Source: Desulforamulus ruminis DSM 2154 (GTDB lineage: Bacteria > Bacillota > Desulfotomaculia > Desulfotomaculales > Desulfotomaculaceae). From it: DNA of 64,000 bases. Shown in pieces: positions 1 to 64,000 of the stretch (the first letter of the stretch is position 1; each line of letters starts with the position of its first letter). The stretch is taken from assembly GCF_000215085.1 (NCBI RefSeq), contig NC_015589.1:3422120-3486119 (forward strand), in the 5' to 3' direction. The notes under the pieces are model-generated. The model did no database searches. It saw only the letters and a program-made list of their open reading frames with translations, and was not told the origin of the DNA. The position numbers and the translations under genes were made by a program.

Positions 1-125
1 TCTTCCGCACTCAGATGCTTGTCTTTGTTCTCCAGCAATACTTCTAATATTTGCTGTCTTTGGGGTGTTAATTTGTATTCCTTTGATTTTAATTTCTCTT
101 CAACTTCAGTTATAACATTCTTCAA
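1..125 (-). CDS. Fur-family metalloregulator, N-terminal part only
   Basis: The visible 41 codons encode the start of a Fur/PerR-type winged-helix repressor; the rest lies beyond the left edge. The stretch KLKSKEYKLTPQRQQILEVL followed by LSAEE is the classic beginning of the Fur DNA-binding domain. The likely start is TTG at 125-123 with a GGGTGG-type ribosome binding site just before it. It is the last visible gene of a co-directional run feoA-feoB-dac-fur, 63 bp after dac, and a Fur box lies at the head of that run. Which metal or peroxide it senses cannot be told because the sensing residues are outside the window. Confidence 0.8.
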   Translation of the reverse strand, partial: MKNVITEVEEKLKSKEYKLTPQRQQILEVLLENKDKHLSAE

Positions 126-188
126 TTGACTACACCACCCTGGCCAATTTTTTTCAGTATATTGGTTTTTCCGACAGGTGTCAATGCG

Positions 189-1421
189 CTACTCCATCAA
201 GTCACTGTAATACCGCTTTCGCCGAAGGGCTCTTTTTCGCCTTGCCCGCCTCAGCCTTATCTTTCTGCGAACCCATAAAAGGATTAGAAAGGGAGGTATA
301 CTCCAGTAAGCAACACTTTTGCCCCAAGCAAACCAGTCCTTTTCCACATCCTGGGCTGCGATCAGTTCCATTCTTTCAATGGTCTTTCCGTCCAGGCTAA
401 GGATCACATTTCCCAGCACCTGGCCTTTGGCCACCGGTGCGTTAACCTCTGCGGCCGGCTCTAGTTTGATATCCAGTTTGTCTTTCTCTCCCACCGAAAA
501 AGTATAGAAATAATCCCCGGCTGGCGCCAGATTCACTTTTCCTTTGCCATATTGAACAGGCAGGCTGGTCAGGATCTTTTTACTGTCAAGAATCTGCTGA
601 TTTTCAAAATTGGCAAAGCCGTAGTTCAGCAGTGCAATGGCATCAGTCCAAAGATTGCTTCCTTCAGCATGAAGCACAACGGCGATTAATTCTCTCCCGT
701 CTCTCTCGGCTGAAGCAACAATACACTGTCCGGCTTCCACGGTATATCCGGTTTTAAGTCCCGTGGCTCCTTGATAACCATAAACACTGCTCCAGAGCAG
801 TTTATTATGATTAAAAAGGTACCGTTGGGCCTCCGGGTCCGCCCGGGGTATCTCATGGTTTACGGTAGCAACGATCTTACGAAAATCCTTATTCTCCATG
901 GCTTTCCGGCCGATTAATGCCAGATCATAGGCGGTGGTGTAGTGGTTTTCGTCCGGCATGCCATGGGGATTGGTAAAATGAGTGTTCTTCGCCCCCAATT
1001 CCCTGGCCCGGTCATTGCTGATCTCGGCAAATTTTTCCACCGATCCCGCTATATGCTGGGCAATGGCCACTCCGGCATCGTTGGCCGAATTTAAAAGCAA
1101 GGCGTAAAGGAGTTCCTCCAAGGTCAGGCGTTCCCCTTCAGCCAGCCAGATGGCTGATCCTCCGGCATGGGCGGCATCGGAGCCGATGGTCACCATGTCC
1201 GTTAAGCGGGCCCGTTCCAGTGCCACCAGGGCTGTCAGTACTTTGGTGGTGCTGGCCGGGTACATCTTCTTATTTTCTTCTTTGCCATAAAGGACCACGC
1301 CCGTTTGGGCATCCATGAGAACCGCCGTTTCACCGCTTATTTGCGGTGGTTGCTGCCCTAGGGCCGGAAGCGGCAGGAACAAGAGATATAATAAAACCAG
1401 GAGAATGATTCTTATCTGCAA
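189..1421 (-). CDS. D-alanyl-D-alanine carboxypeptidase (DacF/PBP5-type serine peptidase S11)
   Basis: Penicillin-binding protein of the S11 family, which trims the terminal D-alanine of peptidoglycan stem peptides outside the membrane. An N-terminal hydrophobic signal (LLVLLYLLFLPLPALG) is followed by the three active-site motifs in order: STTK (around residue 58), SAN (around 113) and KTG (around 224). After the catalytic domain comes the PBP5-type beta domain, and the C terminus has a hydrophobic segment plus a very basic tail, so it is membrane anchored. TTG at 1421 is preferred over GTG at 1430 because the GTG overlaps the GGGTGG ribosome binding site. It follows feoB by 23 bp and is probably co-transcribed with the iron uptake genes, an odd pairing. 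Family assignment is secure; the exact paralogue (DacA, DacB or DacF) is not. Confidence 0.9.
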   Translation of the reverse strand: MQIRIILLVLLYLLFLPLPALGQQPPQISGETAVLMDAQTGVVLYGKEENKKMYPASTTKVLTALVALERARLTDMVTIGSDAAHAGGSAIWLAEGERLTLEELLYALLLNSANDAGVAIAQHIAGSVEKFAEISNDRARELGAKNTHFTNPHGMPDENHYTTAYDLALIGRKAMENKDFRKIVATVNHEIPRADPEAQRYLFNHNKLLWSSVYGYQGATGLKTGYTVEAGQCIVASAERDGRELIAVVLHAEGSNLWTDAIALLNYGFANFENQQILDSKKILTSLPVQYGKGKVNLAPAGDYFYTFSVGEKDKLDIKLEPAAEVNAPVAKGQVLGNVILSLDGKTIERMELIAAQDVEKDWFAWGKSVAYWSIPPFLILLWVRRKIRLRRARRKRALRRKRYYSDLME

Positions 1422-1444
1422 TAATACCACCCATTAAAAAGTGT

Positions 1445-3385
1445 TTACAAATTTACCCGACTTAAACCCAAAATGGACGCCAAGGCCAGAAAAATGGTGC
1501 CGGCCAGCATGGTCAGCGGTGAACTGCCGGGCAAAATTGTCTCAAATAGTGAGAGGAGTTGATTCATTGTCCCCCCGATCAGACAGGCTGCCCCAATGGT
1601 CCCCACCCAGATCAGGGTGCCTTCCAGCCAGCCTCTTTCTTTGAAAATCAGCATGGCTGAAGCAATGCAAGGAACAAACAAAGTGATGGTGGTGAGGGCC
1701 ACCAGTTTTTGCAGGTCGGTCATGGGAAAGGAAAATAGTCCGGCGGTGCCAAACTCCCTTCGTATAACCCCCATAATAAATCCGCCGGCAGCTTCCTTAG
1801 GCAGCCCCAGCCAGTGCACTGTCAGGGGAACCACCGCATTCTCAATGGACTCCAGCCCCCCGGAAACATGCAGCAGGCCAAGGACCAGGGATCCCAGAAG
1901 AAATAAGGGGCCCGCCTCCTGGATAAACTCAATGCTTTTTTTCCAACTTTTATTCAGTACATTTTTAAACCCGGGCAGCCGCAAAGGAGGCAAGTCAATC
2001 CACAGGGAGGAAGACTGGCCGGGCACCAGCCGGTTTAAGAGAACGCCTCCGCCGATAAATACACTGATAATGGTCAATCCGTACACCGCTGCAAAGCCGG
2101 GCCCCAGGCCCGCCAGCATGGTGGCGATAATGGCCAGTTGGGCTGAACAGGGAACCGTTAAAGCTAAAATGATGGTGGCAATCCGCCGCTCCCGCTGGGA
2201 GCCCAACAAACGAGTGGACATTAGGGCCATGGTTACGCAGCCAAATCCCAAAACAAAAGGAATTACCGCCTGGCCGTTGAGTCCGAAGAAAGTGAGGACC
2301 CGGTCCAATAAGGTGGCAATGCGCGGCAGATAACCGGTATCTTCCAACAGCGCCAACACTAAATGAAAACCTAGAACCAGGGGAAACAGTAGACCAAAAA
2401 GATAGGTCACAGTCATGGTAATGACGCCAAAATGACCCACCAGAAGTTCATAAGCCGCTGAATTTGGTAGAACCAGGGAACCCACCAGGGCTCTGGCCAT
2501 GGGCTCAAAATACTGACCCATCAGCGTTTCTTCGGTAAAACCCACCACGGTTTGAGCCACAAAAACACCAATCAATTGGTAAATGCCCCATAGGGTTAAA
2601 ACCAAAATGGGAATGCCGGTGACCGGCTGAATCATCAAGCGTCCTAAGGCCATCCCCAGGCTATGGCTCACACGAATGCCCTTTACAGACCTATCAACCA
2701 GTTGGTTCACCCAACGGCGTCGTGCCTGGTAAAGCTCGTCCCTGTATTCCCTCGGCTCCAACTGGTTTCTGGCAGACACATAGAAATCTCCCTCTAAAAT
2801 CAGGAGCTTTTCCGGACGGGGTACCTGATCGGGAAGTTCTGCAAGCTTACCTAGAACTTCCGGCAACACCCGTCCTGGCCTGGCCTGATAAAGAACCACC
2901 TTCAGTTTTTCCAGGCCCATTCCCTTAACAGCCATGGTGGGAAGCACCGGGACACCCAGTTCTTCACTTAATACCCGGGCCTTGATTTTAAGGCCTTGTT
3001 TTTCTGCCTCGTCCATCATGTTGAGCACCAGTAAAACCGGAATACCCGTATCAATTAACTGCTGGGTTAAAAATAAATCCCTTTCTAAATGAACCGCATC
3101 TACAATATTAACCAGAATATCCGCATTTAAGACGATATCACGGACAATTTTTTCTTCTTCATTAAAGGATGAAAGGCCGTAAATTCCTGGAGTATCGGTA
3201 ACAGCATCCTCGCCGTAACGCCCGCATTTAAGCTGGGTGGTTGTGCCGGGGAAATTAGCCACATCTGCATATTTGCCGGTTAAAAAAGAGAAAAACACAG
3301 ATTTTCCGACATTGGGGTTGCCTACCAGGACAATATTCTTTCCTGTTATCCTTTTCTGGAAATGAGTTGGTTGTGTTTGCTTCAT
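1445..3385 (-). CDS. feoB: Ferrous iron transport protein B
   Basis: Inner-membrane Fe(II) transporter with a cytoplasmic GTPase domain. G1 is GNPNVGKS (residues about 22-29), G3 DTPG and G4 NMMD, followed by a helical linker and the FeoB membrane domain with its two Gate regions (the segments around YLPRIATLLDRVL and the VPCSAQLA region). At 646 residues it is at the short end for FeoB and lacks a Cys-rich tail. ATG at 3385 has a GGAG about 10 nt upstream. It lies downstream of feoA, separated by a 125-bp spacer that contains a long-range hairpin. Expected to be repressed by Fur through the box upstream of feoA. Confidence 0.95.
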   Translation of the reverse strand: MKQTQPTHFQKRITGKNIVLVGNPNVGKSVFFSFLTGKYADVANFPGTTTQLKCGRYGEDAVTDTPGIYGLSSFNEEEKIVRDIVLNADILVNIVDAVHLERDLFLTQQLIDTGIPVLLVLNMMDEAEKQGLKIKARVLSEELGVPVLPTMAVKGMGLEKLKVVLYQARPGRVLPEVLGKLAELPDQVPRPEKLLILEGDFYVSARNQLEPREYRDELYQARRRWVNQLVDRSVKGIRVSHSLGMALGRLMIQPVTGIPILVLTLWGIYQLIGVFVAQTVVGFTEETLMGQYFEPMARALVGSLVLPNSAAYELLVGHFGVITMTVTYLFGLLFPLVLGFHLVLALLEDTGYLPRIATLLDRVLTFFGLNGQAVIPFVLGFGCVTMALMSTRLLGSQRERRIATIILALTVPCSAQLAIIATMLAGLGPGFAAVYGLTIISVFIGGGVLLNRLVPGQSSSLWIDLPPLRLPGFKNVLNKSWKKSIEFIQEAGPLFLLGSLVLGLLHVSGGLESIENAVVPLTVHWLGLPKEAAGGFIMGVIRREFGTAGLFSFPMTDLQKLVALTTITLFVPCIASAMLIFKERGWLEGTLIWVGTIGAACLIGGTMNQLLSLFETILPGSSPLTMLAGTIFLALASILGLSRVNL

Positions 3386-3440
3386 CCAGTACGACTCCGC
3401 TTCCTATTGGCATTTAGATACTATTCCATAAAAAGTGAAA

Positions 3441-3488
3441 AATACCCTTTCGCCACCGTAAAAAGATATTTATTCGGCCAAGGGTATT
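3441..3488 (-). terminator. Stem-loop in the feoA-feoB spacer
   Basis: A perfect 9-bp inverted repeat (AATACCCTT at 3441-3449 and AAGGGTATT at 3480-3488) encloses about 30 nt. In the minus-strand transcript it is followed by a T-rich stretch (TTTTTCACTTTTT). It could attenuate feoB relative to feoA or stabilise the feoA mRNA. The loop is long, so this is a candidate only. Confidence 0.35.
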
Positions 3489-3510
3489 CATTCATAAATT
3501 TCAGGAATTT

Positions 3511-3729
3511 TTACAAAGACTCTACTAAAATACTTTTGGCCAGGTTCCGACCAATGGCGATTTGCTGCTTGGCTAGGCGTACAACCACCGGTCCCGCCGG
3601 GACCACTTCTTCACAGGTAACAACCGCCCCTTCGGAGATGCCAAAGCGTATGGCCTGCGTTTTTAACCCATTATCAGAAATACTCATAATTCTTAACTTT
3701 TGGCCTTTTTTGCATTGATCCAACATCAT
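3511..3729 (-). CDS. feoA: Ferrous iron transport protein A
   Basis: Small SH3-like cytoplasmic partner of FeoB, 72 residues, the usual FeoA size. The sequence shows the family pattern: short basic N terminus, then GISEGAVVTCEEVVPAGPVVVRL, and the ending typical of FeoA beta-barrels. ATG at 3729 has GGGAGG 8 nt upstream. It is the first gene of the feoA-feoB-dac-fur run and lies 32 bp from a candidate Fur box that covers the transcription start. Confidence 0.92.
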   Translation of the reverse strand: MMLDQCKKGQKLRIMSISDNGLKTQAIRFGISEGAVVTCEEVVPAGPVVVRLAKQQIAIGRNLAKSILVESL

Positions 3730-3761
3730 GGTATTTCCTCCCAGAAAAACTTTCTATCATA

Positions 3762-3780
3762 GAGAATGGGTATCTTTATC
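3762..3780. promoter_or_regulatory. Candidate Fur box
   Basis: The 19-bp site GAGAATGGGTATCTTTATC matches the Fur consensus GATAATGATAATCATTATC at 14 of 19 positions. It directly abuts the -10 element of the feo promoter on its downstream side, covering the expected start of transcription, where a bound repressor would block initiation. Confidence 0.65.
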
Positions 3781-3810
3781 ATTGTAGCCTGGTCTGTGAT
3801 AAGTTGGCAA
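3781..3810 (-). promoter_or_regulatory. Sigma-A type promoter of feoAB
   Basis: Reading the minus strand, TTGCCA (3810-3805) and TACAAT (3786-3781) are separated by 18 bp. The spacing, the good -10 and the adjacent Fur box make this the probable promoter of the iron operon. Confidence 0.6.
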
Positions 3811-3907
3811 GAAGTTTTTCAGGGTAATTGACAAAGGGCCGGGTATACTATTTTTATAGGAAAAAATTTTGACCTTCCACAAATCCCCTTTATAAAGGAG
3901 GCTACCC

Positions 3908-4054
3908 ATGGTCCAGATTAATTTAAACGGATTGGAAGTAGCTCCCCTCTCCGACGAGCAACTTGATTTACTAAACAATGCTCAGGGAAAGCTAAACCAG
4001 TTGGCCAAAATGAATCAGCAGATTTATCTGCTGGCGGTAACCAAAGAAGAGTAG
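3908..4054 (+). CDS. Small conserved-looking hypothetical protein, 48 residues
   Basis: A short open frame starting MVQINLNGLEVAPLSDEQLD and ending VTKEE, with a strong AAGGAGG ribosome binding site 6 nt before ATG. The predicted protein is mostly helical, with Gln/Leu-rich amphipathic segments and no membrane span. No family is recognised. The strong ribosome binding site and the 12-bp hairpin that begins at its last codons suggest a real gene. It is divergent from feoA, with about 180 bp between the starts. Confidence 0.6.
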   Translation: MVQINLNGLEVAPLSDEQLDLLNNAQGKLNQLAKMNQQIYLLAVTKEE

Positions 4055-4077
4055 GAATACGCCTCCCTACTCTTCTT
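4044..4077. terminator. 12-bp perfect hairpin after the 48-codon gene
   Basis: AAGAAGAGTAGG (4044-4055) pairs perfectly with CCTACTCTTCTT (4066-4077) around a 10-nt loop. There is no clear T-tract on either side, so it may be a weak bidirectional terminator between the convergent small gene and the GH18 gene, or an mRNA-stabilising structure. Confidence 0.45.
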
Positions 4078-4098
4078 GATGGGTTATGGGATATTAAT

Positions 4099-5148
4099 TT
4101 ACTTTACCTTTTTTATACTGTTCCAAAAACTTTCATCCTCAAATCCCAACCGCCAAATACCAACCCCGCCCAGCTTGTAAGAGTCCAACAGCCCCAGCTT
4201 AATGTTTAGGCTGTATTGGTTCTCAAACCAGACTTCATGCTTTTGAGAACCGATCCAGTAGTAAAAATAAGGCGTGCTGCTGGTATTATCCCACTTTATC
4301 TGAGCTCCGTAGCGATTGACTAAGTCATTTACATTTTTCCATTTAACAGTTTTAGTCGAACCGGCAGACCAGTCGTAGCCATAAGCCGGCAGGCCCAATA
4401 ATATTTTTTGAGAAGGCATTTGTTTTACGGCGTAATCCAGAACCTGAGTCAGCCACGGCATCGAGGCAATGGAACCGGCCGTCCCTCCCACCCAGTGTTC
4501 ATCATAGGTCATTAACAAAACATAATCACAAACCGTGCCAATTTCTTTATAGTCATAGGCCCCGGACCACTGATTGCCGGGCTGGTCACTGGTTTTAGCA
4601 GGCACTGCGGCGGTAAGCAAATAATTTCCTTCCTTTAACAGTCCCTTCAATTCCCATAGGAAACGGTTATAGTCCTGGCGGTTTTTAGCGGGCACCGCTT
4701 CCAAATCAATATTGACACCGGCATAACCATTTTTCTTAACTAACGAGGCAATGTTTTCAGCTAGTTTCCATCTTTTTTGCGGATTTCCTAAAACCGCTGA
4801 CGCTGCCGCTGAATCCATTCCGTTATTTATGTTATGCACCACCAGTAAAGGTTTAACATTTTTTTCCCAAGCCAGGTTTATTCCTTCGCTGGGGAGAAAA
4901 TCCACTACCAGCCCGCCATTTTGATCCATCTGAGCCGTAAAAGTAGCGGTATAGTCCAAGTAGCTGCCATATTTAGCCAGGGATTGGTAAGAATCCACAT
5001 CGGTATACCAGTCTTTACTGTAGTATCCTAGAATTACCGGTTTTTGTTCAGCAGCGGCAGCAACGGGAGAAGGGTTGAATAGGGTAAAATAAAAGGTAAA
5101 CAGGTACAGGAACAGGAAACCCAGACTTGTCCAATTTCTTTTTGTCAT
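4099..5148 (-). CDS. Secreted glycoside hydrolase family 18 protein (spore peptidoglycan hydrolase type)
   Basis: Secreted TIM-barrel glycosidase. A signal peptide covers about residues 1-32 (ending PVAAAAEQ). The family 18 catalytic motif appears as GVNIDLE, with the acid Glu at about residue 150, followed by the conserved YDYKEIG...LMTYDEHW and LPAYGYDW blocks seen in Bacillus YaaH/YdhD-type enzymes that cut spore cortex or cell-wall glycan. There is no LysM or SH3 cell-wall-binding domain, so it is catalytic domain only. ATG at 5148 has AGGAGG upstream. A chitinase role cannot be excluded but is less likely in this setting. Confidence 0.88.
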   Translation of the reverse strand: MTKRNWTSLGFLFLYLFTFYFTLFNPSPVAAAAEQKPVILGYYSKDWYTDVDSYQSLAKYGSYLDYTATFTAQMDQNGGLVVDFLPSEGINLAWEKNVKPLLVVHNINNGMDSAAASAVLGNPQKRWKLAENIASLVKKNGYAGVNIDLEAVPAKNRQDYNRFLWELKGLLKEGNYLLTAAVPAKTSDQPGNQWSGAYDYKEIGTVCDYVLLMTYDEHWVGGTAGSIASMPWLTQVLDYAVKQMPSQKILLGLPAYGYDWSAGSTKTVKWKNVNDLVNRYGAQIKWDNTSSTPYFYYWIGSQKHEVWFENQYSLNIKLGLLDSYKLGGVGIWRLGFEDESFWNSIKKVK

Positions 5149-5239
5149 TATTTCCTCCTGTATATGTATATTTCAGCAGGTTTATACACCGCTTCTAACA
5201 TCATACCAAGAAGGAATCCTCTGAAGAAACCCTATATTA

Positions 5240-5269
5240 TTTCCATTGATGTCAAGATTTTGATATAAT
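5240..5269 (+). promoter_or_regulatory. Possible promoter of the PAP2-MFS-deacetylase operon
   Basis: TTTCCA (5240-5245) and a perfect TATAAT (5264-5269) are 18 bp apart, about 110 bp upstream of the first gene. The -35 matches only 4 of 6 positions. Confidence 0.4.
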
Positions 5270-5379
5270 GCCTGGTATTGATTATAAACAGTTCTGATTA
5301 TTAAACAGTTGCAAGGATTTCTTAACAACGTAGAGAATAAGTAATAATACAGTCGCTATGGTTACTCGAGGTGAAAGGA

Positions 5380-5829
5380 TTGCCGGATGTTTTTTACTGG
5401 TTAATTTTAAATAAAATACTTTTTGCTCCCCTGTCTGCCTTTCTTACCGCTCAGATCCTAAAGGGGCTTTTGGCCTCTCTGAAAAGTAAAAAATGGCAGT
5501 GGCAAAGGTTTCTTGAAGCAGGTTCCATGCCCAGTTCCCATTCGGCTATGGTAACTGCTCTGGCTACGGTGGCAGGCCTCAGTTATGGTTGGTCTTCTTC
5601 TCTTTTTACCATTACCGCTATTTTCGCCATCATTGTGATGTACGACGCTATGGGGGTTCGGCGGGCGGCCGGCAACCAGGCCAAAATTTTAAATCAAATT
5701 TTAGAAGAGATGGGCCGCCAGGATGGAAAACAAAATGTAAAGGCTTTAAAGGAATTGATCGGTCATACCCCGGCCGAGGTGGCCGTGGGCGCACTCATCG
5801 GAATTGTGATGGCTGCGGTGGTTTTCTAA
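5380..5829 (+). CDS. Divergent PAP2 family membrane protein (DUF212/YuiD-like)
   Basis: Small integral membrane protein of the divergent PAP2 family. It contains the diagnostic phosphatase-like block GSMPSSHSAMVTALATVAGL and the following MYDAMGVRRAAGNQAKILN stretch, then a C-terminal membrane segment. Family members resemble acid phosphatases acting on membrane lipids, but the natural substrate is not established. TTG at 5380 is chosen because GAGGTG lies 6 nt before it; the in-frame GTG at 5371 overlaps that ribosome binding site. It opens a three-gene operon with an MFS transporter 13 bp downstream. Confidence 0.85.
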   Translation: MPDVFYWLILNKILFAPLSAFLTAQILKGLLASLKSKKWQWQRFLEAGSMPSSHSAMVTALATVAGLSYGWSSSLFTITAIFAIIVMYDAMGVRRAAGNQAKILNQILEEMGRQDGKQNVKALKELIGHTPAEVAVGALIGIVMAAVVF

Positions 5830-5842
5830 GGAGAATCGTTCA

Positions 5843-7024
5843 TTGTTTAATTCATTGCATTTAAATCTGCGGGATTTTGGCTTAATTATTTTGTTATTTT
5901 TAACGGAGTTAATCCGCAGCGCCCTTTTTTTAACCTTCTGGCCCCTCTACTCCGTTAATTTTTTAGGTTTTTCCGTTGTGGCCGCCGGGGTGGTGGTTTC
6001 CACCCAGTACCTGTCGGAAACCCTTTTTAAAATTGCAGCCGGGTATCATCTGGACCGTTACGGACGGCCGGTTCTGGTTACCGGGGTTTTGGTGAGTCTT
6101 GCTGCCCTTATTGGTTTGTACCATACAGAGACCCAATGGTGCATGATTCTCCTGGCCGCCATTTTTGGTCTGGGTTTTGCCCCTGTGTGGCTGGCGGTCA
6201 TCAGCCAGATTGCTCCCAGCGGGCATCCTGACAGGGCCTCCCGGATCGGGCTGGTTTTTATGGCCTGGTTACTGGGAGCCGGGATCGGCCCGGTGGGAAT
6301 TAATTTTATTCTGCCCTGGGGTTTTGCCAATACTTTTCAAATGCTTATTTTGCTCTGGATTATGGCCACCTTATTGGTGCTGTTTATCCCGGTTCCAAGC
6401 AAAAACCATGGAGGTCCTCGCATTTCTCTGATGAAACAACTGAATCAGATTGCCTCCAAAGAATGGTTTGTCAAGCTGCTGCTGCCGGGCATGTTTTTGC
6501 AAACCCTGGCCGCCAGTCTCCTGCTGCCCATCCTCCCTCTTTATGCCACCCAGATTCTGGGCTTGGATTCCAGGCAGTATGGTTTATTGCTCACCTGCGG
6601 GGGAGCCGCCACGGTTTTATTTTTGATTCCCATGGGAAAACTGATTGACAGGTTCTCTCTAAAAGCCGTTCTTACCACCGGCTTTACCCTAAGCGCTATT
6701 TTCCTGGGAACCGTTCCTTTTACACACAATTTAACTGCGGTTTTTGCTTTGGTCATCCTGGTGGGCATCTCCTATGCCATCATCCTTCCTTCCTGGAACT
6801 CTTTATTGGCTGAAGCCATTCCCGCAGAGCACCAGGCTACGGGTTGGGGCCTCTTCAGCACCCTGGAGGGACTGGGCATTGCCACCGGGCCCGCTCTGGG
6901 AGGATTCATTTCAGGCCTTATTCACCCTGCGGGAGCTATTTTTTTCAGTGCCATGATTCTGGCCTTGATGGGCTTATTTTACTTTTTTTATCCTATGGAT
7001 TGTCTATTAAACGACCGGGAGTGA
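5843..7024 (+). CDS. Major facilitator superfamily transporter, 12-segment type
   Basis: Integral membrane permease of 393 residues with about twelve hydrophobic segments. The MFS motif A-like loop after segment 2 reads YHLDRYGRPVLVTG, and a second related loop, GKLIDRFSLKAVL, appears in the C-terminal half. TTG at 5843 has TAAGGAG overlapping the previous stop codon, which indicates translational coupling. It is most like multidrug or small-molecule efflux permeases; the substrate cannot be read from the sequence. The next gene, a polysaccharide deacetylase, uses this gene's last codons as its ribosome binding site. Confidence 0.85.
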   Translation: MFNSLHLNLRDFGLIILLFLTELIRSALFLTFWPLYSVNFLGFSVVAAGVVVSTQYLSETLFKIAAGYHLDRYGRPVLVTGVLVSLAALIGLYHTETQWCMILLAAIFGLGFAPVWLAVISQIAPSGHPDRASRIGLVFMAWLLGAGIGPVGINFILPWGFANTFQMLILLWIMATLLVLFIPVPSKNHGGPRISLMKQLNQIASKEWFVKLLLPGMFLQTLAASLLLPILPLYATQILGLDSRQYGLLLTCGGAATVLFLIPMGKLIDRFSLKAVLTTGFTLSAIFLGTVPFTHNLTAVFALVILVGISYAIILPSWNSLLAEAIPAEHQATGWGLFSTLEGLGIATGPALGGFISGLIHPAGAIFFSAMILALMGLFYFFYPMDCLLNDRE

Positions 7025-7029
7025 CTAAA

Positions 7030-8367
7030 ATGTCCTTCAGCATTTATGAGCTCTTTGGCCTTATTATTTTCATCTATATCCTGCTACCCACCCTTCTGGG
7101 CCGCTGCCTGCACCTGGGTGTCCTTTGGCGCGGACAGCGAACCCCTCAGGTGGCCTTAACTTTTGATGACGGCCCGGACCCTCATTTTACTCCGCAGCTT
7201 TTAAGAATTTTGCGGGAACACAATGTTCAGGCCAGCTTTTTTGTGGTAGGAGAACTGGCAGAACGACACCCGGATTTAGTCCGTCAAATTGCCGCAGAAG
7301 GTCATACTCTGGGAAGTCACGGCTATCAACACGGCTTCAGTTGGTTGCAAGGGCCCTTTTCCTCCATCCGTGAAATTTCCCGGGGAAACCAGTCCATTAC
7401 TAAAATTACAGGGAACGCACCGGTTTTTTACCGGCCCTCCTGGGGCGTTTTTAATTTTGCTTCCTTCCTTTTCCTGCGGTTTAATAAGCAAAAGATTCTT
7501 TTATGGTCTTTCATGAGTCAGGACTGGGCGCCAAGGTCCACCTCTAAAAAAATTACCTCTTGTGTTTTGAAAAAAATAAAACCCGGGTCGGTGGTGGTTT
7601 TCCATGACCGCTGCACTAAACCCGGGGCAGCGGAAGACGGTCCGGCCAAAATGCTGGAAGCATTACCCGGAATTTTAGAAGAGCTTAAGAATCGGAAGCT
7701 CAAACCTGTAAAATTGGAAGAAATGGCTTTTCAGGATACGTCAATGGTTAAAAGGGCTTTGCGCGGTTTATGGCAGGTATGGGAATATGGTTTTGCAAAG
7801 GCTGCCGGGTTGCAGCCTGTAGGAGATTTGTTCCGTTTGACGGTACGAAATTACCGCGGCAAGATGATGCAGTTACCCGATGGTACATTGTTAAATCCCG
7901 GAGATAAGGTGGGAGAACTGCATTTGAATAACGATTTGCTGCAATCCATCACCTCTACCACCGCCTCTATTGAGCGGGTTGCCGTCCGAGTCCTGCGGGA
8001 AACCAGACGATCCCTCCCCCAACTGGCCCAAAAAATATCCCAGGACCCTGCCTGCCAGGGCATCAAGGCCCTGATTGGCGTTACCATGATCCACCGCGGG
8101 ACAGCACAGCTTGGCTTTTCTGTTTATGATTTATCGCCGGGTATTCGTCCGGTTATTGCCTGGTATCAGCGCTGGCTGCTTTTCCTCCTTCATCCCGGTG
8201 GATTGACCCATCTCCGCAAGCAGTGGAGCAAACTGGTGCCCAAAAAGGTTATTATCTCCAGACAGGAACTGATAAAACGCTATTTGCTGGAGGAAGCTTC
8301 TATAAAGGAAACACCAATTCTGCCTGTGGAAGTATTACCATCCGGTAATTGGAACCATGCCTCTTAA
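7030..8367 (+). CDS. Membrane-anchored polysaccharide deacetylase with C-terminal YkoP-like domain
   Basis: 445 residues. An N-terminal membrane segment (LFGLIIFIYILLPTLLG) leads into a NodB-homology deacetylase domain: TFDDGPD (metal Asp pair), SHGYQH (metal His pair), FYRPSWG and FHD. Such enzymes remove acetyl groups from peptidoglycan or other glycans at the cell surface. The C-terminal ~190 residues, starting LRGLWQVWEYGF, resemble the YkoP-like domain found fused or adjacent to deacetylases in Firmicutes (moderate confidence). ATG at 7030 is supported by GGGAGTG 5 nt upstream; a longer in-frame reading from 6844 only overlaps the MFS gene. The final 68 bp overlap the convergent larA gene. 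Confidence 0.88.
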   Translation: MSFSIYELFGLIIFIYILLPTLLGRCLHLGVLWRGQRTPQVALTFDDGPDPHFTPQLLRILREHNVQASFFVVGELAERHPDLVRQIAAEGHTLGSHGYQHGFSWLQGPFSSIREISRGNQSITKITGNAPVFYRPSWGVFNFASFLFLRFNKQKILLWSFMSQDWAPRSTSKKITSCVLKKIKPGSVVVFHDRCTKPGAAEDGPAKMLEALPGILEELKNRKLKPVKLEEMAFQDTSMVKRALRGLWQVWEYGFAKAAGLQPVGDLFRLTVRNYRGKMMQLPDGTLLNPGDKVGELHLNNDLLQSITSTTASIERVAVRVLRETRRSLPQLAQKISQDPACQGIKALIGVTMIHRGTAQLGFSVYDLSPGIRPVIAWYQRWLLFLLHPGGLTHLRKQWSKLVPKKVIISRQELIKRYLLEEASIKETPILPVEVLPSGNWNHAS

Positions 8368-9547
8368 TGATTTCCCTTTCAGCTTGTTCCCAATGGGTTA
8401 CAGCTTTCAGAAGAGGTCCTTGTATTTTTGATTGTGCTAAATCAGAAATCAGAACCACTTCTATTTTTTTTAATACCCGGCAGATCATAAAGGCTTTATG
8501 GGGTCCCAGGCTAAAGCCTTGTTGTTTAAACCGTTCCAGCACATCCTCCGGTTTTTGCGCTTCCTGCATCCATTTTTGAAACAGCGGTTCTCCCATGCCG
8601 TCCCGGCATTGAGCCACCAGCACAACGGTTCCCCCCGGTCGCACCAATCGCGCGGCATTGATTAACGCCTTTACGGACTGGTACAGGTTCATATCCCGGG
8701 GATACCCCCCCGCACCGGCCAGGACCACGCTTGCCGGTTCCGGCAGCGGCAAGCGGTAAACCTTCCGGCAATAAACACAAGCTTCCTGCCATGACCTTTT
8801 GGGATTGCCGGCAAAAGCTTTTAAAATGCTATTTTCATGATTTAACACCAGATTAACCGCAAAGTCTACACCCACTTGCTCCGCCGCCTGCCAAAATTGC
8901 TCCTGTATGGGATTGCCGGAAGTTTTACCGGGGCCCACCCCCTGTTTTTCCATCATACTATGGTTGGCTTGAATGGTTTTTCGACCGGCCACCCCGGGAC
9001 AAATTAACTTAGGTCCTCCGGAAAATCCTGCTAAATTATGAGGCATCACAGCCCCAACGGTAACTATCATATCGGCTTCAGCCACTTTTTCATTAACCAG
9101 GAGTTCGCTTCCATCCTGTAAAAAACCCATGGATACCAGGTTGCTGTCACAATTGTGATTGATAAACCGATAACAATCTACCATATCTCCAAAGGACTCC
9201 CGGGTTTCTTCGGGGGTGTTGGGGCGGTGAGCTCCGGTAGCGATCACAAAGGTCAGTTGTTCCCTCTTCAACCCGGCCTCATGGATCTGTTCCAATAATG
9301 GGGGCAGCGCCCATTGCTGGGGAACCGGCCGGGAAATATCCGTTACCACCAGTACGACTTTTTTAGGGTTTTTTTGCCGGATTAAAGTTGTCAGCGAAGG
9401 ACAACCCAGAGGTTCATTGAGAGCACGCATTATTTCCCACTCAGCATGGCCCGCTGCCGGCATTGACGCTCTCACAATATCTACGATGTGTTGGTCTTGA
9501 ATATTGAGTCCCAGACTCTCCTTGCCGTAGTTAAAGACCAGCTTCAA
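8300..9547 (-). CDS. larA: Nickel-dependent lactate racemase
   Basis: Cytoplasmic racemase that interconverts D- and L-lactate (or a related 2-hydroxyacid) with the nickel-pincer nucleotide cofactor. The key residues match LarA: DISRP near residue 75, GAHRP near 108, and MPHNLAGFSGGPK followed by ANH, with the spacing His-10-Lys-16-His identical to the cofactor lysine and histidines of Lactiplantibacillus LarA. TTG at 9547 lies 6 nt after GGGAGGA, whereas the upstream GTG at 9562 is inside that ribosome binding site. The cofactor-building genes larB, larC and larE are not in the window. Lactate is a main electron donor for sulfate reducers, so a racemase fits. Its 3' end overlaps the convergent deacetylase gene. 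Confidence 0.9.
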   Translation of the reverse strand: MKLVFNYGKESLGLNIQDQHIVDIVRASMPAAGHAEWEIMRALNEPLGCPSLTTLIRQKNPKKVVLVVTDISRPVPQQWALPPLLEQIHEAGLKREQLTFVIATGAHRPNTPEETRESFGDMVDCYRFINHNCDSNLVSMGFLQDGSELLVNEKVAEADMIVTVGAVMPHNLAGFSGGPKLICPGVAGRKTIQANHSMMEKQGVGPGKTSGNPIQEQFWQAAEQVGVDFAVNLVLNHENSILKAFAGNPKRSWQEACVYCRKVYRLPLPEPASVVLAGAGGYPRDMNLYQSVKALINAARLVRPGGTVVLVAQCRDGMGEPLFQKWMQEAQKPEDVLERFKQQGFSLGPHKAFMICRVLKKIEVVLISDLAQSKIQGPLLKAVTHWEQAEREIIKRHGSNYRMVILPQAELVFPL

Positions 9548-9632
9548 AAAGAATCCTCCCACCTGTTATTTTCTCCGTCTTAATAGCGCGTTAAAGATCA
9601 AGCAGATAAACGACGCACAACCGTAAAAAAAT

Positions 9633-9734
9633 GGAACATGGATTGAACGGGTGATACAGATTTACGCGGATTTTATTTAAAGATGATTAAATCCGTAAAA
9701 ATCCATGGAAATCCGCAAAATCCTTGTTCTATTC
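9633..9734. repeat. CGGATTT-rich palindromic intergenic repeat, copy 1
   Basis: About 100 bp between larA and htrA, starting GGAACATGGATTGAACGG and ending ATCCTTGTTCTATT. The left half carries several GGATT units and the right half their complement AATCC, giving an imperfect dyad. Three related copies lie at 24084, 26791 and 57016. This copy is the most diverged. Confidence 0.75.
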
Positions 9735-9756
9735 TCTTCCATTCTTTAGAAAATTA

Positions 9757-9803
9757 GGGGCTGCGCAGCAGAAACCTTTCCGGGTTCTTTTTGCATCAGC
9801 CCC
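9757..9803. repeat. GGGGCTG...CAGCCCC hairpin repeat, copy 1
   Basis: Ends GGGGCTG and CAGCCCC pair, and an inner AGAAACC/GGGTTCT stem forms around TTTCC. The same element recurs at 28607-28652, also preceded by GTTCTATTCTCTT, so it may be a companion of the CGGATTT repeat. It sits just after the htrA stop codon on the minus strand and could act as a transcription end. Confidence 0.65.
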
Positions 9804-9825
9804 CTGTTTATGGCGTTCCTTATTT

Positions 9826-10965
9826 TTAGTTCATATCGGCCGGTCTTTCCATGGTTGTAATTTTAATTTTTATGGTTTCACCCCGGCGAAAGACCTCTAT
9901 TTCCACTTGAGTTCCTATTTTCTTTTTTTGTATGGTTTTAATTAATTCATCCGGAGTGGCAATCTTGGTCCCGTCTATGGCGGTAATAATATCTCCTTCT
10001 TTTAAACCGGCTTTACTGGCGGGTCCTCCTGAAACCACCCCGCCAATAACAGCACCCTCAGAGGAATTATAATTGAGATATTCAGCCACATCCGGAGTCA
10101 CCGGCTGAATTTGGACTCCTAACCAGGGTCTTCTAACTTTCCCCTCCTTGATGAGTTCATCCAGTACTTCCTTTACGGTGTTGGCCGGAACAGCAAAACC
10201 AATGCCCTGGGCCTCGGCATTAATGGCCGTGTTGATGCCAACCACTTCTCCCTTTAGATTGAGCAAAGGGCCGCCGCTGTTTCCCGGGTTAATGGAAGCA
10301 TCGGTTTGCAGCAGATTATCAAAGGAACGGTTATCAATTTCCACCGGCCTTTCTTTGGCGCTGATAACCCCGATGGTCACCGTATCCTCCAGCCCAAAGG
10401 GGCTTCCAATGGCAATGACCCAATTTCCTACCCGGATTTGATCCGAATCTCCCAGGGGCAGGGTGGGGAACTCTTTTCCGTCAATCTTAATCACAGCCAG
10501 GTCCAGAGCAGGATCCAAACCCACCAGTTTTCCCGAATAGGTCTTTTTATCACCCTTAACCACCACCGTAATGTTTTCTGCTCCTTCAACCACATGGTCA
10601 TTGGTAAGAATATAACCGTCTTTAGAAATAATAAATCCGGAGCCCAATCCGTTTTGATACTGGGGCTGGGAATTTAAGCCGAAAAATTGCCGAAAAAAAG
10701 GATCATTGGAAAAGGGGCTTTCCCGGCCGTCTCCCCCTACCTGAACCAGGGTATTGATCTTTACCACAGCCGGTCCCGCCTGGGCCACAATATCGGCAAT
10801 GGTGTCAGGCCCCACGCCCGGCAGCGCGGCATCCGATACTTTTTCCTGGCTGCCGGCCTGTTCCGGCGCAACCTCCCGGTCCGCTCCACACCCTCCGGCA
10901 AACAGGAGCCCCGGCAACAGGATTAAAACAAGCATTACAACGGCGATTTTTCTCCAGGGCAACAT
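9826..10965 (-). CDS. htrA: HtrA/DegP-like serine protease, lipoprotein-type N terminus
   Basis: Envelope quality-control protease of 379 residues. A hydrophobic N terminus ends LLFAGGC, a plausible lipobox, so it is probably a lipoprotein or otherwise anchored outside the membrane. The trypsin-like triad is visible: His in TNDHVVEG (about residue 121), Asp in DPALDLAVIK (about 153) and Ser in NPGNSGGPL (about 231). One PDZ domain follows (about 290-375), containing GGPASKAGLKEGDII. ATG at 10965 has AGGAGG 6 nt upstream; two earlier in-frame starts lie in or before that site. It is monocistronic. Confidence 0.92.
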   Translation of the reverse strand: MLPWRKIAVVMLVLILLPGLLFAGGCGADREVAPEQAGSQEKVSDAALPGVGPDTIADIVAQAGPAVVKINTLVQVGGDGRESPFSNDPFFRQFFGLNSQPQYQNGLGSGFIISKDGYILTNDHVVEGAENITVVVKGDKKTYSGKLVGLDPALDLAVIKIDGKEFPTLPLGDSDQIRVGNWVIAIGSPFGLEDTVTIGVISAKERPVEIDNRSFDNLLQTDASINPGNSGGPLLNLKGEVVGINTAINAEAQGIGFAVPANTVKEVLDELIKEGKVRRPWLGVQIQPVTPDVAEYLNYNSSEGAVIGGVVSGGPASKAGLKEGDIITAIDGTKIATPDELIKTIQKKKIGTQVEIEVFRRGETIKIKITTMERPADMN

Positions 10966-11070
10966 GATCATCCTCCTAATTTTTATTATGATCAAAACAA
11001 ACAATATATTTACCTTTATTAAAAAAATTAACGGCAATGAAGCGTAATCTTTCTATTTTCTCAAGCAGTT

Positions 11071-11094
11071 AAAAAAAACCCCGGCCGGGCCGGG
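11071..11094 (-). terminator. Rho-independent terminator of the HD-GYP gene
   Basis: On the minus strand CCCGGC-CCG-GCCGGG forms a six-GC-pair stem followed by eight T residues. It begins 4 nt after the stop codon of the HD-GYP gene. Confidence 0.85.
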
Positions 11095-11098
11095 ATTG

Positions 11099-12217
11099 TT
11101 ATAGGCTGCTATTGCTAAAATCCTGCGTTAAATCTGTGCATTCCGGTTCATCCAGGACCCGTTGAATTACTATATTTCGATAGTCCAGAAGTTCAAGCTC
11201 TGTTACCACACTGACCGGTTCTTTTTGACTATCAAACAATATCCTCACCCTGGGGTATAAAGAGGACCCCTTGGAAGTACAAAGCACCACCGCGGTTTCC
11301 CCTGTATTTAATTCTACAATGGTTCCTGCCGGATAAGCGGCTATGTTGGATAGAAAGGGTTCAATCAAATGATAGGAAAAGAGGTAGTCGCCGGCTCCTG
11401 AAATCATTTCATAAGCTTCATAGGGCGGAAAGGCCTTACGGTATACCCGGTCCGCCGTCAAGGCATCATACATATCCACCATACCTGTTATTTGAGCAAA
11501 TTCATGAATTTCTGTGTCCCTTAATCCCTTGGGATATCCTTGCCCGCCGAAACGCTCATGGTGCTGATGCACCACCAACCGAGATAAACTGCTAACTACG
11601 GGATTATTCTTTAATATTTGCAGGCCAAAATCCGGATGGCTCTTTACAATTTCATATTCCTCTACGGTTAATTTACCGGGTTTATCTAAAATCTCCTTAG
11701 GCACAAATATTTTTCCAATATCATGCAGGAGAGCACCCATGCCCAAGTGAAATAGTTTAGCCCGCTCGTAGCCTAAAGCAATCCCTGTCATCAGCGCCAG
11801 CACACAAACATTTACCGAATGGGCAAAAACATAGTCATCCATGGTTCGAATATCCACCAGATTAACCAGTAAACGGGTATTATTTAATAACTGATCAATG
11901 ATTTCATTCACAGTGGTATATATCTTTTCGGATCCCCGGACCGTTCCTCCCAGGGATTTAGTATGTTGGCTTAATATGGCTTTTACTTGTGTAATGGCTT
12001 TAACGCGAGTTTCCTCCGGTATCACATCGTGAATTTCAATATCCGGCAAAAAACCATCATCAATATATAATGAAGGAATGTTTAATAAACGTAATCGATT
12101 GATATATTTTTCATTCAGAATGACTCCGGCGTTCAGCAGAACCACCCCATCACTGTTTCGAATGGGCCGTCCTACCTTCATCCCTGGCTTTAGCTCTGTA
12201 ACTCGCACCCGTCGCAT
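11099..12217 (-). CDS. HD-GYP domain protein (probable cyclic-di-GMP phosphodiesterase)
   Basis: Cytoplasmic regulator of 372 residues. The N-terminal ~110 residues form a DUF3391-like region (VTELKPGMKVGRPI). The HD-GYP catalytic domain follows, with HSVNVC, the metal-binding LLHDIGK (about residue 162), HPDFG, HQHHERFGGQGYPKG (about 217-230, containing GYP) and a late DMYDALTADRVYRKAF block. All expected metal ligands are present, so it is probably active. The C-terminal ~90 residues look like a small beta domain. ATG at 12217 is preceded by GGAGGATGC. It is monocistronic with a strong terminator. Confidence 0.88.
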   Translation of the reverse strand: MRRVRVTELKPGMKVGRPIRNSDGVVLLNAGVILNEKYINRLRLLNIPSLYIDDGFLPDIEIHDVIPEETRVKAITQVKAILSQHTKSLGGTVRGSEKIYTTVNEIIDQLLNNTRLLVNLVDIRTMDDYVFAHSVNVCVLALMTGIALGYERAKLFHLGMGALLHDIGKIFVPKEILDKPGKLTVEEYEIVKSHPDFGLQILKNNPVVSSLSRLVVHQHHERFGGQGYPKGLRDTEIHEFAQITGMVDMYDALTADRVYRKAFPPYEAYEMISGAGDYLFSYHLIEPFLSNIAAYPAGTIVELNTGETAVVLCTSKGSSLYPRVRILFDSQKEPVSVVTELELLDYRNIVIQRVLDEPECTDLTQDFSNSSL

Positions 12218-12442
12218 GATGCATCCTCCATAAAACAGTCACCCTATAAATTCTTCTTTTTCCTTAATATTCCTGCAATAATATTATAATATAATTTTTG
12301 CCGACGATTTGCTAGCCCCATTTATTTAAAATTATGTATCTGTTATCAAGGACTGAGGCACCTAAAACAATTTTGTTTGCACTACATTAGCTATTGATTG
12401 TATTTTAAATATGAAATACCATCCAAAGAGGAGGGGAGAAAC

Positions 12443-13028
12443 ATGAATGCAAAACTAAAGCTTTGCTTTCTCGTTTTTATCTTTCTATTATTCGGCTTGT
12501 GTTTCCATAAACTAGCTCTGAACCGATCTCGGATTGCTTTGCTTAACTCGGGTAATCTACCGGGTGAACACCTCCCAGAAAGTACTGGCCCTCACTTTTG
12601 ATGATGGCCCGGACCCGTGGTATACTCTGCTTATTCTGGATATCCTAAAAGCTTATCACCTACGGGCCACTTTTTTTGTAACCGGAGAAAATGTGGCAGC
12701 AGGAGGTTTCAGCAGCCGTTTCTGACCTGGGAATGCAGGAGGTCCTTTGAATCCTTTGCATTGAAAACAAATCTACTCCTACCCCGGAGAGATAGTGGAC
12801 CGGGTTTTGAGAAAAATTGAACCGGGCAGCATTATCCTGCTGCATGATGGTCTCCTGGATCGCAGTAAAACCGCTCAAGCTCTTCCGCTCCTGCTGAACG
12901 GTCTTAAGAAAAAAGGATATCAGGTTATCCCCCTCACTGAGATGTTGGAAATGGAACAAAGCGAATTTGACTCTTTGGCCCAGGAGCCATTTTATACCCT
13001 AATTAACGAAAGAAAAAAGGTCCTGTAA
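12443..13028 (+). pseudogene. Decayed secreted polysaccharide deacetylase gene
   Basis: An ATG at 12443 with a GAGGGGAG site begins a signal-anchor sequence (CFLVFIFLLFGLCFHKLAL). Near 12560 the frame shifts, and the NodB signature LTFDDGPDPWY with RATFFVTGEN continues in another frame until a stop at 12723. A second stop follows near 12762, and the domain resumes with YPGEIVDRVLRKIEPGSI and LLHDG. The middle of the domain, about 100 codons including the SHxxxH metal site, is missing. With one frameshift, two stops and a large deletion it cannot make an active enzyme. The intact paralogue at 7030 shows what it once looked like. Confidence 0.85.
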
Positions 13029-13102
13029 TAAAAACATTAACCATCCTGCTGCTTGGTATAGACGGTTTATTCTTTAAAATTTTATACGAATCAACATAAA
13101 TT

Positions 13103-13128
13103 AAAAACCCTGCCTGAACGGCAGGGTT
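13103..13128 (-). terminator. Terminator of the apr-qmo operon
   Basis: AACCCTGCC and GGCAGGGTT form a 9-bp stem around 5 nt. On the minus strand a short T run follows, about 20 nt after the qmoB stop. The plus-strand side is also pyrimidine rich, so it may serve the decayed gene on the other side as well. Confidence 0.8.
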
Positions 13129-13147
13129 CTCTTCCTTATGGCTGTTC

Positions 13148-15334
13148 TTAGAATCCCTTCATGGGGTTGGGGCCAAACTCTTCCAGGTCCTCTGAGAACT
13201 TGTCAAGGATGGCCGGCAGTTCGGCATAATCCATGATATTAATTTGCATCATGCGTACCCGGTCGGATTCCAGTCCCAGGCGGTCCAATGTCTCGGAGAC
13301 TTTAGACAGGCGGATCTCTGCAATCTCAGAACCCTTCATAAAGTGGCACTGATAATCTTCGCCATGCTTGCAGCCTAACAGCAGGACACCGTCAAAGCCT
13401 TTGGACATAGAGTCGGCAATCCATACTAGGTTCAAAGAACCCAGGCAGCGAACAGGAACAATCCGTACCCAGGAGTTGTACTTCAGGCGGTTGATACCGG
13501 CCATATCCAGGGCAGGAATAGCATCGTTTTCACAAGCCAGGATCAGAATTCTTGGTTTTTCCTCATCCTCTTCAGGTACCTCTACAGCCTTCACCATGTT
13601 GCCGATCATACCCACCGAGTAGTTTTTGAAAGAGATAATCCGCTCGGGGCAAGCACCCATGCAAGTACCGCATCTTCTGCAACGGGTGGGGTTTGGCAGG
13701 GGATTGCCTTTGGCGTCTTCGTTAATGGCGCCAAAAGGACATTCTTCCGTGCATCTCTTGCACTGGGTGCAGCGCTGTAAAGCAAATTCAGGATAAGACA
13801 GGTCGCCGCTTCTGGGATGAACAGCGGCACCGCCGGCGGTTGATTCAACAACCTGGATCGCCTTTAAGGCAGCTCCGGTGGCATCGCCAACAGCCTTGGC
13901 CATATCCATGGGCGCCCTTACACTACCGCAGGCATAGATACCGGTACGGCGCGTTTCATAGGGGAAGCAAATAAAATGGGAGTCAGGGAAGCCATATTTC
14001 AAATTGGGCAGTTCCGGTCCTTGTCTATATTGCAGATTCAGGATCTTCTCCGCCGCTTCCTGGGTTGCAGCCGCTTCTGCCCCGGCATCGTCCTGAGCGG
14101 CGGCAGCGACAATGGCTTCGGTAGCCTTGTTGCTAGGGATCATGCCATTGGCCAGAACCACTAAATCAATGTCTTCCACCCGGGCATTGCCGCCCAGTAA
14201 AATATCTTCGGATTCCACAACCAGCTTGCCGCCGGCTTCGGTAATTTCTTTAATATCGCCTTTAATAAATATAGCACCGGTTTCCTGTCCGGCTTTATAA
14301 AAATGTTCATATTGTCCGGAACTACGGATATCCTTATAAAAGACATAGGCGGTGGCCTCTGGAGCCAGTTCCTTTAAAATAATGGTCTGTTTCAAGGTTT
14401 CTACGCAGCAGGCAGCGGAGCAGTAAGGCAGACGCTCGGCATCCCGGGAACCGGCGCACTGGATAAAAGCAACCTTTTGCGCTCCGATATTGCCGGCTTT
14501 GGCCATGGCTTCAAAATCAGCATGGGTAATGACATTGGCATATTTGCCGTAACCCAGATGATCCAGATTGGCCACATTGTCTTTGGAACCGGTGGCGAGA
14601 ATAATGGCGCCCACTCTTTCAGCCACAATATTGCCGCCTTGATTAATTTCAGCGTCAAACATACCCGGCCCGCCGGCAATCTTTTCAATCACCGCACCGG
14701 TATATACTTTAATGTTACCGTTGGCTTCAATTTCAGCCACACGACCGGCAACGTTGGGGTCTTCGGGGGTGGTAAAGGGAGCCGCCATGGGGGTGGTTTT
14801 GTAAACTTTGTTTAACCAGCCGCCAAGGGTTGCTTCTTTTTCAACCAAAACCACAGGATAGCCGGCCTTGCCCGCTTCCAGAGCCGCCGTCATACCGGCC
14901 AAACCGCCGCCAACAACCAAAACCGTTTTAGAAAGATCTTCTCCTACATAAGGTTCCGGGACCGTGGCTGCTTTTGCTTTTTCACAACTCATACGAATTT
15001 GGTCTTCAGCCAGCATCTGAGTATCTTCATCATCGGCCTCGTGGACCCAAATGCACTGCTCACGAAGGTTTACGCGGTCAAGAAAAGCTCCGGGAAATCT
15101 AAAAACATCGCCATTCACACGGCTGGAGCAAGCGGCTATAATAACGCCGTCCAGACCTTGTCCTTCAACCTCCGCCTTAATTAAATCAACACCTTCTGCA
15201 GAGCAAAGATAATTGTGTTCTTTGCATACAGGAATTTTATATTCCTTCGCTGCAACTTTGGTTAAAGCCGCTGCATCGAGGGCCTCGCCAATGCCGCAAC
15301 CGGTGCAAAGAAAGAATCCTAGTTTTTTAGCCAT
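13148..15334 (-). CDS. qmoB: Quinone-interacting oxidoreductase subunit QmoB (HdrA/MvhD-like)
   Basis: Cytoplasmic flavoprotein of the Qmo complex that feeds electrons to APS reductase. 728 residues in HdrA-like order: N-terminal Cys region (LCTGCG, CSSRV), FAD-binding VLVVGGGLAGMTAALEAGKA (about 137-156) with a second nucleotide-binding part, then a two-cluster ferredoxin region (CTQCKRCTEECP and CRRCGTCMGACP, about 520-570), and an MvhD-like C-terminal domain with further Cys (LLGCKHGEDYQC). This matches QmoB of sulfate reducers. ATG at 15334 begins 4 nt after the qmoA stop, so the two are translationally coupled. No qmoC follows; a terminator does. Confidence 0.93.
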   Translation of the reverse strand: MAKKLGFFLCTGCGIGEALDAAALTKVAAKEYKIPVCKEHNYLCSAEGVDLIKAEVEGQGLDGVIIAACSSRVNGDVFRFPGAFLDRVNLREQCIWVHEADDEDTQMLAEDQIRMSCEKAKAATVPEPYVGEDLSKTVLVVGGGLAGMTAALEAGKAGYPVVLVEKEATLGGWLNKVYKTTPMAAPFTTPEDPNVAGRVAEIEANGNIKVYTGAVIEKIAGGPGMFDAEINQGGNIVAERVGAIILATGSKDNVANLDHLGYGKYANVITHADFEAMAKAGNIGAQKVAFIQCAGSRDAERLPYCSAACCVETLKQTIILKELAPEATAYVFYKDIRSSGQYEHFYKAGQETGAIFIKGDIKEITEAGGKLVVESEDILLGGNARVEDIDLVVLANGMIPSNKATEAIVAAAAQDDAGAEAAATQEAAEKILNLQYRQGPELPNLKYGFPDSHFICFPYETRRTGIYACGSVRAPMDMAKAVGDATGAALKAIQVVESTAGGAAVHPRSGDLSYPEFALQRCTQCKRCTEECPFGAINEDAKGNPLPNPTRCRRCGTCMGACPERIISFKNYSVGMIGNMVKAVEVPEEDEEKPRILILACENDAIPALDMAGINRLKYNSWVRIVPVRCLGSLNLVWIADSMSKGFDGVLLLGCKHGEDYQCHFMKGSEIAEIRLSKVSETLDRLGLESDRVRMMQINIMDYAELPAILDKFSEDLEEFGPNPMKGF

Positions 15335-15338
15335 TGTC

Positions 15339-16586
15339 TTACCCCCTCACTGTAGATTGAATGGCTTTAATTACAGCGGCTGTTGCACCTTGAACCGTAG
15401 AAGCAACATCTCCCGGTTTCGCTACACAACCGGCAGCGTAGATACCGGGTGCGGAACCGCTTAATACAAAACCATCCACATCGTAGGCTACTGCAGCAGG
15501 AACTTTGGCGGCGGCAGTGGCAGGCGCCATACCGGTAGCCAGAACCACCATATCATACTTCAGTTCGCTGATTTCCTGGGTAATCTGGTTTTCCGACAGC
15601 ACCATAACATCCTTGGTTTCGGCATCTTCCTTAATCTCGGAAGGCTTCCCTTTAATCATGGTGATGTCATATTCCTTAATCTTGTTATAGAAGTCTTCGT
15701 GTTTACCCATGGCCCGAATATCCATGTAGTAAATGGTTACCTTGGCCTCCGGGTACTGCTTCTTAACATAGCTGATTTGTTTCAGGGTAGCCATGCAGCA
15801 TACGGAGGAACAGGCCTTTTGATGGTTTTCATCCCGGGAACCGGCACACTGAACAAAGGCAATATTTTTCGGCTCTTTGCCGTCCGAAGGACGGAGGATC
15901 TTGCCATTGGTGGGTCCGGTCAAGGCAGACAGTCTTTCCATCATAATGTTGGAAATGGCATTGGTTACGGTACCACTGCCGTAATTGGCCAGTTTTTCTA
16001 CGGCATAAGAATCCCAGCCGGTGGCCCAAATAACAGCGCCAACATTGAAATTCATGGTTTTTTCGCCCATATTCAGGTCCACAGCCTTAAATTCGCAGGC
16101 TTCCGCACATTTACCGCAGGAGCTTCCGGTGCAGGCTGTGTTATCAATGATATATTTCATGGGGAAAGCAAAGGGCTGGGGCAGGTAAGCCGCCTTGGTT
16201 TTCGACAGGCCGAAATTAAAATCATCGGCTCTTTCTACCGGGCATACTTCCGCACATTTGCCGCAGCCGGTGCAGCCATCGGTAATATAACGGGGGCGAA
16301 TCTTAACCGTTACGTCAAAGTTCCCTTCCTGACCGGAGATATTTTCAACTTCGGCCAGGGTGATCACTCTGATCCTAGGATTCTTTTTAATTCTTTGAAA
16401 ATTAATTTCCAAACCGCAGTTCGGCGGGCAAAGTTTGGGGAAGTACTCATTAATTTGAGATACCTTGCCACCCAGGTAAGCGTTCTTTTCTACTAAGAAC
16501 ACTTCATAGCCCACTTCAGCGGCTTCAACAGCAGCAGTAATACCACTAATACCGCCGCCAACCACTAATATGCTTTTATTTGCCAT
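15339..16586 (-). CDS. qmoA: Quinone-interacting oxidoreductase subunit QmoA (HdrA-like)
   Basis: Cytoplasmic FAD/iron-sulfur protein of 415 residues, partner of QmoB in electron delivery to AprBA. The N terminus is an FAD-binding fold (ILVVGGGISGITAAVEAAEV). Two cluster sites follow: CTGCGKCAEVCP (about residue 105) and CTGSSCGKCAEACE (about 158), with the additional CPPNC near 64. ATG at 16586 is preceded by GGGAGTGAG; a longer in-frame extension to 16727 has no ribosome binding site and no family similarity. It lies 243 bp after aprA, with a strong hairpin in between. Confidence 0.93.
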   Translation of the reverse strand: MANKSILVVGGGISGITAAVEAAEVGYEVFLVEKNAYLGGKVSQINEYFPKLCPPNCGLEINFQRIKKNPRIRVITLAEVENISGQEGNFDVTVKIRPRYITDGCTGCGKCAEVCPVERADDFNFGLSKTKAAYLPQPFAFPMKYIIDNTACTGSSCGKCAEACEFKAVDLNMGEKTMNFNVGAVIWATGWDSYAVEKLANYGSGTVTNAISNIMMERLSALTGPTNGKILRPSDGKEPKNIAFVQCAGSRDENHQKACSSVCCMATLKQISYVKKQYPEAKVTIYYMDIRAMGKHEDFYNKIKEYDITMIKGKPSEIKEDAETKDVMVLSENQITQEISELKYDMVVLATGMAPATAAAKVPAAVAYDVDGFVLSGSAPGIYAAGCVAKPGDVASTVQGATAAVIKAIQSTVRG

Positions 16587-16767
16587 TTTCTCACTCCCTA
16601 GTCCAATTGTCGGTTGGCTCATGGCCAATGGATAGGTGAATAACCACTCTTTTGAAAACTTTACATACCCTGCCAGAAGAAATGAAAAGCCAGGAGCCTG
16701 TCGGCCACCTGGACTCATGGGCCCCAAAGGCGCGTCGCACCTAGGCCGTTACATTCATTAAAGAGGA

Positions 16768-16791
16768 CCCGTGGCCGTAGTTGGCCACGGG
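16768..16791 (-). terminator. Strong hairpin between aprA and qmoA
   Basis: CCCGTGGCC (16768-16776) pairs perfectly with GGCCACGGG (16783-16791) around 6 nt, about 40 nt after the aprA stop. The minus-strand tail TCCTCTTTAAT is only weakly T-rich, so partial termination or protection of the aprBA mRNA 3' end is more likely than full termination. Confidence 0.55.
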
Positions 16792-16829
16792 CCTTTTAAC
16801 TATTTAATTTATCCAAGGATCAATCTTAA

Positions 16830-18704
16830 TTAGTCAACCAGACGGATAATGGGGCGTTTAATCATTTCCCATTCGCCGCTAGCAGCATCGTACTTGCAGT
16901 TGCAGAATACTTCCCACTCAGGATTGATAGCGGGCATATCAGCACGGAAGTAGTAGCCGGGGAACCGGGTTTCTTCACGGAACAGGACAGTGCGAATGTG
17001 GGATTCGGCCTGCAGTGTTCTGTGGATGTTTTCCCAGGCTCTCATTAATTCGTGCAGGTTACGGGCAGCCAGCTTTTCGCTGTCTTCTTTCAACATTAAC
17101 AGATACTCAAGACCTTTATCCAACAGGGCCTTGGAAGTGGTAAAGTTAGCAACAACACCGCCAGCATACTCGTCCATCATCTTCTGAAGACGGAACATGT
17201 ACATCTTGGGCAGGATGTAGTTGGGGTTTACGTCGGGATCGGTGGTAAAGCCACTGAATTCTTCCCAAACAGCCATGGGCTTCAGAACTTTAGCTTTCAG
17301 TTCTTCTACTTTAGCATCGTCAATGTTGGGTTCCTGGTTGTTTTCTACAACGAAACGAACCATGGATTTACCAGCAATACGGCCTTCAGCGTGGGAACCG
17401 GAGGAGAACTTGTGGCTGGAAGCGCCAGAAGCATCACCGGCGGCAAACAGGCCTTTAATAGTTGTCATGTTGGTGTAACCCCACTGGTATTCAGCAGGAG
17501 CCAGGTCAGCAGGACCGGAAACCCAAGCACCGGAAGCACCGGAGTGAGAACCAATGAAGTAAGGTTCAGCAGCAGCGATCTCGGAGAATTTCTCTTCGGG
17601 AGCGATGTTGCAAGCTGCCCACAGGATAGCCTGTGATACAGTCATATCAAGGAAATCTTCCCAAGCTTCGCTTTCCAGTTCTTTCATTTTCTTCTTGAAG
17701 GCTTTGGGATCGTCTTCGTATTTCTTCGCTAAGTTAGCAATGGCTTCAGCAGTCTGCATGTACAGGGGGCCTTTGCCATCGCTTACATCCAGCATGCCCA
17801 GGTAGTTACGCAGGTTAGCCGGGATCGGTTTAACGGAGCCATAGGGACCCCAGTTAGCCAGTTCTTCACGACGGGTTACCATATACTCTTCGCCAAAACC
17901 GTTGGTAGCGCGGGATTTGAAGAGCAGGAACCAAGCGCCTACAGGGCCGTAAGCATCTTTAAAGCGTACGGGGATGAAACGAACTTCTTGGCAGGTCATT
18001 TCAGCGCCGGCAGCCATGGTGAAGTATGCGGAAGAACCGGAGCTAAAAGGAGGATACCAGGAACGGCCTAGACCTTCACCGGTGGAACGGGGCTTGAATA
18101 CGCCTACGGCGCCGCCCATAGCAGCCAAAACGGCTTTAGCCTTAAATACATAGACTTTTTCTTCACGGGTGCTGAAACCAACTGCGCCGGCGATTCTGTC
18201 GCCATCCATGATGGGTTCGCAGATGTATACGCGCTCATAGATGTTGTCGGTGCCCAGAGCGTTCTTAGCAGCTTCAGCAACGATTACCTTGTAGGATTCA
18301 CCGTTTAACATGATCTGCCAGCGGCCACCACGAACGTAGTTGCCTTCGTCGTTGGTCCAGATAGGGAGACCCCACTTTTCAAACAGGTGTACGGAAGAGT
18401 CAACGTGACGGGCGATGTCAGCGACTTGGTCGTCACGGGCAATACCCATTAAGTCGTTTTTAACATATTTTACATAATCTTCAACGGTGTTGTCACCTTT
18501 GGCAATACCTAAATATTGGTTGATAGCGGAAAGACCCATGGCAACTGCACCGGAACGGTCCATAGCAGCCTTATCTACCAGGGTAACCTTTAAACCTTGT
18601 TTCTTGGCCCAGTAAGCTGCTTCAACGGCTGCGCCGCAAGCTGCCATACCGCCACCAAGGATCAGAATGTCGGTACTAACGACTACAGTTTCAAAGTTCG
18701 GCAT
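16830..18704 (-). CDS. aprA: Adenylylsulfate (APS) reductase alpha subunit
   Basis: FAD-containing catalytic subunit that reduces APS to sulfite and AMP in dissimilatory sulfate reduction. 624 residues, slightly shorter than many AprA proteins. An N-terminal dinucleotide-binding motif (ILGGGMAACGAAVEAAYWA) is followed by the conserved FAD and substrate blocks MDRSGAVAMGLSAINQY, GGRWQIMLNGESYK and KFSSGSHAEGRIAGKSMVRF, and the C-terminal HIRTVLFREETRFPGYYFRAD stretch near the active site. The start has AGGAGG upstream. aprB lies 37 bp before it, the usual aprBA order. Base and codon use appear more GC-balanced than in neighbouring genes, as expected for a highly expressed enzyme. Confidence 0.97.
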   Translation of the reverse strand: MPNFETVVVSTDILILGGGMAACGAAVEAAYWAKKQGLKVTLVDKAAMDRSGAVAMGLSAINQYLGIAKGDNTVEDYVKYVKNDLMGIARDDQVADIARHVDSSVHLFEKWGLPIWTNDEGNYVRGGRWQIMLNGESYKVIVAEAAKNALGTDNIYERVYICEPIMDGDRIAGAVGFSTREEKVYVFKAKAVLAAMGGAVGVFKPRSTGEGLGRSWYPPFSSGSSAYFTMAAGAEMTCQEVRFIPVRFKDAYGPVGAWFLLFKSRATNGFGEEYMVTRREELANWGPYGSVKPIPANLRNYLGMLDVSDGKGPLYMQTAEAIANLAKKYEDDPKAFKKKMKELESEAWEDFLDMTVSQAILWAACNIAPEEKFSEIAAAEPYFIGSHSGASGAWVSGPADLAPAEYQWGYTNMTTIKGLFAAGDASGASSHKFSSGSHAEGRIAGKSMVRFVVENNQEPNIDDAKVEELKAKVLKPMAVWEEFSGFTTDPDVNPNYILPKMYMFRLQKMMDEYAGGVVANFTTSKALLDKGLEYLLMLKEDSEKLAARNLHELMRAWENIHRTLQAESHIRTVLFREETRFPGYYFRADMPAINPEWEVFCNCKYDAASGEWEMIKRPIIRLVD

Positions 18705-18741
18705 TATATATTAACCTCCTCCGATAGTTAGTTATTTAAAT

Positions 18742-19185
18742 TTACTTTTTTAAGCCAGGCAGTTCAGCAGTACCTACAGAATAGGGCTCGGTGAACAGAA
18801 GCTGGTTGTTCAGGTCGTCCTGATCTACGGTGTAGCCGCCAGCGGGTTCAGCAGTACCTTCATCGGTGGTACGGATGGGGAATTTGAAACGCTTCAGCAT
18901 GCCATTACGGAACTTAACGGTCCACATGATGCTGTCAGAACTTCTCAGGGGCACACAACTGGCGCCCATAGGAACGAAGTCAGCATAACCACGAACGTCA
19001 ATGGCCTGTTGGGGGCAGATCTTAACACAGCAGTAGCATTCCCAGCACTGGGATACGTCACGGTTAGTGGCTTTCATTTTTTCTCTGTCCAGAACCATCA
19101 GGTCGTTGGGGCAGATGTACATGCAAGCGGTTTTGTCCTGACCCTTGCAACCATCGCACTTTTCAGCAATTACAAAACTAGGCAT
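18742..19185 (-). CDS. aprB: Adenylylsulfate (APS) reductase beta subunit
   Basis: Electron-transfer ferredoxin subunit with two [4Fe-4S] clusters that passes electrons from the Qmo complex to AprA. 147 residues. Cluster ligands are visible as CDGCKGQDKTACMYICP, with the long loop typical of AprB, and CWECYCCVKICP. The C-terminal tail (about residues 85-147) wraps around AprA in known structures. ATG at 19185 is preceded by GGGAGGT. The 430-bp region before it, up to sat, holds two perfect palindromes and one long hairpin, so aprBA probably has its own regulation even though it is co-directional with sat. Confidence 0.97.
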   Translation of the reverse strand: MPSFVIAEKCDGCKGQDKTACMYICPNDLMVLDREKMKATNRDVSQCWECYCCVKICPQQAIDVRGYADFVPMGASCVPLRSSDSIMWTVKFRNGMLKRFKFPIRTTDEGTAEPAGGYTVDQDDLNNQLLFTEPYSVGTAELPGLKK

Positions 19186-19210
19186 TTTTTTACCTCCCTG
19201 TTCCTAATTT

Positions 19211-19230
19211 TTAAAGACAACTGTCTTTAA
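19211..19230. promoter_or_regulatory. Perfect palindrome just upstream of aprB
   Basis: TTAAAGACA-AC-TGTCTTTAA is a 9-2-9 bp perfect inverted repeat, 25 bp before the aprB start codon. A 2-nt centre is poor for an RNA hairpin and better suited to a dimeric repressor. No known regulator is recognised. Confidence 0.5.
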
Positions 19231-19429
19231 TACTTAATCAATATCAATCAGTTATATAGTAACAGAACTCGAATTCCCTTCCGCCGGCAGGATCTTCTCA
19301 TGATTATTCCGGAAAACTCCGAATAGGTTTTATTGACTGAATTTTAAAATATCTTTATTCTTCCGGGACTTAGCGTCCCCAACCACCTCCTCTAAACTGG
19401 GTTTTTCACCACCAGCAGCAAGGGGTCAT

Positions 19430-19473
19430 TTCGGATGCAGCGTAGACCGTAGCGGTCCACACTGTATACCGAA
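19430..19473 (-). promoter_or_regulatory. Long stem-loop in the sat-aprB intergenic region
   Basis: On the minus strand the outer TTCGG/CCGAA pair encloses ATACAGTGTGGACCG-CTA-CGGTCTACGCTGCAT. About 19 pairs form with one mismatch, one bulged T and two G-T pairs. No T-tract follows, so it is not a simple terminator. It may be a leader-RNA structure or a processing site about 245 nt before aprB. Confidence 0.5.
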
Positions 19474-19522
19474 CATAAAAATTGTATTTTTTTAAGAACA
19501 AAGACTTTTTTGTCAATCATCT

Positions 19523-19539
19523 TACAAAATCATTTTGTA
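19523..19539. promoter_or_regulatory. Perfect 8-1-8 palindrome downstream of sat
   Basis: TACAAAAT-C-ATTTTGTA, 77 bp downstream of the sat stop codon and upstream of the long stem-loop. On the minus strand TTGACA follows 8 bp later, so the site lies where an operator for an aprBA promoter could be. No good -10 at standard spacing was found. Confidence 0.45.
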
Positions 19540-19615
19540 GAACAATGTAGAATATTAGGAGACCATGGAGATGGCACCCTTCCATTCCAGCAACCGGGGA
19601 AATCTCGAGTTTAAA

Positions 19616-20785
19616 TTACTTCTCCAAACTTTGGTAGTACTTGGTGAGGATCTCCAGAACTTCCTTACGGCCAAACTCCAAGGGAGGAAGTTCGCCTTTG
19701 GAAAACATTTCACGAACTTTGGTGCCGCTGATGGCAATACGGTCTTCTTTACCGTGGGGGCAAGTTTTCTCGGTAGCCATGCCCATGCACTTCTTGCAGT
19801 AGTAAGCGGCAGTTACTTTAATCGGCTGGCACAGGATTTCCCCAGGTGCAAACTGATCAAAGATTTCTTGGGCCTGGTAAGCAGTGTAGTAGCTGCCAAC
19901 ACCAGCGTGGTCACGACCTACAAGAATGTGGCTGCAGCCAAAGTTTTGACGGAAGATCGCGTGCAGGATGGCTTCTTTGGGACCGGCATAGCGCATTTCC
20001 ATGGGATACACACGCATTTCAACCGTTGCGGGGTTGAAGTAGTTTTCCAGGTGAGCTTTGTAAGCTTCAAAACGAACTTCGGCAGGAATGTCCCCGGCCT
20101 TTAATTTACCAACGATGGGATGGAGGAACAAACCGTCACAAACCTCGTTACCGATCTTGCACAGGAACTCGTGGGAGCGGTGCAGGGGGTTCCGGGTTTG
20201 GAAAGCACAGACGGTATTCCAGCCTTTGGACTCAAACAGAGCGCGGGTCTCAGCCGGGTGAGCATAGTAGCCGGCATATTTGGTGGCATAACCCATTTCA
20301 GAGAAGGTTACAATGCTGCCGCCCAGATATACATCGCCCTGAGACATTACTTTTTGTACGCCGGGATGATCGGCATCATCGGTAAAGAATGCGGCTTTAC
20401 ATTCTTTTACTTTATCATAACCATACTTGTCGGCAACGGTAATGATACCAACATAGATACCACTTTCATCGTCAACCAGAGCCAGTTCGTCGCCAGCCTT
20501 AATGCTTTCGGCCTGTTCCTTTGTAACTGCCAGGGTTACAGGCAGGGGCCATGCTAAACCGTTGGCCAGGTGGTTGTTGTTAACAACGCCTTCATAGTCC
20601 GCCTGGGTCATAAAACCGGTCAGCGGGGAAAATGCACCCATACCAATCATTAAGCAGTCAGAGGACTCACGAGAGCTCATACGGATTACCGGCAGGGTTT
20701 CGGCTTTTGCCTTTAGTTCTGCGCGCTGCTCTTTGGGAGCCAGCACCGGGGTTAGTTTTCCACCATGGGGTTGAACTAATGCCAT
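19616..20785 (-). CDS. sat: Sulfate adenylyltransferase (ATP sulfurylase), dissimilatory type
   Basis: Cytoplasmic enzyme that activates sulfate with ATP to APS and pyrophosphate, the first step of sulfate reduction. 389 residues, the size of homo-oligomeric bacterial Sat without a kinase domain. Signature motifs are QTRNPLHRSHEFL (about 194-206) and GRDHAGVG (about 285-292). A zinc-site-like cluster CKKCMG...CPHG lies near residue 330, as in other dissimilatory enzymes. ATG at 20785 has AAGGAGG upstream. It lies between hdrB and aprB, with about 400 bp of non-coding sequence on each side, so it could be a separate transcription unit. Confidence 0.97.
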   Translation of the reverse strand: MALVQPHGGKLTPVLAPKEQRAELKAKAETLPVIRMSSRESSDCLMIGMGAFSPLTGFMTQADYEGVVNNNHLANGLAWPLPVTLAVTKEQAESIKAGDELALVDDESGIYVGIITVADKYGYDKVKECKAAFFTDDADHPGVQKVMSQGDVYLGGSIVTFSEMGYATKYAGYYAHPAETRALFESKGWNTVCAFQTRNPLHRSHEFLCKIGNEVCDGLFLHPIVGKLKAGDIPAEVRFEAYKAHLENYFNPATVEMRVYPMEMRYAGPKEAILHAIFRQNFGCSHILVGRDHAGVGSYYTAYQAQEIFDQFAPGEILCQPIKVTAAYYCKKCMGMATEKTCPHGKEDRIAISGTKVREMFSKGELPPLEFGRKEVLEILTKYYQSLEK

Positions 20786-20809
20786 AATACACGCCTCCTT
20801 GTTCTTTTT

Positions 20810-20836
20810 AAAATTCGGACCTTATGTCCTAATTTT
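20810..20836. promoter_or_regulatory. Inverted repeat in the sat 5' leader
   Basis: AAAATT-C-GGAC-CTTAT-GTCC-T-AATTTT: ten pairs interrupted by one mismatch, just upstream of the sat ribosome binding site. It could be a repressor site or an RNA stem controlling translation. Confidence 0.45.
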
Positions 20837-21195
20837 GTGAATACAAACACTTATTGAGGTAAACCGGCCAGTATCGGCCTCGTTCAACAGGATGGATACT
20901 TATTATGGATTGTACAAGATGTCACGAGTTCAATCCAGGCTTAATGATTAGCAAATGTCACATAAATCACATGCCTTGCCAAAAATTAACAACCAAACTC
21001 ATACCCTTGCCAACCCGCGTATCCTTTGGCCTCACGCATTTTGTCTGTTTTTGTCGGCTACTGGCAAGTATTTTGTATTCTTTAATCTTAATAGATATAT
21101 TCTCTTCAACTTCCCATTTTCCTGCTGGGAAATGCAATTTTATTAATAATTTGTGCAAAAAAGTATTTGCTCCTGGCCAACTCTTTTTTGTCGCA
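20837..21195. other. Non-coding stretch between hdrB and sat
   Basis: About 360 bp with no plausible gene. It must hold the hdrB transcript end and probably the sat promoter, but no terminator with a T-tract and no promoter at standard spacing could be identified. A short inverted pair, GGATTG...CAATCC, lies around 20902-20936. Two short open frames here have no ribosome binding site. Confidence 0.4.
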
Positions 21196-22065
21196 TTACA
21201 CCCATTGCTTTAATGCGTTATTTGGCGAAACAATGCAGTAATCCAACGCCGCCTGCTTGCGGTCCAAACCGTAGGCAATGGCCATTAGTTGAGTAAAGAA
21301 TAATACCGGAAGGTTATATTTGGTGCTAAAATTTTTATTCACTTTCACTTGGTAGGCATCGAGGTTCATTTGACACAGGGGACAGGGGGTGACGATAATA
21401 TCCGCTCCGGCCTCCTGGGCGCTTTTTAAGATGGGGTATACGGCTGAAGCGGTGATATCCGGAGCCGTGGCATTCATGATGCCGGTACAGCACTTTAGTT
21501 TATAAGGGAAGTTTACGGGTTCTGCTCCCAGGGCGGAAACAATATTATCTAAAAATGTCGGTTGTTCCCAGTTATCAAACTCCCTCAGGGCCCGTACCGT
21601 TTGGCAGCCTACATATCCTGCAACCTTAAGTCCTGTTAAAGGCTTGGTCACTTTGGAGGCAATTTGTTCCAATCCAATATCCGTAACCATTACATCAAGA
21701 ATATTACGGACTTTTAGTTTTCCGTCATAGCTGAGGTCATCTTTGCTTAAAGCATCGTTGGCGGCATTTTTAAATTTCTCGTTGGCGAATTTTTTATTTA
21801 CGCAACCCAGGTTGGTATAACAGGAACTACAGGTAGCAACCACATCTTCTGTTCCCATTTTCTCCGCCAAGGCAAGATTTCTAGCGGACAGCACATCCGC
21901 CGCAAACTGACCGATGACACTGGAAGAAACCGTAGAACCGCAGCAGTTCCAATCTTCGATTTCCCTCAGTTCAAGCCCCAGTACCTTGGCCACTTCAAGG
22001 GTTGAATGATGGTAACTAATGGCGGTTCCTTCACTGGAGCAACCGGGATAAATTGAGTACTTCAT
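21196..22065 (-). CDS. hdrB: Heterodisulfide reductase subunit B-like protein
   Basis: Cytoplasmic CCG-domain protein expected to carry the unusual non-cubane iron-sulfur clusters of HdrB. It has both five-Cys CCG repeats: YPGCSS...WNCCGST...CSSCYTN, and GYVGCQTVR...KCCTGI...CPLCQMN. In Gram-positive sulfate reducers HdrBC-type proteins are thought to replace QmoC as partner of QmoAB. ATG at 22065 is preferred because HdrB proteins begin near the first YPGC motif; the GTG at 22077 overlaps the ribosome binding site. Only 1 nt separates it from the hdrC stop, so the two are coupled. Confidence 0.9.
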   Translation of the reverse strand: MKYSIYPGCSSEGTAISYHHSTLEVAKVLGLELREIEDWNCCGSTVSSSVIGQFAADVLSARNLALAEKMGTEDVVATCSSCYTNLGCVNKKFANEKFKNAANDALSKDDLSYDGKLKVRNILDVMVTDIGLEQIASKVTKPLTGLKVAGYVGCQTVRALREFDNWEQPTFLDNIVSALGAEPVNFPYKLKCCTGIMNATAPDITASAVYPILKSAQEAGADIIVTPCPLCQMNLDAYQVKVNKNFSTKYNLPVLFFTQLMAIAYGLDRKQAALDYCIVSPNNALKQWV

Positions 22066-22066
22066 C

Positions 22067-22666
22067 TCAGTGACCACCCTCCTTGGCGATTTCTGCGGCC
22101 CGGTTTAAGACATCGCGTAATTTGCCGGGATTTTTAACACCCTTAGGAGGCAGCAGCGGCAAACGGCGGTGCAGCATCATGCCCTTACCAACATCCTGCA
22201 TATCCAGGGCCATTTTAATGGCATTCCCTAAACCAATTTTCAAACCGTAATTTAGAGTAACCCCGCCTTCCCAGATACGGCCCCGCTTGGCCACATCCTT
22301 GGCGTAAACTTCCGCCATGGCCTGGGAATTATGAGTAATACCGTTTTCCACCGCCAGATGACGGAGATCGTGCATAACATCCATCATCGGCACACCCCGG
22401 GGGCAACGACAGGCACAGGTATAACAGGAGGTGCATAACCACATGGTATTGGCTTTAAGTACTTCATCTTTACGGCCGGCCCGGATCAGTTGAATAACCC
22501 GCCTGGGAGACAGGTCCATCTTTTCTTTAAGTGCACAGGTGGTAGGACATATCCCGCACTGCATACACATTTTGACCCATTTCCCATTTTCCATGCCATA
22601 AACCTTTTTGGTAAATTCCGAATCGTACGTTACAGTGGTTTTCTCTTTTTCTGCAGCTTCAGACAT
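22067..22666 (-). CDS. hdrC: Heterodisulfide reductase subunit C-like ferredoxin protein
   Basis: Soluble iron-sulfur protein of 199 residues with two CxxCxxCxxxC motifs (CMQCGICPTTC, about residues 34-44, and CTSCYTCACRCP, about 79-90). No membrane span is visible, unlike QmoC, whose C-terminal part is a cytochrome-b-like membrane domain. It should pass electrons between QmoAB and HdrB or another donor. ATG at 22666 has GAGGGAAG upstream. It is the first gene of the hdrCB pair and lies about 255 nt after a good promoter, leaving a long leader. Confidence 0.9.
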   Translation of the reverse strand: MSEAAEKEKTTVTYDSEFTKKVYGMENGKWVKMCMQCGICPTTCALKEKMDLSPRRVIQLIRAGRKDEVLKANTMWLCTSCYTCACRCPRGVPMMDVMHDLRHLAVENGITHNSQAMAEVYAKDVAKRGRIWEGGVTLNYGLKIGLGNAIKMALDMQDVGKGMMLHRRLPLLPPKGVKNPGKLRDVLNRAAEIAKEGGH

Positions 22667-22930
22667 TGACTTCCCTCACTTCCCTTCGGGCATTCTTCCA
22701 TGCAATATCACATAAGTCGTATCGTTGCCGTTAACATACAAAATATTGCATTGCACCGGGCGACAACTGATTGGTTTGGCGCCAGCCTTGTGAATATACG
22801 CACACGAACTAACGCAAAATTGCTTCCGACACCTCCTCGCCAAAGATATCAGAACCTTTAAAATATGTGAAATGCTTGGTAAACTTGTCTCAAAAAAGAA
22901 TAATTAAAAGAAAAAGTGCGATGTAAGTTA
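22667..22930. other. Long hdrC leader region
   Basis: About 260 bp between the predicted transcription start and hdrC. No gene longer than a few codons is credible. One very short frame (GTG, seven codons, after GAGGAG) is probably chance. No known riboswitch pattern was recognised. Confidence 0.4.
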
Positions 22931-22959
22931 ACTATATCACCACTATTTTTACTTGACAA
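22931..22959 (-). promoter_or_regulatory. Sigma-A type promoter of hdrCB
   Basis: On the minus strand TTGTCA (22959-22954) and TATAGT (22936-22931) are exactly 17 bp apart. The -35 overlaps a small palindrome, ACTTGACAAGT. It is the only good promoter found upstream of the sulfate-reduction block. Confidence 0.65.
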
Positions 22960-23226
22960 GTAGTTTTATCGGTGAGTACAGACCTTTAACCTCTTTGCAG
23001 AAAAGTGAAGAAAGATGTTTTCGGGGCTCCTCGGATAAGATAACACAGCACCTCTTCTGTCGTCAATACGACAAAATTAGGTACTATTAGTAAGTCTTAT
23101 TCGTGAAGATTATATGAAATCCTTTATTATTTCCGAAAATTTTCGCTTTTTACCATCACTTTTATCTACCCTTTATTTATACGTTGTTCTAATGAGAATA
23201 TGCCTGTGCTTTTCCACCTTCACCCA

Positions 23227-23255
23227 TCGCCATGGAACTCTATCTTTGTTATAAT
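23227..23255 (+). promoter_or_regulatory. Possible promoter of the YkgJ-like gene
   Basis: TCGCCA and a perfect TATAAT, 17 bp apart, about 45 bp upstream of the start codon. Confidence 0.5.
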
Positions 23256-23301
23256 ATGAACTTAGTAATATCTGAAAAATAATAAGGAGATGAACTTTAC
23301 G

Positions 23302-24039
23302 ATGTTGCAGCCGGTGGAACTTTACAATGCCTTGGGAAAAGCCGAGCAAAACAACTTCTTTATGACCCTTCAAAAAGTATATGATCAGTTGCCTGAGACC
23401 ACCTGTTCCGGATGCGCTACTTGTTGCAACTGGGGCAGTCCTCCTGCTTTTTTTATTGAATACCTTAATATGTATAAATTTTTACGGGATCAGAGAAAAG
23501 ATCACTGGCAGGAAATACTGGGAAAAGCCACGGAGTATTTTTATCTGGAACTGGTGGATACCGGTCAAAAGTGTCCCTTTTTAAATGAGAACAAGAGCTG
23601 TTCTATCTATGAAGTCCGGCCTTTTACCTGTCGTTCCTATGGTCTGCTTTCTAAAAAGGACTTTGAGACCGGGGACCGGGGACTGCAAGGGATGGCTCGG
23701 AAGTTCTGGGATGAATACCAGATCAAAATTCCTGACGAATTGATAAATTCCGAACTGTCCTGGTGCGATAAAGTATCTTTCGGAAAGGACAAATATCTGG
23801 AAAAAACCACCTTGGCAGGCCTGGCAGCCCAAATCGGCAAACTGGACTGTACCTTCTTTCCTCAGGATCTGGTGGACAAAGAAGGAACCTTGCTCCCCTA
23901 CCCGGTTCACTTAATGAATACGGTCTTAGGCTCCGGAGCTCGGGCCAGAAAGCTAAAAGTCATGAAGGAATTTAGCGATTGCGGCACCAAAGAACTTCTC
24001 AAGCCCTTTGTGGAAAAGGCCTGTGCTTTCCAATTTTAA
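23302..24039 (+). CDS. YkgJ-family cysteine cluster protein
   Basis: Cytoplasmic protein of 245 residues with the Cys pattern of the YkgJ/UPF0153 family: CSGCATCC (about 35-42), CPFL (about 91) and SCSIYEVRPFTCRSYG (about 99-114). These Cys are thought to bind zinc or an iron-sulfur cluster; the biochemical role is unknown. The C-terminal ~130 residues have no recognised domain. The start is uncertain: ATG at 23290 directly abuts AAGGAG, and ATG at 23302 is 12 nt from it. The gene is divergent from hdrC. Confidence 0.82.
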   Translation: MLQPVELYNALGKAEQNNFFMTLQKVYDQLPETTCSGCATCCNWGSPPAFFIEYLNMYKFLRDQRKDHWQEILGKATEYFYLELVDTGQKCPFLNENKSCSIYEVRPFTCRSYGLLSKKDFETGDRGLQGMARKFWDEYQIKIPDELINSELSWCDKVSFGKDKYLEKTTLAGLAAQIGKLDCTFFPQDLVDKEGTLLPYPVHLMNTVLGSGARARKLKVMKEFSDCGTKELLKPFVEKACAFQF

Positions 24040-24083
24040 TGATCACAACATGGCTCTTTTGCGCAATTCCTTTTTCTAAAAAT

Positions 24084-24185
24084 AATAGAACACGGATTAT
24101 ACGGATTTCCACGGATTTGCGCGGATTTTTAATTTATTCTAAATCCGCGCAAATCCGTATTATCCGTTAAATCCGCGTTCCATTG
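24084..24185. repeat. CGGATTT-rich palindromic intergenic repeat, copy 2
   Basis: Runs from AATAGAACACGGATTATACG to AAATCCGCGTTCCATT. The left half holds four CGGATTT-like units and the right half four in inverted orientation, so the transcript could fold into one long imperfect hairpin. It lies downstream of the YkgJ gene. The flank after it (TTTTGCCACA) is shared with copy 4. Confidence 0.85.
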
Positions 24186-24321
24186 TTTGTATGTTATCTG
24201 CCTGCTCTTTGGCGTGCTGCTAAAAAGTTATTTTGCCACATTCCCTTTTCCATGGATCAGGGCAATTTAAGAGGAGGATTTTGCTTTATTCTGGAGAAAA
24301 TATGTTGGGGAGGTGAAAATA

Positions 24322-24708
24322 ATGGCTAAAATAGATGCAGCTTTGGACTTGTGTGTGGAACTTGGCAAAATATTGTCCGAAACCGAGGAATTTCAAAAGA
24401 TGAAGGAAGCGGAAGCCAATTTACTCCATGGCGAGGAAGCCCGCGCCTTGGTTGAAGGCTTACAGGCTTTGCAAATGGAAATCCAGAAAAAGAAACTGGC
24501 AGGTCTGCAATTAACAGAAGAAGATAAGAAGAGAATGCAGGAGACTGAAGCAAAGGCCTTGGCCAATCCTTTAGTAAAGGCTTCCTTTGAGGCTCACGAA
24601 AAATTCCAGGGTGTTATGAGCCTGGTCAGCACCAAAATCCGTGAAGGAATTAACAGCAATTCACAGCAGATGCCTACAGATGAGGAAGAGGAAGAAGATT
24701 TAAACTGA
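24322..24708 (+). CDS. YlbF-family regulator (DUF964-type helical protein)
   Basis: Helical cytoplasmic protein of 128 residues related to YlbF/YmcA, which in Bacillus form a complex that promotes mRNA processing by RNase Y and influences sporulation, competence and biofilm. The family region reads LDLCVELGKILSETEEFQKM and then a charged coiled segment. The C terminus is a poly-acidic tail (DEEEEEDLN). ATG at 24322 has GGGGAGGTGA upstream. It is monocistronic with a strong terminator. Whether it acts on RNase Y here is inference. Confidence 0.8.
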   Translation: MAKIDAALDLCVELGKILSETEEFQKMKEAEANLLHGEEARALVEGLQALQMEIQKKKLAGLQLTEEDKKRMQETEAKALANPLVKASFEAHEKFQGVMSLVSTKIREGINSNSQQMPTDEEEEEDLN

Positions 24709-24710
24709 TA

Positions 24711-24750
24711 AAAAAACAGACTTCATAACGGCAATGAAGTCTGTTTTTTT
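24711..24750. terminator. Terminator between the ylbF-like and response-regulator genes
   Basis: ACAGACTTCAT and ATGAAGTCTGT form an 11-bp stem around 7 nt, flanked by A6 on the left and T7 on the right, so it works in both directions between the two convergent genes. Confidence 0.85.
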
Positions 24751-24805
24751 ATACCTTTATGGTAAAAGTCATAGGCTTCCCTATCCGACAGGAAAACCGG
24801 GTTCC

Positions 24806-25510
24806 TTAGTTGTCTTTGGGGGGTTCAAATTTATAACCCACTCCCCACACGGTTTTAATGAGGTCCGGTTTGGCCGGGTCCCGCTCAATTTTTCTGCGCA
24901 GTCTGCGAATATGAACGGTTACGGTGTCTTCGTCTCCCTCATAACGGCTCTCCCAAATCTGTTCCAGCAACTGGAGTCTGGAAAAAATCTGGTTGGGGTG
25001 GGATGCCATTAGCCAGAGCATATCAAATTCCTTAGCTGTAAGAGCCACTTCCTGCCCCCATATTTTGATCTGACGGGTGGAATACTCAATATAGACCTGG
25101 GGGTATTCAAGTACTTCTTTATTTTTCTTTTGTTCCGAAGCCCCTTTGCTGCGCCTTAAAACCGCCTTCACTCTAAGGGCTAATTCCGCAGGACTGAAAG
25201 GCTTGGTTTGGTAATCATCAACACCCATCTTAAAGCCCACAATTTTGTCCACCACATCATCCTTCGCCGACAAAATAATGATGGGAACATCAACCAGCAT
25301 TTTGATTTTCTGTGAGGCTTCCAGACCATCCAGCTTGGGCATCATGATATCCATAATCACCAGATCGGGGTTCATCGAGGTGGCCAGTTTGACCGCTTCT
25401 TCCCCATCCTGGGCAGCCATCACCTTATATCCTTCCTGTTCCAAGGAGTGGGTTACGATTTTAACGATTCGATGGTCATCATCGGCAATCAGTATTGTTC
25501 CGTTTTTCAT
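24806..25510 (-). CDS. OmpR/PhoB-family response regulator, no partner kinase beside it
   Basis: Two-domain transcription regulator of 234 residues. The receiver domain shows ADDDHR (acidic pocket), the phospho-acceptor Asp in LVIMDIMMPKLDG (about residue 52), LSAKDD and the switch Lys in YQTKPFSP. The winged-helix DNA-binding domain (about 130-230) ends with VTVHIRRLRRKI and TVWGVGYKF, typical of OmpR/PhoB. ATG at 25510 is preceded by AGGAGGG. No histidine kinase gene adjoins it, so its signal is unknown. Confidence 0.93.
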   Translation of the reverse strand: MKNGTILIADDDHRIVKIVTHSLEQEGYKVMAAQDGEEAVKLATSMNPDLVIMDIMMPKLDGLEASQKIKMLVDVPIIILSAKDDVVDKIVGFKMGVDDYQTKPFSPAELALRVKAVLRRSKGASEQKKNKEVLEYPQVYIEYSTRQIKIWGQEVALTAKEFDMLWLMASHPNQIFSRLQLLEQIWESRYEGDEDTVTVHIRRLRRKIERDPAKPDLIKTVWGVGYKFEPPKDN

Positions 25511-25688
25511 GGCTACCCTCCTGGTTATAAATTGATCTATTGATTTGATTATTTTTGACACGAGTCGGAAAAATTCCTGCTCAATCCTCTTGTTTTTTTC
25601 AGGACTATTATCCTATTTAGTTCAGGACCTTCAGAGCATTCATAATATCTGCAATTACTGTATTATAAAGACAACCGCTTTTTCCCTT

Positions 25689-25713
25689 CCCGCAGACCTG
25701 CGGGATTTTTTTT
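25689..25713 (+). terminator. Intrinsic terminator without an obvious gene
   Basis: CCCGCAG-AC-CTGCGGG plus T8. The nearest upstream gene on the plus strand ends 1 kb earlier, beyond another terminator, so this suggests a short untranslated transcript or an attenuator for the small gene at 25788. Confidence 0.7.
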
Positions 25714-25787
25714 ATGCTACTATTAGTACCCTATGGTCTTCCTGAAGTATAATGGAAAATAAATGATATTCGGGAGGGTCATTCAGC

Positions 25788-25961
25788 ATGTCCAGTTCTA
25801 AAATAGAAGATGCCAAAAAAAGGATCGAGGAACTTTTGAACCAGCAAGATAAAAGAAACCAAACAAGGAAATCCATTGACTATATCAAACAGCAGGTGGA
25901 AAAGGATGTCCTTACGGACAAGCTGGCGGATTTATTAAAGTCCCAAATTTCCAAAAAATAA
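25788..25961 (+). CDS. Small coiled-coil hypothetical protein, 57 residues
   Basis: Starts MSSSKIEDAKKRIEELLNQQ and ends LLKSQISKK. It is highly charged and helical with heptad-like Leu/Ile spacing, and has no Cys or membrane segment. GGGAGGG lies about 10 nt before ATG. A TATAAT at 25750-25755 could be its -10. Function unknown; it could be a small regulator or structural peptide. Confidence 0.6.
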   Translation: MSSSKIEDAKKRIEELLNQQDKRNQTRKSIDYIKQQVEKDVLTDKLADLLKSQISKK

Positions 25962-26147
25962 ATTAAGGCGCTTATCTTTGATGAATGAAAGATAAAGCTG
26001 AAAGAATAAAAGTCTTACAGCATACTTGTATCTATAATAATGAAGGTTTTTTACTTTTTAACAAAATCTTCTTTATTTTATATGCTTTATTTCATAAAAT
26101 TTAGAAAAATGGACTTTCTTATTGGAGAATATGAAAGGATGACAAAC

Positions 26148-26765
26148 ATGAGCAAAGTTGAGGGAAAGGGAATTATCACCGTTAAACGAACGGTTTGGCT
26201 CCGCACGGACCTCCAACCGGCTACGGATGCAACCATCACCGAAGTGGAAGAATCCATCTTTTGGGTAAATCTTCCTAGGGATGGCAATCAGGTACTGGTG
26301 CTGCAGGAAAACCAAGAAGTCAAATTGGGCATCTCCTTACCCGATGGTTTTTACAGCGCCGATACCACCGTAGCCCATTTAGGTAATGATCCAAAAAAGT
26401 TTTACGGCCTGAAAATCCCAGAGGAACTTACTGAGTCTCAAGAGAGAAGATTTATACGGGCTCACCATTCCGCCAACGTATTGTTTCGTTCCGGAGACTT
26501 TAAGGCGCAAACCGCCATGGTCAATTTTTCCGCAGGAGGTATTATGGTTTACCTTGTACCCGAGCTGGAAAAAGTAATCCAGGCCAATGATAAAATTATG
26601 GTACAGGTATCCATTGACAACATTCCCTTTGAAGTGGAAGTAAAACAAGCCTGGCAGAAAAACTATGCCAACATTCCCTTTGCCGGTTTTGAATTTATTA
26701 ATATTAGCTCTCGTTTACAGGCCGCCCTGGCCATGTTCTCCCTTAAATATTCGGAAAAACAATAA
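26148..26765 (+). CDS. PilZ domain protein (YcgR-like cyclic-di-GMP receptor)
   Basis: 205 residues: an N-terminal YcgR-like beta domain (about 10-95) and a C-terminal PilZ domain. The c-di-GMP motifs are RRFIR (about 100) and NFSAGG (about 126), matching RxxxR and (D/N)xSxxG, so binding is likely. YcgR-type proteins slow flagellar rotation or act on surface behaviour when c-di-GMP is high. ATG at 26148 has AAAGGA 8 nt upstream; the open frame continues upstream to 26040 without another ribosome binding site. No flagellar genes are nearby; the HD-GYP gene at 11.1 kb is a possible opposing enzyme. Confidence 0.82.
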   Translation: MSKVEGKGIITVKRTVWLRTDLQPATDATITEVEESIFWVNLPRDGNQVLVLQENQEVKLGISLPDGFYSADTTVAHLGNDPKKFYGLKIPEELTESQERRFIRAHHSANVLFRSGDFKAQTAMVNFSAGGIMVYLVPELEKVIQANDKIMVQVSIDNIPFEVEVKQAWQKNYANIPFAGFEFINISSRLQAALAMFSLKYSEKQ

Positions 26766-26790
26766 AGAAAATAATAGCGGCTAATAAAAA

Positions 26791-26893
26791 AATAGAACGC
26801 GGATTTTGCGGATTTCCACGGATTCCCGCGGATTTTATAACTTTTAATAAAATCCTCGTATTCCGTATTATCCGTTCAATCCTTGTTCTATTT
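26791..26893. repeat. CGGATTT-rich palindromic intergenic repeat, copy 3
   Basis: Runs from AATAGAACGCGGATTTTGCG to TCAATCCTTGTTCTATTT, between the convergent PilZ and DHA2 genes. Same inverted arrangement of CGGATTT units as the other copies. Confidence 0.85.
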
Positions 26894-26947
26894 TTATTTT
26901 TTTGGAAATAAAGGCTATGGTTCTTTTTACAACAGCCCTGGTTTCTA

Positions 26948-28369
26948 TTATTGTCTGTCCGCCTGCTTATCTTCGGGACCCATGCCCAGGGACGCTTTAA
27001 CATTGCCCCGGGCCAAAGAGGCAAAAACGCCGCCAAGACAAACGATTGCAAAGACCATAAAGGCTGTCCTGGTTCCCTTGAGCAATAAAGCGGCATCCGC
27101 TGTATTTAATTCCACATTTCCAACAAACAAATTAATGATTAATGTAACAATGGCCATACTGATGGCCTGGCCGGTCAACCTCATGGTCCCCAGGGTGGAG
27201 GAAGCGATGCCGTAATATTTTTTTTCCACAGAACCCATTACCGCATTGCTGTTGGGTGAGGAAAATAATGCAAAACCGGTCCCCAATAGGGCAAGATTGA
27301 TAATAATCAGCCAGAGAGGAGTCCCTCCGCTTAAAAAGCTGAAAACCCCCAGCCCCAGCGTTGTGAGTGCCATTCCCCAGGAAGACACAATTCTCGGCTC
27401 CACCCGGTCGGACAACCTTCCGGCAAAAGGCGATAACAAAGCCATAAGCACCGGTTGGGCCAGCAAAATCAGTCCCGCCTGCTGAGAGTCGTATCCCATG
27501 ACCACTTGCAGATAGACCGACAGGAGAAAACCTAAAGCAAAGGTTGCGCTGTAATTAATCAAAGCTGCCAGGTTGGAAAAGGCAAAGGTAATGTTTCTAC
27601 TGAACAGCTTAAGGTTTAAAACAGGATAAGTCACCTTCATTTCATAACGGATAAAAAGAATTAACAGCATAAAACCAACAGCCAGTAAATATTTGGCTAG
27701 GGCAGAGGTGGCAGTGGCCGACACACCGTACATAAAAGTTACCAGACCCAGTATATAAAGAAGGGCGCCAACCCAATCATATTTTTCACCACTGGCGCCG
27801 GCCCATTCTCCTGTTAATTTATAAAAGGCTAAAAGGGCTGCCAAAATACCCAGCACAGCGTTCAGGTAGAAAATGGAGTGCCAACCAAATTGATGGTTCA
27901 TGAACCCCCCCAGGACCGGTCCAAGAGACAGCCCCACATACACCGTGGCTCCATTGATGCCCAACACCTTCCCTCTCTCCTGGGGTGGAAATACAGAGGT
28001 TAAAATGGCCATGCCCGTACCAAAAATCATGGCGCTGCCAACTCCCTGCAACACCCGGAAAGCAATTAACGCCTCAACGGAACCTGCCATTCCGCAAAAA
28101 ATGGAGGCCAGGGAGAAGATGGTGATTCCGGTGATAAAAACCTTTTTCCTCCCCACAATATCCGCCAATCGCCCAAAGGGGACCAAAAAAGCGGCGGAGG
28201 CCAGGAGAAAACTGGTTACCACCCAACTTAACAGCAGCGCACTACTGTTAAATTCTTTTCCTATGGCAGGAACGGCCAGGTTAATGGCACTGCCCATAAA
28301 GGGAGTTAAAAAGGAGGCCGTAGTGGCCACCAGCAGGGTGTACTTTTTTAGAGAGGCTTCATGATCCAC
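26948..28369 (-). CDS. DHA2-family MFS efflux transporter (EmrB/QacA type)
   Basis: Integral membrane drug:proton antiporter of 473 residues, long enough for the 14-segment DHA2 subfamily. Motif A reads GRLADIVGRKKVF after segment 2, and the motif C-like GPVLGGFMNHQFGW is in segment 5, which marks antiporters. A second motif A-like loop, GRLSDRVEPRIV, occurs in the C-terminal half. No EmrA-like partner is adjacent. The gene stands alone between a CGGATTT repeat and the second hairpin repeat. The natural substrate is unknown. Confidence 0.9.
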   Translation of the reverse strand: MDHEASLKKYTLLVATTASFLTPFMGSAINLAVPAIGKEFNSSALLLSWVVTSFLLASAAFLVPFGRLADIVGRKKVFITGITIFSLASIFCGMAGSVEALIAFRVLQGVGSAMIFGTGMAILTSVFPPQERGKVLGINGATVYVGLSLGPVLGGFMNHQFGWHSIFYLNAVLGILAALLAFYKLTGEWAGASGEKYDWVGALLYILGLVTFMYGVSATATSALAKYLLAVGFMLLILFIRYEMKVTYPVLNLKLFSRNITFAFSNLAALINYSATFALGFLLSVYLQVVMGYDSQQAGLILLAQPVLMALLSPFAGRLSDRVEPRIVSSWGMALTTLGLGVFSFLSGGTPLWLIIINLALLGTGFALFSSPNSNAVMGSVEKKYYGIASSTLGTMRLTGQAISMAIVTLIINLFVGNVELNTADAALLLKGTRTAFMVFAIVCLGGVFASLARGNVKASLGMGPEDKQADRQ

Positions 28370-28606
28370 GCGAACTCCGCCCTTCTTTCATCATTTGATT
28401 AGCTCAAAAACCAAACTAATTGCTATGACAACTATATTTTAAAAAAAATAAAATGTCAAGTTTGTAAACTGGTCCTTTTATGATAAGTGAAGATGCTCTT
28501 ATATCCTGGCCATTCATAAAAATGGCCGTGTTGCAGATAACAAAATGAACAACCCTAATAAGAAATAAAACACGCGTTCTATTCTCTTAATTTTTTAATA
28601 AATAGA

Positions 28607-28652
28607 GGGCTGTGCAAAAGAAACCTTTTCCGGGTTCTTTTGGCATCAGCCC
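28607..28652. repeat. GGGCTG...CAGCCC hairpin repeat, copy 2
   Basis: Shares GAAACC-TTTCCGGGTTCTTTT-GCATCAGCCC with the copy at 9757 and the preceding GTTCTATTCTCTT. It lies just downstream of the small gene at 28664, the same relation to a minus-strand stop codon as copy 1. Confidence 0.65.
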
Positions 28653-28663
28653 GCTCTGCAACT

Positions 28664-28990
28664 TTATTTCACGGGGTAGTACTTCCCCTTTTCCTTTCTT
28701 AATCGGCCCTCTTCCACCAATTTGTTGGCCGTGTCCGCAAACACACCCATCTGACGAATGCCCGCCCTCTCCATAATCTCGCTCCGTCTTGCTCCTTCCC
28801 CGGCTTCGATAATCGCCCGGTACAGAGGTTCCTTTTTATGCTCTATATACTCGGTCATAAACTCCAATGCCTTTGGAGTATATTCCCCCTGCTTGGTTAA
28901 GTATCCTTGATCAATGAGAAATTTAGCTTCACAATCTTCCGGAGGTGGGATTACCATCAGAGAAACATACAATTGTTCCTTTTTGTTCAT
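28664..28990 (-). CDS. Hypothetical protein with winged-helix-like C terminus, 108 residues
   Basis: Begins MNKKEQLYVSLMVIPPPEDC. The C-terminal half, AGEGARRSEIMERAGIRQMGVFADTANKLVEEGRL with a basic end, has the helix-turn-helix-wing look of small DNA-binding proteins. The rest is unrecognised. ATG at 28990 has GGGAG 9 nt upstream; the upstream ATGs lie before that site. It follows the two U32 genes by 125 bp on the same strand and may belong with them. Confidence 0.6.
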   Translation of the reverse strand: MNKKEQLYVSLMVIPPPEDCEAKFLIDQGYLTKQGEYTPKALEFMTEYIEHKKEPLYRAIIEAGEGARRSEIMERAGIRQMGVFADTANKLVEEGRLRKEKGKYYPVK

Positions 28991-29115
28991 GCTTGCACAC
29001 TCCCTTGCCATCATCCTTAAGGTAAAACCATTTTACCAGTTAAACCTTACATTTTGTATGCAATTCCATAAACAAAATCCTACATCACTGCATCTTTTGA
29101 CGGTGTGATAGCAGT

Positions 29116-30102
29116 CTAACGATAATAACACATATAACCGGTACACAAGGCAGGGGTTCCCCGAATTCTTTTAGCAAGCTCCTTCACTTTATCAGCCTCT
29201 ATCCCGGATACAACCGCATCCATCACTCTTTTCACCAATTTTACACTGGCAATCTTTTTCCCCCCGGGTGCCTCCCTGCCCACAATTTTTAAAGATTGCA
29301 CCCCCAGAGAGTGCAATTCCGGGAGAGCACACAAACCACACATGCCCACGGGATGTCCCTTGGGACCCGGTCCTCCGTGACAATTTCTTACAAACCACAG
29401 CCATTTTTGATAATCCTTTAAATGCTTTGTAAAAGATTCTTTTACAGACCACCGGTCTCCCCCGGAGGTGCTCACAAGCCTGTAGGACCAAGGCCTGTGG
29501 CAGATTGCACCGCCGAAGGCATGGTTCACGTGGCAAAAGCCTTCCTCAAAACTGCAGCCGTCATTTAAGATAAAAACTTCATATTCCAGCTCCCGCCCTG
29601 CCTTATCCTGAATGATCTTGAGTTCATCCAGGTCTATATAGCGGGGAAAAATGATCCTGGAAGCCCCTATCTCCTTAAAGAAATGGACCGCCGAACTATT
29701 TAAAACCGCTGCTAGGCTGCTGACATGAATGGCTGTCCCGGGGAAATTTTCCACCATAAACAGCATTAAACCGGGGTCCCCTATAATAAAGGCGTCAATG
29801 CCACATTTTTGAGCCTCTTGGATAATGGATTGAAGCAGCGGGTATTGCTCCGGAGGATATTGGCATTGATTTAAAGCCAAAAATACAGGGACATCCTGCC
29901 GGTGTGCTATGTCAACCGTTCTTTTCAACTCCTGTATATTGGGTATATTGGCGTTCCCGGGATCCCGTCGGTTTATCCAGCTATCCTGGCCAAAGTTTTT
30001 TATCCACTGTTTAGGATTCATACCACAGTAAAGTTCTCCCGCTCCTGCTGCAATCAGGGCCGAAGCTTCTCTAGCCGAGGTAACCGGTGCTAAAATTTTC
30101 AT
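29116..30102 (-). CDS. U32-family iron-sulfur protein, UbiU-like
   Basis: TIM-barrel-type protein of 328 residues in the U32 family (annotated as peptidases, but known members such as UbiU, RlhA and TrhP support oxygen-independent hydroxylation). The opening MKILAPVTSAREASALIAAGAGELYCG is typical. Four candidate cluster Cys are CSFEEGFC (about 181-188, C-x6-C), ICHRP (about 201) and MCGLC (about 253). The spacing of the first pair equals UbiU. The start lies 14 nt after the preceding U32-like gene, so the two are coupled. Substrate unknown; a protease role is less likely. Confidence 0.78.
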   Translation of the reverse strand: MKILAPVTSAREASALIAAGAGELYCGMNPKQWIKNFGQDSWINRRDPGNANIPNIQELKRTVDIAHRQDVPVFLALNQCQYPPEQYPLLQSIIQEAQKCGIDAFIIGDPGLMLFMVENFPGTAIHVSSLAAVLNSSAVHFFKEIGASRIIFPRYIDLDELKIIQDKAGRELEYEVFILNDGCSFEEGFCHVNHAFGGAICHRPWSYRLVSTSGGDRWSVKESFTKHLKDYQKWLWFVRNCHGGPGPKGHPVGMCGLCALPELHSLGVQSLKIVGREAPGGKKIASVKLVKRVMDAVVSGIEADKVKELAKRIRGTPALCTGYMCYYR

Positions 30103-30116
30103 TGCAGTACCTCTCC

Positions 30117-31019
30117 TTATATCGGCTCGGGCTGATAGACGATTCTACTGAACCCTAACTCCTTCGCCTGGATTATCCCTCGGGTTAGAAAATCCCCCAT
30201 TTGTTCATAAAAAACGGTATTTCCTTTTTGGAATATCCGCCATTCTTTATGGTTGCCGGCAACCTGTCCGCTGCGGTCATGCATCATCAGCCGGTGAAAC
30301 CGGCATTGCCCGCTGCAGCTTTTACCGGTGGCATTAAATTTTTGCTGAGCGGCCAAGCCCCAGGAGCCAAAAAGACAAGCCCGGCCCGAAGTAATACAGC
30401 CATAGGGTATATACAAGCTTAACTGATATCCCCAGCGTTCTAAATCAGGGGGAAATCCCTGAAAAGTATGGTCCAGCTCAATCCGGGTGACATTTAAACC
30501 TTTTAATAATTTTTGCATGTAGGGCCCTGACAGGCTGCTGTTGCGAAAGGGTTGCATTTGGTTGGAATTTTCTTCTTTTATAAAACGGTTTATCCGGGGG
30601 TCCCGAAGAATTTTATTCATCAGCCTCCCTAAAATCGGCGTTAGTGTGGGAAACCTTTTGTTTAGCAGGTATAATACTCCCCAGTCATTAACAACGACTT
30701 CACCGGCCGGATGCACTGCGGCCAATTCCTTAAATAGAATTTCCAGCTTGCTTAAACCCTTCTCGGTGATATAGGGAGTAACCAGCGTAAAATCCAGCTT
30801 GTGCTCCCTGGCCCGCTGCATCGCTTCCCGAAGCTCTCCGGGAGTGGGTATGGCCCTTTCACAAAATTCCTGACCAAAATATAACCGATTCAGTCTGGCA
30901 GCGCCGAAGGACTCAAAGGCCCCTTTAATCCCACCTAAATCAGTACTTCCTGTTTCTTCCCGGGGATTGGATATTCTGTGTAAATCTTCTCCCCGGGTAA
31001 TTCCCAGTGCCCATTCCAT
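30117..31019 (-). CDS. U32-like iron-sulfur protein, UbiV-like partner
   Basis: 300 residues, weakly similar to the preceding type. The segment LYIPYGCITSGRACLFGSWG (C-x6-C, about 205-212) plus CSGQC (C-x3-C, about 232-236) gives the four-Cys arrangement seen in UbiV/U32 proteins, consistent with a [4Fe-4S] cluster. The N-terminal half contains ELREAMQRAREHKLDFTLVTPYI, matching the barrel of U32 proteins. It is first of the pair. In Proteobacteria UbiU-UbiV form a heterodimer for anaerobic ubiquinone hydroxylation; here the substrate must differ. The start codon choice is uncertain. Confidence 0.65.
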   Translation of the reverse strand: MEWALGITRGEDLHRISNPREETGSTDLGGIKGAFESFGAARLNRLYFGQEFCERAIPTPGELREAMQRAREHKLDFTLVTPYITEKGLSKLEILFKELAAVHPAGEVVVNDWGVLYLLNKRFPTLTPILGRLMNKILRDPRINRFIKEENSNQMQPFRNSSLSGPYMQKLLKGLNVTRIELDHTFQGFPPDLERWGYQLSLYIPYGCITSGRACLFGSWGLAAQQKFNATGKSCSGQCRFHRLMMHDRSGQVAGNHKEWRIFQKGNTVFYEQMGDFLTRGIIQAKELGFSRIVYQPEPI

Positions 31020-31103
31020 AGCAACACCCCAATTTAAACCTACTTAACTCATATATAGTTCCTTTCTCTATATTTAGTGATAGAAAAACAAAAAAATTCT
31101 TGG

Positions 31104-31131
31104 CCAAAAAGAAAAGGGCTTTAAGCCCTTT
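31104..31131 (-). terminator. Minus-strand terminator-like hairpin without an upstream gene
   Basis: AAAGGGC-TTAAA-GCCCTTT followed on the minus strand by TCTTTTTGG. The next minus-strand gene upstream starts beyond 31643, so if used it would end a short transcript from the 31.13-31.33 kb interval or stop antisense transcription. Confidence 0.4.
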
Positions 31132-31241
31132 AAGACGTGCTTCATATTTTCAATGTCCTTTGCAGCAAGAGTATTTCCCTATCCTTTCCCTGTTGATTTC
31201 CATAAAAAATTCCTTGGCCGGCATCCTTTGTCACTGCAAGA

Positions 31242-31263
31242 GATCATTGATTAAGCAATGATC
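31242..31263. other. 8-bp inverted repeat in the 31.0-31.3 kb spacer
   Basis: GATCATTG-ATTAAG-CAATGATC. Apart from this and the hairpin at 31104, the 313-bp spacer between the U32 pair and the 97-residue gene holds nothing recognisable. Confidence 0.4.
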
Positions 31264-31332
31264 CCTTGGATCTAATTGTTCTATATTTTTCTTCTGCTCC
31301 GTATATTTTATCAAGCTTAAGGAGGTGTAAAA

Positions 31333-31626
31333 ATGGATGACAGCAAGCTTCTTAAAATGATTCAGCGTTTTAAAAAAGATGTAATGAAAGAAATTGATGA
31401 TAAAAGCCGTTTATATCAAATCAGCCCCTTGCAGCACCCCCATGGTGTACAGGATGTGACCATGCAGGCCCTGGAGTCCCTGCACTATCACTTAGAACTG
31501 GCACTTTATCGTTTTCGTTTAGGAGAAATGGATGGGATGCTGCAGCGGGGGGAAATTAATAAGGACCAGTGGAACAGTTTGGTGAATCAGATAAAAAAAC
31601 CATACCTCTTTTTAGAAGAAGATTAA
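31333..31626 (+). CDS. Hypothetical protein, 97 residues
   Basis: Begins MDDSKLLKMIQRFKKDVMKE, with AAGGAGGTG 7 nt upstream of ATG. It is a helical soluble protein with several His (LQHPHGVQD, SLHYHLELALYRFRLGE). No Cys, membrane span or known domain is seen. It stands alone and converges on the aminopeptidase gene, 16 bp apart. Function unknown. Confidence 0.7.
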   Translation: MDDSKLLKMIQRFKKDVMKEIDDKSRLYQISPLQHPHGVQDVTMQALESLHYHLELALYRFRLGEMDGMLQRGEINKDQWNSLVNQIKKPYLFLEED

Positions 31627-31642
31627 ATTTTGATAAGCAAAC

Positions 31643-32566
31643 CTAAAAGTCATATACCTTCATAAAAGGTATTTCAATTTTAGGTTCCATCTGCAGCACC
31701 GGATTTCTTACAACAAAATCCAGATGACAGTCACACTTGTTTTTTCCCAGCCCATAGCTGTCACCCAGGGCAAAATGAACGGTTCCTGCAGCCTTTTCAT
31801 CTACGGATATGTTTCCTACCACCCGGTGGACATCCGGATTTAGACCAATGGCAAACTCGCCAATGGTTTTGATTTCTTCCGGAAAGTTCTTAATATATTT
31901 CTCAAACTCTTTGGAGCAGTGGACCAATTGCCCCTTGGAAAACTCCAGCCTAACCGGTTTGGTCGGCACCCAGGAACGGGTAACGGTGCCGTCCACCACA
32001 ATAACTCCGTTGAAGGTCTCCTCAACCGGACAGGTATAGACCTCTCCATCGGGCATCTGAGATATATTGCCATTTCTGGAGATCCCATTGGCCTCTAACC
32101 AACGCCTGCCCTCTGTCGAGAAGCTTATATCGGTTCCTTGGGGAGAGGTGATTTTAAATCGTTTGGCCTGGTGAATTCTTGCCATGAGTCCGGAAATGAT
32201 TGCTGCCAATGCAGGATAATCCAGGTCTCCCCAAAATTGATTATCCAGATATTCCTCCTGCCAGTCATAAAGTGAAAGGGTTTGATATCCGCTGTCCCAA
32301 AAGGACTTCCGTAACTCTTTGCACCGGTGGTAACCCTCCCGGGCAGGATGATAGAGCTCAATAACATGACTAATCTTTAGCTGTGCCGTATCCAACGGGG
32401 GGATCTCTTTGGTGGAATCCATAACCTTTACGGGATAGGGCAAAATTCCTGCAATTCGCTCGGCAATATGGCGGTTCATTTGGTAAGCCACAAGGACCCC
32501 TGTTACCTGGCTCCGGCCTGCGGTCAGAGCGTCCATAAGGTTTTTCCTGATTTTATCCATTTTCAT
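31643..32566 (-). CDS. M29-type aminopeptidase-like protein
   Basis: 307 residues, shorter than the ~400 of typical M29 (AmpS/PepS) aminopeptidases. The C-terminal half keeps the family pattern: MPDGEVYTCPVEETFNG (metal-binding Glu), the GEFAIGLNP block, and AAGTVHFALGDSYGLGKN with the His-Asp pair in CHLDFVV. The N-terminal half is reduced. It probably cleaves N-terminal residues from imported peptides in the cytoplasm. ATG at 32566 directly abuts the oppF stop codon, making it the last gene of the oligopeptide operon and giving it an obvious substrate source. Confidence 0.78.
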   Translation of the reverse strand: MKMDKIRKNLMDALTAGRSQVTGVLVAYQMNRHIAERIAGILPYPVKVMDSTKEIPPLDTAQLKISHVIELYHPAREGYHRCKELRKSFWDSGYQTLSLYDWQEEYLDNQFWGDLDYPALAAIISGLMARIHQAKRFKITSPQGTDISFSTEGRRWLEANGISRNGNISQMPDGEVYTCPVEETFNGVIVVDGTVTRSWVPTKPVRLEFSKGQLVHCSKEFEKYIKNFPEEIKTIGEFAIGLNPDVHRVVGNISVDEKAAGTVHFALGDSYGLGKNKCDCHLDFVVRNPVLQMEPKIEIPFMKVYDF

Positions 32567-33532
32567 TTAACGGTTTGCCTCCATACATGCAACAAAGTGA
32601 TTCCGGTTCCATTCAACCAGGGAAGGTGTAATCTCCGCACAATGTTCTTTGGCTTGGCAGCACCGGGGGTGATAACGGCACCCTGCCAATGAATGGTCCG
32701 GGTTTGGCGGTTCTCCGCAGGAAGGGCTGTCCCAAAGGTCCGGCCCCCCTATTTTAGGTACGGCCTCAAGCAAAGCCCGGGTATAAGGGTGAAGGGGGTT
32801 ATGCAGCACCTCTTTGGTGGGGCCTTCTTCAACGATTTTCCCCAAATACATCACCGCCACCCGGTGACACAAATAGTTGATCACCGATAAATTATGGGAA
32901 ATAAAAAGATAGGTTAATTTTAATTCAGACTGCAATTCCAGCAACAGATTCAACACCTGGGCCTGGACTGAAACATCCAAGGCGGAGGTCGGTTCGTCCA
33001 GAATTAATAATTCAGGGTCTGTGGTAAGGGCCCGGGCCAGGGAAATGCGTTGTCTTTGGCCTCCGCTGAATTCATGGGGATGGCGATCCAGGTGTTGTTC
33101 CCCCAGTCCCACCTTGGCCAAAAGGGACACTACCCGTTCCCGCATCTCAGCCTTGGTCCACCGGCCCAATACAGCCATTGGCTCGGCAACAATCTGTCCA
33201 ACCTTCATCCTGGGATCCAACGAAGAGTAGGGATCCTGGAAAATCATCTGCATGCGCGAACGCAAAGGCTTCAGTTGCTTTTCAGACATCCGGGTAATAT
33301 CCGTCCCGGCCAGCAGGATACTTCCTTCCGTGGGCTCCTCCAGCCGAATGATTAAATTGGCCAGGGTACTTTTGCCGCATCCCGATTCCCCTACTAACCC
33401 CAGGGTTTCTCCTTTAGCCACTTTAAGATCAACCCCGTTAACCGCCATAATGGATTTCTTTTTGGGGCCTAATAAATTCTCTTCCACTGAAAAATGCTTT
33501 TTTAGGTTTTTAAGTTCCAGAATATATTCCAT
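32567..33532 (-). CDS. oppF: Oligopeptide/dipeptide ABC transporter ATP-binding protein (OppF/DppF type)
   Basis: Cytoplasmic ATPase of 321 residues. Walker A GESGCGKST, Q-loop FQDPYSSLDPR, ABC signature FSGGQRQR, Walker B LLILDEPTSALD and the H-loop ISHNLS are all present. The C-terminal oligopeptide-specific extension carries Cys (CRYHPRCCQAKEHC) that may bind an iron-sulfur cluster, as seen in some OppD/DppF proteins. It starts 2 nt after oppD and is the second ATPase of the complex. Confidence 0.93.
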   Translation of the reverse strand: MEYILELKNLKKHFSVEENLLGPKKKSIMAVNGVDLKVAKGETLGLVGESGCGKSTLANLIIRLEEPTEGSILLAGTDITRMSEKQLKPLRSRMQMIFQDPYSSLDPRMKVGQIVAEPMAVLGRWTKAEMRERVVSLLAKVGLGEQHLDRHPHEFSGGQRQRISLARALTTDPELLILDEPTSALDVSVQAQVLNLLLELQSELKLTYLFISHNLSVINYLCHRVAVMYLGKIVEEGPTKEVLHNPLHPYTRALLEAVPKIGGPDLWDSPSCGEPPNPDHSLAGCRYHPRCCQAKEHCAEITPSLVEWNRNHFVACMEANR

Positions 33533-33534
33533 GA

Positions 33535-34515
33535 CTATTCCTCCGATGGTGCTTCCAGCCAGCAGGTTACCTGGCGGTTAGACCCAAGGTTGACTGGTAT
33601 GGGCTTTTGTTTAAAGCACTTCTCTTTGCTTAGGGCACATCTGGGATGAAACCGGCACCCCTGAATCTGAGCAAAGGCATCCGGCACCGTACCGGGGATG
33701 GACTCCAGCTTCTGTTGGTCGCCGGCCGTTAGCTTTGGCACCGTGGGCAGCAGGGCCCGGGTGTAAGGGTGACGGGGAGACAGCAGGATTTGAGAGACCT
33801 CTCCCATTTCTACAATTTCTCCTGCATACATCACTGCAACCCGGGAGCAGGTTTGGGCCACCACTCCCAAATCATGGGTTATCAGCAAAACGGATGTGCC
33901 CATTTCCAGGGCAGCCTCTTTCATTAACCGCAGGATTTGGGCCTGAATGGTTACATCCAGGGCGGTGGTGGGCTCATCTGCAATTAACAGACTGGGCTCA
34001 CAGCATAAAGCACCGGCAATCATGACCCTTTGCCGCATCCCGCCGCTTAGTTGGTGAGGATAGCTGGAGAAGGTTCTCTCCGGGTCTGTTATCTGCACCC
34101 GGCTGAGCATCTTTAAAGCCTTTTCCCGGGCTTCTTTTTTCGTTATTTTTTGGTGGGCCAGCAGAACATCCATGATTTGTTTGCCAATGGTAAAGGCGGG
34201 ATTTAAGCTGGTCATGGGTTCCTGAAAAATCATGGAGATGTGTTTGCCCCGGATGCTGCGCATTTCCTGCGGGGTTTTACAAATAAGATTCTGCCCTTTA
34301 AAAAAGATGTCTCCCTCCATGGCCGTCTTTTTACCACCGGGAAGCAACCGCAGTACGGAAAGAGCCGTTATGGATTTGCCCGATCCGGATTCACCCACCA
34401 AGCCCAGTATTTCTCCCGCTTTCACCTCCAAGGACACCCCGCGCAAAATCCGGGCCATCCTTTCACCGGCCGGTAAATCCACCGTCAAATTCTTTATGGC
34501 AAGAAGTGTTGTCAT
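33535..34515 (-). CDS. oppD: Oligopeptide/dipeptide ABC transporter ATP-binding protein (OppD/DppD type)
   Basis: Cytoplasmic ATPase of 326 residues with Walker [10 protein letters not shown]-loop [10 protein letters not shown], signature LSGGMRQR, Walker [13 protein letters not shown] and ITHDLG. The C-terminal Cys pattern [14 protein letters not shown] is conserved. ATG at 34515 has GGGAGAG upstream; a longer frame to 34569 overlaps oppC without a ribosome binding site. It pairs with OppF to drive peptide import. Confidence 0.93.
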
Positions 34516-34531
34516 GTTATTCTCTCCCGGC

Positions 34532-35377
34532 TTATTTTTTCGATCGGGGGTCCAGGATATCCCGTACACCGTCCCCTAACAGATTAAAACCCATTACGGT
34601 AATGAAAATAAACAGTCCCGGAAATGTGGCGTACCACCATTGGTCTAAAATATAAGTACGTCCCGTGCTGATCATGGCCCCCCATTCGGGCGCCGGGGGC
34701 TGTGCCCCCAAGCCGATAAAACTGAGTGATGCGGCGATGAGGATCGCTTCTCCGATGCCCAGGGTCAACTGAATTAATACCGGTGCAATACAGTTGGGAA
34801 TGATGTGTTTGGTAATAATCCATCCCGGGGTGGAGCCAAAGGAGCGCGCCGCCTTTACATACTGCTTTTCCTTTAAAGAAATAACCTGTCCCCGGGCCAG
34901 CCGCACGTAAACAGGAATTTTAACCAGGGCCACCGCCAGCATGGCGTTAACAAGGCTGGGTCCCAAAGCTGCCGCCAGGGCCATGGCCAGCACCAAAGAA
35001 GGAAAAGACAGGATGATGTCCATTATCCCCATCACCACTTGATCTTTTCTTCCCCCTCCATACCCCGCCAGGCTGCCGATGAGGATGCCCAGGGTGGCGG
35101 CAAGCAACACAATAGAGGTCCCAACACCCAGTGACAGCCTGCATCCATAAAGAACCCGGCTGTAAATATCCCGTCCCATTTCATCGGTGCCAAAAAAGTG
35201 ATGGATGCTGGGTGGCTGAAGTTTTTCCGTCATATTAATGGCCACCGGACTATGGGTGGCCATGACCGGGGCCAAGGCAGCCATTGCCAGGATCATTAAA
35301 ACGATGAAGCAACCCGCTAAAGTCATGGGATTTCTTTTTAAAATGTACCAGTAACCATCCAGCCTGTCTAAAACCAT
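34532..35377 (-). CDS. oppC: Oligopeptide/dipeptide ABC transporter permease (OppC/DppC type)
   Basis: Membrane permease of 281 residues. The N-terminal OppC-type segment (YILKRNPMTLAGCFIVLMIL) is followed by HFFGTDEMGRDIYSRVLYG and the ATPase-contacting EAA loop RSFGSTPGWIITKHIIPN, all diagnostic of DppC/OppC. ATG at 35377 is preceded by GAGAGGTGA. The gap to oppB is 3 nt. Confidence 0.93.
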   Translation of the reverse strand: MVLDRLDGYWYILKRNPMTLAGCFIVLMILAMAALAPVMATHSPVAINMTEKLQPPSIHHFFGTDEMGRDIYSRVLYGCRLSLGVGTSIVLLAATLGILIGSLAGYGGGRKDQVVMGIMDIILSFPSLVLAMALAAALGPSLVNAMLAVALVKIPVYVRLARGQVISLKEKQYVKAARSFGSTPGWIITKHIIPNCIAPVLIQLTLGIGEAILIAASLSFIGLGAQPPAPEWGAMISTGRTYILDQWWYATFPGLFIFITVMGFNLLGDGVRDILDPRSKK

Positions 35378-35380
35378 TGA

Positions 35381-36397
35381 TCAATTCACCTCTCGTATTT
35401 GAGGGTCCAATATCTTATAAAGAAGGTCCACCAGCAGGTTAATTATTACATAACAAAAGGCCACGATCAGTGTGAAACCCATAATGGCGGGGAAATCAAG
35501 AAAGCTGACGGAATCCACCACATATTTCCCCATGCCCGGCCAAGCAAAAACCGTTTCTGTTATAATGGCCCCACCCAGCAGTTCCCCAAAGATCAGCCCT
35601 GCCACCGTGACGGTGGGCAGCAGCGCATTTTTTAAGGCGTATTGAAAAATAATTTTATATCTTGGCAGGCCGTTGGCTTTCGCCGTCCGGATATAATCCT
35701 GTTCCAGCACTTCCAGCATACTGGAGCGAACCTGCCTGGCGATAATGGCCAATTGAATATAAGCAAGGCAAGCGGCAGGTAAGATCATGTGATGCAGGGC
35801 GTTAAAAAACAGTCTGTTATCCCCGGTCAGCAGGCTGTCCAGCAAATACATGCCGGTAACCTCCGGAGGCGGCGCAAGAAAAACATCGATCCTTCCGGAT
35901 GCCGGAAACCAATTCAGATATTTATAAAAAACCAACAGCACCATCAGCCCGGACCAAAATAAGGGTGTGGACACCCCCAGCAGAGCAATGATTCGGCTGA
36001 GGTGGTCCGCGATTTTATCCCGTTTAAGGGCGGCCAGAACCCCCAGGGGAATGCCAATGACCAGTGTCAAAAACATACTGACCAGTGTTAATTCCAGGGT
36101 AGCGGGAAAAAATGTTTTTAATTCCTCCAACACCGGCTGCTGGGTTCGGATGGAAAGTCCCAGATCACCCTGAAACAAAGCTTTCATATACTGCACATAC
36201 TGGATGTAAACAGGCTGGTCCAACCCCATCTCCGCTCTCATTCTCAGCAGCGTCTCCTCACTGGCCCGCTGACCTACCAGCATCCTGGCGGGATCACCCG
36301 GTATCATATGAGAAATAATAAAAGTAAAAAGGGTCACACCCAGAAGGACCAATACCATACGGGGAATTTTCTTGATTAAATATTTTAGTAAAAACAT
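35381..36397 (-). CDS. oppB: Oligopeptide/dipeptide ABC transporter permease (OppB/DppB type)
   Basis: Membrane permease of 338 residues with the OppB/DppB hallmarks: N-terminal segment ending in the conserved HMIPGDPA, GLDQPVYIQYVQY, and the C-terminal EAA loop KANGLPRYKIIFQYALKNALLPT. ATG at 36397 is chosen (GGAG about 10 nt upstream); the frame runs further upstream but without initiation signals. It follows the binding-protein gene by 64 bp. Confidence 0.93.
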   Translation of the reverse strand: MFLLKYLIKKIPRMVLVLLGVTLFTFIISHMIPGDPARMLVGQRASEETLLRMRAEMGLDQPVYIQYVQYMKALFQGDLGLSIRTQQPVLEELKTFFPATLELTLVSMFLTLVIGIPLGVLAALKRDKIADHLSRIIALLGVSTPLFWSGLMVLLVFYKYLNWFPASGRIDVFLAPPPEVTGMYLLDSLLTGDNRLFFNALHHMILPAACLAYIQLAIIARQVRSSMLEVLEQDYIRTAKANGLPRYKIIFQYALKNALLPTVTVAGLIFGELLGGAIITETVFAWPGMGKYVVDSVSFLDFPAIMGFTLIVAFCYVIINLLVDLLYKILDPQIREVN

Positions 36398-36461
36398 TTT
36401 CACAGCACTCCATAGGGTTTGCGGGCCCCGCCAGGGCGGTTCCCGCAAACCATTTTAATGT

Positions 36462-38033
36462 CTACTTCTTCATATTTTCAAAGTTATACATACTTTCCAG
36501 CATGGGATTATAAACATAACCTTCTATGTTTTTACGCATGGGTACCAGGGAATTGTTTTGGAAAAGAAGGATATAGGGCGCTTCCTCCATCACCATGTTC
36601 TGGACCTGACGGTATAACTCCGTACGTTTTTCCTGGTCATTAATCCGGGCTGCCTCTCTTAGCAGTTGGTCAACCTGGGAATTTTGATAGAAAGCCCGGT
36701 TGCCTGCCAATCCGTGGTTTTCAGAATCAAACCAGTAATTCATAAACATGTGCGGATCCGCATAATCGGGGCTCCAGACACCCAGGCAGATATCGAAATC
36801 CGCTCGGTCCACTTTATCCCGCAGGGTGGCCCAGGCAAGCTTCTCCAACTCCACTTTTACGCCCACTTTGGAGAGATTATCCTGAATAATCAGCGCTTCC
36901 TGCTCCCACCAGGGTTTATAATCGGCATAAAGCAATTTAATTGTAAATCCCTGAGGATATCCTGCTTCAGCCAATAGTTCCTTGGATTTATTCAAATCCA
37001 GTTTATATTGTTTTACATTGGGGTCATGTCCCCAGAGTCCCTCCGGAATGGGCCCCTTGACCTGGGTGGCATTGCCCAGCATCACTCCCTGGATCATGCC
37101 GTCGTAGTCTATGGCATAGTTTAAGGCCTGACGGACTTTCACGTTATCCAGGGGCTTTTTCTGATTGTTAAGGTAGATATAATTGACCAACAGACTGGGA
37201 TTCTCAATAATTTTTATATCCTGATTGCTTTTTAATTTTTCCAACTGATCAACGGGTATCCCTTCGGCAATGTCCAGATCGCCATTTTCAAGCTGCAGGC
37301 GCTGAGCGGAAGGATCCTTGACAATCTTGGCTAAAATTGTTTTGAGCTGGGGCTGACCCCCCCAGTAATTCTCTACCGCCCGCAGTTTCAAATGCTGCTC
37401 CCGGTTCCATTCAACCAGTTCGTAGGCACCGCTGCCCATGGTGTGTTCTCCCAGCCAGCCGGAGGCCATATCCCCGTCCTTCTCATGTTCCATTACCTTG
37501 GGGTTAACAATGCTGCCGGGGCTGGTGGCCAGTGTATAAAGAAAAGGCGGGAAGGGTTCTTTCAAGGTAAATTTTACGGTATATTCGTCCACCGCCTCCA
37601 CACTATCCAGGGTGGTAAAGTAATCCGCAGGACCTTTGGCCATTTGCAAAACCCGGTCAAAGGAAAATTTCACAGCCTGAGCATTTAAAGGAGAACCGTC
37701 ATGGAATTTTATATCCTCCCGCAGTTTAAAGGTCCACACTTTGCCGTCGGGCGTTACCTCCCAGGATTGGGCCGCCATGGGTTCCACCTCGGTGCTCCCT
37801 TTGCCGTTTTCGGTTTTATATTTTACCAGCCTGTCATAGCAGGGATAGCTGATTTTCCAGGAGGCATTGTCCATGGATACGGCAGGATCCAGGGTTGCCA
37901 GGTCCATGGACATGCCCACAACCAGTGTATCGGAGGGGGATGGGGAACCTGTCTGTTTTTTGTCCTCCCCTCCTCCGCCACAACCGCTGATCATTAGAGC
38001 CAACATCATTGCAAATACGAATAACCTCTTCAT
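36462..38033 (-). CDS. oppA: Oligopeptide/dipeptide-binding lipoprotein (family 5 solute-binding protein)
   Basis: Extracellular peptide receptor of the adjoining ABC transporter, 523 residues. The signal peptide ends with the lipobox MISGC, and the mature Cys is followed by a Gly-rich linker. Family 5 features include DLATLDPAVSMDNASWKI and EDIKFHDGSPLNAQAVKFSF. ATG at 38033 has GAGGAGGG upstream; three earlier in-frame codons are unlikely starts. It follows the XRE-cupin regulator by 46 bp, so regulator and receptor are expected to be co-transcribed. Confidence 0.93.
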   Translation of the reverse strand: MKRLFVFAMMLALMISGCGGGGEDKKQTGSPSPSDTLVVGMSMDLATLDPAVSMDNASWKISYPCYDRLVKYKTENGKGSTEVEPMAAQSWEVTPDGKVWTFKLREDIKFHDGSPLNAQAVKFSFDRVLQMAKGPADYFTTLDSVEAVDEYTVKFTLKEPFPPFLYTLATSPGSIVNPKVMEHEKDGDMASGWLGEHTMGSGAYELVEWNREQHLKLRAVENYWGGQPQLKTILAKIVKDPSAQRLQLENGDLDIAEGIPVDQLEKLKSNQDIKIIENPSLLVNYIYLNNQKKPLDNVKVRQALNYAIDYDGMIQGVMLGNATQVKGPIPEGLWGHDPNVKQYKLDLNKSKELLAEAGYPQGFTIKLLYADYKPWWEQEALIIQDNLSKVGVKVELEKLAWATLRDKVDRADFDICLGVWSPDYADPHMFMNYWFDSENHGLAGNRAFYQNSQVDQLLREAARINDQEKRTELYRQVQNMVMEEAPYILLFQNNSLVPMRKNIEGYVYNPMLESMYNFENMKK

Positions 38034-38079
38034 GATTTCCCTCCTCATTTCTCCCATCTTCAATAGGATAGCTTCCTTT

Positions 38080-38652
38080 TTAAAAAGTTGGAGGCGTCAT
38101 CGCCCAAACCCCGATGGCTTCTTCGCTGCCCGGATTATAAAAACGGTGTGGAATACTACTGTCAAAATAAATACTGTCACCCTGATTTAAAATATATTGT
38201 TCACCTCCTATGCGTATACCGATGGTCCCTTGGATAACAACACCACATTCCTCACCGGGATGACTGATCAGTTCTCCCGGATGATTCCCCGGCTTCAATT
38301 TAAGCATGAGAAATTCAATTTTTCGGTTTATATCCGGAGACAATAGTTGATACAGCACATTACTCTGGGGTATTTCTATCTTCTTTTGCTTCTCCTTGCG
38401 AACCACAGCAACGCTTTTACTTTCTACCTGTTCAAAAAGATAAAAAAGCGTAATGTTTAAAGCCGAAGTTATTTTCCAAAGGGTATCCAGGGAGGGCTGC
38501 ACCATCCCCCTCTCTACCTGGCTCAAAAGCCCCGGGGAAATTTGAGCTTTGCTTGATAGGTCCTTTAGGGTCATCTGCCGTTCATCCCTCAGGGTGCGGA
38601 TTTTTGATCCCAATATTTTATAAAAAACATTTTGTTCGGTATCTTGAGACAT
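38080..38652 (-). CDS. XRE-family regulator with C-terminal cupin sensor domain
   Basis: Transcription regulator of 190 residues. The helix-turn-helix domain (about 14-70) reads KIRTLRDERQMTLKDLSSKA and SPGLLSQVERG. The C-terminal cupin (about 110-185), with HPGEECGVVIQG, GDSIYFDSSIPHRF and NPG, is the fold found in PuuR/SutR-type ligand-sensing repressors. It is first in the peptide transport operon and probably controls it in response to a small ligand such as an amino acid or polyamine. ATG at 38652 has GAGGTGAG upstream. Confidence 0.88.
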   Translation of the reverse strand: MSQDTEQNVFYKILGSKIRTLRDERQMTLKDLSSKAQISPGLLSQVERGMVQPSLDTLWKITSALNITLFYLFEQVESKSVAVVRKEKQKKIEIPQSNVLYQLLSPDINRKIEFLMLKLKPGNHPGELISHPGEECGVVIQGTIGIRIGGEQYILNQGDSIYFDSSIPHRFYNPGSEEAIGVWAMTPPTF

Positions 38653-38720
38653 CTGCCACTCACCTCAATCTCCTTTAACCAGCCATTGATTCGGTCAGTT
38701 CAAGCTGCAATTTTATTTGG

Positions 38721-38749
38721 GCTATATTTTTTTTAATATGGGTAAACAA
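38721..38749 (-). promoter_or_regulatory. Possible promoter of the XRE-opp operon
   Basis: On the minus strand TTGTTT (38749-38744) and TATAGC (38726-38721) are 17 bp apart, just beyond the terminator of the zinc operon. Both elements are imperfect. Confidence 0.4.
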
Positions 38750-38756
38750 ACAAAAC

Positions 38757-38791
38757 AAAAAAAAGGTCCTATATCTGCATATAGCACCTTT
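38757..38791 (-). terminator. Terminator downstream of the znuA-GTPase operon
   Basis: On the minus strand AAAGGT-G-CTATAT-GCAG-ATATAG-G-ACCTTT forms a 12-pair stem with one symmetric mismatch, followed by a run of Ts. It lies about 170 bp after the GTPase stop codon. Confidence 0.8.
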
Positions 38792-38959
38792 GCTCGCTCA
38801 ACATCTTTGTTGAATATTTAATTTTAAGTTATGTTAGCATAAACCATAGGGTTTGGCAATAAAAAATTTCTCTGTTCCTTGCAGCCCTTTGCTGTTTAAA
38901 GTACAGGCCGCTTCTCTTTAATTTAAATATGGATTGTCCGGATCAGAAAATGCGGCATA

Positions 38960-40000
38960 TCAACAACCGATCTCTACACACTTTTCAAACAAATGATTTA
39001 ATCGGTCCGTTTTTAAATTCTGACCAATCACCACCGCCCGACCGATGGGTTGAGGGGAGGCTGCGGTAATTTTCCAGTCGCCGGTCACATATTCAAAATG
39101 AAGCCACTGGTCCTCTCCCGGCACAATCCCCTTGGCGCGCAGAACATAGCCCAATTGACTGTCTTTGCCGAGGAGGGTTAAAACCCGCTGCAAAGATTCG
39201 TTGCTAAAGGCTTTTGGACTTTCCCAGGACCAGCCCTGAAAAACTTCCGGTGCTGCATGCAAATGATGGGGATGTTTGCCGGAATGGCAGTTGCATTCAT
39301 GATGCTGGCGGTGTTCACCTGAATGATGACAACCGCAGCCACAAGAGTGCTGCGACCCAAGGGAAATCTTTAAAGAGGGAAATTCTCGGGTGAACATAAC
39401 CTCCGGAGAATGAGTTACCTCTAGAATCTGTTTGCCTTTTAAATTTTCCCAGGGTGTGGTAACCCATGCGGCAGTTGGATTTATCGGCCGGAGCATTTGC
39501 ATTAACTCCCGGACTTGATCCCCTGTCAGGGCATCGTTTTTGCTCAAAACCAAGGTGCGGGCATGTTTCACCTGATCTTTAAAGAATTCACCAAAGTTGC
39601 GCAGGTAAATCTCCGCCTTCAGGGCATCCACCACGGTAATAATATGCTCAGCCGTTAATCGCTGCTGAAAGACATCCTGCTCCAGAACACTTAGAATTTC
39701 GGACAGTTTACCCACGCCGGTGGGCTCTATGATAATCCGCTGGGGTTTTACCTTATCCAGAGCCTCCAGCAGCACCTGCGTAAAGTCCCCTTTTAAAGAG
39801 CAGCAAATACAACCGGAGTATATCTCCTTCACTTCGACCTTCTGATTTGCCAGCAGTGAACCGTCAATCCCTACCTCACCATATTCATTCTCCAGCAAAA
39901 AAACCCTTTGCTCCTGATAACACTCGTCCAACAATTTGCTAATTAAAGTTGTTTTACCCGCTCCTAAAAAACCTGAAATAATATCTACCGGTACCCTCAT
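38960..40000 (-). CDS. COG0523 (CobW/ZNG1-type) metal-chaperone GTPase with His-rich loop
   Basis: G3E GTPase of 346 residues. Walker A is GFLGAGKTTL, the COG0523 metal-binding motif is GCICC (about residue 61) and the Walker B-type region is RIIIEPTGVGK. Between the GTPase and the CobW C-terminal domain lies a metal-binding insertion rich in His and Cys (HSCGCGCHHSGEHRQHHECN and onward). Such proteins deliver zinc to client enzymes under zinc shortage. It lies 26 bp after znuA in one operon with a Zur-like operator, which strongly suggests zinc rather than cobalt. Confidence 0.88.
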   Translation of the reverse strand: MRVPVDIISGFLGAGKTTLISKLLDECYQEQRVFLLENEYGEVGIDGSLLANQKVEVKEIYSGCICCSLKGDFTQVLLEALDKVKPQRIIIEPTGVGKLSEILSVLEQDVFQQRLTAEHIITVVDALKAEIYLRNFGEFFKDQVKHARTLVLSKNDALTGDQVRELMQMLRPINPTAAWVTTPWENLKGKQILEVTHSPEVMFTREFPSLKISLGSQHSCGCGCHHSGEHRQHHECNCHSGKHPHHLHAAPEVFQGWSWESPKAFSNESLQRVLTLLGKDSQLGYVLRAKGIVPGEDQWLHFEYVTGDWKITAASPQPIGRAVVIGQNLKTDRLNHLFEKCVEIGC

Positions 40001-40026
40001 TCATCAAGACCTCCCTGGTTGGATGT

Positions 40027-41031
40027 TTATTCCACAGCTCCCACAGCAATTTCCAGGTTTTTAAGATTGTCACGCATTCCGGTAAGGTAATTTTTACCTG
40101 CCGCAATCTCTTCCTCCGATAAACTTTCCAGAGGGTTCAACACCAGGGTTTCTCCCTTTACTTCATGGGCAATCACCTCGGAAACTTTGGGACTTACCAG
40201 GGTCTCAAAGAAAATATGTTTTATATTCTTCTCCCGTGCCACCTCAACAACCTCCGCCATATCTGCCGGACTGGGCTCACTTTCGGGAGACAGGCCCCGT
40301 ACCGGAACTTGGGTCAGACCATAACGCTTGGCCAGGTAGCCAAAAGCTGCATGGGAAGTTACAAATTCTTTAATTTTAGCGTTGGCTAAACCTTTCTGAT
40401 ATTCTTCATGGAGTTTATCCAATTCTTTTTTGTAGGCCTCGGCATTGGCTTCATAAACAGCCTTGTTTTTCTCATCCGCTTTGGCCAAACCGGCTTGAAT
40501 ATTATCTACCATGATTTTAGCATTTACAGGGTCCAGCCAGATATGGGGGTCTTTACCACCGTGATCATGGTCATGCTCCTCAGCCTCACCGGATTCCTCA
40601 TGATGGGCGGCCTCATGAGCCTCCTGTTCGTGGCCATGTTCTTCTTCGCCCTCATGTTCATGCGCCGTGCCCTCAATTAATTCAATATTTTGCCCGCCGT
40701 AAATAACAGTTACCTTGCTTTGATCAATGTTGGCCAATACCTTTTCAGCCCAGGGTTCCATGCCGGTGCCGCTAAGAATTAAAACGTCCGCCTTGGTCAT
40801 TTCCGCAACGTCCTGGGGACTAGGCTCCCAGTCATGAGGTTCAGCTCCCGCCGGTACAACGTTTTTAACAATAATTTTGTCTCCCCCCACCTGCTTGGCA
40901 AAATCATAAAGGGGGTAGAAGCTGGTATAGACGGTCAATTGTTCCTTTTGCCCGGTGTTTTCAGCCGACCCGCAACCAGTCAGTAAGCCCGTAAATAACA
41001 AAACTACCAGCGCCGCAAAAAATTTTTTCAC
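40027..41031 (-). CDS. znuA: Zinc ABC transporter substrate-binding lipoprotein
   Basis: Cluster A-I metal receptor of 334 residues. The signal peptide ends in a lipobox (LLTGC). The typical ligands are visible: His in GAEPHDWEPSPQD, a long His/Glu/Asp-rich loop (about 125-160), His in KDPHIWLDP and in FVTSHAAFGYLAKRYGL, and Asp/Glu near the C terminus. The His-rich loop favours zinc over manganese. GTG at 41031 has AAGGAG upstream. No znuB or znuC gene is adjacent, so it must work with a permease and ATPase encoded elsewhere. Confidence 0.9.
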   Translation of the reverse strand: MKKFFAALVVLLFTGLLTGCGSAENTGQKEQLTVYTSFYPLYDFAKQVGGDKIIVKNVVPAGAEPHDWEPSPQDVAEMTKADVLILSGTGMEPWAEKVLANIDQSKVTVIYGGQNIELIEGTAHEHEGEEEHGHEQEAHEAAHHEESGEAEEHDHDHGGKDPHIWLDPVNAKIMVDNIQAGLAKADEKNKAVYEANAEAYKKELDKLHEEYQKGLANAKIKEFVTSHAAFGYLAKRYGLTQVPVRGLSPESEPSPADMAEVVEVAREKNIKHIFFETLVSPKVSEVIAHEVKGETLVLNPLESLSEEEIAAGKNYLTGMRDNLKNLEIAVGAVE

Positions 41032-41124
41032 CCAAGGTTCCTCCTTTTATCCTTTTGAGGGTTTGTTAACCCGCTTGTCCGTAATTTTTACTAAACAATA
41101 ATTTAAATTTTATACCACCCACCT

Positions 41125-41145
41125 AAATAAGAATTATTCTGATCT
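41125..41145. promoter_or_regulatory. Zur/Fur-like operator of the znuA operon
   Basis: AAATAAGAAT-T-ATTCTGATCT is a 10-1-10 inverted repeat with 8 of 10 pairs matching (7 of 8 in the core). It resembles the 7-1-7 type sites of Fur-family repressors and lies just downstream of the -10 element, over the expected transcription start. Confidence 0.6.
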
Positions 41146-41152
41146 AATATTC

Positions 41153-41182
41153 ATTATGAAACATTTACCCAATATATGTCAA
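41153..41182 (-). promoter_or_regulatory. Sigma-A promoter of the znuA-GTPase operon
   Basis: On the minus strand a perfect TTGACA (41182-41177) and CATAAT (41158-41153) are 18 bp apart. This leaves a leader of about 115 nt before the GTG start. Confidence 0.65.
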
Positions 41183-41401
41183 CTGCAGAAAGGAAATTAA
41201 AGAATAATTTCATGTTGTCTGATTTTGAGCAAATAGAGTTGTTTCTTGATCAGAATTTGTACCACATCCAACCTATTGCTTTTAAACTATGTTTATAAAA
41301 TAATAAATCATTAAAAAGGAACCCTGAGGCTCTGTGATCCATCATTGGTTTAAGGTTATTTTAAGATTTGCATGAGACAATCAGCCTGGAGGCGATAGGT
41401 G

Positions 41402-41605
41402 ATGAAAAAATTTCTTATTGTATACGCCATTGTTGCTCTGATTGTGAGCGGTACCATGGGGTATGAAAAATATCTGGAAACCAAACATGGCCATACTCAG
41501 GCAACGGTCGCTCCGGCCAAAAACACTACAGTAAATCCACAGGTTACGGTTAATGGTCAAAGCAACCCCAATATTCATGTCAGTACCGAAAAATCAAAGA
41601 AATAA
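41402..41605 (+). CDS. Small secreted or membrane-anchored hypothetical protein, 67 residues
   Basis: An N-terminal hydrophobic segment (FLIVYAIVALIVSGTMG) is followed by a polar, Asn/Thr/Val-rich tail (KNTTVNPQVTVNGQSNPNIH) with no Cys. It is probably exported or anchored with the tail outside. GGAGG lies 9 nt before ATG. Divergent from znuA. No family recognised. An in-frame GTG three bases earlier is an alternative start. Confidence 0.7.
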   Translation: MKKFLIVYAIVALIVSGTMGYEKYLETKHGHTQATVAPAKNTTVNPQVTVNGQSNPNIHVSTEKSKK

Positions 41606-41657
41606 CTTAAACAAATTCTATCGACAACACCGGTTGAACAGGTCCGGACAGACGCAG

Positions 41658-41690
41658 AAAAAAGCCGGCACCCTTTTACGATGCCGGCTT
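41658..41690 (-). terminator. Terminator of the glyA-lpdA operon
   Basis: AAGCCGGCA and TGCCGGCTT form a 9-bp GC-rich stem around 11 nt, followed on the minus strand by T6. It lies about 30 bp after the lpdA stop. Confidence 0.85.
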
Positions 41691-41721
41691 CAACAGGACG
41701 ATTAAAAGTTCGGAGTCTTCA

Positions 41722-43101
41722 TTAAATGTGGACAGCCATACCATGCAACGCCTCCGCTGCTTCCAGCACAGCTTCAGAAAGAGTCGGATGAGCATGAATG
41801 GTCCCGGCCAATTGCTCTACGGTAGCCCCTAACTGGATGGCCAACGTTGCCTCGCCAATGAGGTCGGTTGCGTGGGGCCCCAGTATATGGACGCCCAGGA
41901 TACGGTCTGTATCCGGATCGGCCAGTATTTTGACAAACCCCTCGGTTTCACCCATGGCAACCGCCTTTCCCGAAGCCATAAAGGGGAACTTGCCGGCCTT
42001 TATTTTGATGCCCCGAGCCTCGGCCTCTTGGGTTGTTAAGCCTACGCCGGCTGTTTCCGGTATGGTAAAGATGCAACTGGGCACAACGCTGTAGTCCATC
42101 TCCTTTTCCTTGCCCATGATATGATCCACAGCCACCATTCCCTGGGCGGAAGCCACATGTGCCAACTGAATTTTCCCGGTAATATCCCCAATGGCATAGA
42201 TACCCGGCACGCTGGTGCGCAGCCGGCTATCCACCTGGACTGCCCCCCGGTCGTTAAACTGAACGCCCAATTCCGCCAGGCCTTGCTCTGCTAAATTCAT
42301 GGTACGTCCAATGGAAATCAGTATTTTATCCGCCACCAATTCTTCGCCGTTCTCCAACAACGCCATCACTTTATCTGCGGTTTTGGTTACAGCCGTTATT
42401 TTGGACTTGGTCTTAACCGTAATGCCGCGTTTTTTCAAAATGCTTTGCATCTGTCTCTGAACATCCCGGTCTACTGTGGATAACAGGGTCGGCAGGGCTT
42501 CCACAATGGTGATCTTAACTCCCAGCTCGGCAAAGATGCAGGCAAATTCACAGCCAATCACACCGCCGCCGATAATTAACATTTCCCCGGGCAGTTCTGT
42601 CAGGTTGAGGATTTCATCGGAGGTCATCACCCGCTGTCCGTCATAGCCCAGGGCGGGAATCAAAGCCGGGCGGGTGCCGGTGGCCAAGATAATGTTTTCT
42701 GCATCTAAGACCATCTCACCGCCGTCCTTTAAGTCCACCTTAACCTGACCGGGGGCGACAATACGACCGGCGCCCTGAATCACCTCCACTTTGTTCTTCT
42801 TCAGCAGATATTGCACTCCACCCACCAGTTTGTTTACCACCTGATCCTTGCGCTCCTTCATCCGCCCATAATCCACCGCTATCTGGCCAACCTGAATCCC
42901 CAGTTCCTCCGACCGGCGGATAGCAGCCACTAAAGCGGCCTGACTTACCAGCGCTTTGGTGGGAATACATCCCCAATTTAAACATGTGCCGCCCACCTGA
43001 TCTTTTTCCACCAAAGCCACTTTAGCTCCCAATTTGGCGGCCCGGATGGCTGCTACATAGCCGCCGGGCCCCCCGCCTATAATTACGATGCGATAGTTCA
43101 A
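41722..43101 (-). CDS. lpdA: Dihydrolipoyl dehydrogenase
   Basis: FAD-dependent disulfide oxidoreductase of 459 residues that reoxidises dihydrolipoyl groups with NAD. It shows IIGGGPGGYVAAIRAAKLGA (FAD), the redox pair GGTCLNWGCIPTKAL (about 39-53), NAD-binding IIGGGVIGCEFACIFAELG, and the C-terminal catalytic HAHPTLSEA. No lipoylated E2 or gcvH gene is adjacent. It lies 27 bp after glyA in an operon preceded by a glycine riboswitch, so the likely role is the L-protein of the glycine cleavage system rather than a 2-oxoacid dehydrogenase. Confidence 0.93.
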   Translation of the reverse strand: MNYRIVIIGGGPGGYVAAIRAAKLGAKVALVEKDQVGGTCLNWGCIPTKALVSQAALVAAIRRSEELGIQVGQIAVDYGRMKERKDQVVNKLVGGVQYLLKKNKVEVIQGAGRIVAPGQVKVDLKDGGEMVLDAENIILATGTRPALIPALGYDGQRVMTSDEILNLTELPGEMLIIGGGVIGCEFACIFAELGVKITIVEALPTLLSTVDRDVQRQMQSILKKRGITVKTKSKITAVTKTADKVMALLENGEELVADKILISIGRTMNLAEQGLAELGVQFNDRGAVQVDSRLRTSVPGIYAIGDITGKIQLAHVASAQGMVAVDHIMGKEKEMDYSVVPSCIFTIPETAGVGLTTQEAEARGIKIKAGKFPFMASGKAVAMGETEGFVKILADPDTDRILGVHILGPHATDLIGEATLAIQLGATVEQLAGTIHAHPTLSEAVLEAAEALHGMAVHI

Positions 43102-43128
43102 GATAACACCTCCAGGTATTAATATACC

Positions 43129-44355
43129 TTAATAAATGGGATATTTAACACATATTTCATTCACCCTTTGCTTCAGTTCCTCTGCTTTTTCATTAAATTG
43201 ATCTGAAAGAGCCGTGTTAATAATGCCGGCGACCTCGGCCATCTCCGCTTCTTTAAATCCTCGGGTGGTCACGGCCGGTGTGCCGATTCGGATGCCGCTG
43301 GTAACAAAGGGACTGAGCGGCTCAAAGGGGATGGTATTTTTATTGACGGTCACCCCAATCTCATCCAATCTTTTCTCAGCTTCTTTTCCGGTCATATTCC
43401 GATTGCGCAGATCCACCAGGATCAAGTGAGTATCCGTCCCGCCGGATACCAGGGTAAAACCGGCTTTTTGCAGTTCTTGGGCTAGAAATGAAGCATTTTT
43501 TAACACCTGTTTTTGATAATCTATAAAACCGGGTTTTAACGCTTCGCCAAAGGCAACTGCTTTGGCCGCAATCACATGCATCAGCGGTCCGCCCTGGGTA
43601 CCGGGAAAAACGGCCTTGTTAACCGCCGAAGCATAATCCTTTTTACACAGAATCATGCCGCCTCTGGGTCCCCGCAAGGTTTTATGGGTGGTGGTAGTCA
43701 CAAAATCAGCGTAGGGAACGGGGCTCATATGCAGGCCTGCTGCCACCAGCCCGGCAATGTGCGCCATATCCACTAAAAGGAGGGCACCCACTTCATCGGC
43801 AATTTCCCTGAACCTTTGAAAATCAATGGTCCTGGGATAGGCGCTGGTGCCTGCCACGATCATTTTGGGTCTGTATTCCCGGGCCAGGGCCGCAATTTTT
43901 TCATAATCCAGCCGGTGGGTTTCGGGATCCACACCATAGGACTTTACTTCAAAGTAGGAACCGGATACATTGGCCGGACTGCCGTGGGTTAGATGCCCTC
44001 CATCATTCAAATTTTGCCCCATAATCTTGTCCCCGGGTTTTAGAACCGCAAAGTACACGGCAAAATTGGCCTGAGCCCCGGAATGGGGCTGCACATTAAT
44101 ATGTTCCCCGCCAAATAATTTCTGGGCTCTTTGTATGGCTAGATTCTCCATCTTATCCACATATTCGCAACCGCCATAATATCTTTTACCCGGGTAACCT
44201 TCCGCATATTTATTGGTTAAGACACTGCCCTGAGCCGCCATCACCACCTGGGAGGTAAAATTCTCCGAAGCAATTAATTCAATCTTACGATTTTGACGCA
44301 TCCTTTCCAATTCTACAATTTCAGCCGCTTCGGGATCTTGCATTAAGTAGTTCAC
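43129..44355 (-). CDS. glyA: Serine hydroxymethyltransferase
   Basis: PLP enzyme of 408 residues that interconverts serine and glycine with transfer of a one-carbon unit to tetrahydrofolate. Conserved blocks are [38 protein letters not shown] and the PLP lysine in [14 protein letters not shown] (about residue 225). GTG at 44355 is preferred, since AGGGGGAAG lies 6 nt upstream; the longer frame from 44379 puts that site inside the protein. It is controlled by the tandem glycine riboswitch about 190 nt upstream. Confidence 0.95.
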
Positions 44356-44540
44356 TATTTTCTTCCCCCTTTTTATCATCCTTGGTTATTTAAGCTTCGC
44401 CCTTAGGCAGGGCTGCCTTACTGCCTTTCATCCAAGTTTCCTACCGTCAGGATCCCTCCTGCCCTTTCTCCCTTGGGCCCTAATGAACAGGATTTTCAAT
44501 ATGTATCAACCTCCCTCCCAAAGGATTTGTTCTTGACTGC
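44356..44540. other. Spacer between riboswitch terminator and glyA
   Basis: About 185 bp. On the minus strand a TTG after GGGAGGGAGG could start a 23-codon frame and an ATG a 13-codon frame. Both are short, and the composition is not convincingly coding. A GGCAG...CTGCC pair is present. No other signal was seen. Confidence 0.35.
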
Positions 44541-44588
44541 AAAATAAAAGGACAGAGGAAACAGTCTTTGCTGTTTCCTCTGTCCTTT
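44541..44588 (-). terminator. Terminator (expression platform) of the glycine riboswitch
   Basis: AAAGGACAGAGGAAACAG pairs perfectly over 18 bp with the stretch at 44571-44588 (minus-strand order reversed) around a 6-nt loop, followed by TTATTTT. Its 5' arm contains GGACAGAG, which is also the closing strand of the second aptamer, so ligand binding should prevent terminator formation. Confidence 0.85.
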
Positions 44589-44766
44589 AACCTGAAAGAT
44601 TCACCTCTTGCGAAGCTATCCCCTTGGGTGTTTCATAAAACTTGCCGCCTCATGAAAACTCTCCAGAGTATCGTCTGAATACAGTACTTTTACCTGAGAG
44701 TTTCAAAACCGGTTTCGCTTCACCGCTCCTTTACTCCTTCGGCGCCTCAGCCAGAGGTCTCTCCCG
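44552..44766 (-). promoter_or_regulatory. Tandem glycine riboswitch
   Basis: On the minus strand aptamer 1 (about 44766-44682) has GGGAGAGACC, GGCGCCGAAGGAG and AACTCTCAGGTAAAAG, the standard conserved blocks of the glycine (gcvT) element. Aptamer 2 (about 44680-44552) has ACTCTGGAGAG, ACACCCAAGGGG and AATCTTTCAGGTTAAAGGAC. The two are joined by a short linker, as in classic tandem glycine riboswitches. The overlap with the terminator arm indicates an ON switch: glycine allows transcription of glyA-lpdA. Confidence 0.93.
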
Positions 44767-44791
44767 TATTCTTCATCCGATTTTATTTGGT

Positions 44792-44821
44792 TTTATATGG
44801 TCGGGTGCTTAATTAAGCCAA
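44792..44821 (-). promoter_or_regulatory. Promoter upstream of the glycine riboswitch
   Basis: On the minus strand TTGGCT (44821-44816) and TATAAA (44797-44792) are 18 bp apart, about 20 nt upstream of aptamer 1. Confidence 0.55.
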
Positions 44822-44979
44822 ATCTTTTAAGAAGATTTTTACCGCACGGCCTTTTTGCCGTTCTCAATATCCTTTGTAACAGATATTTTATTATATCATA
44901 ATGATCCCTGTCTGTCTTATCAAAATCATTGCTGGGTTTTGTGTGGGCAACACCGGCTAGATGCAAAGGATTTCTCTTT

Positions 44980-47106
44980 CTAACACGAACTGCATTCAAA
45001 CTTAACATAGAAGGTGGTTCCTTTGGGTCCGGTATCAATACTGATGGTGGCATTGTGACGGGCGGCAATACTGTAACAAATACCAAGCCCTAAACCCGTT
45101 CCGTAGTCTTTTGTGGTAAAGAAAGGGGTTCCCAGCTTTTCTAAATACTCCGGTTTAATTCCCTCGCCCTGGTCCTGGACCACCAGCACCAGGTGATTGG
45201 GGTCCCTATAGGTTCTGATGGTTAAATAACCCCCACTCTGCTGCATTGCCTCCAAGCCATTACGGCACAGATTTAATATGAGCTGACGGATTTCATTTTC
45301 ATTTAATAAGATATCCGGTATCTCGCTGATATCAATCTGCAGGTTTTTGTCCTGATTGGCAGCATCCGCTTTAATTAAAGGGATCAAGCTGCTAATAATA
45401 TGATTAAGATTTTGTACTTCCAAGCCTGTGGGCTTGCTTCTGCCAATGGATAAAAACTCAGTAATAATTAAGTTCGCCCGGTCCAGCTCTTCAATCATTA
45501 AGTCGTAATAACTTTTATATCGGCTCTCTTTTTCACGCAGCATCTGTAAGAACCCCCGGATGGTTGTCATGGGATTTCTTACTTCATGACTGATGCCGGC
45601 AGCCATTTCCCCGATTAAATTTAATCGGTCTAATTTTATTAATTCATTTTCATAACGTTTTCTCTCAGTGATATCCTGCATAATCCCCTGGATGGCATAG
45701 GATTTGCCTTCTTCATCAAACAGCAATTCAGCATGCTCCTGAACCCAAACCACTTGACCATTACGATGCACCATACGGTACTCAGAGACAAAATCAGTTT
45801 TATTTGCAACGCTGTTTCGGAATTCTTCTTCCACACGCTCTTTGTCTTCTATAAAGATGTATTCCATCCAAATCTTCGGTTTACCAAGCCATTCCTCAGC
45901 AAAAAATCCTAATACCTTATGTAAATACGGATTAATATAGATGGGCTTTTGATCGGGTAATTGTGAGAGATAAACCACCACTGGCAATTGCTCAACCAAT
46001 GATTTATATTTTCGTTCTGCATTCTCCAGCTTTTTTGCATACTTTTCTAAAGATATAATCATTTCATCAAAGGATTTTGCTAATAAACCAATCTCACCGT
46101 CATAGGGTAAGTTGGTCCTTACATTCAAGTTGGCCGAAGACAGTTCCTTGGTTACTTTTACCAGATTATTCAAGGGTCTCAATAGATGCAAAGTTCCACT
46201 AATTAGAATTAAAGCTACGGAGGCTAAGGTAACAATAATAATGACGGTAATGTTTTTTTGCAATATACCGTTGGAGGTAGTATATACTACATGCTTGGGA
46301 ATACCGGAATAAATGTATAAAGCTCTATCATTGTTAGGAAAGCTACTTAAGGGAGTAAAGGAATAAATTCTCTCTGTTCCATCAACCCCCAAGGCTTGTA
46401 TGCTTTTTACATTACCCTTAACCACAGCATCTCTTAAGGCCTCGGGAACCGTTCTCCCTGTCCAGCGATCATTATCGGGAAAGCGGGCCAGGATTTTTCC
46501 CTTTCCATCACATAAAGTTAAGCTGGAACCTTCAGGTAGCTTGTACTGCCAGGCAATATCGGTAAGATAACTTAATTTGAGCCCGGTAAAAAGAACCCCG
46601 TTCACCTTTCCATTATGGTCCATAACGGGATAACAAAAGGTAATCACCGTTTGACCGGTTATCGGTCCCACATAATATTCTCCAATAGAGAACCTACCGG
46701 TTTGCAATGCCCGTTGGAATGCGGGCCTTGCAAAAAAATTGAGTGGTTCCGTAGATTGAGGGGCGCTGCAAATTAGATTACCTTTTACATCAAGCATCCC
46801 TATAATAGAATATTCGGGATGTTCCGCAAGTAACGAACGATATAGTTCATTACTCCAATCTATATTTAGCACTTGAGGATTTAAAGCCAAGAGTTGCAGC
46901 ATTTGTTTGGTGCATTTTATAGTTCTATTGTAATTTTCAGTAGCCTGAGTGACTAATCGCTTGGTATTCTCTTGGGCTTGCGTTACTTCCACCTTACGAT
47001 ATTCTGAAAACGTATATGACAGTAAGAGAATCACCGGCATAATAATTACTAGAACCAAAGTAATTAATTTACTCTTAATACTAGCCTTGCTGAATCTTCT
47101 TATCAT
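44980..47106 (-). CDS. Membrane sensor histidine kinase, sporulation-kinase type
   Basis: 708 residues: membrane segment (about 11-32), extracytoplasmic dCache-like sensor (about 35-275), second membrane segment (about 282-302), HAMP, PAS with PAC (about 370-485), then the kinase core. The phospho-acceptor region GISHEVRNPMTTIRGFLQML (His about 508) closely matches KinA/KinE-type sporulation kinases. The ATPase boxes are NEIRQLILNLCRNGLEAM, DQGEGI and GTGLGLGICYSI. It probably feeds phosphate to Spo0F. ATG at 47106 is chosen because GAGG lies 6 nt upstream; the ATG at 47118 lacks a ribosome binding site. No response regulator is adjacent. Confidence 0.88.
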   Translation of the reverse strand: MIRRFSKASIKSKLITLVLVIIMPVILLLSYTFSEYRKVEVTQAQENTKRLVTQATENYNRTIKCTKQMLQLLALNPQVLNIDWSNELYRSLLAEHPEYSIIGMLDVKGNLICSAPQSTEPLNFFARPAFQRALQTGRFSIGEYYVGPITGQTVITFCYPVMDHNGKVNGVLFTGLKLSYLTDIAWQYKLPEGSSLTLCDGKGKILARFPDNDRWTGRTVPEALRDAVVKGNVKSIQALGVDGTERIYSFTPLSSFPNNDRALYIYSGIPKHVVYTTSNGILQKNITVIIIVTLASVALILISGTLHLLRPLNNLVKVTKELSSANLNVRTNLPYDGEIGLLAKSFDEMIISLEKYAKKLENAERKYKSLVEQLPVVVYLSQLPDQKPIYINPYLHKVLGFFAEEWLGKPKIWMEYIFIEDKERVEEEFRNSVANKTDFVSEYRMVHRNGQVVWVQEHAELLFDEEGKSYAIQGIMQDITERKRYENELIKLDRLNLIGEMAAGISHEVRNPMTTIRGFLQMLREKESRYKSYYDLMIEELDRANLIITEFLSIGRSKPTGLEVQNLNHIISSLIPLIKADAANQDKNLQIDISEIPDILLNENEIRQLILNLCRNGLEAMQQSGGYLTIRTYRDPNHLVLVVQDQGEGIKPEYLEKLGTPFFTTKDYGTGLGLGICYSIAARHNATISIDTGPKGTTFYVKFECSSC

Positions 47107-47118
47107 TTTAAACCTCAT

Positions 47119-47626
47119 CGTTTTAATATGTAAAAAATTTACAATAAATTAATAATTTTCAAAAAAAAAATATATCACTGGAAGTCCACAATAATCAAGG
47201 ATAAAGGCAGTCGATTTATGTCGCGTAGTTAAAAAATAAGTTGAAGCATTACTCTAAATGTGTTTTCAAGTCTATTTTTAAGAAAAGAAAAGGAAGGTTT
47301 AACGCCTTCCCTTCTTTTACTTTCTATGCTTTTTAAACTGAAGGACAAGGTTTTAATGCTATTTTAAAATTAAAGTCCACAGTTTTTCGTTAATTTATAG
47401 TTAGAATACTACTACTATAAGAGCTGAAATTCATTTTTGTGCTTTTTTTCACCTTGAGGATCCTATAGTAAATATAGATGAAGAAAATCAAAATGTAAAG
47501 GTATACAAACCGACCACTTCACCGCTTTTTCGACCTTTTAGTGATGTCAATGAAAAAAACCAGTTAGTGACAACCCCCAAATTATATTCTTCTCAGCACT
47601 AATCAAAAAAATTGCCGCCACCTCTG
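47119..47626. other. Non-coding region between the kinase and spo0E-like genes
   Basis: About 500 AT-rich bases with no credible gene. A stem GGAAGG...CCTTCC at 47292-47310, flanked by A-rich and T-rich runs, could act as a weak bidirectional terminator. No promoter at standard spacing was identified with confidence. Confidence 0.4.
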
Positions 47627-47803
47627 CTAGCCTTTTTCCTCCTTCTCCTTTAGTAGACCATAATACTTATTCAGCACTCTGTTCAATTCCTCACTGGCCT
47701 CAACTACCTCAGGGTCGGTCAATAGCTTACCCTCACTCTCATTGTGCAGCTTCCTTCTTAGTTCGTCGATGAGTCGCAAAATGCCCTTCAGATCCTGTGG
47801 CAT
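47627..47803 (-). CDS. Spo0E-family aspartyl-phosphate phosphatase
   Basis: 58-residue protein with the Spo0E pattern: LRLIDELRRKLH, then DPEVVEASEELNRVLNKYY, where SEELN stands for the usual SQELD signature. Such proteins dephosphorylate Spo0A~P and delay sporulation. ATG at 47803 has GGGAGGG upstream; a longer frame to 47881 lacks initiation signals. It lies upstream of a sporulation-type kinase on the same strand and directly after a tRNA terminator. The change of D to N in the signature could affect activity. Confidence 0.8.
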   Translation of the reverse strand: MPQDLKGILRLIDELRRKLHNESEGKLLTDPEVVEASEELNRVLNKYYGLLKEKEEKG

Positions 47804-47884
47804 ACCGATCCCTCCCAAGGTTTTGATATAGCATGCCCGGTGGAAAAATAAGAAAACCCTGTCCTGCAACATTTTGGCCACAAA

Positions 47885-47921
47885 ACAATAAAAAGCTCAC
47901 CCTTCTTGGGGTAAGCTTTTT
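47885..47921 (-). terminator. Terminator after tRNA-Gly/Asp/Leu
   Basis: AAAAAGCTCACC and GGTAAGCTTTTT pair over about 12 bp with one G-T pair around 8 nt. On the minus strand it ends with a T run, 18 nt after tRNA-Leu. Confidence 0.75.
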
Positions 47922-47938
47922 CTGAATCTCTCTATAAT

Positions 47939-48025
47939 TGGTGCCCGGGGCCGGGGTCGAACCGGCACGGTCGTGAAACCGCAGGATTTTAAGTCCTGTG
48001 CGTCTGCCTATTCCGCCACCCGGGC
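47939..48025 (-). tRNA. tRNA-Leu (anticodon TAA)
   Basis: 87 nt with encoded CCA. The acceptor GCCCGGG/CCCGGGC has discriminator A. The anticodon loop CTTAAAA lies between CAGGA and TCCTG. The long variable arm is typical of tRNA-Leu. Confidence 0.95.
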
Positions 48026-48098
48026 AAAGATTTTCTGTTTTTGAGTATAACAACTGCCGAGGGTATTTGTCAATAATTCGATTCCAAAGGGAATAAAA

Positions 48099-48175
48099 TG
48101 GCGGAGCTGACGGGAGTCGAACCCGCGATCTCCTGCGTGACAGGCAGGCATGTTAGGCCACTACACCACAGCTCC
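48099..48175 (-). tRNA. tRNA-Asp (anticodon GTC)
   Basis: 77 nt with encoded CCA. Acceptor GGAGCTG/CAGCTCC, discriminator G, anticodon loop CTGTCAC. Identical to the copy at 50801. Confidence 0.95.
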
Positions 48176-48182
48176 AAAAAAG

Positions 48183-48257
48183 TGGAGCGGAAGACGGGAT
48201 TCGAACCCGCGACCCTCGCCTTGGCAAGGCGATGCTCTACCACTGAGCCACTTCCGC
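48183..48257 (-). tRNA. tRNA-Gly (anticodon GCC), copy 1
   Basis: 75 nt with encoded CCA. Acceptor GCGGAAG/CTTCCGC, anticodon loop TTGCCAA. Identical copies at 49375 and 50628. Confidence 0.95.
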
Positions 48258-48322
48258 ACTTCTCGCGACAAATATTAATATATCATACCGGATACAAGCA
48301 AGTCAATATCCAACCGATAGAG

Positions 48323-48445
48323 TTACTCCCTATATCTACGATTAAAACCAATGATGGTGGCGGCTAAAGCAGCGGTTACCGCGAGAAACATAAAAATTAA
48401 ATCGGTTCTGCTTAACTGGCTATAAAAGTTTAACATTGAGTCCAT
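48323..48445 (-). CDS. Small single-span membrane protein, 40 residues
   Basis: Reads MDSMLNFYSQLSRTDLIFMF, then a hydrophobic Ala/Leu/Ile segment and the basic end GFNRRYRE. One membrane helix with a positively charged C terminus, so the C terminus is probably cytoplasmic. AGGA lies 9 nt before ATG. It sits between a tRNA block and a divergent gene. No family recognised. Confidence 0.5.
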   Translation of the reverse strand: MDSMLNFYSQLSRTDLIFMFLAVTAALAATIIGFNRRYRE

Positions 48446-48622
48446 AGAAACACATCCTGATCTTTTTATTGAGTATACCATTACTTTCCTGTTGGTAAAA
48501 GTATAACCCTACTTGCTACCATTAACACACACAAAATATTTACTTAACTTTCTTAATATGGAAGGAATTTCCTTTTTGGTGCAGAATCTTTTATTTAAAG
48601 TGGTAAAAGGAGGTTTTCATGG

Positions 48623-49213
48623 ATGTTATTCAGACAGTACCGGGACATTGTAGATAGGATCAGCCGGTTGGATAAACCCTTGTCTATGTTGACCCGATCA
48701 GAAAGAAACGAAGTCCTGGATCTATCTGTGCGGCAGGAAGAGCTGGAAAAACATATCGGCGAACAGGTGCAAAAGGGTTTTCGGGATTTGCGCAACGGTC
48801 TGGAGGTTGTATCCGAATGGGTTCAATTAATGGAAGAAGACAGCATTAAAGCCCTGGGAGTGGAGGGAACTCCGGAAGAAGTATTGGCCCTGGAGGAAAC
48901 CTTGGTTCAACTTCATTCCCTGAACACTCAAATATCCGCCCTCACACTGGCGCAGTATCCGTCCTGTAAAGAGGCCGTGAATAATAAGGATGGAATAAAA
49001 GCGAGGACTCCGGAATCTGTTGAAGAAAAACCCCTGCTGCCGGTTATACAGTCCACCATTGAGATGGAAGATAAAGAAGGGGTCATCTCCAGAGTTCTTA
49101 AAGAGGTTTCCCACACAGTTTATGACGCAGCGCCAACCTTTCATACCGAAATTTTTAATGAACCAAGAATCGCCATACAAAAAAGCCGGCCTAAAAAGAG
49201 AAAAAGGCTGTAA
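48623..49213 (+). CDS. Hypothetical helical protein, 196 residues
   Basis: Soluble, Glu/Lys/Leu-rich protein (MLFRQYRDIVDRISRLDKPL and so on) with coiled-coil potential in residues 10-100, a less ordered middle and a very basic end (KSRPKKRKRL). AAAGGAGG lies 9 nt before ATG. No known domain. The basic tail might bind nucleic acid or membrane. A good terminator follows immediately. Confidence 0.75.
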   Translation: MLFRQYRDIVDRISRLDKPLSMLTRSERNEVLDLSVRQEELEKHIGEQVQKGFRDLRNGLEVVSEWVQLMEEDSIKALGVEGTPEEVLALEETLVQLHSLNTQISALTLAQYPSCKEAVNNKDGIKARTPESVEEKPLLPVIQSTIEMEDKEGVISRVLKEVSHTVYDAAPTFHTEIFNEPRIAIQKSRPKKRKRL

Positions 49214-49240
49214 GAAGTTCGGTTTCGCCGAACTTCTTCT
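49212..49240 (+). terminator. Terminator of the 196-residue protein gene
   Basis: AAGAAGTTCGG-TTTCG-CCGAACTTCTT, 11 pairs, starting at the stop codon, with a CTTAT tail. Confidence 0.7.
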
Positions 49241-49252
49241 TATCCCACTAAT

Positions 49253-49276
49253 AAAAAACACCTGCTATAGCAGGTG
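49253..49276 (-). terminator. Terminator of the Phe-Gly-Cys tRNA block A
   Basis: On the minus strand CACCTGC-TATA-GCAGGTG followed by T6, 16 nt after tRNA-Cys. Confidence 0.85.
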
Positions 49277-49291
49277 GTGTGAACAATATAA

Positions 49292-49366
49292 TGGAGGCGG
49301 CACCCAGATTTGAACTGGGGAATGGAGGATTTGCAGTCCTCTGCCTTACCACTTGGCTATGCCGCC
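49292..49366 (-). tRNA. tRNA-Cys (anticodon GCA), block A
   Basis: 75 nt with encoded CCA. Acceptor GGCGGCA/TGCCGCC, anticodon loop CTGCAAA. Identical to the copy at 50544. Confidence 0.95.
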
Positions 49367-49374
49367 ATAACAAG

Positions 49375-49449
49375 TGGAGCGGAAGACGGGATTCGAACCC
49401 GCGACCCTCGCCTTGGCAAGGCGATGCTCTACCACTGAGCCACTTCCGC
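49375..49449 (-). tRNA. tRNA-Gly (anticodon GCC), copy 2, block A
   Basis: Identical in sequence to the copies at 48183 and 50628, with encoded CCA. Confidence 0.95.
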
Positions 49450-49459
49450 CTGTTTAAAA

Positions 49460-49535
<76 letters not shown>

Positions 49536-49602
49536 GCTGACAATTATAAAATTTATCATAATTTAAAACTTAAATCAAGACCGATTTTTTACCATTACAG
49601 GA

Positions 49603-50178
49603 TTATGAACCGGTACTGCCGAATCCTCCTCGACCTCTCTCGGTTTCACTGAGTTCTTCGCATTCAACCAGTTCAATATCCGGCAGTGTATGAATAATCG
49701 CCTGGGCAATTCGATCGCCGGCCTGGAAAAATACTTCATGGGTTCCGGCATTGTACATTAAAATCATGACTTCACCCCGGTAGTCCGAATCCACAACACC
49801 CACCGCATTGCTCAAAGTAATGCCATGTTTTTTAGCATTGCCGCTGCGGGGGTAAATAAGCATGACATAACCGGGGGGAATCTCAAAAGCCAACCCTGTA
49901 TGGGTTGTGTAATGCTCCCCTGGCCGGATGGAGAAGTCCTCAATGCAGTGTAGATCAAAGCCCGCGCTCTCAACGGTGGCCCTTTTAGGGACAACAGCCA
50001 GAGCGTGAAGCTTTTTTACTTTAACCAGACTACTTTTAAAAACAAACCACTTACAACGTCTAAAGGGATAAAGAGCTTCATCCCTGGTAATTTTTATTTC
50101 TTGTTTTTCACATTTGTAGTCTCCGCGAATAATTTCAACCCCGTACTTGCACCGCTTGCAGGTTTCAAGCATCCCCAT
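49603..50178 (-). CDS. dut: dUTP diphosphatase with N-terminal Cys-rich extension
   Basis: Trimeric dUTPase that hydrolyses dUTP to dUMP, keeping uracil out of DNA. All five motifs are present: SAGFDLH, YPRSGNAKKHGI, GVVDSDYRGEV, QAGDRIAQ and the C-terminal RGRGGFGSTG that closes over the active site. 191 residues instead of about 145: the first ~47 residues form an extra domain with CKRC, KC and RRC (four Cys), which looks like a small metal-binding module. ATG at 50178 has AAGGAG 5 nt upstream. It is flanked by two tRNA blocks on the same strand. Confidence 0.92.
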   Translation of the reverse strand: MGMLETCKRCKYGVEIIRGDYKCEKQEIKITRDEALYPFRRCKWFVFKSSLVKVKKLHALAVVPKRATVESAGFDLHCIEDFSIRPGEHYTTHTGLAFEIPPGYVMLIYPRSGNAKKHGITLSNAVGVVDSDYRGEVMILMYNAGTHEVFFQAGDRIAQAIIHTLPDIELVECEELSETERGRGGFGSTGS

Positions 50179-50379
50179 AAACACTCCTTAAAAAGACAAC
50201 ATTTTGTGATATTTATCACTTCGACACAAAAGTCTCTTTTCTCCTGCTAATTCAGAAAATTAATAAAAAAATTCTTATTAAAAATTCCAAGTTTGTGAAT
50301 CATAATACAAATCTAATCCATTATATTATTCGTGTTCAACGATTGATCGTTTTTTTCATAAAAAGATTTCACAATACAC

Positions 50380-50413
50380 ACACCCGGTTGTGTAAATAGC
50401 AACCGGGTGTTTT
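50380..50413 (+). terminator. Terminator-like hairpin between dut and tRNA block B
   Basis: ACACCCGGTTG-TGTAAATAG-CAACCGGGTGT, 11 perfect pairs, followed by TTT on the plus strand. No plus-strand gene precedes it. The rest of the 365-bp spacer is AT-rich and should hold the dut promoter, which could not be placed with confidence. Confidence 0.5.
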
Positions 50414-50509
50414 AGGCATAAAATTTCCTATTAGAAAATTTGCTTGGCGTAAACCATCCCTGTATGTCCACAACCGGCTGTCCATAAAAAGGAAGAATAA
50501 TGCTACAAT

Positions 50510-50534
50510 AAAAAAACACCGTTTGACAGGTGTT
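50510..50534 (-). terminator. Terminator of tRNA block B
   Basis: On the minus strand AACACC-TGTCAAAC-GGTGTT followed by a T run, 10 nt after tRNA-Cys. Confidence 0.75.
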
Positions 50535-50543
50535 TCATTTAAC

Positions 50544-50618
50544 TGGAGGCGGCACCCAGATTTGAACTGGGGAATGGAGGATTTGCAGTCCTCTGCCTTA
50601 CCACTTGGCTATGCCGCC
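50544..50618 (-). tRNA. tRNA-Cys (anticodon GCA), block B
   Basis: Same sequence as the copy at 49292, with encoded CCA. Confidence 0.95.
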
Positions 50619-50627
50619 AGATAAAAA

Positions 50628-50702
50628 TGGAGCGGAAGACGGGATTCGAACCCGCGACCCTCGCCTTGGCAAGGCGATGCTCTACCACTGAGCCACTTCC
50701 GC
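50628..50702 (-). tRNA. tRNA-Gly (anticodon GCC), copy 3, block B
   Basis: Same sequence as the copies at 48183 and 49375, with encoded CCA. Confidence 0.95.
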
Positions 50703-50712
50703 ATGTTTAAGA

Positions 50713-50788
<76 letters not shown>

Positions 50789-50800
50789 ATATGTTTGATA

Positions 50801-50877
50801 TGGCGGAGCTGACGGGAGTCGAACCCGCGATCTCCTGCGTGACAGGCAGGCATGTTAGGCCACTACACCACAGCTCC
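50801..50877 (-). tRNA. tRNA-Asp (anticodon GTC), block B
   Basis: Same sequence as the copy at 48099, with encoded CCA. First gene of the Asp-Phe-Gly-Cys block. Confidence 0.95.
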
Positions 50878-50996
50878 AGAAAGCAGCGCTCGCCGCTGAC
50901 ATTGATAAGTATACAAAAACTGCATTGATAAGTCAAATGAATTTTTCTTTTACGTTAAGAATTTTTAACCTCAATTTTTCTACCGGATAAAGTTAT

Positions 50997-51055
50997 GGCT
51001 GACAAGGCACCAAGGGTTACCAACCGTGGCGGAATGACTTGCAACCTTGCCAGCC
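50997..51055. other. Long stem-loop between speE and tRNA-Asp
   Basis: GGCTGACAAGG (50997-51007) pairs with CCTTGCCAGCC (51045-51055) with one G-T or A-C position, enclosing an inner AAGGGTT/AACC-type arm. No T-tract. It might be the 3' end structure of the speE transcript, a promoter-proximal structure for the tRNA operon, or an uncharacterised RNA. Confidence 0.45.
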
Positions 51056-51085
51056 TCTAATAGCATACAGTCAATGATTTTTTTA

Positions 51086-51919
51086 TTACTCTTTGATCAG
51101 TTCCCGAACAAAGTTTGGTAATACAAAGGCCGCTTTGTGGATTTCAGGATTGTAATAGCGGGTGGGATAGCCTGGCCAATTGCTCAAGTCAACGGTCTCG
51201 GGGTCGTACTTCTTGCAACCCATGGTAAAACTCCAGCATCCGCCGGGATAGGTAGGAATAAAGGCTAAATAGAGCTTGGTTATGGGATAGAGTGCCCGAA
51301 GATTCTTTTGGATTTGCGGGATCAATTCTTCATTATAATAGGGGGATTCTGTTTGGGCTACAAAAATACCGTCTTCCTTCAAAGAATCGTAGCAGCTTTT
51401 ATAAAAATTGCTTTCAAACAGTCCTACAGCAGGACCGATGGGGTCAGTGGAGTCAACAATAATCACATCAAATTCATTTTTATGCTCATTTACATACTTA
51501 ATGCCATCTTCATAAAGGACTTCCACTTTCGGGTCATCCAGCCCGCAGGCAATTTCCGGCAGGTATTCTTTGGACGTTTCCACTACACGACGGTCAATTT
51601 CAACCAATACAGCCTTTTCGACTTTGGGATGTTTGATAATTTCACGAATCGCCCCACCGTCTCCACCACCAATGACCAACACTTTTTGGGGATTGGGATG
51701 TGTATTTAATGCTACATGGCTGATCATTTCATGGTAAACAAACTCATCTTTAATATTGGTCATTATAATGTTATCCAAAAAAAGCATACGCCCGAAAATG
51801 GGGGTATCCACAATGGCCAGATCTTGGAAATCGGTTTTTTCCCTGTGTAAAACTTTATTCACCTTTACACTGAGGGCTAAACCAGGAACCGTATCTTTTT
51901 CAGTAAACCATAACTCCAT
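51086..51919 (-). CDS. speE: Spermidine synthase
   Basis: Aminopropyltransferase of 277 residues that makes spermidine from putrescine (or an aminopropylated analogue from agmatine) and decarboxylated S-adenosylmethionine. The binding motifs [44 protein letters not shown] and the gate region AQTESPYYN are intact, as is the N-terminal [20 protein letters not shown] at 51919 has AAGGAGG upstream. Directly in front, on the same strand, lie remnants of an arginine decarboxylase gene, so the gene once had its precursor-making enzyme beside it. speD and speB are not in the window. Confidence 0.94.
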
Positions 51920-51947
51920 GAAACAAATACCTCCTTATACTTAATAT

Positions 51948-52274
51948 CAGAGAGAGACTGCTGCCATGGCGCAACCAATCCGATCCACCCGGTGCTCCAC
52001 AGCCGCCATTTTAACTTCCATTCACTCCATACCCCGGTCTCAAAGGCTCTTCCAGCTTTGCACCAATGATATAACCATAGGTAAGTGGTAACCAGAGGAG
52101 AAGGAAGCATCCCGTTCCGGGTCATATTCGGCACTGGAGGCAGAAGACTGAATGCCCCAAGCAAGTTTATATTGTCCATAAAACCTTTAACAAAGCATTG
52201 TCAAAGGCCGTTAACCTGCTTTTACCCTCAGAAGAAGCCGCAGTCACAAAATATTTCTCAGGGTTGGGCAACAT
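51948..52274 (-). pseudogene. pdaD: Decayed pyruvoyl-dependent arginine decarboxylase gene
   Basis: The start is intact (GAGGAG, then ATG at 52274) and encodes MLPNPEKYFVTAASSEGKSR and LTAFDNALLKV, the typical N terminus of pyruvoyl-dependent arginine decarboxylase. A frameshift near 52170 leads to NINLLGAFSLLPP, standing for the NLxxxSSILPP self-cleavage region. Another shift gives TTYGYIIGAK. About 50 codons are then missing, and a third frame gives KMAAVEHRVDRIGCAMAAVS and a stop, matching the family C terminus (AVEHxVxxIGCAxAAV). Total 327 bp against about 450-480 for an intact gene. It lies 29 bp before speE. Confidence 0.85.
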
Positions 52275-52479
52275 TCTCCGTTCTCCTCTCTTTTTTAAAT
52301 CAATTAACGTAATTTCTCAAACACAAAATTTATTATACCAAACTCAAATTAAAAATAAACTGTTTTTTACCAGTCACAAAAAATTTTGTTATGATAAGTA
52401 TTTTTTGTCAGGAATGAGCTTCCTTGCGATGGGTAACCTAATTTTGTAGCACCATCCATCCAAAAAGGAGGTATGTCTT

Positions 52480-52959
52480 TTGAAAACCATTACCGCATTC
52501 TTCTCTTCCCGGGATCAGGCCGAACACGCCGTGCGAGAATTGCGAAACAAAGGCTTCGACAAAGAAATCTCTGTTTTAGCAAAGGGACAGGAGGAAGGTA
52601 ATAACAGCGGTCGTACCTCTAACTACACCGGTGGAGACAGCATCACCAACGGTACTTCCAGTGGTGCTGCCATCGGTGGTTTGGCTGGCCTTGCCCTGGG
52701 TGCCGGCGCTTTAGCCATTCCCGGTTTTGGGCCTTTAATCGCCGCCGGTCCTATTGCCGCCACCCTCTCCGGTGCTGCCACCGGGGGGATTGCCGGGGGA
52801 TTGGTTGATTATGGCATCCCTGCTGAAAAGGGTCGGGAATATGAGGACCGCATTAAACAGGGCAAGGTTATGGTATCGGTAAAAGCGGATGACAACCGGG
52901 CCCAGGAAGCTGCTCAGGTCTTGGGACAGCAGGGTGGCCAAAACGTTGAAACCCACTAA
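52480..52959 (+). CDS. General stress protein 17M-like protein with Gly-rich hydrophobic core
   Basis: 159 residues. The N-terminal ~35 residues (MKTITAFFSSRDQAEHAVRE) form a ferredoxin-like small domain seen in general stress 17M/YflT-type proteins. A long Gly/Ala-rich hydrophobic stretch (about 65-110) of glycine-zipper character follows, and then a second small domain ending in VSVKADDNRAQEAAQVL. TTG at 52480 has AAAAAGGAGG 8 nt upstream. The hydrophobic centre may insert in the membrane. Stress induction is inferred from family only. Confidence 0.72.
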   Translation: MKTITAFFSSRDQAEHAVRELRNKGFDKEISVLAKGQEEGNNSGRTSNYTGGDSITNGTSSGAAIGGLAGLALGAGALAIPGFGPLIAAGPIAATLSGAATGGIAGGLVDYGIPAEKGREYEDRIKQGKVMVSVKADDNRAQEAAQVLGQQGGQNVETH

Positions 52960-52966
52960 TTTACCT

Positions 52967-52996
52967 AAATAAAGACGCCTTGCGGCGTCTTTATTT
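52967..52996. terminator. Bidirectional terminator between the stress protein and nfo genes
   Basis: AAATAAAGACGCC-TTGC-GGCGTCTTTATTT, 13 perfect pairs with AT-rich ends on both sides. It overlaps the stop codon of the minus-strand nfo gene. Confidence 0.85.
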
Positions 52997-53876
52997 ACTC
53001 CCCTGCCTTTTGTTTCTCATAAAGGCTTTTAAAAACAAGGGCATCCTCTGCCTGGGTCCCCTGAGATTCACAAATGACGATGGGCTCCAGCTTACGTTCA
53101 AAAATCAACTGAGCCAAAGGAGCAAAATCGGGCCCATAGAGGTGGCTTTCTTTCAGGGTCCAGTGCTTTTTCTCACCCGCCCGGGTAAATTCGATGGGGC
53201 TGAAATGAGCATGCAAATGTTTCAGCGCGCTGTGTCCTAAAACTTCTGCCACCTGATCTAAAACCCTGGCAAAATCCCTCTTCTCCTTCAAACCTCCCTG
53301 GGTCACCGCATTAATGTGTCCAAAGTCAATACAGGGCACCACCTGGGGCGCCAACCGACATAGCTCCAACACCTCTTCCAGGGAACCCATCTGGTTGACT
53401 TTACCCATGGTTTCCGGCGCCAAAAATATATGACTCAGCCCCGCTTCCGCTACTTCTTCTAAAATCTCCTTGAGACAATCCTTTGCTCGCTTAAAGGTTT
53501 GCCGGCGGTTTTCACCGGGCCCTCCCCCAGGATGAAAAACAACGGTGGTTGCTCCCATCCATTGGGCAGCCCGCAGGGAATCCAGCAGGTAGCCCTTTGT
53601 TTTTAGGCGTTTTTCGGAATCTTCGGTGCTTAGATTAATATAGTAGGGCGCATGAATGGATAGCCGAATGCCCTGTTGACGGGCCCTTTCCCCCAGTTCC
53701 CTAGCCATTTCTTCTCTAATTCGCACACCACGACTGCATTGATATTCATAGGCGTTAAGCCCCCGGGCCGCTAACCAAGCGGGCATGTCCAAAGAACTTT
53801 TGTAGCCTTGACTATAAAAGGAGTCCGGTGCACCCGCTGAACCAAACCAAACCAAGATTCTATCCCCTTTCAACAA
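52995..53876 (-). CDS. nfo: Endonuclease IV family protein (AP endonuclease family 2)
   Basis: TIM-barrel metal-dependent enzyme of 293 residues that cuts DNA at abasic sites in base excision repair. Metal ligands appear in family order: IHAPYYINLS (His), VFHPGGG (His), ETMGK (Glu), CIDFGHINA (Asp/His), HLHAHFS (His) and a late ICESQG (Glu). Three-metal coordination of endonuclease IV is therefore plausible. The N-terminal region is slightly unusual (VWFGSAGAPDSFYSQGYK). Pairing of dut (49.6 kb) and nfo in one region is suggestive but not an operon. Confidence 0.85.
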   Translation of the reverse strand: MLKGDRILVWFGSAGAPDSFYSQGYKSSLDMPAWLAARGLNAYEYQCSRGVRIREEMARELGERARQQGIRLSIHAPYYINLSTEDSEKRLKTKGYLLDSLRAAQWMGATTVVFHPGGGPGENRRQTFKRAKDCLKEILEEVAEAGLSHIFLAPETMGKVNQMGSLEEVLELCRLAPQVVPCIDFGHINAVTQGGLKEKRDFARVLDQVAEVLGHSALKHLHAHFSPIEFTRAGEKKHWTLKESHLYGPDFAPLAQLIFERKLEPIVICESQGTQAEDALVFKSLYEKQKAGE

Positions 53877-53972
53877 AATTGTAATAAATTATAAATATTT
53901 ACATTTAATGGAAGGTCATCAATTTTTTATGAAGAATTAAAGTAATAAAATACAAACCGGAGGGATCCTGGA

Positions 53973-55556
53973 ATGCGCATCAAACGATACCAACTGGGCC
54001 TGATCCTTATTATCATAAGCTTATTTTCTTTATTTTTAAATAGTCGTTGGCAGCATATTCCTGCGGTTAAAAGGGAAGCTCTTCCCCAACAAGCTGAAGT
54101 AAGCTATGGCCTTTCCGAATCCATTCAAACCCTGGACCCGGCGGAGTCCAGCGCCCTTTCGGAAGCCAAAGTGATGGCCCATGTCTTTGAAGGGCTGGTT
54201 CGTTACAAACCGAATTCCACCCAAATAGAACCTGCCCTGGCAACCAGTTGGGAAATATCCCCGGACGGACTAAGCTGGGTTTTTAATTTGCGGCGCAATG
54301 TCTTTTTTCATGACGAAACCCCCTTTAATGCCCAGGCCGTTAAATTTTCCGTAGAACGGCAATTAAAACCATTAAAAAAAGATATTATGACCTATGGAAG
54401 TTTTGTCTTTGGCATGGTCCAATCGGTAGAAATCATGGATGATTATAAGGTTCGGTTTCATCTCAAGACCCCTTACTCCCCGTTTCTTCATAATCTGGCC
54501 ATGCCCTGGGCTGCACCTATGGTCAGCCCTTCAGCGGTTGCCAAGGAAGGGGATAAGTTTCATCAGTATCCGGTGGGTACCGGCCCCTATTATTTAGCCG
54601 GCTGGCAAAAAGACACGGCCATTTTAATGTCCAATGAAAATTACTGGGGGACCAAGGCTAAAATTAAGTCCCTCGCCTTTACACCCCTCTCACCGGAGCA
54701 ACGTCTCTCTGCTTTAAACACCGGAGAAATACAGGGCGCGGATATTTCCGGCCCGGAAAGCAACGAAATTGGCAACCAGCACATCTATATTGCCAGTCAA
54801 CCCGCTGCCTCCCTGGGCTATCTGGGAATGTTTAACAACCGTCCCCCCTTCAACAATGACAAAATTCGCAGGGCTCTTTGCGTAGCCATTGACCGGGAAA
54901 TCATTGCACAAAAATTATTTAATGACAAGACCTTAGCAGCCAATAGTATTTTACCTCCTAAAATCCTGGGCTACAACTCCGACCTGAAACCTTACTCCGG
55001 CGGAACGGACAAAGCGAGAGCCTTGTTAAGCGCCTACGGTTACCCCGACGGCCTGAATATAACCCTCATTACTTATGATTGCAGCCGTCCCTATAATCCC
55101 CTGGGCGGTAAGGTTCTGGCAGACATCATCAAAAAGCAATTGTCCCCTGCGGGATTCCGGGTCAAGGTAAAAACCTATCCCTGGCATGAATTTAAAAGCG
55201 CCCTGCGGGATCAAGAAGGAGACGCCTTTTTATTTGGTTGGGTTGGAGATCATATGGATCCTGATAATTTCTTATATACCTTGCTTTCTTCGGATCAAAA
55301 TTCCCAGACAAACCTGACCCGTTATAAAAACGTTGAAGTAGACCGGTTAATCAATGCAGCCCAGAAAGAACCCGATGAAACTGTCAGGGAAAGACTTTAC
55401 TATCATGCCCAGCAGATTGTCCTTCAGGACACCCCTCTAGTATCCCTTAATTATGGGAAGGATCGGGTGGCCCTGCGGCAAGATGTGAAAGAGGTGCATC
55501 TGAACCCCTATGGAATCCCCCTATTTTCCCAGGCCTACAAGGCTGCCTTCAGATAA
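53973..55556 (+). CDS. Orphan peptide-binding protein (family 5) with membrane anchor
   Basis: Extracytoplasmic solute-binding protein of 527 residues, family 5 like OppA: SESIQTLDPAESSALSEAKV, FNLRRNVFFHDETPFNAQAV and ALCVAIDREIIAQKLF. The N terminus is a hydrophobic signal (LGLILIIISLFSLFL) without a lipobox Cys, so it is either an uncleaved anchor or a secreted protein. GGAGGGATCC precedes the ATG. No permease or ATPase genes adjoin; it may use the Opp system at 32.5-36.4 kb or another. The ligand is unknown. Confidence 0.85.
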   Translation: MRIKRYQLGLILIIISLFSLFLNSRWQHIPAVKREALPQQAEVSYGLSESIQTLDPAESSALSEAKVMAHVFEGLVRYKPNSTQIEPALATSWEISPDGLSWVFNLRRNVFFHDETPFNAQAVKFSVERQLKPLKKDIMTYGSFVFGMVQSVEIMDDYKVRFHLKTPYSPFLHNLAMPWAAPMVSPSAVAKEGDKFHQYPVGTGPYYLAGWQKDTAILMSNENYWGTKAKIKSLAFTPLSPEQRLSALNTGEIQGADISGPESNEIGNQHIYIASQPAASLGYLGMFNNRPPFNNDKIRRALCVAIDREIIAQKLFNDKTLAANSILPPKILGYNSDLKPYSGGTDKARALLSAYGYPDGLNITLITYDCSRPYNPLGGKVLADIIKKQLSPAGFRVKVKTYPWHEFKSALRDQEGDAFLFGWVGDHMDPDNFLYTLLSSDQNSQTNLTRYKNVEVDRLINAAQKEPDETVRERLYYHAQQIVLQDTPLVSLNYGKDRVALRQDVKEVHLNPYGIPLFSQAYKAAFR

Positions 55557-55688
55557 AAGGCAGTAGACCGAAACTTACCTCTTTAGGGGGTCAACAGGTA
55601 GCGAAAAAATGTTAAATTTTTTGCATAGGATTCTTTTTTTGGAAAAGAATATGGGTAGACTTGAACCATATTCTAAGGAGGTAAAAAA

Positions 55689-56450
55689 ATGACCCAACAA
55701 ATTCAGCAATTGCAAACCCGCATTAGCTCTCTGCGCAATGATTTAAACAGCGTAGAACAAATGTGCAATCAAATCAGACAAGGGGAGCAAAACAACCAGC
55801 AGCAACTCCAGAGCATGTCCCAGGCGGAAGGCAACGCCACTCAGCAGTTGCAGCGCATTAGCCAGACCTGTCAGAGAATTAACCAGGAATTAAGCCAGAT
55901 TGCCAGCCTTTCTCAGCAAATGGCTTCCCAAGGCTACCAAACCACCCAGTTTGGTTCCGCTCAGTTCCCAACCTATGGCCAGTTCGGGCAGGGACAACAA
56001 TATGGAACCTCTTCCAATGCCTTTATTGCTCAGACCCAGCAACCCGGTCAGTTTGGAGGCAGCTTGACCAACGTGATTAGTTCCGCTACCTCTCCCCAAA
56101 GTTCTCAATCCTACGGTCAGTATCAATCTGGCGGAACCCTGGGCAATCTAATGGGTGGTTCCGGTTTATCTCAAAGCATTCCTTCTTACCAGACCACCGG
56201 AAGCATGAGCAACGTGATTAGCGCCTCTACCTCTCCGCAATTTGGACAAAATCAAAGTTTTGGACAATATACCCAACAAGGGCAGTTTGGACAAACTCAA
56301 TTTGGCCAGAGCCAGTATAATCAAGGACAGTTTGGCCAGAATCAAATGGGCCAAGCCTCCCAGAAAATGGGACAAAACTTAGGAACTTACGGACTAAGTT
56401 CTGCTCAAGCCAACTATCTGAACCAACAGGGACAGCAATATCAGTTCTAA
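55689..56450 (+). CDS. Q/G/S/F-rich low-complexity protein with QFGQ repeats
   Basis: 253 residues, unrelated to any family I recognise. Residues about 1-85 form a Gln-rich coiled coil (MTQQIQQLQTRISSLRNDLN; QQLQSMSQAEGN) with two Cys. From about 86 on the sequence is nearly free of charged residues and made of Gln, Gly, Ser, Asn, Tyr and Phe, with repeated QFGQ/QFGQxQ units, two copies of NVISSATSPQ / NVISASTSPQ, and short spacer repeats. The composition is that of prion-like or phase-separating domains. AAGGAGG precedes ATG. A structural role in a spore coat or a cell-surface layer is possible but not shown. Confidence 0.8.
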   Translation: MTQQIQQLQTRISSLRNDLNSVEQMCNQIRQGEQNNQQQLQSMSQAEGNATQQLQRISQTCQRINQELSQIASLSQQMASQGYQTTQFGSAQFPTYGQFGQGQQYGTSSNAFIAQTQQPGQFGGSLTNVISSATSPQSSQSYGQYQSGGTLGNLMGGSGLSQSIPSYQTTGSMSNVISASTSPQFGQNQSFGQYTQQGQFGQTQFGQSQYNQGQFGQNQMGQASQKMGQNLGTYGLSSAQANYLNQQGQQYQF

Positions 56451-56480
56451 AAATCCGTAAAACATAAGGAAATTTTGGTC

Positions 56481-56510
56481 AGGGCCTTGCTAAAGGCCCT
56501 TATTATTTTG
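56481..56510 (+). terminator. Terminator of the QFGQ-repeat protein gene
   Basis: AGGGCCTT-GCTA-AAGGCCCT, 8 pairs, followed by TATTATTTTG. Confidence 0.8.
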
Positions 56511-56634
56511 CCCATTATTGGCTTCATTTACAAAACTAGGATTATTTAGACAATTTACACCCCTTAACAAAGATTAGTCTACGGAAGTATAATGAAAGCA
56601 CAAATTCGGAAAGTATTTACAGGAGGTGTAGAAA

Positions 56635-56874
56635 TTGGCAAAAATTTTAAAAGAGGGCGCTGCTTATAATCAACGGGATATCATTGATATGCTGGTTGAA
56701 TTCTCCGGTTTTAAAGACCGGGTTATCAAAAAATTCAAGGATGTGGCCAGGGAGTTCGATGGAAAGCCCAACGAACACGACCTCTGGGTAAATCTTTACC
56801 TCATTTCCAGTGACTATGCCGATGATCAACATGCCCGCCGCAAAAGCAGCGACCCAATCCAAAAAATTTCCTAG
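56635..56874 (+). CDS. Hypothetical protein, 79 residues
   Basis: Reads MAKILKEGAAYNQRDIIDML and ends SSDPIQKIS. Soluble, charged and helical, with aromatic residues in the middle (DLWVNLYLISSDYADD). TTG at 56635 has AGGAGGTG 6 nt upstream. No family recognised. It stands alone between the repeat-protein terminator and a CGGATTT repeat. Confidence 0.65.
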   Translation: MAKILKEGAAYNQRDIIDMLVEFSGFKDRVIKKFKDVAREFDGKPNEHDLWVNLYLISSDYADDQHARRKSSDPIQKIS

Positions 56875-57015
56875 AAAGAAAATTAATCTGTGTCCGGCCT
56901 TTAAAGCAACAGAGATTCGGTTATTCTTCCTTAACGCCTTGAGCACAATAAAACAGAAGCTGTTGCAAAAAGAATCCAGAATGGTTCCTTTGCCATCCCC
57001 TTCTTTTTTAAAAAG

Positions 57016-57118
57016 AATAGAACACGGATTTTACGGATTTCCACGGATATACGGATTTTAAATTTGTATTTAAAAATCCGTGCAAATCCGTATCATCCGT
57101 TCAATCCGTGTTCTATTC
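57016..57118. repeat. CGGATTT-rich palindromic intergenic repeat, copy 4
   Basis: Runs from AATAGAACACGGATTTTACG to TCAATCCGTGTTCTATTC. This copy has the most regular dyad: AGAACACGGATT at the left end is matched by AATCCGTGTTCT at the right end, a perfect 12-bp terminal inverted repeat. Confidence 0.88.
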
Positions 57119-57182
57119 CTATAACGGTTGTTCGTTATGTTATTATTTTTGGTACGCTATTAAAAGTAAATTTGCCACACTT

Positions 57183-58268
57183 TTATTTAACGGGGGAAAG
57201 TTCAAAAACCGCTTTGCCCTCCTCAATGGTGATTGCCTTTAACCGCCAGCCCATTAACAAGCCCACGGGATAGGTTAAACCCTCTTTACCGCCAATTCCA
57301 GTCACCAGTTCCTTGGTCAGGGTCACATCCCCAATGGTAATGGACTTCGGCAGGTAACAAACATTTTCTCCTGAGACGGAAAGCTCCCCGGCTATGGCAA
57401 AAGGCAATTGCTCTTTGTTAATTCCCTGAATAATAAATAAGCGATTGGAAAAACTCGCTTTAACCCCGCTAAAATCTTCCCCACTAAAAAGTAATTTTGA
57501 GATGGTATTTTCAGTATATTCAGCCCGTACTCCGGTGCCCAGGATTTGAAGCCGGTCCGGCCGGTATTTATCCCAGGGAGCATCCCGGAACCTTTCCAGC
57601 AACGTCTCTAGAGGCTTAAGGGCATCGTGTAGACCATTTACTACCAGCAATACTCTGCTCTGGTTTTCCCCCAGTTCTTGGCGGGTCTGCTGCAAAATTT
57701 TTTGTTGGGAAGCCTGTAAAGCTTGGGTTTGTGAAACAATCTGACCTAATCTTTTTTCCTGGTTGACCAGTTGTTGTTCCAACAGGGCCAGTTGGTTCGT
57801 CTTTTCTTTTACTTCACGAATACTGTCCAGGGTTTTGTTGATATCTTCCACGCCACGGGAAACCAAGATACCCACCAAAGCTAAACGTTGAATAAAATCC
57901 CCCAGGTTTACCGCGCCCAGTAAGATAAACCAATAACTCCTTTGTCCTTCTATGTAAAAATGCCTGAGCCATACCCCTAACTCCTCCCGGCATAAAGCCA
58001 GCTTCTTTTCGGAATGCTGAAGCTGCTCCCGCACTGCCGGTATTTTCTGATGGGTTTCGGCCAGTTTTTTTTGTACAAAGTCATACTCCCGCTGTGCTCT
58101 GTCCAAAGCTAATGCCACTTGAATGATTTCAGCCACAATTTGCTGTTCCCTTTGTTGCAATAATTGATGTTGTTTTAACACCTCGGGGGGCTCTGCACTG
58201 CAAACAGGCATCAACCCATGCCAGAAAATATTTACCAGTATCAAAATAAAGATTAGACCTCGACGCAT
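57183..58268 (-). CDS. Secreted coiled-coil protein, function unknown
   Basis: 361 residues. A signal peptide (LIFILILVNIFWHGLMPVCSA) is followed by long heptad-rich helices (about 30-110 and 150-220, full of Gln, Leu and Glu), resembling the coiled-coil half of CwlO/PcsB-type cell-wall regulators. The C-terminal ~130 residues form an unrecognised, probably beta-rich domain. No hydrolase domain is present. ATG at 58268 is chosen because it gives a clean signal peptide; the frame extends to 58388 without a good ribosome binding site. Confidence 0.65.
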   Translation of the reverse strand: MRRGLIFILILVNIFWHGLMPVCSAEPPEVLKQHQLLQQREQQIVAEIIQVALALDRAQREYDFVQKKLAETHQKIPAVREQLQHSEKKLALCREELGVWLRHFYIEGQRSYWFILLGAVNLGDFIQRLALVGILVSRGVEDINKTLDSIREVKEKTNQLALLEQQLVNQEKRLGQIVSQTQALQASQQKILQQTRQELGENQSRVLLVVNGLHDALKPLETLLERFRDAPWDKYRPDRLQILGTGVRAEYTENTISKLLFSGEDFSGVKASFSNRLFIIQGINKEQLPFAIAGELSVSGENVCYLPKSITIGDVTLTKELVTGIGGKEGLTYPVGLLMGWRLKAITIEEGKAVFELSPVK

Positions 58269-58488
58269 GACGACTTCCAGCCACCCTTCCTGAACCATTC
58301 TAAGCGACAAAGGTGATTGTGACAACGAATACTTCTTCCACTTTATTTTACTTTTAAAAAACCGAATAATTCCATGCTTTTTTACCATTTACCTAACAGA
58401 AAGTTTATTTAAAGTTTATTCCAAACTATATAAAATATAAAAAACATGATGACTACGCATATATTACAAAAGACGACAAAGCTTTGGT

Positions 58489-58517
58489 TTGACATTTTTT
58501 TCTAGTTACGTTATAAT
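58489..58517 (+). promoter_or_regulatory. Consensus sigma-A promoter
   Basis: Perfect TTGACA (58489-58494) and perfect TATAAT (58512-58517) with the optimal 17-bp spacer. It drives the 97-residue gene with a leader of about 25 nt. Confidence 0.85.
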
Positions 58518-58548
58518 CAACAAAAGCATTTTTAGGAGGTTACATGAA

Positions 58549-58842
58549 ATGGCATTTGAAGTGTATTATCCCCGCTCAGAAAACTATGTTTCTGTATCTA
58601 AAAATCACATTACTTTAAACCGCAATTTAGCTGCCAAACTAAACGCAGATCATATTGAATTAGCTTATGATAGAACTGCAAAGGTCATCCGGATTAATGC
58701 TGCTGCACCGGATAGTGGTTTAATTTTAAACAAAACCAGAATTGGCGCCAAGGGTTTTTTACAGTATTTCGGCATTGAAGCCAAGGGAAAATTCCCAGCT
58801 ACCTTTAACGAAGAAGACAAAGCCATTCTCATCAATCTTTAA
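58549..58842 (+). CDS. Hypothetical protein behind a consensus promoter, 97 residues
   Basis: Reads MAFEVYYPRSENYVSVSKNH and ends FNEEDKAILINL. Soluble, no Cys; the pattern suggests a small beta-rich protein (VSVSKNHITLNRNLAAKLNA; IELAYDRTAKVIRINA), perhaps AbrB- or SpoVT-like in size but without a clear swapped-hairpin motif. AGGAGG lies 9 nt before ATG at 58549. Its promoter is perfect consensus and a strong terminator follows, so it is a single-gene, highly transcribed unit. Confidence 0.75.
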   Translation: MAFEVYYPRSENYVSVSKNHITLNRNLAAKLNADHIELAYDRTAKVIRINAAAPDSGLILNKTRIGAKGFLQYFGIEAKGKFPATFNEEDKAILINL

Positions 58843-58848
58843 AAACTC

Positions 58849-58871
58849 AACCCAACGGTTGGGTTTTTTTA
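58849..58871 (+). terminator. Terminator of the 97-residue protein gene
   Basis: AACCCAAC-G-GTTGGGTT followed by TTTTT; in RNA the loop would open by a few pairs. It begins 6 nt after the stop. Confidence 0.82.
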
Positions 58872-58926
58872 TCCATGTGAAAATCTGCAACTTGTTAATT
58901 TTACCTTTTTTTAGGAGGATAAACTT

Positions 58927-59433
58927 TTGATACTTCCCTATCTAAAACACACACCGCAGATTAAACCTACTGTATATCTGGCGCCGGGGGCGGTGGTTGT
59001 AGGCAGGGTTGAACTGCAGGATCACGTAAGCATATGGTATAATGCAGTGATTCGCGGAGATGTGGACGGTATTCAAATCGGTCGGGCCACCAATATTCAG
59101 GATGGGTGCTTGCTGCATCAAAATGAAGGCTTTCCCTTGATTATCGGGGAGGAAGTCACGGTGGGGCATGGTGCCATTTTGCACGGCTGCACCATTGAGG
59201 ACGGATGTTTAATCGGTATGGGCGCCATCCTGCTTACCGGATCTAAAATTGGTGCTGAATCCCTTATCGGAGCCGGAACTCTGGTGAAAGAGCATCAGGA
59301 AATCCCTTCGGGTGTTCTGGCCTTGGGTTCCCCGGCCCGTATTGTACGCTCACTGAGCGATCAAGAAAGAGCCAACCTGCGAGAGTCGGCCCGCCATTAT
59401 TTACAAATGGCCCGGGAATATGCCGAAGGCTAA
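58927..59433 (+). CDS. Gamma-carbonic anhydrase-like hexapeptide-repeat protein
   Basis: Left-handed beta-helix protein of 168 residues. Hexapeptide repeats run from about 20 to 140 (VELQDHVSIWYNAVIRGDV, IQIGRATNIQDGCLLHQ, VTVGHGAILHGC). The three zinc His of gamma-carbonic anhydrase are present: His in LLHQNEG and the pair in VGHGAILHG. Such YrdA/PaaY-type proteins hydrate CO2 or have unknown function. TTG at 58927 has AGGAGG 7 nt upstream. It is followed by a bidirectional terminator. Confidence 0.85.
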   Translation: MILPYLKHTPQIKPTVYLAPGAVVVGRVELQDHVSIWYNAVIRGDVDGIQIGRATNIQDGCLLHQNEGFPLIIGEEVTVGHGAILHGCTIEDGCLIGMGAILLTGSKIGAESLIGAGTLVKEHQEIPSGVLALGSPARIVRSLSDQERANLRESARHYLQMAREYAEG

Positions 59434-59436
59434 AAG

Positions 59437-59465
59437 AAAAAAACCGGGATACCCCGGTTTTTTCT
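59437..59465. terminator. Bidirectional terminator between the carbonic anhydrase-like gene and the 96-residue gene
   Basis: AAAACCGGG-ATA-CCCGGTTTT-type stem with A- and T-runs on both sides, between two convergent stop codons. Confidence 0.85.
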
Positions 59466-59756
59466 TTATTCCTGTTGATCACAGCAAAGTCCTCGTTCAA
59501 AATCCTCTTCACGCAGATAAACAGTATCCGCGATTGCGTATTTGCCAAAGTTTTTATCCAACTCTTTCTCATGAAGGTGGCCATATACAATGCCCCTGGC
59601 GATTGCCTTGTCGCGAAAGCAGATAGCATAAAGATCTCCTTCTTTAAGCACCCGGCAGGGTATATTGTGAGATTTGGAAAACTTTAATGCCATAGGCAAA
59701 GCCCGTTCAAAATCCTCGGATTCCATGGTGAAGGCAGGAAAAAGATAAGATCGCAC
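59466..59756 (-). CDS. Hypothetical protein, 96 residues
   Basis: GTG at 59756, with AAAGGGG about 11 nt upstream. Soluble protein (RSYLFPAFTMESEDFERALP; CRVLKEGDLYAICFRDKAIA) with a Cys pair near the C terminus (GLCCDQQE). No family recognised. It ends exactly at a bidirectional terminator. Confidence 0.65.
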   Translation of the reverse strand: MRSYLFPAFTMESEDFERALPMALKFSKSHNIPCRVLKEGDLYAICFRDKAIARGIVYGHLHEKELDKNFGKYAIADTVYLREEDFERGLCCDQQE

Positions 59757-59882
59757 TTTTTAGAAGACCCCTTTCGTCTGATGCTACAATATGTGTATTC
59801 AACAAAGTACATTTTTGCCCTTTAAGAAATAAATGGCTTTAGGTGATGGTATTGGGTATAAAGGAAATTATTATAAAATGGT

Positions 59883-59909
59883 AAACCCGGTAAAAATTCC
59901 GGGTTTTTT
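59883..59909. terminator. Hairpin at the 3' end of the FCIHF protein gene
   Basis: AAACCCGG-TAAAAATT-CCGGGTTT with T6 on the plus strand. On the minus strand the tail is short. It overlaps the stop codon of the minus-strand gene. Confidence 0.6.
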
Positions 59910-60864
59910 AATCACAAAAATCTTCCTCATCAAAAGTCTGAGTATTGAAAACTTCTATGACCGCCTTACGGTCTAAAAAATCATCCAATCCTTCCCCGGT
60001 TAATTTCCAGCCGCTTTCTCCCTGGTCAATCATACGTAATCGGATCTTTTTTTCTACTTCCTTTTTTTCTCCCCGGTATATCATATTGAGGTATACCCAA
60101 TAATGTTCGTGGCTTCCACTTTCCGGACGGACCCGTTGAACCTTAATCCTGGAAATGTCGGAAACCATTCCTTTTACTGTATCCCGTACTTCTTCCGAGG
60201 GTTTATACATGGTTTTCAGGGCGGAATCTGCATCCTGCAAGTCAATGGCGGTAATAAAAACTTCGATCACTTCTTCCGGTGCCATGGCGGAAATCATTTG
60301 TTTAAACCGCCCCGCCGACTTCCAGACCATCATCTGGTGAGCCAGGTTTTCCTCACCCGATTGATGCACTTTACTGTCCCGGAAATGGATACAAAAATGT
60401 CCTTTAAAATTGTTTCCCCGGATGGCCCCGTCACCATGGGGCATACCGTTCATGGAGGCGGCCAGTTTCCGTCCGCCCACTTCAACTACCACCGCTTTAC
60501 GCCGCCAACTCCACTCCCCGTTATAAATTGCCTTCATAATGGCTGTATCTCCCGCAGTTAAAGGTTGTACATCGGCATGATAAGTCCCGCCCCGGCGCTG
60601 GACCCTAAAGCTTAGCCCGGTATCCACATCCACCACCGTAGCATTGGTATAACGCTTAAAGATTTTATCCACTTCATCCCAACTCAAAAATTCACCCCGT
60701 TGAATTTCCGGCACTTCACTTCCGGGCCAACTGCGGGAAGGCGGCGGTTCAGTGGGTTTTAATCGCTGCCAAACAATATTGGTCAGGATCATTAGACAGA
60801 CTAACGCAACCAAAAGTTTTACTAATTGTCTGGGCTTGAATATAAAGATGATCCAATTCCTCAC
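59908..60864 (-). CDS. Membrane-anchored hypothetical protein with PHG...GHFCIHF motif
   Basis: 318 residues. An N-terminal membrane segment (LVKLLVALVCLMILTNIVW) leaves the rest outside. The central part (about 75-175) has FRVQRRGGTYHADVQPL, MNGMPHGDGAI and NNFKGHFCIHFRDSKVH. This conserved-looking His/Cys-rich block resembles extracellular peptidoglycan-associated proteins of Clostridia and has the look of a Cys-His catalytic site such as in L,D-transpeptidase-like folds, but I cannot assign the family firmly. The C-terminal ~130 residues are another unknown domain. GTG at 60864 lies 8 nt after GGAGG. Confidence 0.7.
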   Translation of the reverse strand: MRNWIIFIFKPRQLVKLLVALVCLMILTNIVWQRLKPTEPPPSRSWPGSEVPEIQRGEFLSWDEVDKIFKRYTNATVVDVDTGLSFRVQRRGGTYHADVQPLTAGDTAIMKAIYNGEWSWRRKAVVVEVGGRKLAASMNGMPHGDGAIRGNNFKGHFCIHFRDSKVHQSGEENLAHQMMVWKSAGRFKQMISAMAPEEVIEVFITAIDLQDADSALKTMYKPSEEVRDTVKGMVSDISRIKVQRVRPESGSHEHYWVYLNMIYRGEKKEVEKKIRLRMIDQGESGWKLTGEGLDDFLDRKAVIEVFNTQTFDEEDFCD

Positions 60865-60950
60865 GGACCTGTCCTCCAAGGGAAATATCTATCAAATAAT
60901 ATGGCGGGCCGGTGTATTTATGCAGGTTATTTTTAAAGGCGGCAAAAGCA

Positions 60951-60986
60951 AAAAGCGACAGAAGAATTGGCTTCTCTGTCGCTTTT
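60951..60986 (-). terminator. Terminator after fni
   Basis: AAAAGCGACAGA and TCTGTCGCTTTT form a 12-bp stem around 12 nt; on the minus strand TGCTTTTGCC follows. Confidence 0.7.
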
Positions 60987-61084
60987 CATCCCTCTCAGCA
61001 TGGTCTTGTGAAGGACCATGCCATATAAAAACTCTTCACAAATTCTGCCCGGGAGGAACGTTCCAGGGACTCAAATTCCTTCTT

Positions 61085-62140
61085 TCAGATACAAGGACCG
61101 GGCCTTCTGGCATAAGCATGGGCATCAATTCCTCTTAGGGTTAGCCAGTGATAGGACTTTCCGCTAATCACTGCCGGAACCTTTTTGAGGTCCTCAATCT
61201 TTTGCGCTCCCAGCATGAGCATAATCCGGTGCATATTCTGAATCAGATCCTCCAGGTAACCAACAAGCCCCTTGTCGGAAGCATCCATTAAAACCCTTAG
61301 CAGGGGCCGGGCCATCCCCACCAGGGAACATCCAAGAGTTAAGGCCTTTATACAATCCAGAGCATGGTCAATGCCTCCGGAGGCAATTAAACATCCTTTG
61401 GAATGAACAGAAAGCCCTTCCAATAAGCTAATGGCAGTGGGAATCCCCCAGTCCCAATTTAGCTTCTTGCCGCACCGGGTTTCTTCAATCGCCATAAAAT
61501 CAGTTCCTCCGGCCCCGCCGATATCAATATAGTCAATGCCACTGGCATGAAGACAAGCAACACTTTCCCTGGACATGCCAAAGCCAACTTCTTTAACGAT
61601 AAGAGGTACCTCCAGTTGTTGAGCCAATCCTTCAATATTGCGTAAAATGCCTTTGAAATTACGATCTCCTTCAGCCATAGCCAGCTCCTGAGGTACATTT
61701 AAATGAAGCTGGAGCCCGTCCGCCCCAATCATCTTTACCGCCTCTCTGGCTTCATCCACCGTACAGTCCGCCCCTAAATTGGCCAGAATGACCCCGTCTG
61801 GATTGGCCTCCCGGACCACTTCAAAGCTGCGCCGGGCCGCCGGAGTCTCCATGGCCGCCCTCTGGGAGCCCACCGCCATAGCCACCCCGGTTAGGGCTGC
61901 GGCCCGGGCCAGGCTGAAATTAATATTTTCTAACTGGGGGTGACCTCCTGTCATGGCATTAATCAGCAGGGGGCCCCTCAGTTTTTTGCCAAGGAAGGTA
62001 CATCCGGTGTCCACCTCGTTCCAGTTAAGCTGAGGCAGGGAATTATGCACCAGCATAATATCGTTGAAACCAGTGTAACCATTACTCTTGTTTTGTTCCA
62101 GAGATAAACGAATGTGTTCCAGTTTCCTGTCCAATCGCAA
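61085..62140 (-). CDS. fni: Isopentenyl-diphosphate delta-isomerase, type 2 (FMN)
   Basis: FMN/NADPH-dependent isomerase of 351 residues that interconverts IPP and DMAPP for isoprenoid (menaquinone, undecaprenol) synthesis. Typical blocks are DRKLEHIRLSLEQ, GFNDIMLVHNSLP, NAMTGG, VGSQRAAM, LQLHLNVPQEL, VKEVGFGMS and IDIGGAGGTDF. TTG at 62140 has AGGGGG 8 nt upstream. It is monocistronic, located between typA and the membrane protein gene. Confidence 0.94.
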   Translation of the reverse strand: MRLDRKLEHIRLSLEQNKSNGYTGFNDIMLVHNSLPQLNWNEVDTGCTFLGKKLRGPLLINAMTGGHPQLENINFSLARAAALTGVAMAVGSQRAAMETPAARRSFEVVREANPDGVILANLGADCTVDEAREAVKMIGADGLQLHLNVPQELAMAEGDRNFKGILRNIEGLAQQLEVPLIVKEVGFGMSRESVACLHASGIDYIDIGGAGGTDFMAIEETRCGKKLNWDWGIPTAISLLEGLSVHSKGCLIASGGIDHALDCIKALTLGCSLVGMARPLLRVLMDASDKGLVGYLEDLIQNMHRIMLMLGAQKIEDLKKVPAVISGKSYHWLTLRGIDAHAYARRPGPCI

Positions 62141-62290
62141 CAGTTTGTCCCCCTAACATGGTTCCGGTTATTTTCTCGAAAAATATCTATAATTAATAGA
62201 ATATCACCATTACAAAGGAACTATTTCTTCCGCCACGGGTGAATCCCCTTCTAAAGGTTGAATATATCTTACAGTTTAGGAAGAAATTTA

Positions 62291-62323
62291 AAAAAGGTAG
62301 TCTTTAATAAAGACTGCCTTTTT
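62291..62323 (-). terminator. Terminator downstream of typA
   Basis: AAAAAGG-T-AGTCTTT and AAAGACT-G-CCTTTTT form a 15-pair stem including one G-T pair around a 3-nt loop, followed on the minus strand by a T run. About 30 bp after the typA stop. Confidence 0.82.
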
Positions 62324-62354
62324 AATAAACAAAATCATTTGATACACTTCCTGT

Positions 62355-64000
62355 TTAGGCCAAGTTGCTGTTCTTTTTAGCCCTGGCCCTCTCACTTTTG
62401 TCCAATAGCCTTTTTCTGATTCTTAGGCTCTTGGGGGTTACTTCCAATAGTTCATCATCCCCCAGGTATTCAATGCATTCTTCCAGGCTCATGGTGCGGG
62501 GCTCTTCCAGTTTTACAGTGGCCTCGGCGGTACTGGCACGGTGATTGGTCAACTGTTTTTTCTTACATACGTTGACTTCAATATCCTGATCCCTGGCGTG
62601 CTCTCCCACCACCATTCCCTCATAGACCTTGGTTCCGGGAGTAACAAACAAAGTACCCCTTCCCTGGGCCCCCAACAAGCCGTACTGGGTGGCTTCCCCG
62701 GATTCAAAGGCAATTAGCACGCCCTGATAACGGCGCTTGATCTCTCCTTTGAACGGTTCATAGCCCTGGAAGGTATGATTCATCACGGCATGGCCCCGGG
62801 TTTCCGTCAGCAATTGAGAGCGGAAACCAATTAATCCCCGGGCCGGTACGATAAACTCCAGGCGCAGTTGACCCGGGCCGTTAGGACCCATGTTCACCAT
62901 TTCGCCTCTCCGGTTGCCCAGGGTTTCCATCACCGAGCCCATTTTATCTTCAGGAATATCCACCAGCAGCAATTCCATGGGTTCCAGCAGTTGACCCTTG
63001 TCATCCTTTCGGCAGATTACTTCCGGCTTGGAAACTTGAAGCTCAAATCCTTCCCGGCGCATGGTTTCGATTAAAATGGAGAGATGCAGTTCACCCCGCC
63101 CGGCCACCTTAAAAATATCCGGGGAATCGGTATCCTGGACTCTCATGCTCACGTTTTTCTCCGCCTCTTTATAAAGCCGGGCCCGTAGTTTACGGGAGGT
63201 AACATGTTCGCCTTCCTGTCCGGCAAAGGGGCTGTCATTCACCATAAAGGTCATCTCCAGGGTGGGCTCGTCCACAACAATGGAGGGTAACGCTTCCGGT
63301 TGATCTTTATCGGTGATGGTGTCCCCAATCATAATGTCTTCTATTCCGGAAACCACGACAATTTCTCCACAGGAAGCCTGAGGAACTTCCACCCGCTCCA
63401 GCCCTTCAAAGGCATAAACCCGTCCAATGCGGTAATTCTTACGGCTCCCCTCCCGGTTAATGACCATAACCGTTTCTCCCCCGGAGATGCTTCCTCTGGC
63501 AATACGGCCGACGGCAATCCTGCCGATATAGGAATCATATTCGGTATTATTCACCAGCATCTGCAGAGGGGCATCCGCGTCCCCCACAGGCGCCGGAAAA
63601 TGACGGATAATGGTCTCAAAAAGGGGTTGCAGATCCTTTCCGGGCACAGCCGGGTCCAAGGTTGCGATACCCTGGCGGGCAATGGCATAAACCACCGGGA
63701 AATCCAACTGCTCGTCACTGGCTCCCAGCTCAAAGAACAACTCCAGTATTTCGTCCACCACTTCATCAATGCGGCTGTCCGGGCGGTCAATCTTATTGAT
63801 TACCACCACCGGAACCAGATTTAATTCCAATGCCTTACGCAGGACAAAGCGGGTCTGAGGCATCGGTCCCTCGGAGGCATCCACCAGCAGCAGCACTCCG
63901 TCTACCATTTTTAAGACCCGTTCCACTTCTCCGCCGAAATCCGAGTGTCCCGGCGTATCTACGATATTAATCTTAACACCTTCATAACGGATGGAGGTAT
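62355..64000 (-). CDS. typA: Ribosome-associated translational GTPase TypA/BipA (5' end missing)
   Basis: The visible 548 codons are most of TypA (about 605 residues); the N-terminal Walker A region lies beyond the right edge. Visible are G3 [22 protein letters not shown]4 NKIDRP, the EF-G-like domains II and III, and the specific C-terminal domain ([49 protein letters not shown]). TypA binds the 70S ribosome and supports subunit assembly under cold or stress. The visible part has no frame disruption. Confidence 0.95.

Follow-up and report, generated by a model that had tools for sequence, protein, structure and literature searches.

A coiled-coil protein with an almost uncharged, FG- and Gln-rich disordered tail, near-universal in an endospore-forming class and preceded by a sigma-G-like promoter

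Scaffolds that join an oligomerising domain to sticky disordered tails are already known elsewhere. The closest described domains are those of the nucleoporin FG and FUS type, which share with the protein presented here FG or QFGQ repeats, aromatic stickers, Q/G/S spacers and an almost complete lack of charge, and which are frequently coupled to a coiled coil or another oligomerising domain, as is the case here. These domains are eukaryotic, however, and as far as tested they are unrelated by descent to our protein; no FG-domain family was among the Pfam families listed for it. In a Gram-positive spore former, C. botulinum, Rho likewise carries a Q-rich, disordered, prion-like stretch, but that domain belongs to a conserved enzyme and is sporadic among species (PMC4703818, PMC6400439), whereas here the tail makes up the bulk of a dedicated protein that is near-universal and apparently spore-linked. 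The gamma-type SASPs (SspE, PF04259) resemble the present family in predicted forespore control by sigma-G and in a Gln-rich sequence of low complexity; they differ in that our family does not match their profile, contains aromatic residues and a long coiled coil, and is nearly devoid of charge. The alpha/beta-type SASP genes (PF00269) have the same promoter type in the same genomes, but their products are short DNA-binding proteins without a coiled coil or an FG tail. In the libraries and papers that we searched, we found no description of a dedicated scaffold of this kind that is near-universal in an endospore-forming class and stands under a forespore-type promoter.

The gene lies in a window of 64,000 nucleotides (the whole stretch of DNA that was analysed, to which all positions refer) from a Desulforamulus-type genome of 3.97 Mb in one contig. 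On the forward strand, which carries all stranded features described below, an ATG-initiated reading frame at 55689..56450 encodes 253 residues, a coiled coil followed by a prion-like tail; 105 of the 113 class genomes have an orthologue. An earlier note, made from the sequence alone, had described a Gln-rich coiled coil at the N-terminus, and both features expected of such a structure, heptad periodicity and a predicted helix, were found. The coiled coil spans residues 2-81 (55692..55931). A 3-4 heptad pattern runs without interruption from I5 to S75 with nearly all core positions hydrophobic, the polar core residues being E33, N36 and E47; the hydrophobic period is 3.50, as strong in none of 1000 shuffles, and AlphaFold2 predicts a single helix over residues 2-81 (pLDDT 80-98). 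In an alignment of 28 diverse sequences, E33, E47, Q52 and L54 are invariant. The length of the coiled coil is equal in 110 of 120 sequences, against tails of 42 to 242 residues, and where it changes by -14 (two cases) or +14 (one case) the difference is one two-heptad unit. The idea that length varies by heptads only holds in part, since the other changes, of -20 and -31, do not correspond to whole heptads. The centre of the coiled coil is a 14-residue unit, xExxNxxQLQxLxQ, which across 120 homologues normally occurs in two copies; there are three in genome G157 (locus L253) and one fewer in G058 and G059. The Glu of this unit falls on core positions and is the residue found invariant above (E33, E47); perhaps these core Glu residues form a buried layer that senses pH or metal.

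Beyond residue 83, AlphaFold2 predicts nothing reliable, with pLDDT mostly 32-44. Residues 86-253 (55944..56447) make up a disordered, low-charge tail rich in Q, G, S, F and Y, for which disorder is predicted by a pLDDT of about 35. The almost charge-free FG/Q composition that the earlier note had reported was confirmed: the 168 residues include one charged residue, a Lys, and no Asp or Glu, together with 24% Q, 17% G, 15% S, 11 Phe and 10 Tyr (12.5% Phe/Tyr), eight FG and five QFGQ motifs. Q, N, S, G, Y, F and T account for 81.5% of the tail; of the window's 56 ORFs with a length of 150 aa or more, only one other reaches even 57% in these residues over 150 aa. The tail therefore shows the low charge, aromatic content, Q/G/S/N-richness and predicted disorder expected of an FG or prion-like domain. 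The two NVIS(S/A)xTSPQ units described before are present, NVISSATSPQ at 56070..56099 and NVISASTSPQ at 56211..56240, and the stretch corresponding to the former is strongly variable even within the genus. Across the class the tails are barely alignable between families, with a median charge of 2.4% (90% of tails at 5% or less), aromatics at 8.8-19.1% and cysteine in none of 99. The QFGQ repeats are a trait of the lineage, and the conserved features of the family are the coiled coil and the composition of the tail. Nine Desulforamulus orthologues do share a C-terminal motif around LGTYGLSSAQANY (56379..56417), which reads (T/S)YGLSSAQASYLS in most relatives and whose conservation is confined to the genus (loci L004-L011). 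Comparable short, clade-specific C-terminal motifs occur elsewhere, FNTN.D and YxPNYTGVLSN in one family each (L250, L257, L258; L078-L082), and such motifs could be docking sites.

In close species pairs, dN/dS is mostly 0.02-0.06 for the coiled coil and mostly 0.1-0.3 for the tail. These values indicate that 55689-56450 is a real gene, and together with orthologues and synteny they rule out an orphan or artefact. They also place the coiled coil under strong purifying selection, with a tail that changes fast while keeping its composition. A disordered tail that acts by many weak contacts would be expected to show this pattern, in which a tail of constrained composition is carried by a conserved, oligomer-like stem.

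The gene is present at one locus in each of the nine genomes of the genus, and a profile of the genus proteins matched in 95 of 113 class genomes; relatives named by it include Desulforamulus aquiferis, D. putei, D. aeronauticus and an uncultured Desulfotomaculum. Inspection of the slot beside h79, the 79-aa gene downstream, yielded ten further orthologues among the apparent exceptions, giving the 105 genomes cited above. An apparent loss in a genus of six genomes (G060-G065) was rejected on this basis, the profile having missed a gene whose coiled coil is 20 residues shorter. The gene arrangement speE, YflT-like gene, TIM barrel, oligopeptide-binding protein, coiled-coil gene, h79 recurs in most of 20 contexts sampled over the order, and at least one of these genes adjoins in all 20. 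Over the phylum, a profile of the coiled-coil alignment (A4) matched in 77 of 398 genomes, and most of the 20 out-of-class relatives inspected likewise have a Q/G/S/Y/F-rich tail behind a coiled coil. The architecture, which the earlier note had thought rare in bacteria, is thus near-universal in the class and recurs in the phylum. Membership of a known family was rejected: searches of Pfam and NCBIfam yielded no match above the cut-offs and, below them, coiled-coil noise, and profile searches of the PDB gave weak matches only, mostly to coiled coils, so that no known folded family emerged. In several genomes, weak second matches fall in ORFs of 86-110 aa that resemble tail-less paralogues consisting of the coiled coil only (G037:C13:6589, G019:C22:56468, G105:C54:68558, G106:C8:2367, G107:C10:24789 and G096:C1:968135).

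SASP genes are classic sigma-G targets, and in this class their promoters mostly read RCATA-N17/18-CATAMTA (a site in 19 of 30 genes). Upstream of our gene a forespore promoter is predicted at 55623..55651, with a -35 GCATA (55623-55627), a spacer of 17 nt and a -10 AAGAATA (55645-55651), or, in an alternative reading, GCATA-N14-GAAAAGAATA; within the genus it is the conserved element of an otherwise variable intergenic region. A two-block search of 99 upstream regions returned the class motif CCAcTAATA-N14/15-gn[AG][AC]ATAATA, located some 40 nt upstream of the start codon, with a score of 648 against 29-34 in shuffles. The spacing (17-18) and the -10 (CATAMTA) of the family promoters match those of the class SASP genes. 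An independent matrix, trained solely on SASP promoters of the same class, gives 6.7 bits at the window promoter and exceeds the shuffled 95th percentile in 36% of the family, compared with 4% for the next downstream gene and 0 of 18 for spoIVA. A relaxed pattern, NNAT[AG]-N17/18-[CA]A[TC]A[AC]TA, which was picked after the motif had been seen, occurs in 70 of 100 family members, 4 of 98 downstream neighbours, 0 of 18 spoIVA regions and 27 of 2000 shuffles (1.4%). By this relaxed pattern, those 70 of 100 members fit the sigma-G arrangement, a CATAMTA -10 with its downstream A placed 17-18 nt from a GHATR-like -35. Several out-of-class relatives also have such sites, 5 of 20 passing the 95% threshold. 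These results suggest forespore expression from a sigma-G-like promoter.

Some features of the promoter complicate the choice of sigma factor. In C. difficile, sigma-G promoters keep an A downstream in the -10 whereas sigma-F promoters have a G upstream of it (PMC3789822). The class motif carries the sigma-G-type A, and the promoter of the window's genus (GYATA-N14-GAAAAGAATA) has both A and G, so that an overlap of sigma-F and sigma-G is likely there. Control by sigma-F, or mixed control, is possible because the -35 of most members is TAATA, as opposed to RCATA in SASP genes, and because the genus has the -10 variant AAGAATA. Even sigma-E is still conceivable, given that the -35 contains ATA and that 48 of 78 genes carry a T after the -10. 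The spoIVA upstream regions provided no clear sigma-E motif usable for training; many class members have a conserved GGAGGGATGC-like stretch about 60-100 nt upstream of spoIVA (L210-L225).

The sporulation link that had been suspected is supported by this conserved promoter and by co-occurrence with the sporulation gene spoIVA. Among near-complete class genomes, the gene is absent from both that lack SpoIVA and present in 77 of 78 that have it (about p = 0.001, calculated by hand, a test that shared ancestry weakens). In near-complete genomes of the phylum, SpoIVA is found in 65 of 66 with a match to the coiled-coil profile as against 307 of 356 overall (Fisher p = 2.7e-4, with kinship ignored and the test again weakened by shared ancestry). 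We infer that the family is linked to spores. A surfaceome study of D. reducens, which covers vegetative cells only, contains no relevant mention that we found.

As a tentative explanation, to which we assign a probability of roughly 0.45, we propose that the gene encodes a forespore-expressed scaffold in which coiled-coil rods with sticky disordered tails form a network in the spore. Transcription in the forespore would depend on RNA polymerase with sigma-G, possibly also with sigma-F. The coiled coil of about 80 residues would then drive oligomerisation into a rod of a few chains, each rod displaying several disordered, uncharged tails in which Phe and Tyr (9-19% class-wide) act as stickers and Gln, Gly, Ser and Thr as spacers. 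The multivalency of many tails per rod may produce a sticky network, in the form of a condensate or gel, as the spore develops, and this network would help to build or immobilise the spore interior. The predicted helix and heptad pattern of the coiled coil, the predicted disorder, the low charge, the purifying selection, the class-wide conservation and the sigma-G-like promoter are computational results, from which we infer forespore expression and oligomerisation of the protein; that it forms a network, resides in the spore core and plays a role in dormancy or resistance is what we hypothesise. An intracellular forespore product fits, because neither a signal peptide nor a membrane helix is apparent by eye. 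The protein might nevertheless lie at the spore surface, where the C. difficile sigma-G products CotG and SodA occur (PMC3789822). The broader proposition, that the endospores of the whole class hold a dedicated forespore condensate or gel scaffold whose prion-like network aids the dormancy of the interior, we consider doubtful.

The same promoter would serve a Gln-rich storage protein, a functional analogue of the gamma-type SASPs of Bacillus that stays in the core until germination and is then broken down for its amino acids, the coiled coil serving only to keep it compact. This accommodates a Gln-rich tail that keeps composition and not sequence, and the position may be vacant, for at E ≤ 0.01 the PF04259 profile matches in none of 46 class genomes, the host included, all of which have alpha/beta SASPs and the protease GPR. 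PF04259 is, however, also missing from the best Pfam matches of our protein. Known GPR cleavage sites contain Glu, and a tail without acidic residues offers no site of that type. Moreover, storage needs neither conserved aromatics, which never fall below 8.8%, nor a strongly selected coiled coil, and we judge it unlikely. Low-charge repeats rich in Q, Y, G and S are common in structural matrices, and the tails might instead cross-link or self-assemble outside the core, in the coat, the exosporium or an appendage. The surface products of sigma-G in C. difficile mentioned above lend this some weight (PMC3789822), but coat genes are typically under sigma-E or sigma-K, the family's promoter agrees with the forespore type and not with spoIVA, no signal peptide or transmembrane helix is apparent, and the tails are free of cysteine; a surface structure is about as improbable as storage.

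The composition of the tail also resembles that of known prion-like domains, and such domains do exist in bacteria, as in C. botulinum Rho (PMC4703818), so a functional prion or amyloid might be envisaged in which the tail switches to an aggregate that propagates itself and acts in regulation. Bacterial prion-like domains are mostly sporadic across species, however (PMC6400439), and this family is near-universal; the conserved spacing of aromatics and glycines suits reversible sticky contacts at least equally. A true prion is therefore possible but the least supported of these readings, and to our mind very remote. The family bears on a long-standing question, why the interior of a spore loses its mobility and can last for years, for which it offers a conserved, unannotated, single-gene candidate; its architecture is that of condensate scaffolds elsewhere, and its promoter points to the forespore. 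The family also shows that bacterial prion-like tails need not be sporadic inserts but can be near-universal in a lineage, with their composition conserved. With one copy in most genomes, the gene should lend itself to a direct test of its role.

The DNA around the reading frame has several further features. A strong ribosome-binding site of its own, as claimed previously, is evident in AAGGAGG (55675..55681), 7 nt upstream of the ATG, and orthologues are also preceded by strong sites. For the terminator claimed with it, a terminator-like hairpin was found: AGGGCCTTGCTAAAGGCCCT followed by TATTATTTTG occupies 56481..56510 (the hairpin itself 56481-56500), about 30 nt past the stop codon; taken as a class, such sites are barely commoner in the window (3) than expected from shuffles (2.4). 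A perfect 9-bp inverted repeat, AGAATATGG (55646-55654) and CCATATTCT (55666-55674), overlaps the -10 element and ends beside the ribosome-binding site; it is a possible operator. This dyad (55646-55674) persists in most Desulforamulus species while its sequence changes. As an RNA hairpin, the 5' region folds with z = -2.3 in the window and below -2 in most genus members; with a class mean of -0.5, the hairpin is supported within the genus but not class-wide.

Downstream, h79 (56635-56874) encodes a Lys/Glu-rich protein of 79-80 aa that matches no Pfam family, is found in 103 of 113 class genomes with about 70% column identity, and among 199 phylum genomes outside the class occurs in one further genus only (g102), where it stands alone. 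It is preceded at 56561-56593 by a sigma-A-type promoter, CCCTTAACA-N15-nnTATAAT, which is unusually invariant class-wide; it was found in most of 98 genomes, with a motif score of 1005 where shuffles reach 32-39. Because h79 has this conserved promoter of its own, it and the coiled-coil gene are probably separate units; an operon or partnership is further unsupported in that h79 occurs without the coiled-coil gene and adjoins none of the 20 out-of-class relatives. The CCC preceding TTAACA in the h79 promoter suggests a further regulator or contact. On the other side of the coiled-coil gene, at 52480-52959, lies the gene for a Gly-rich YflT/DUF1269-like stress protein, just below the Pfam cut-off and syntenic across the order.
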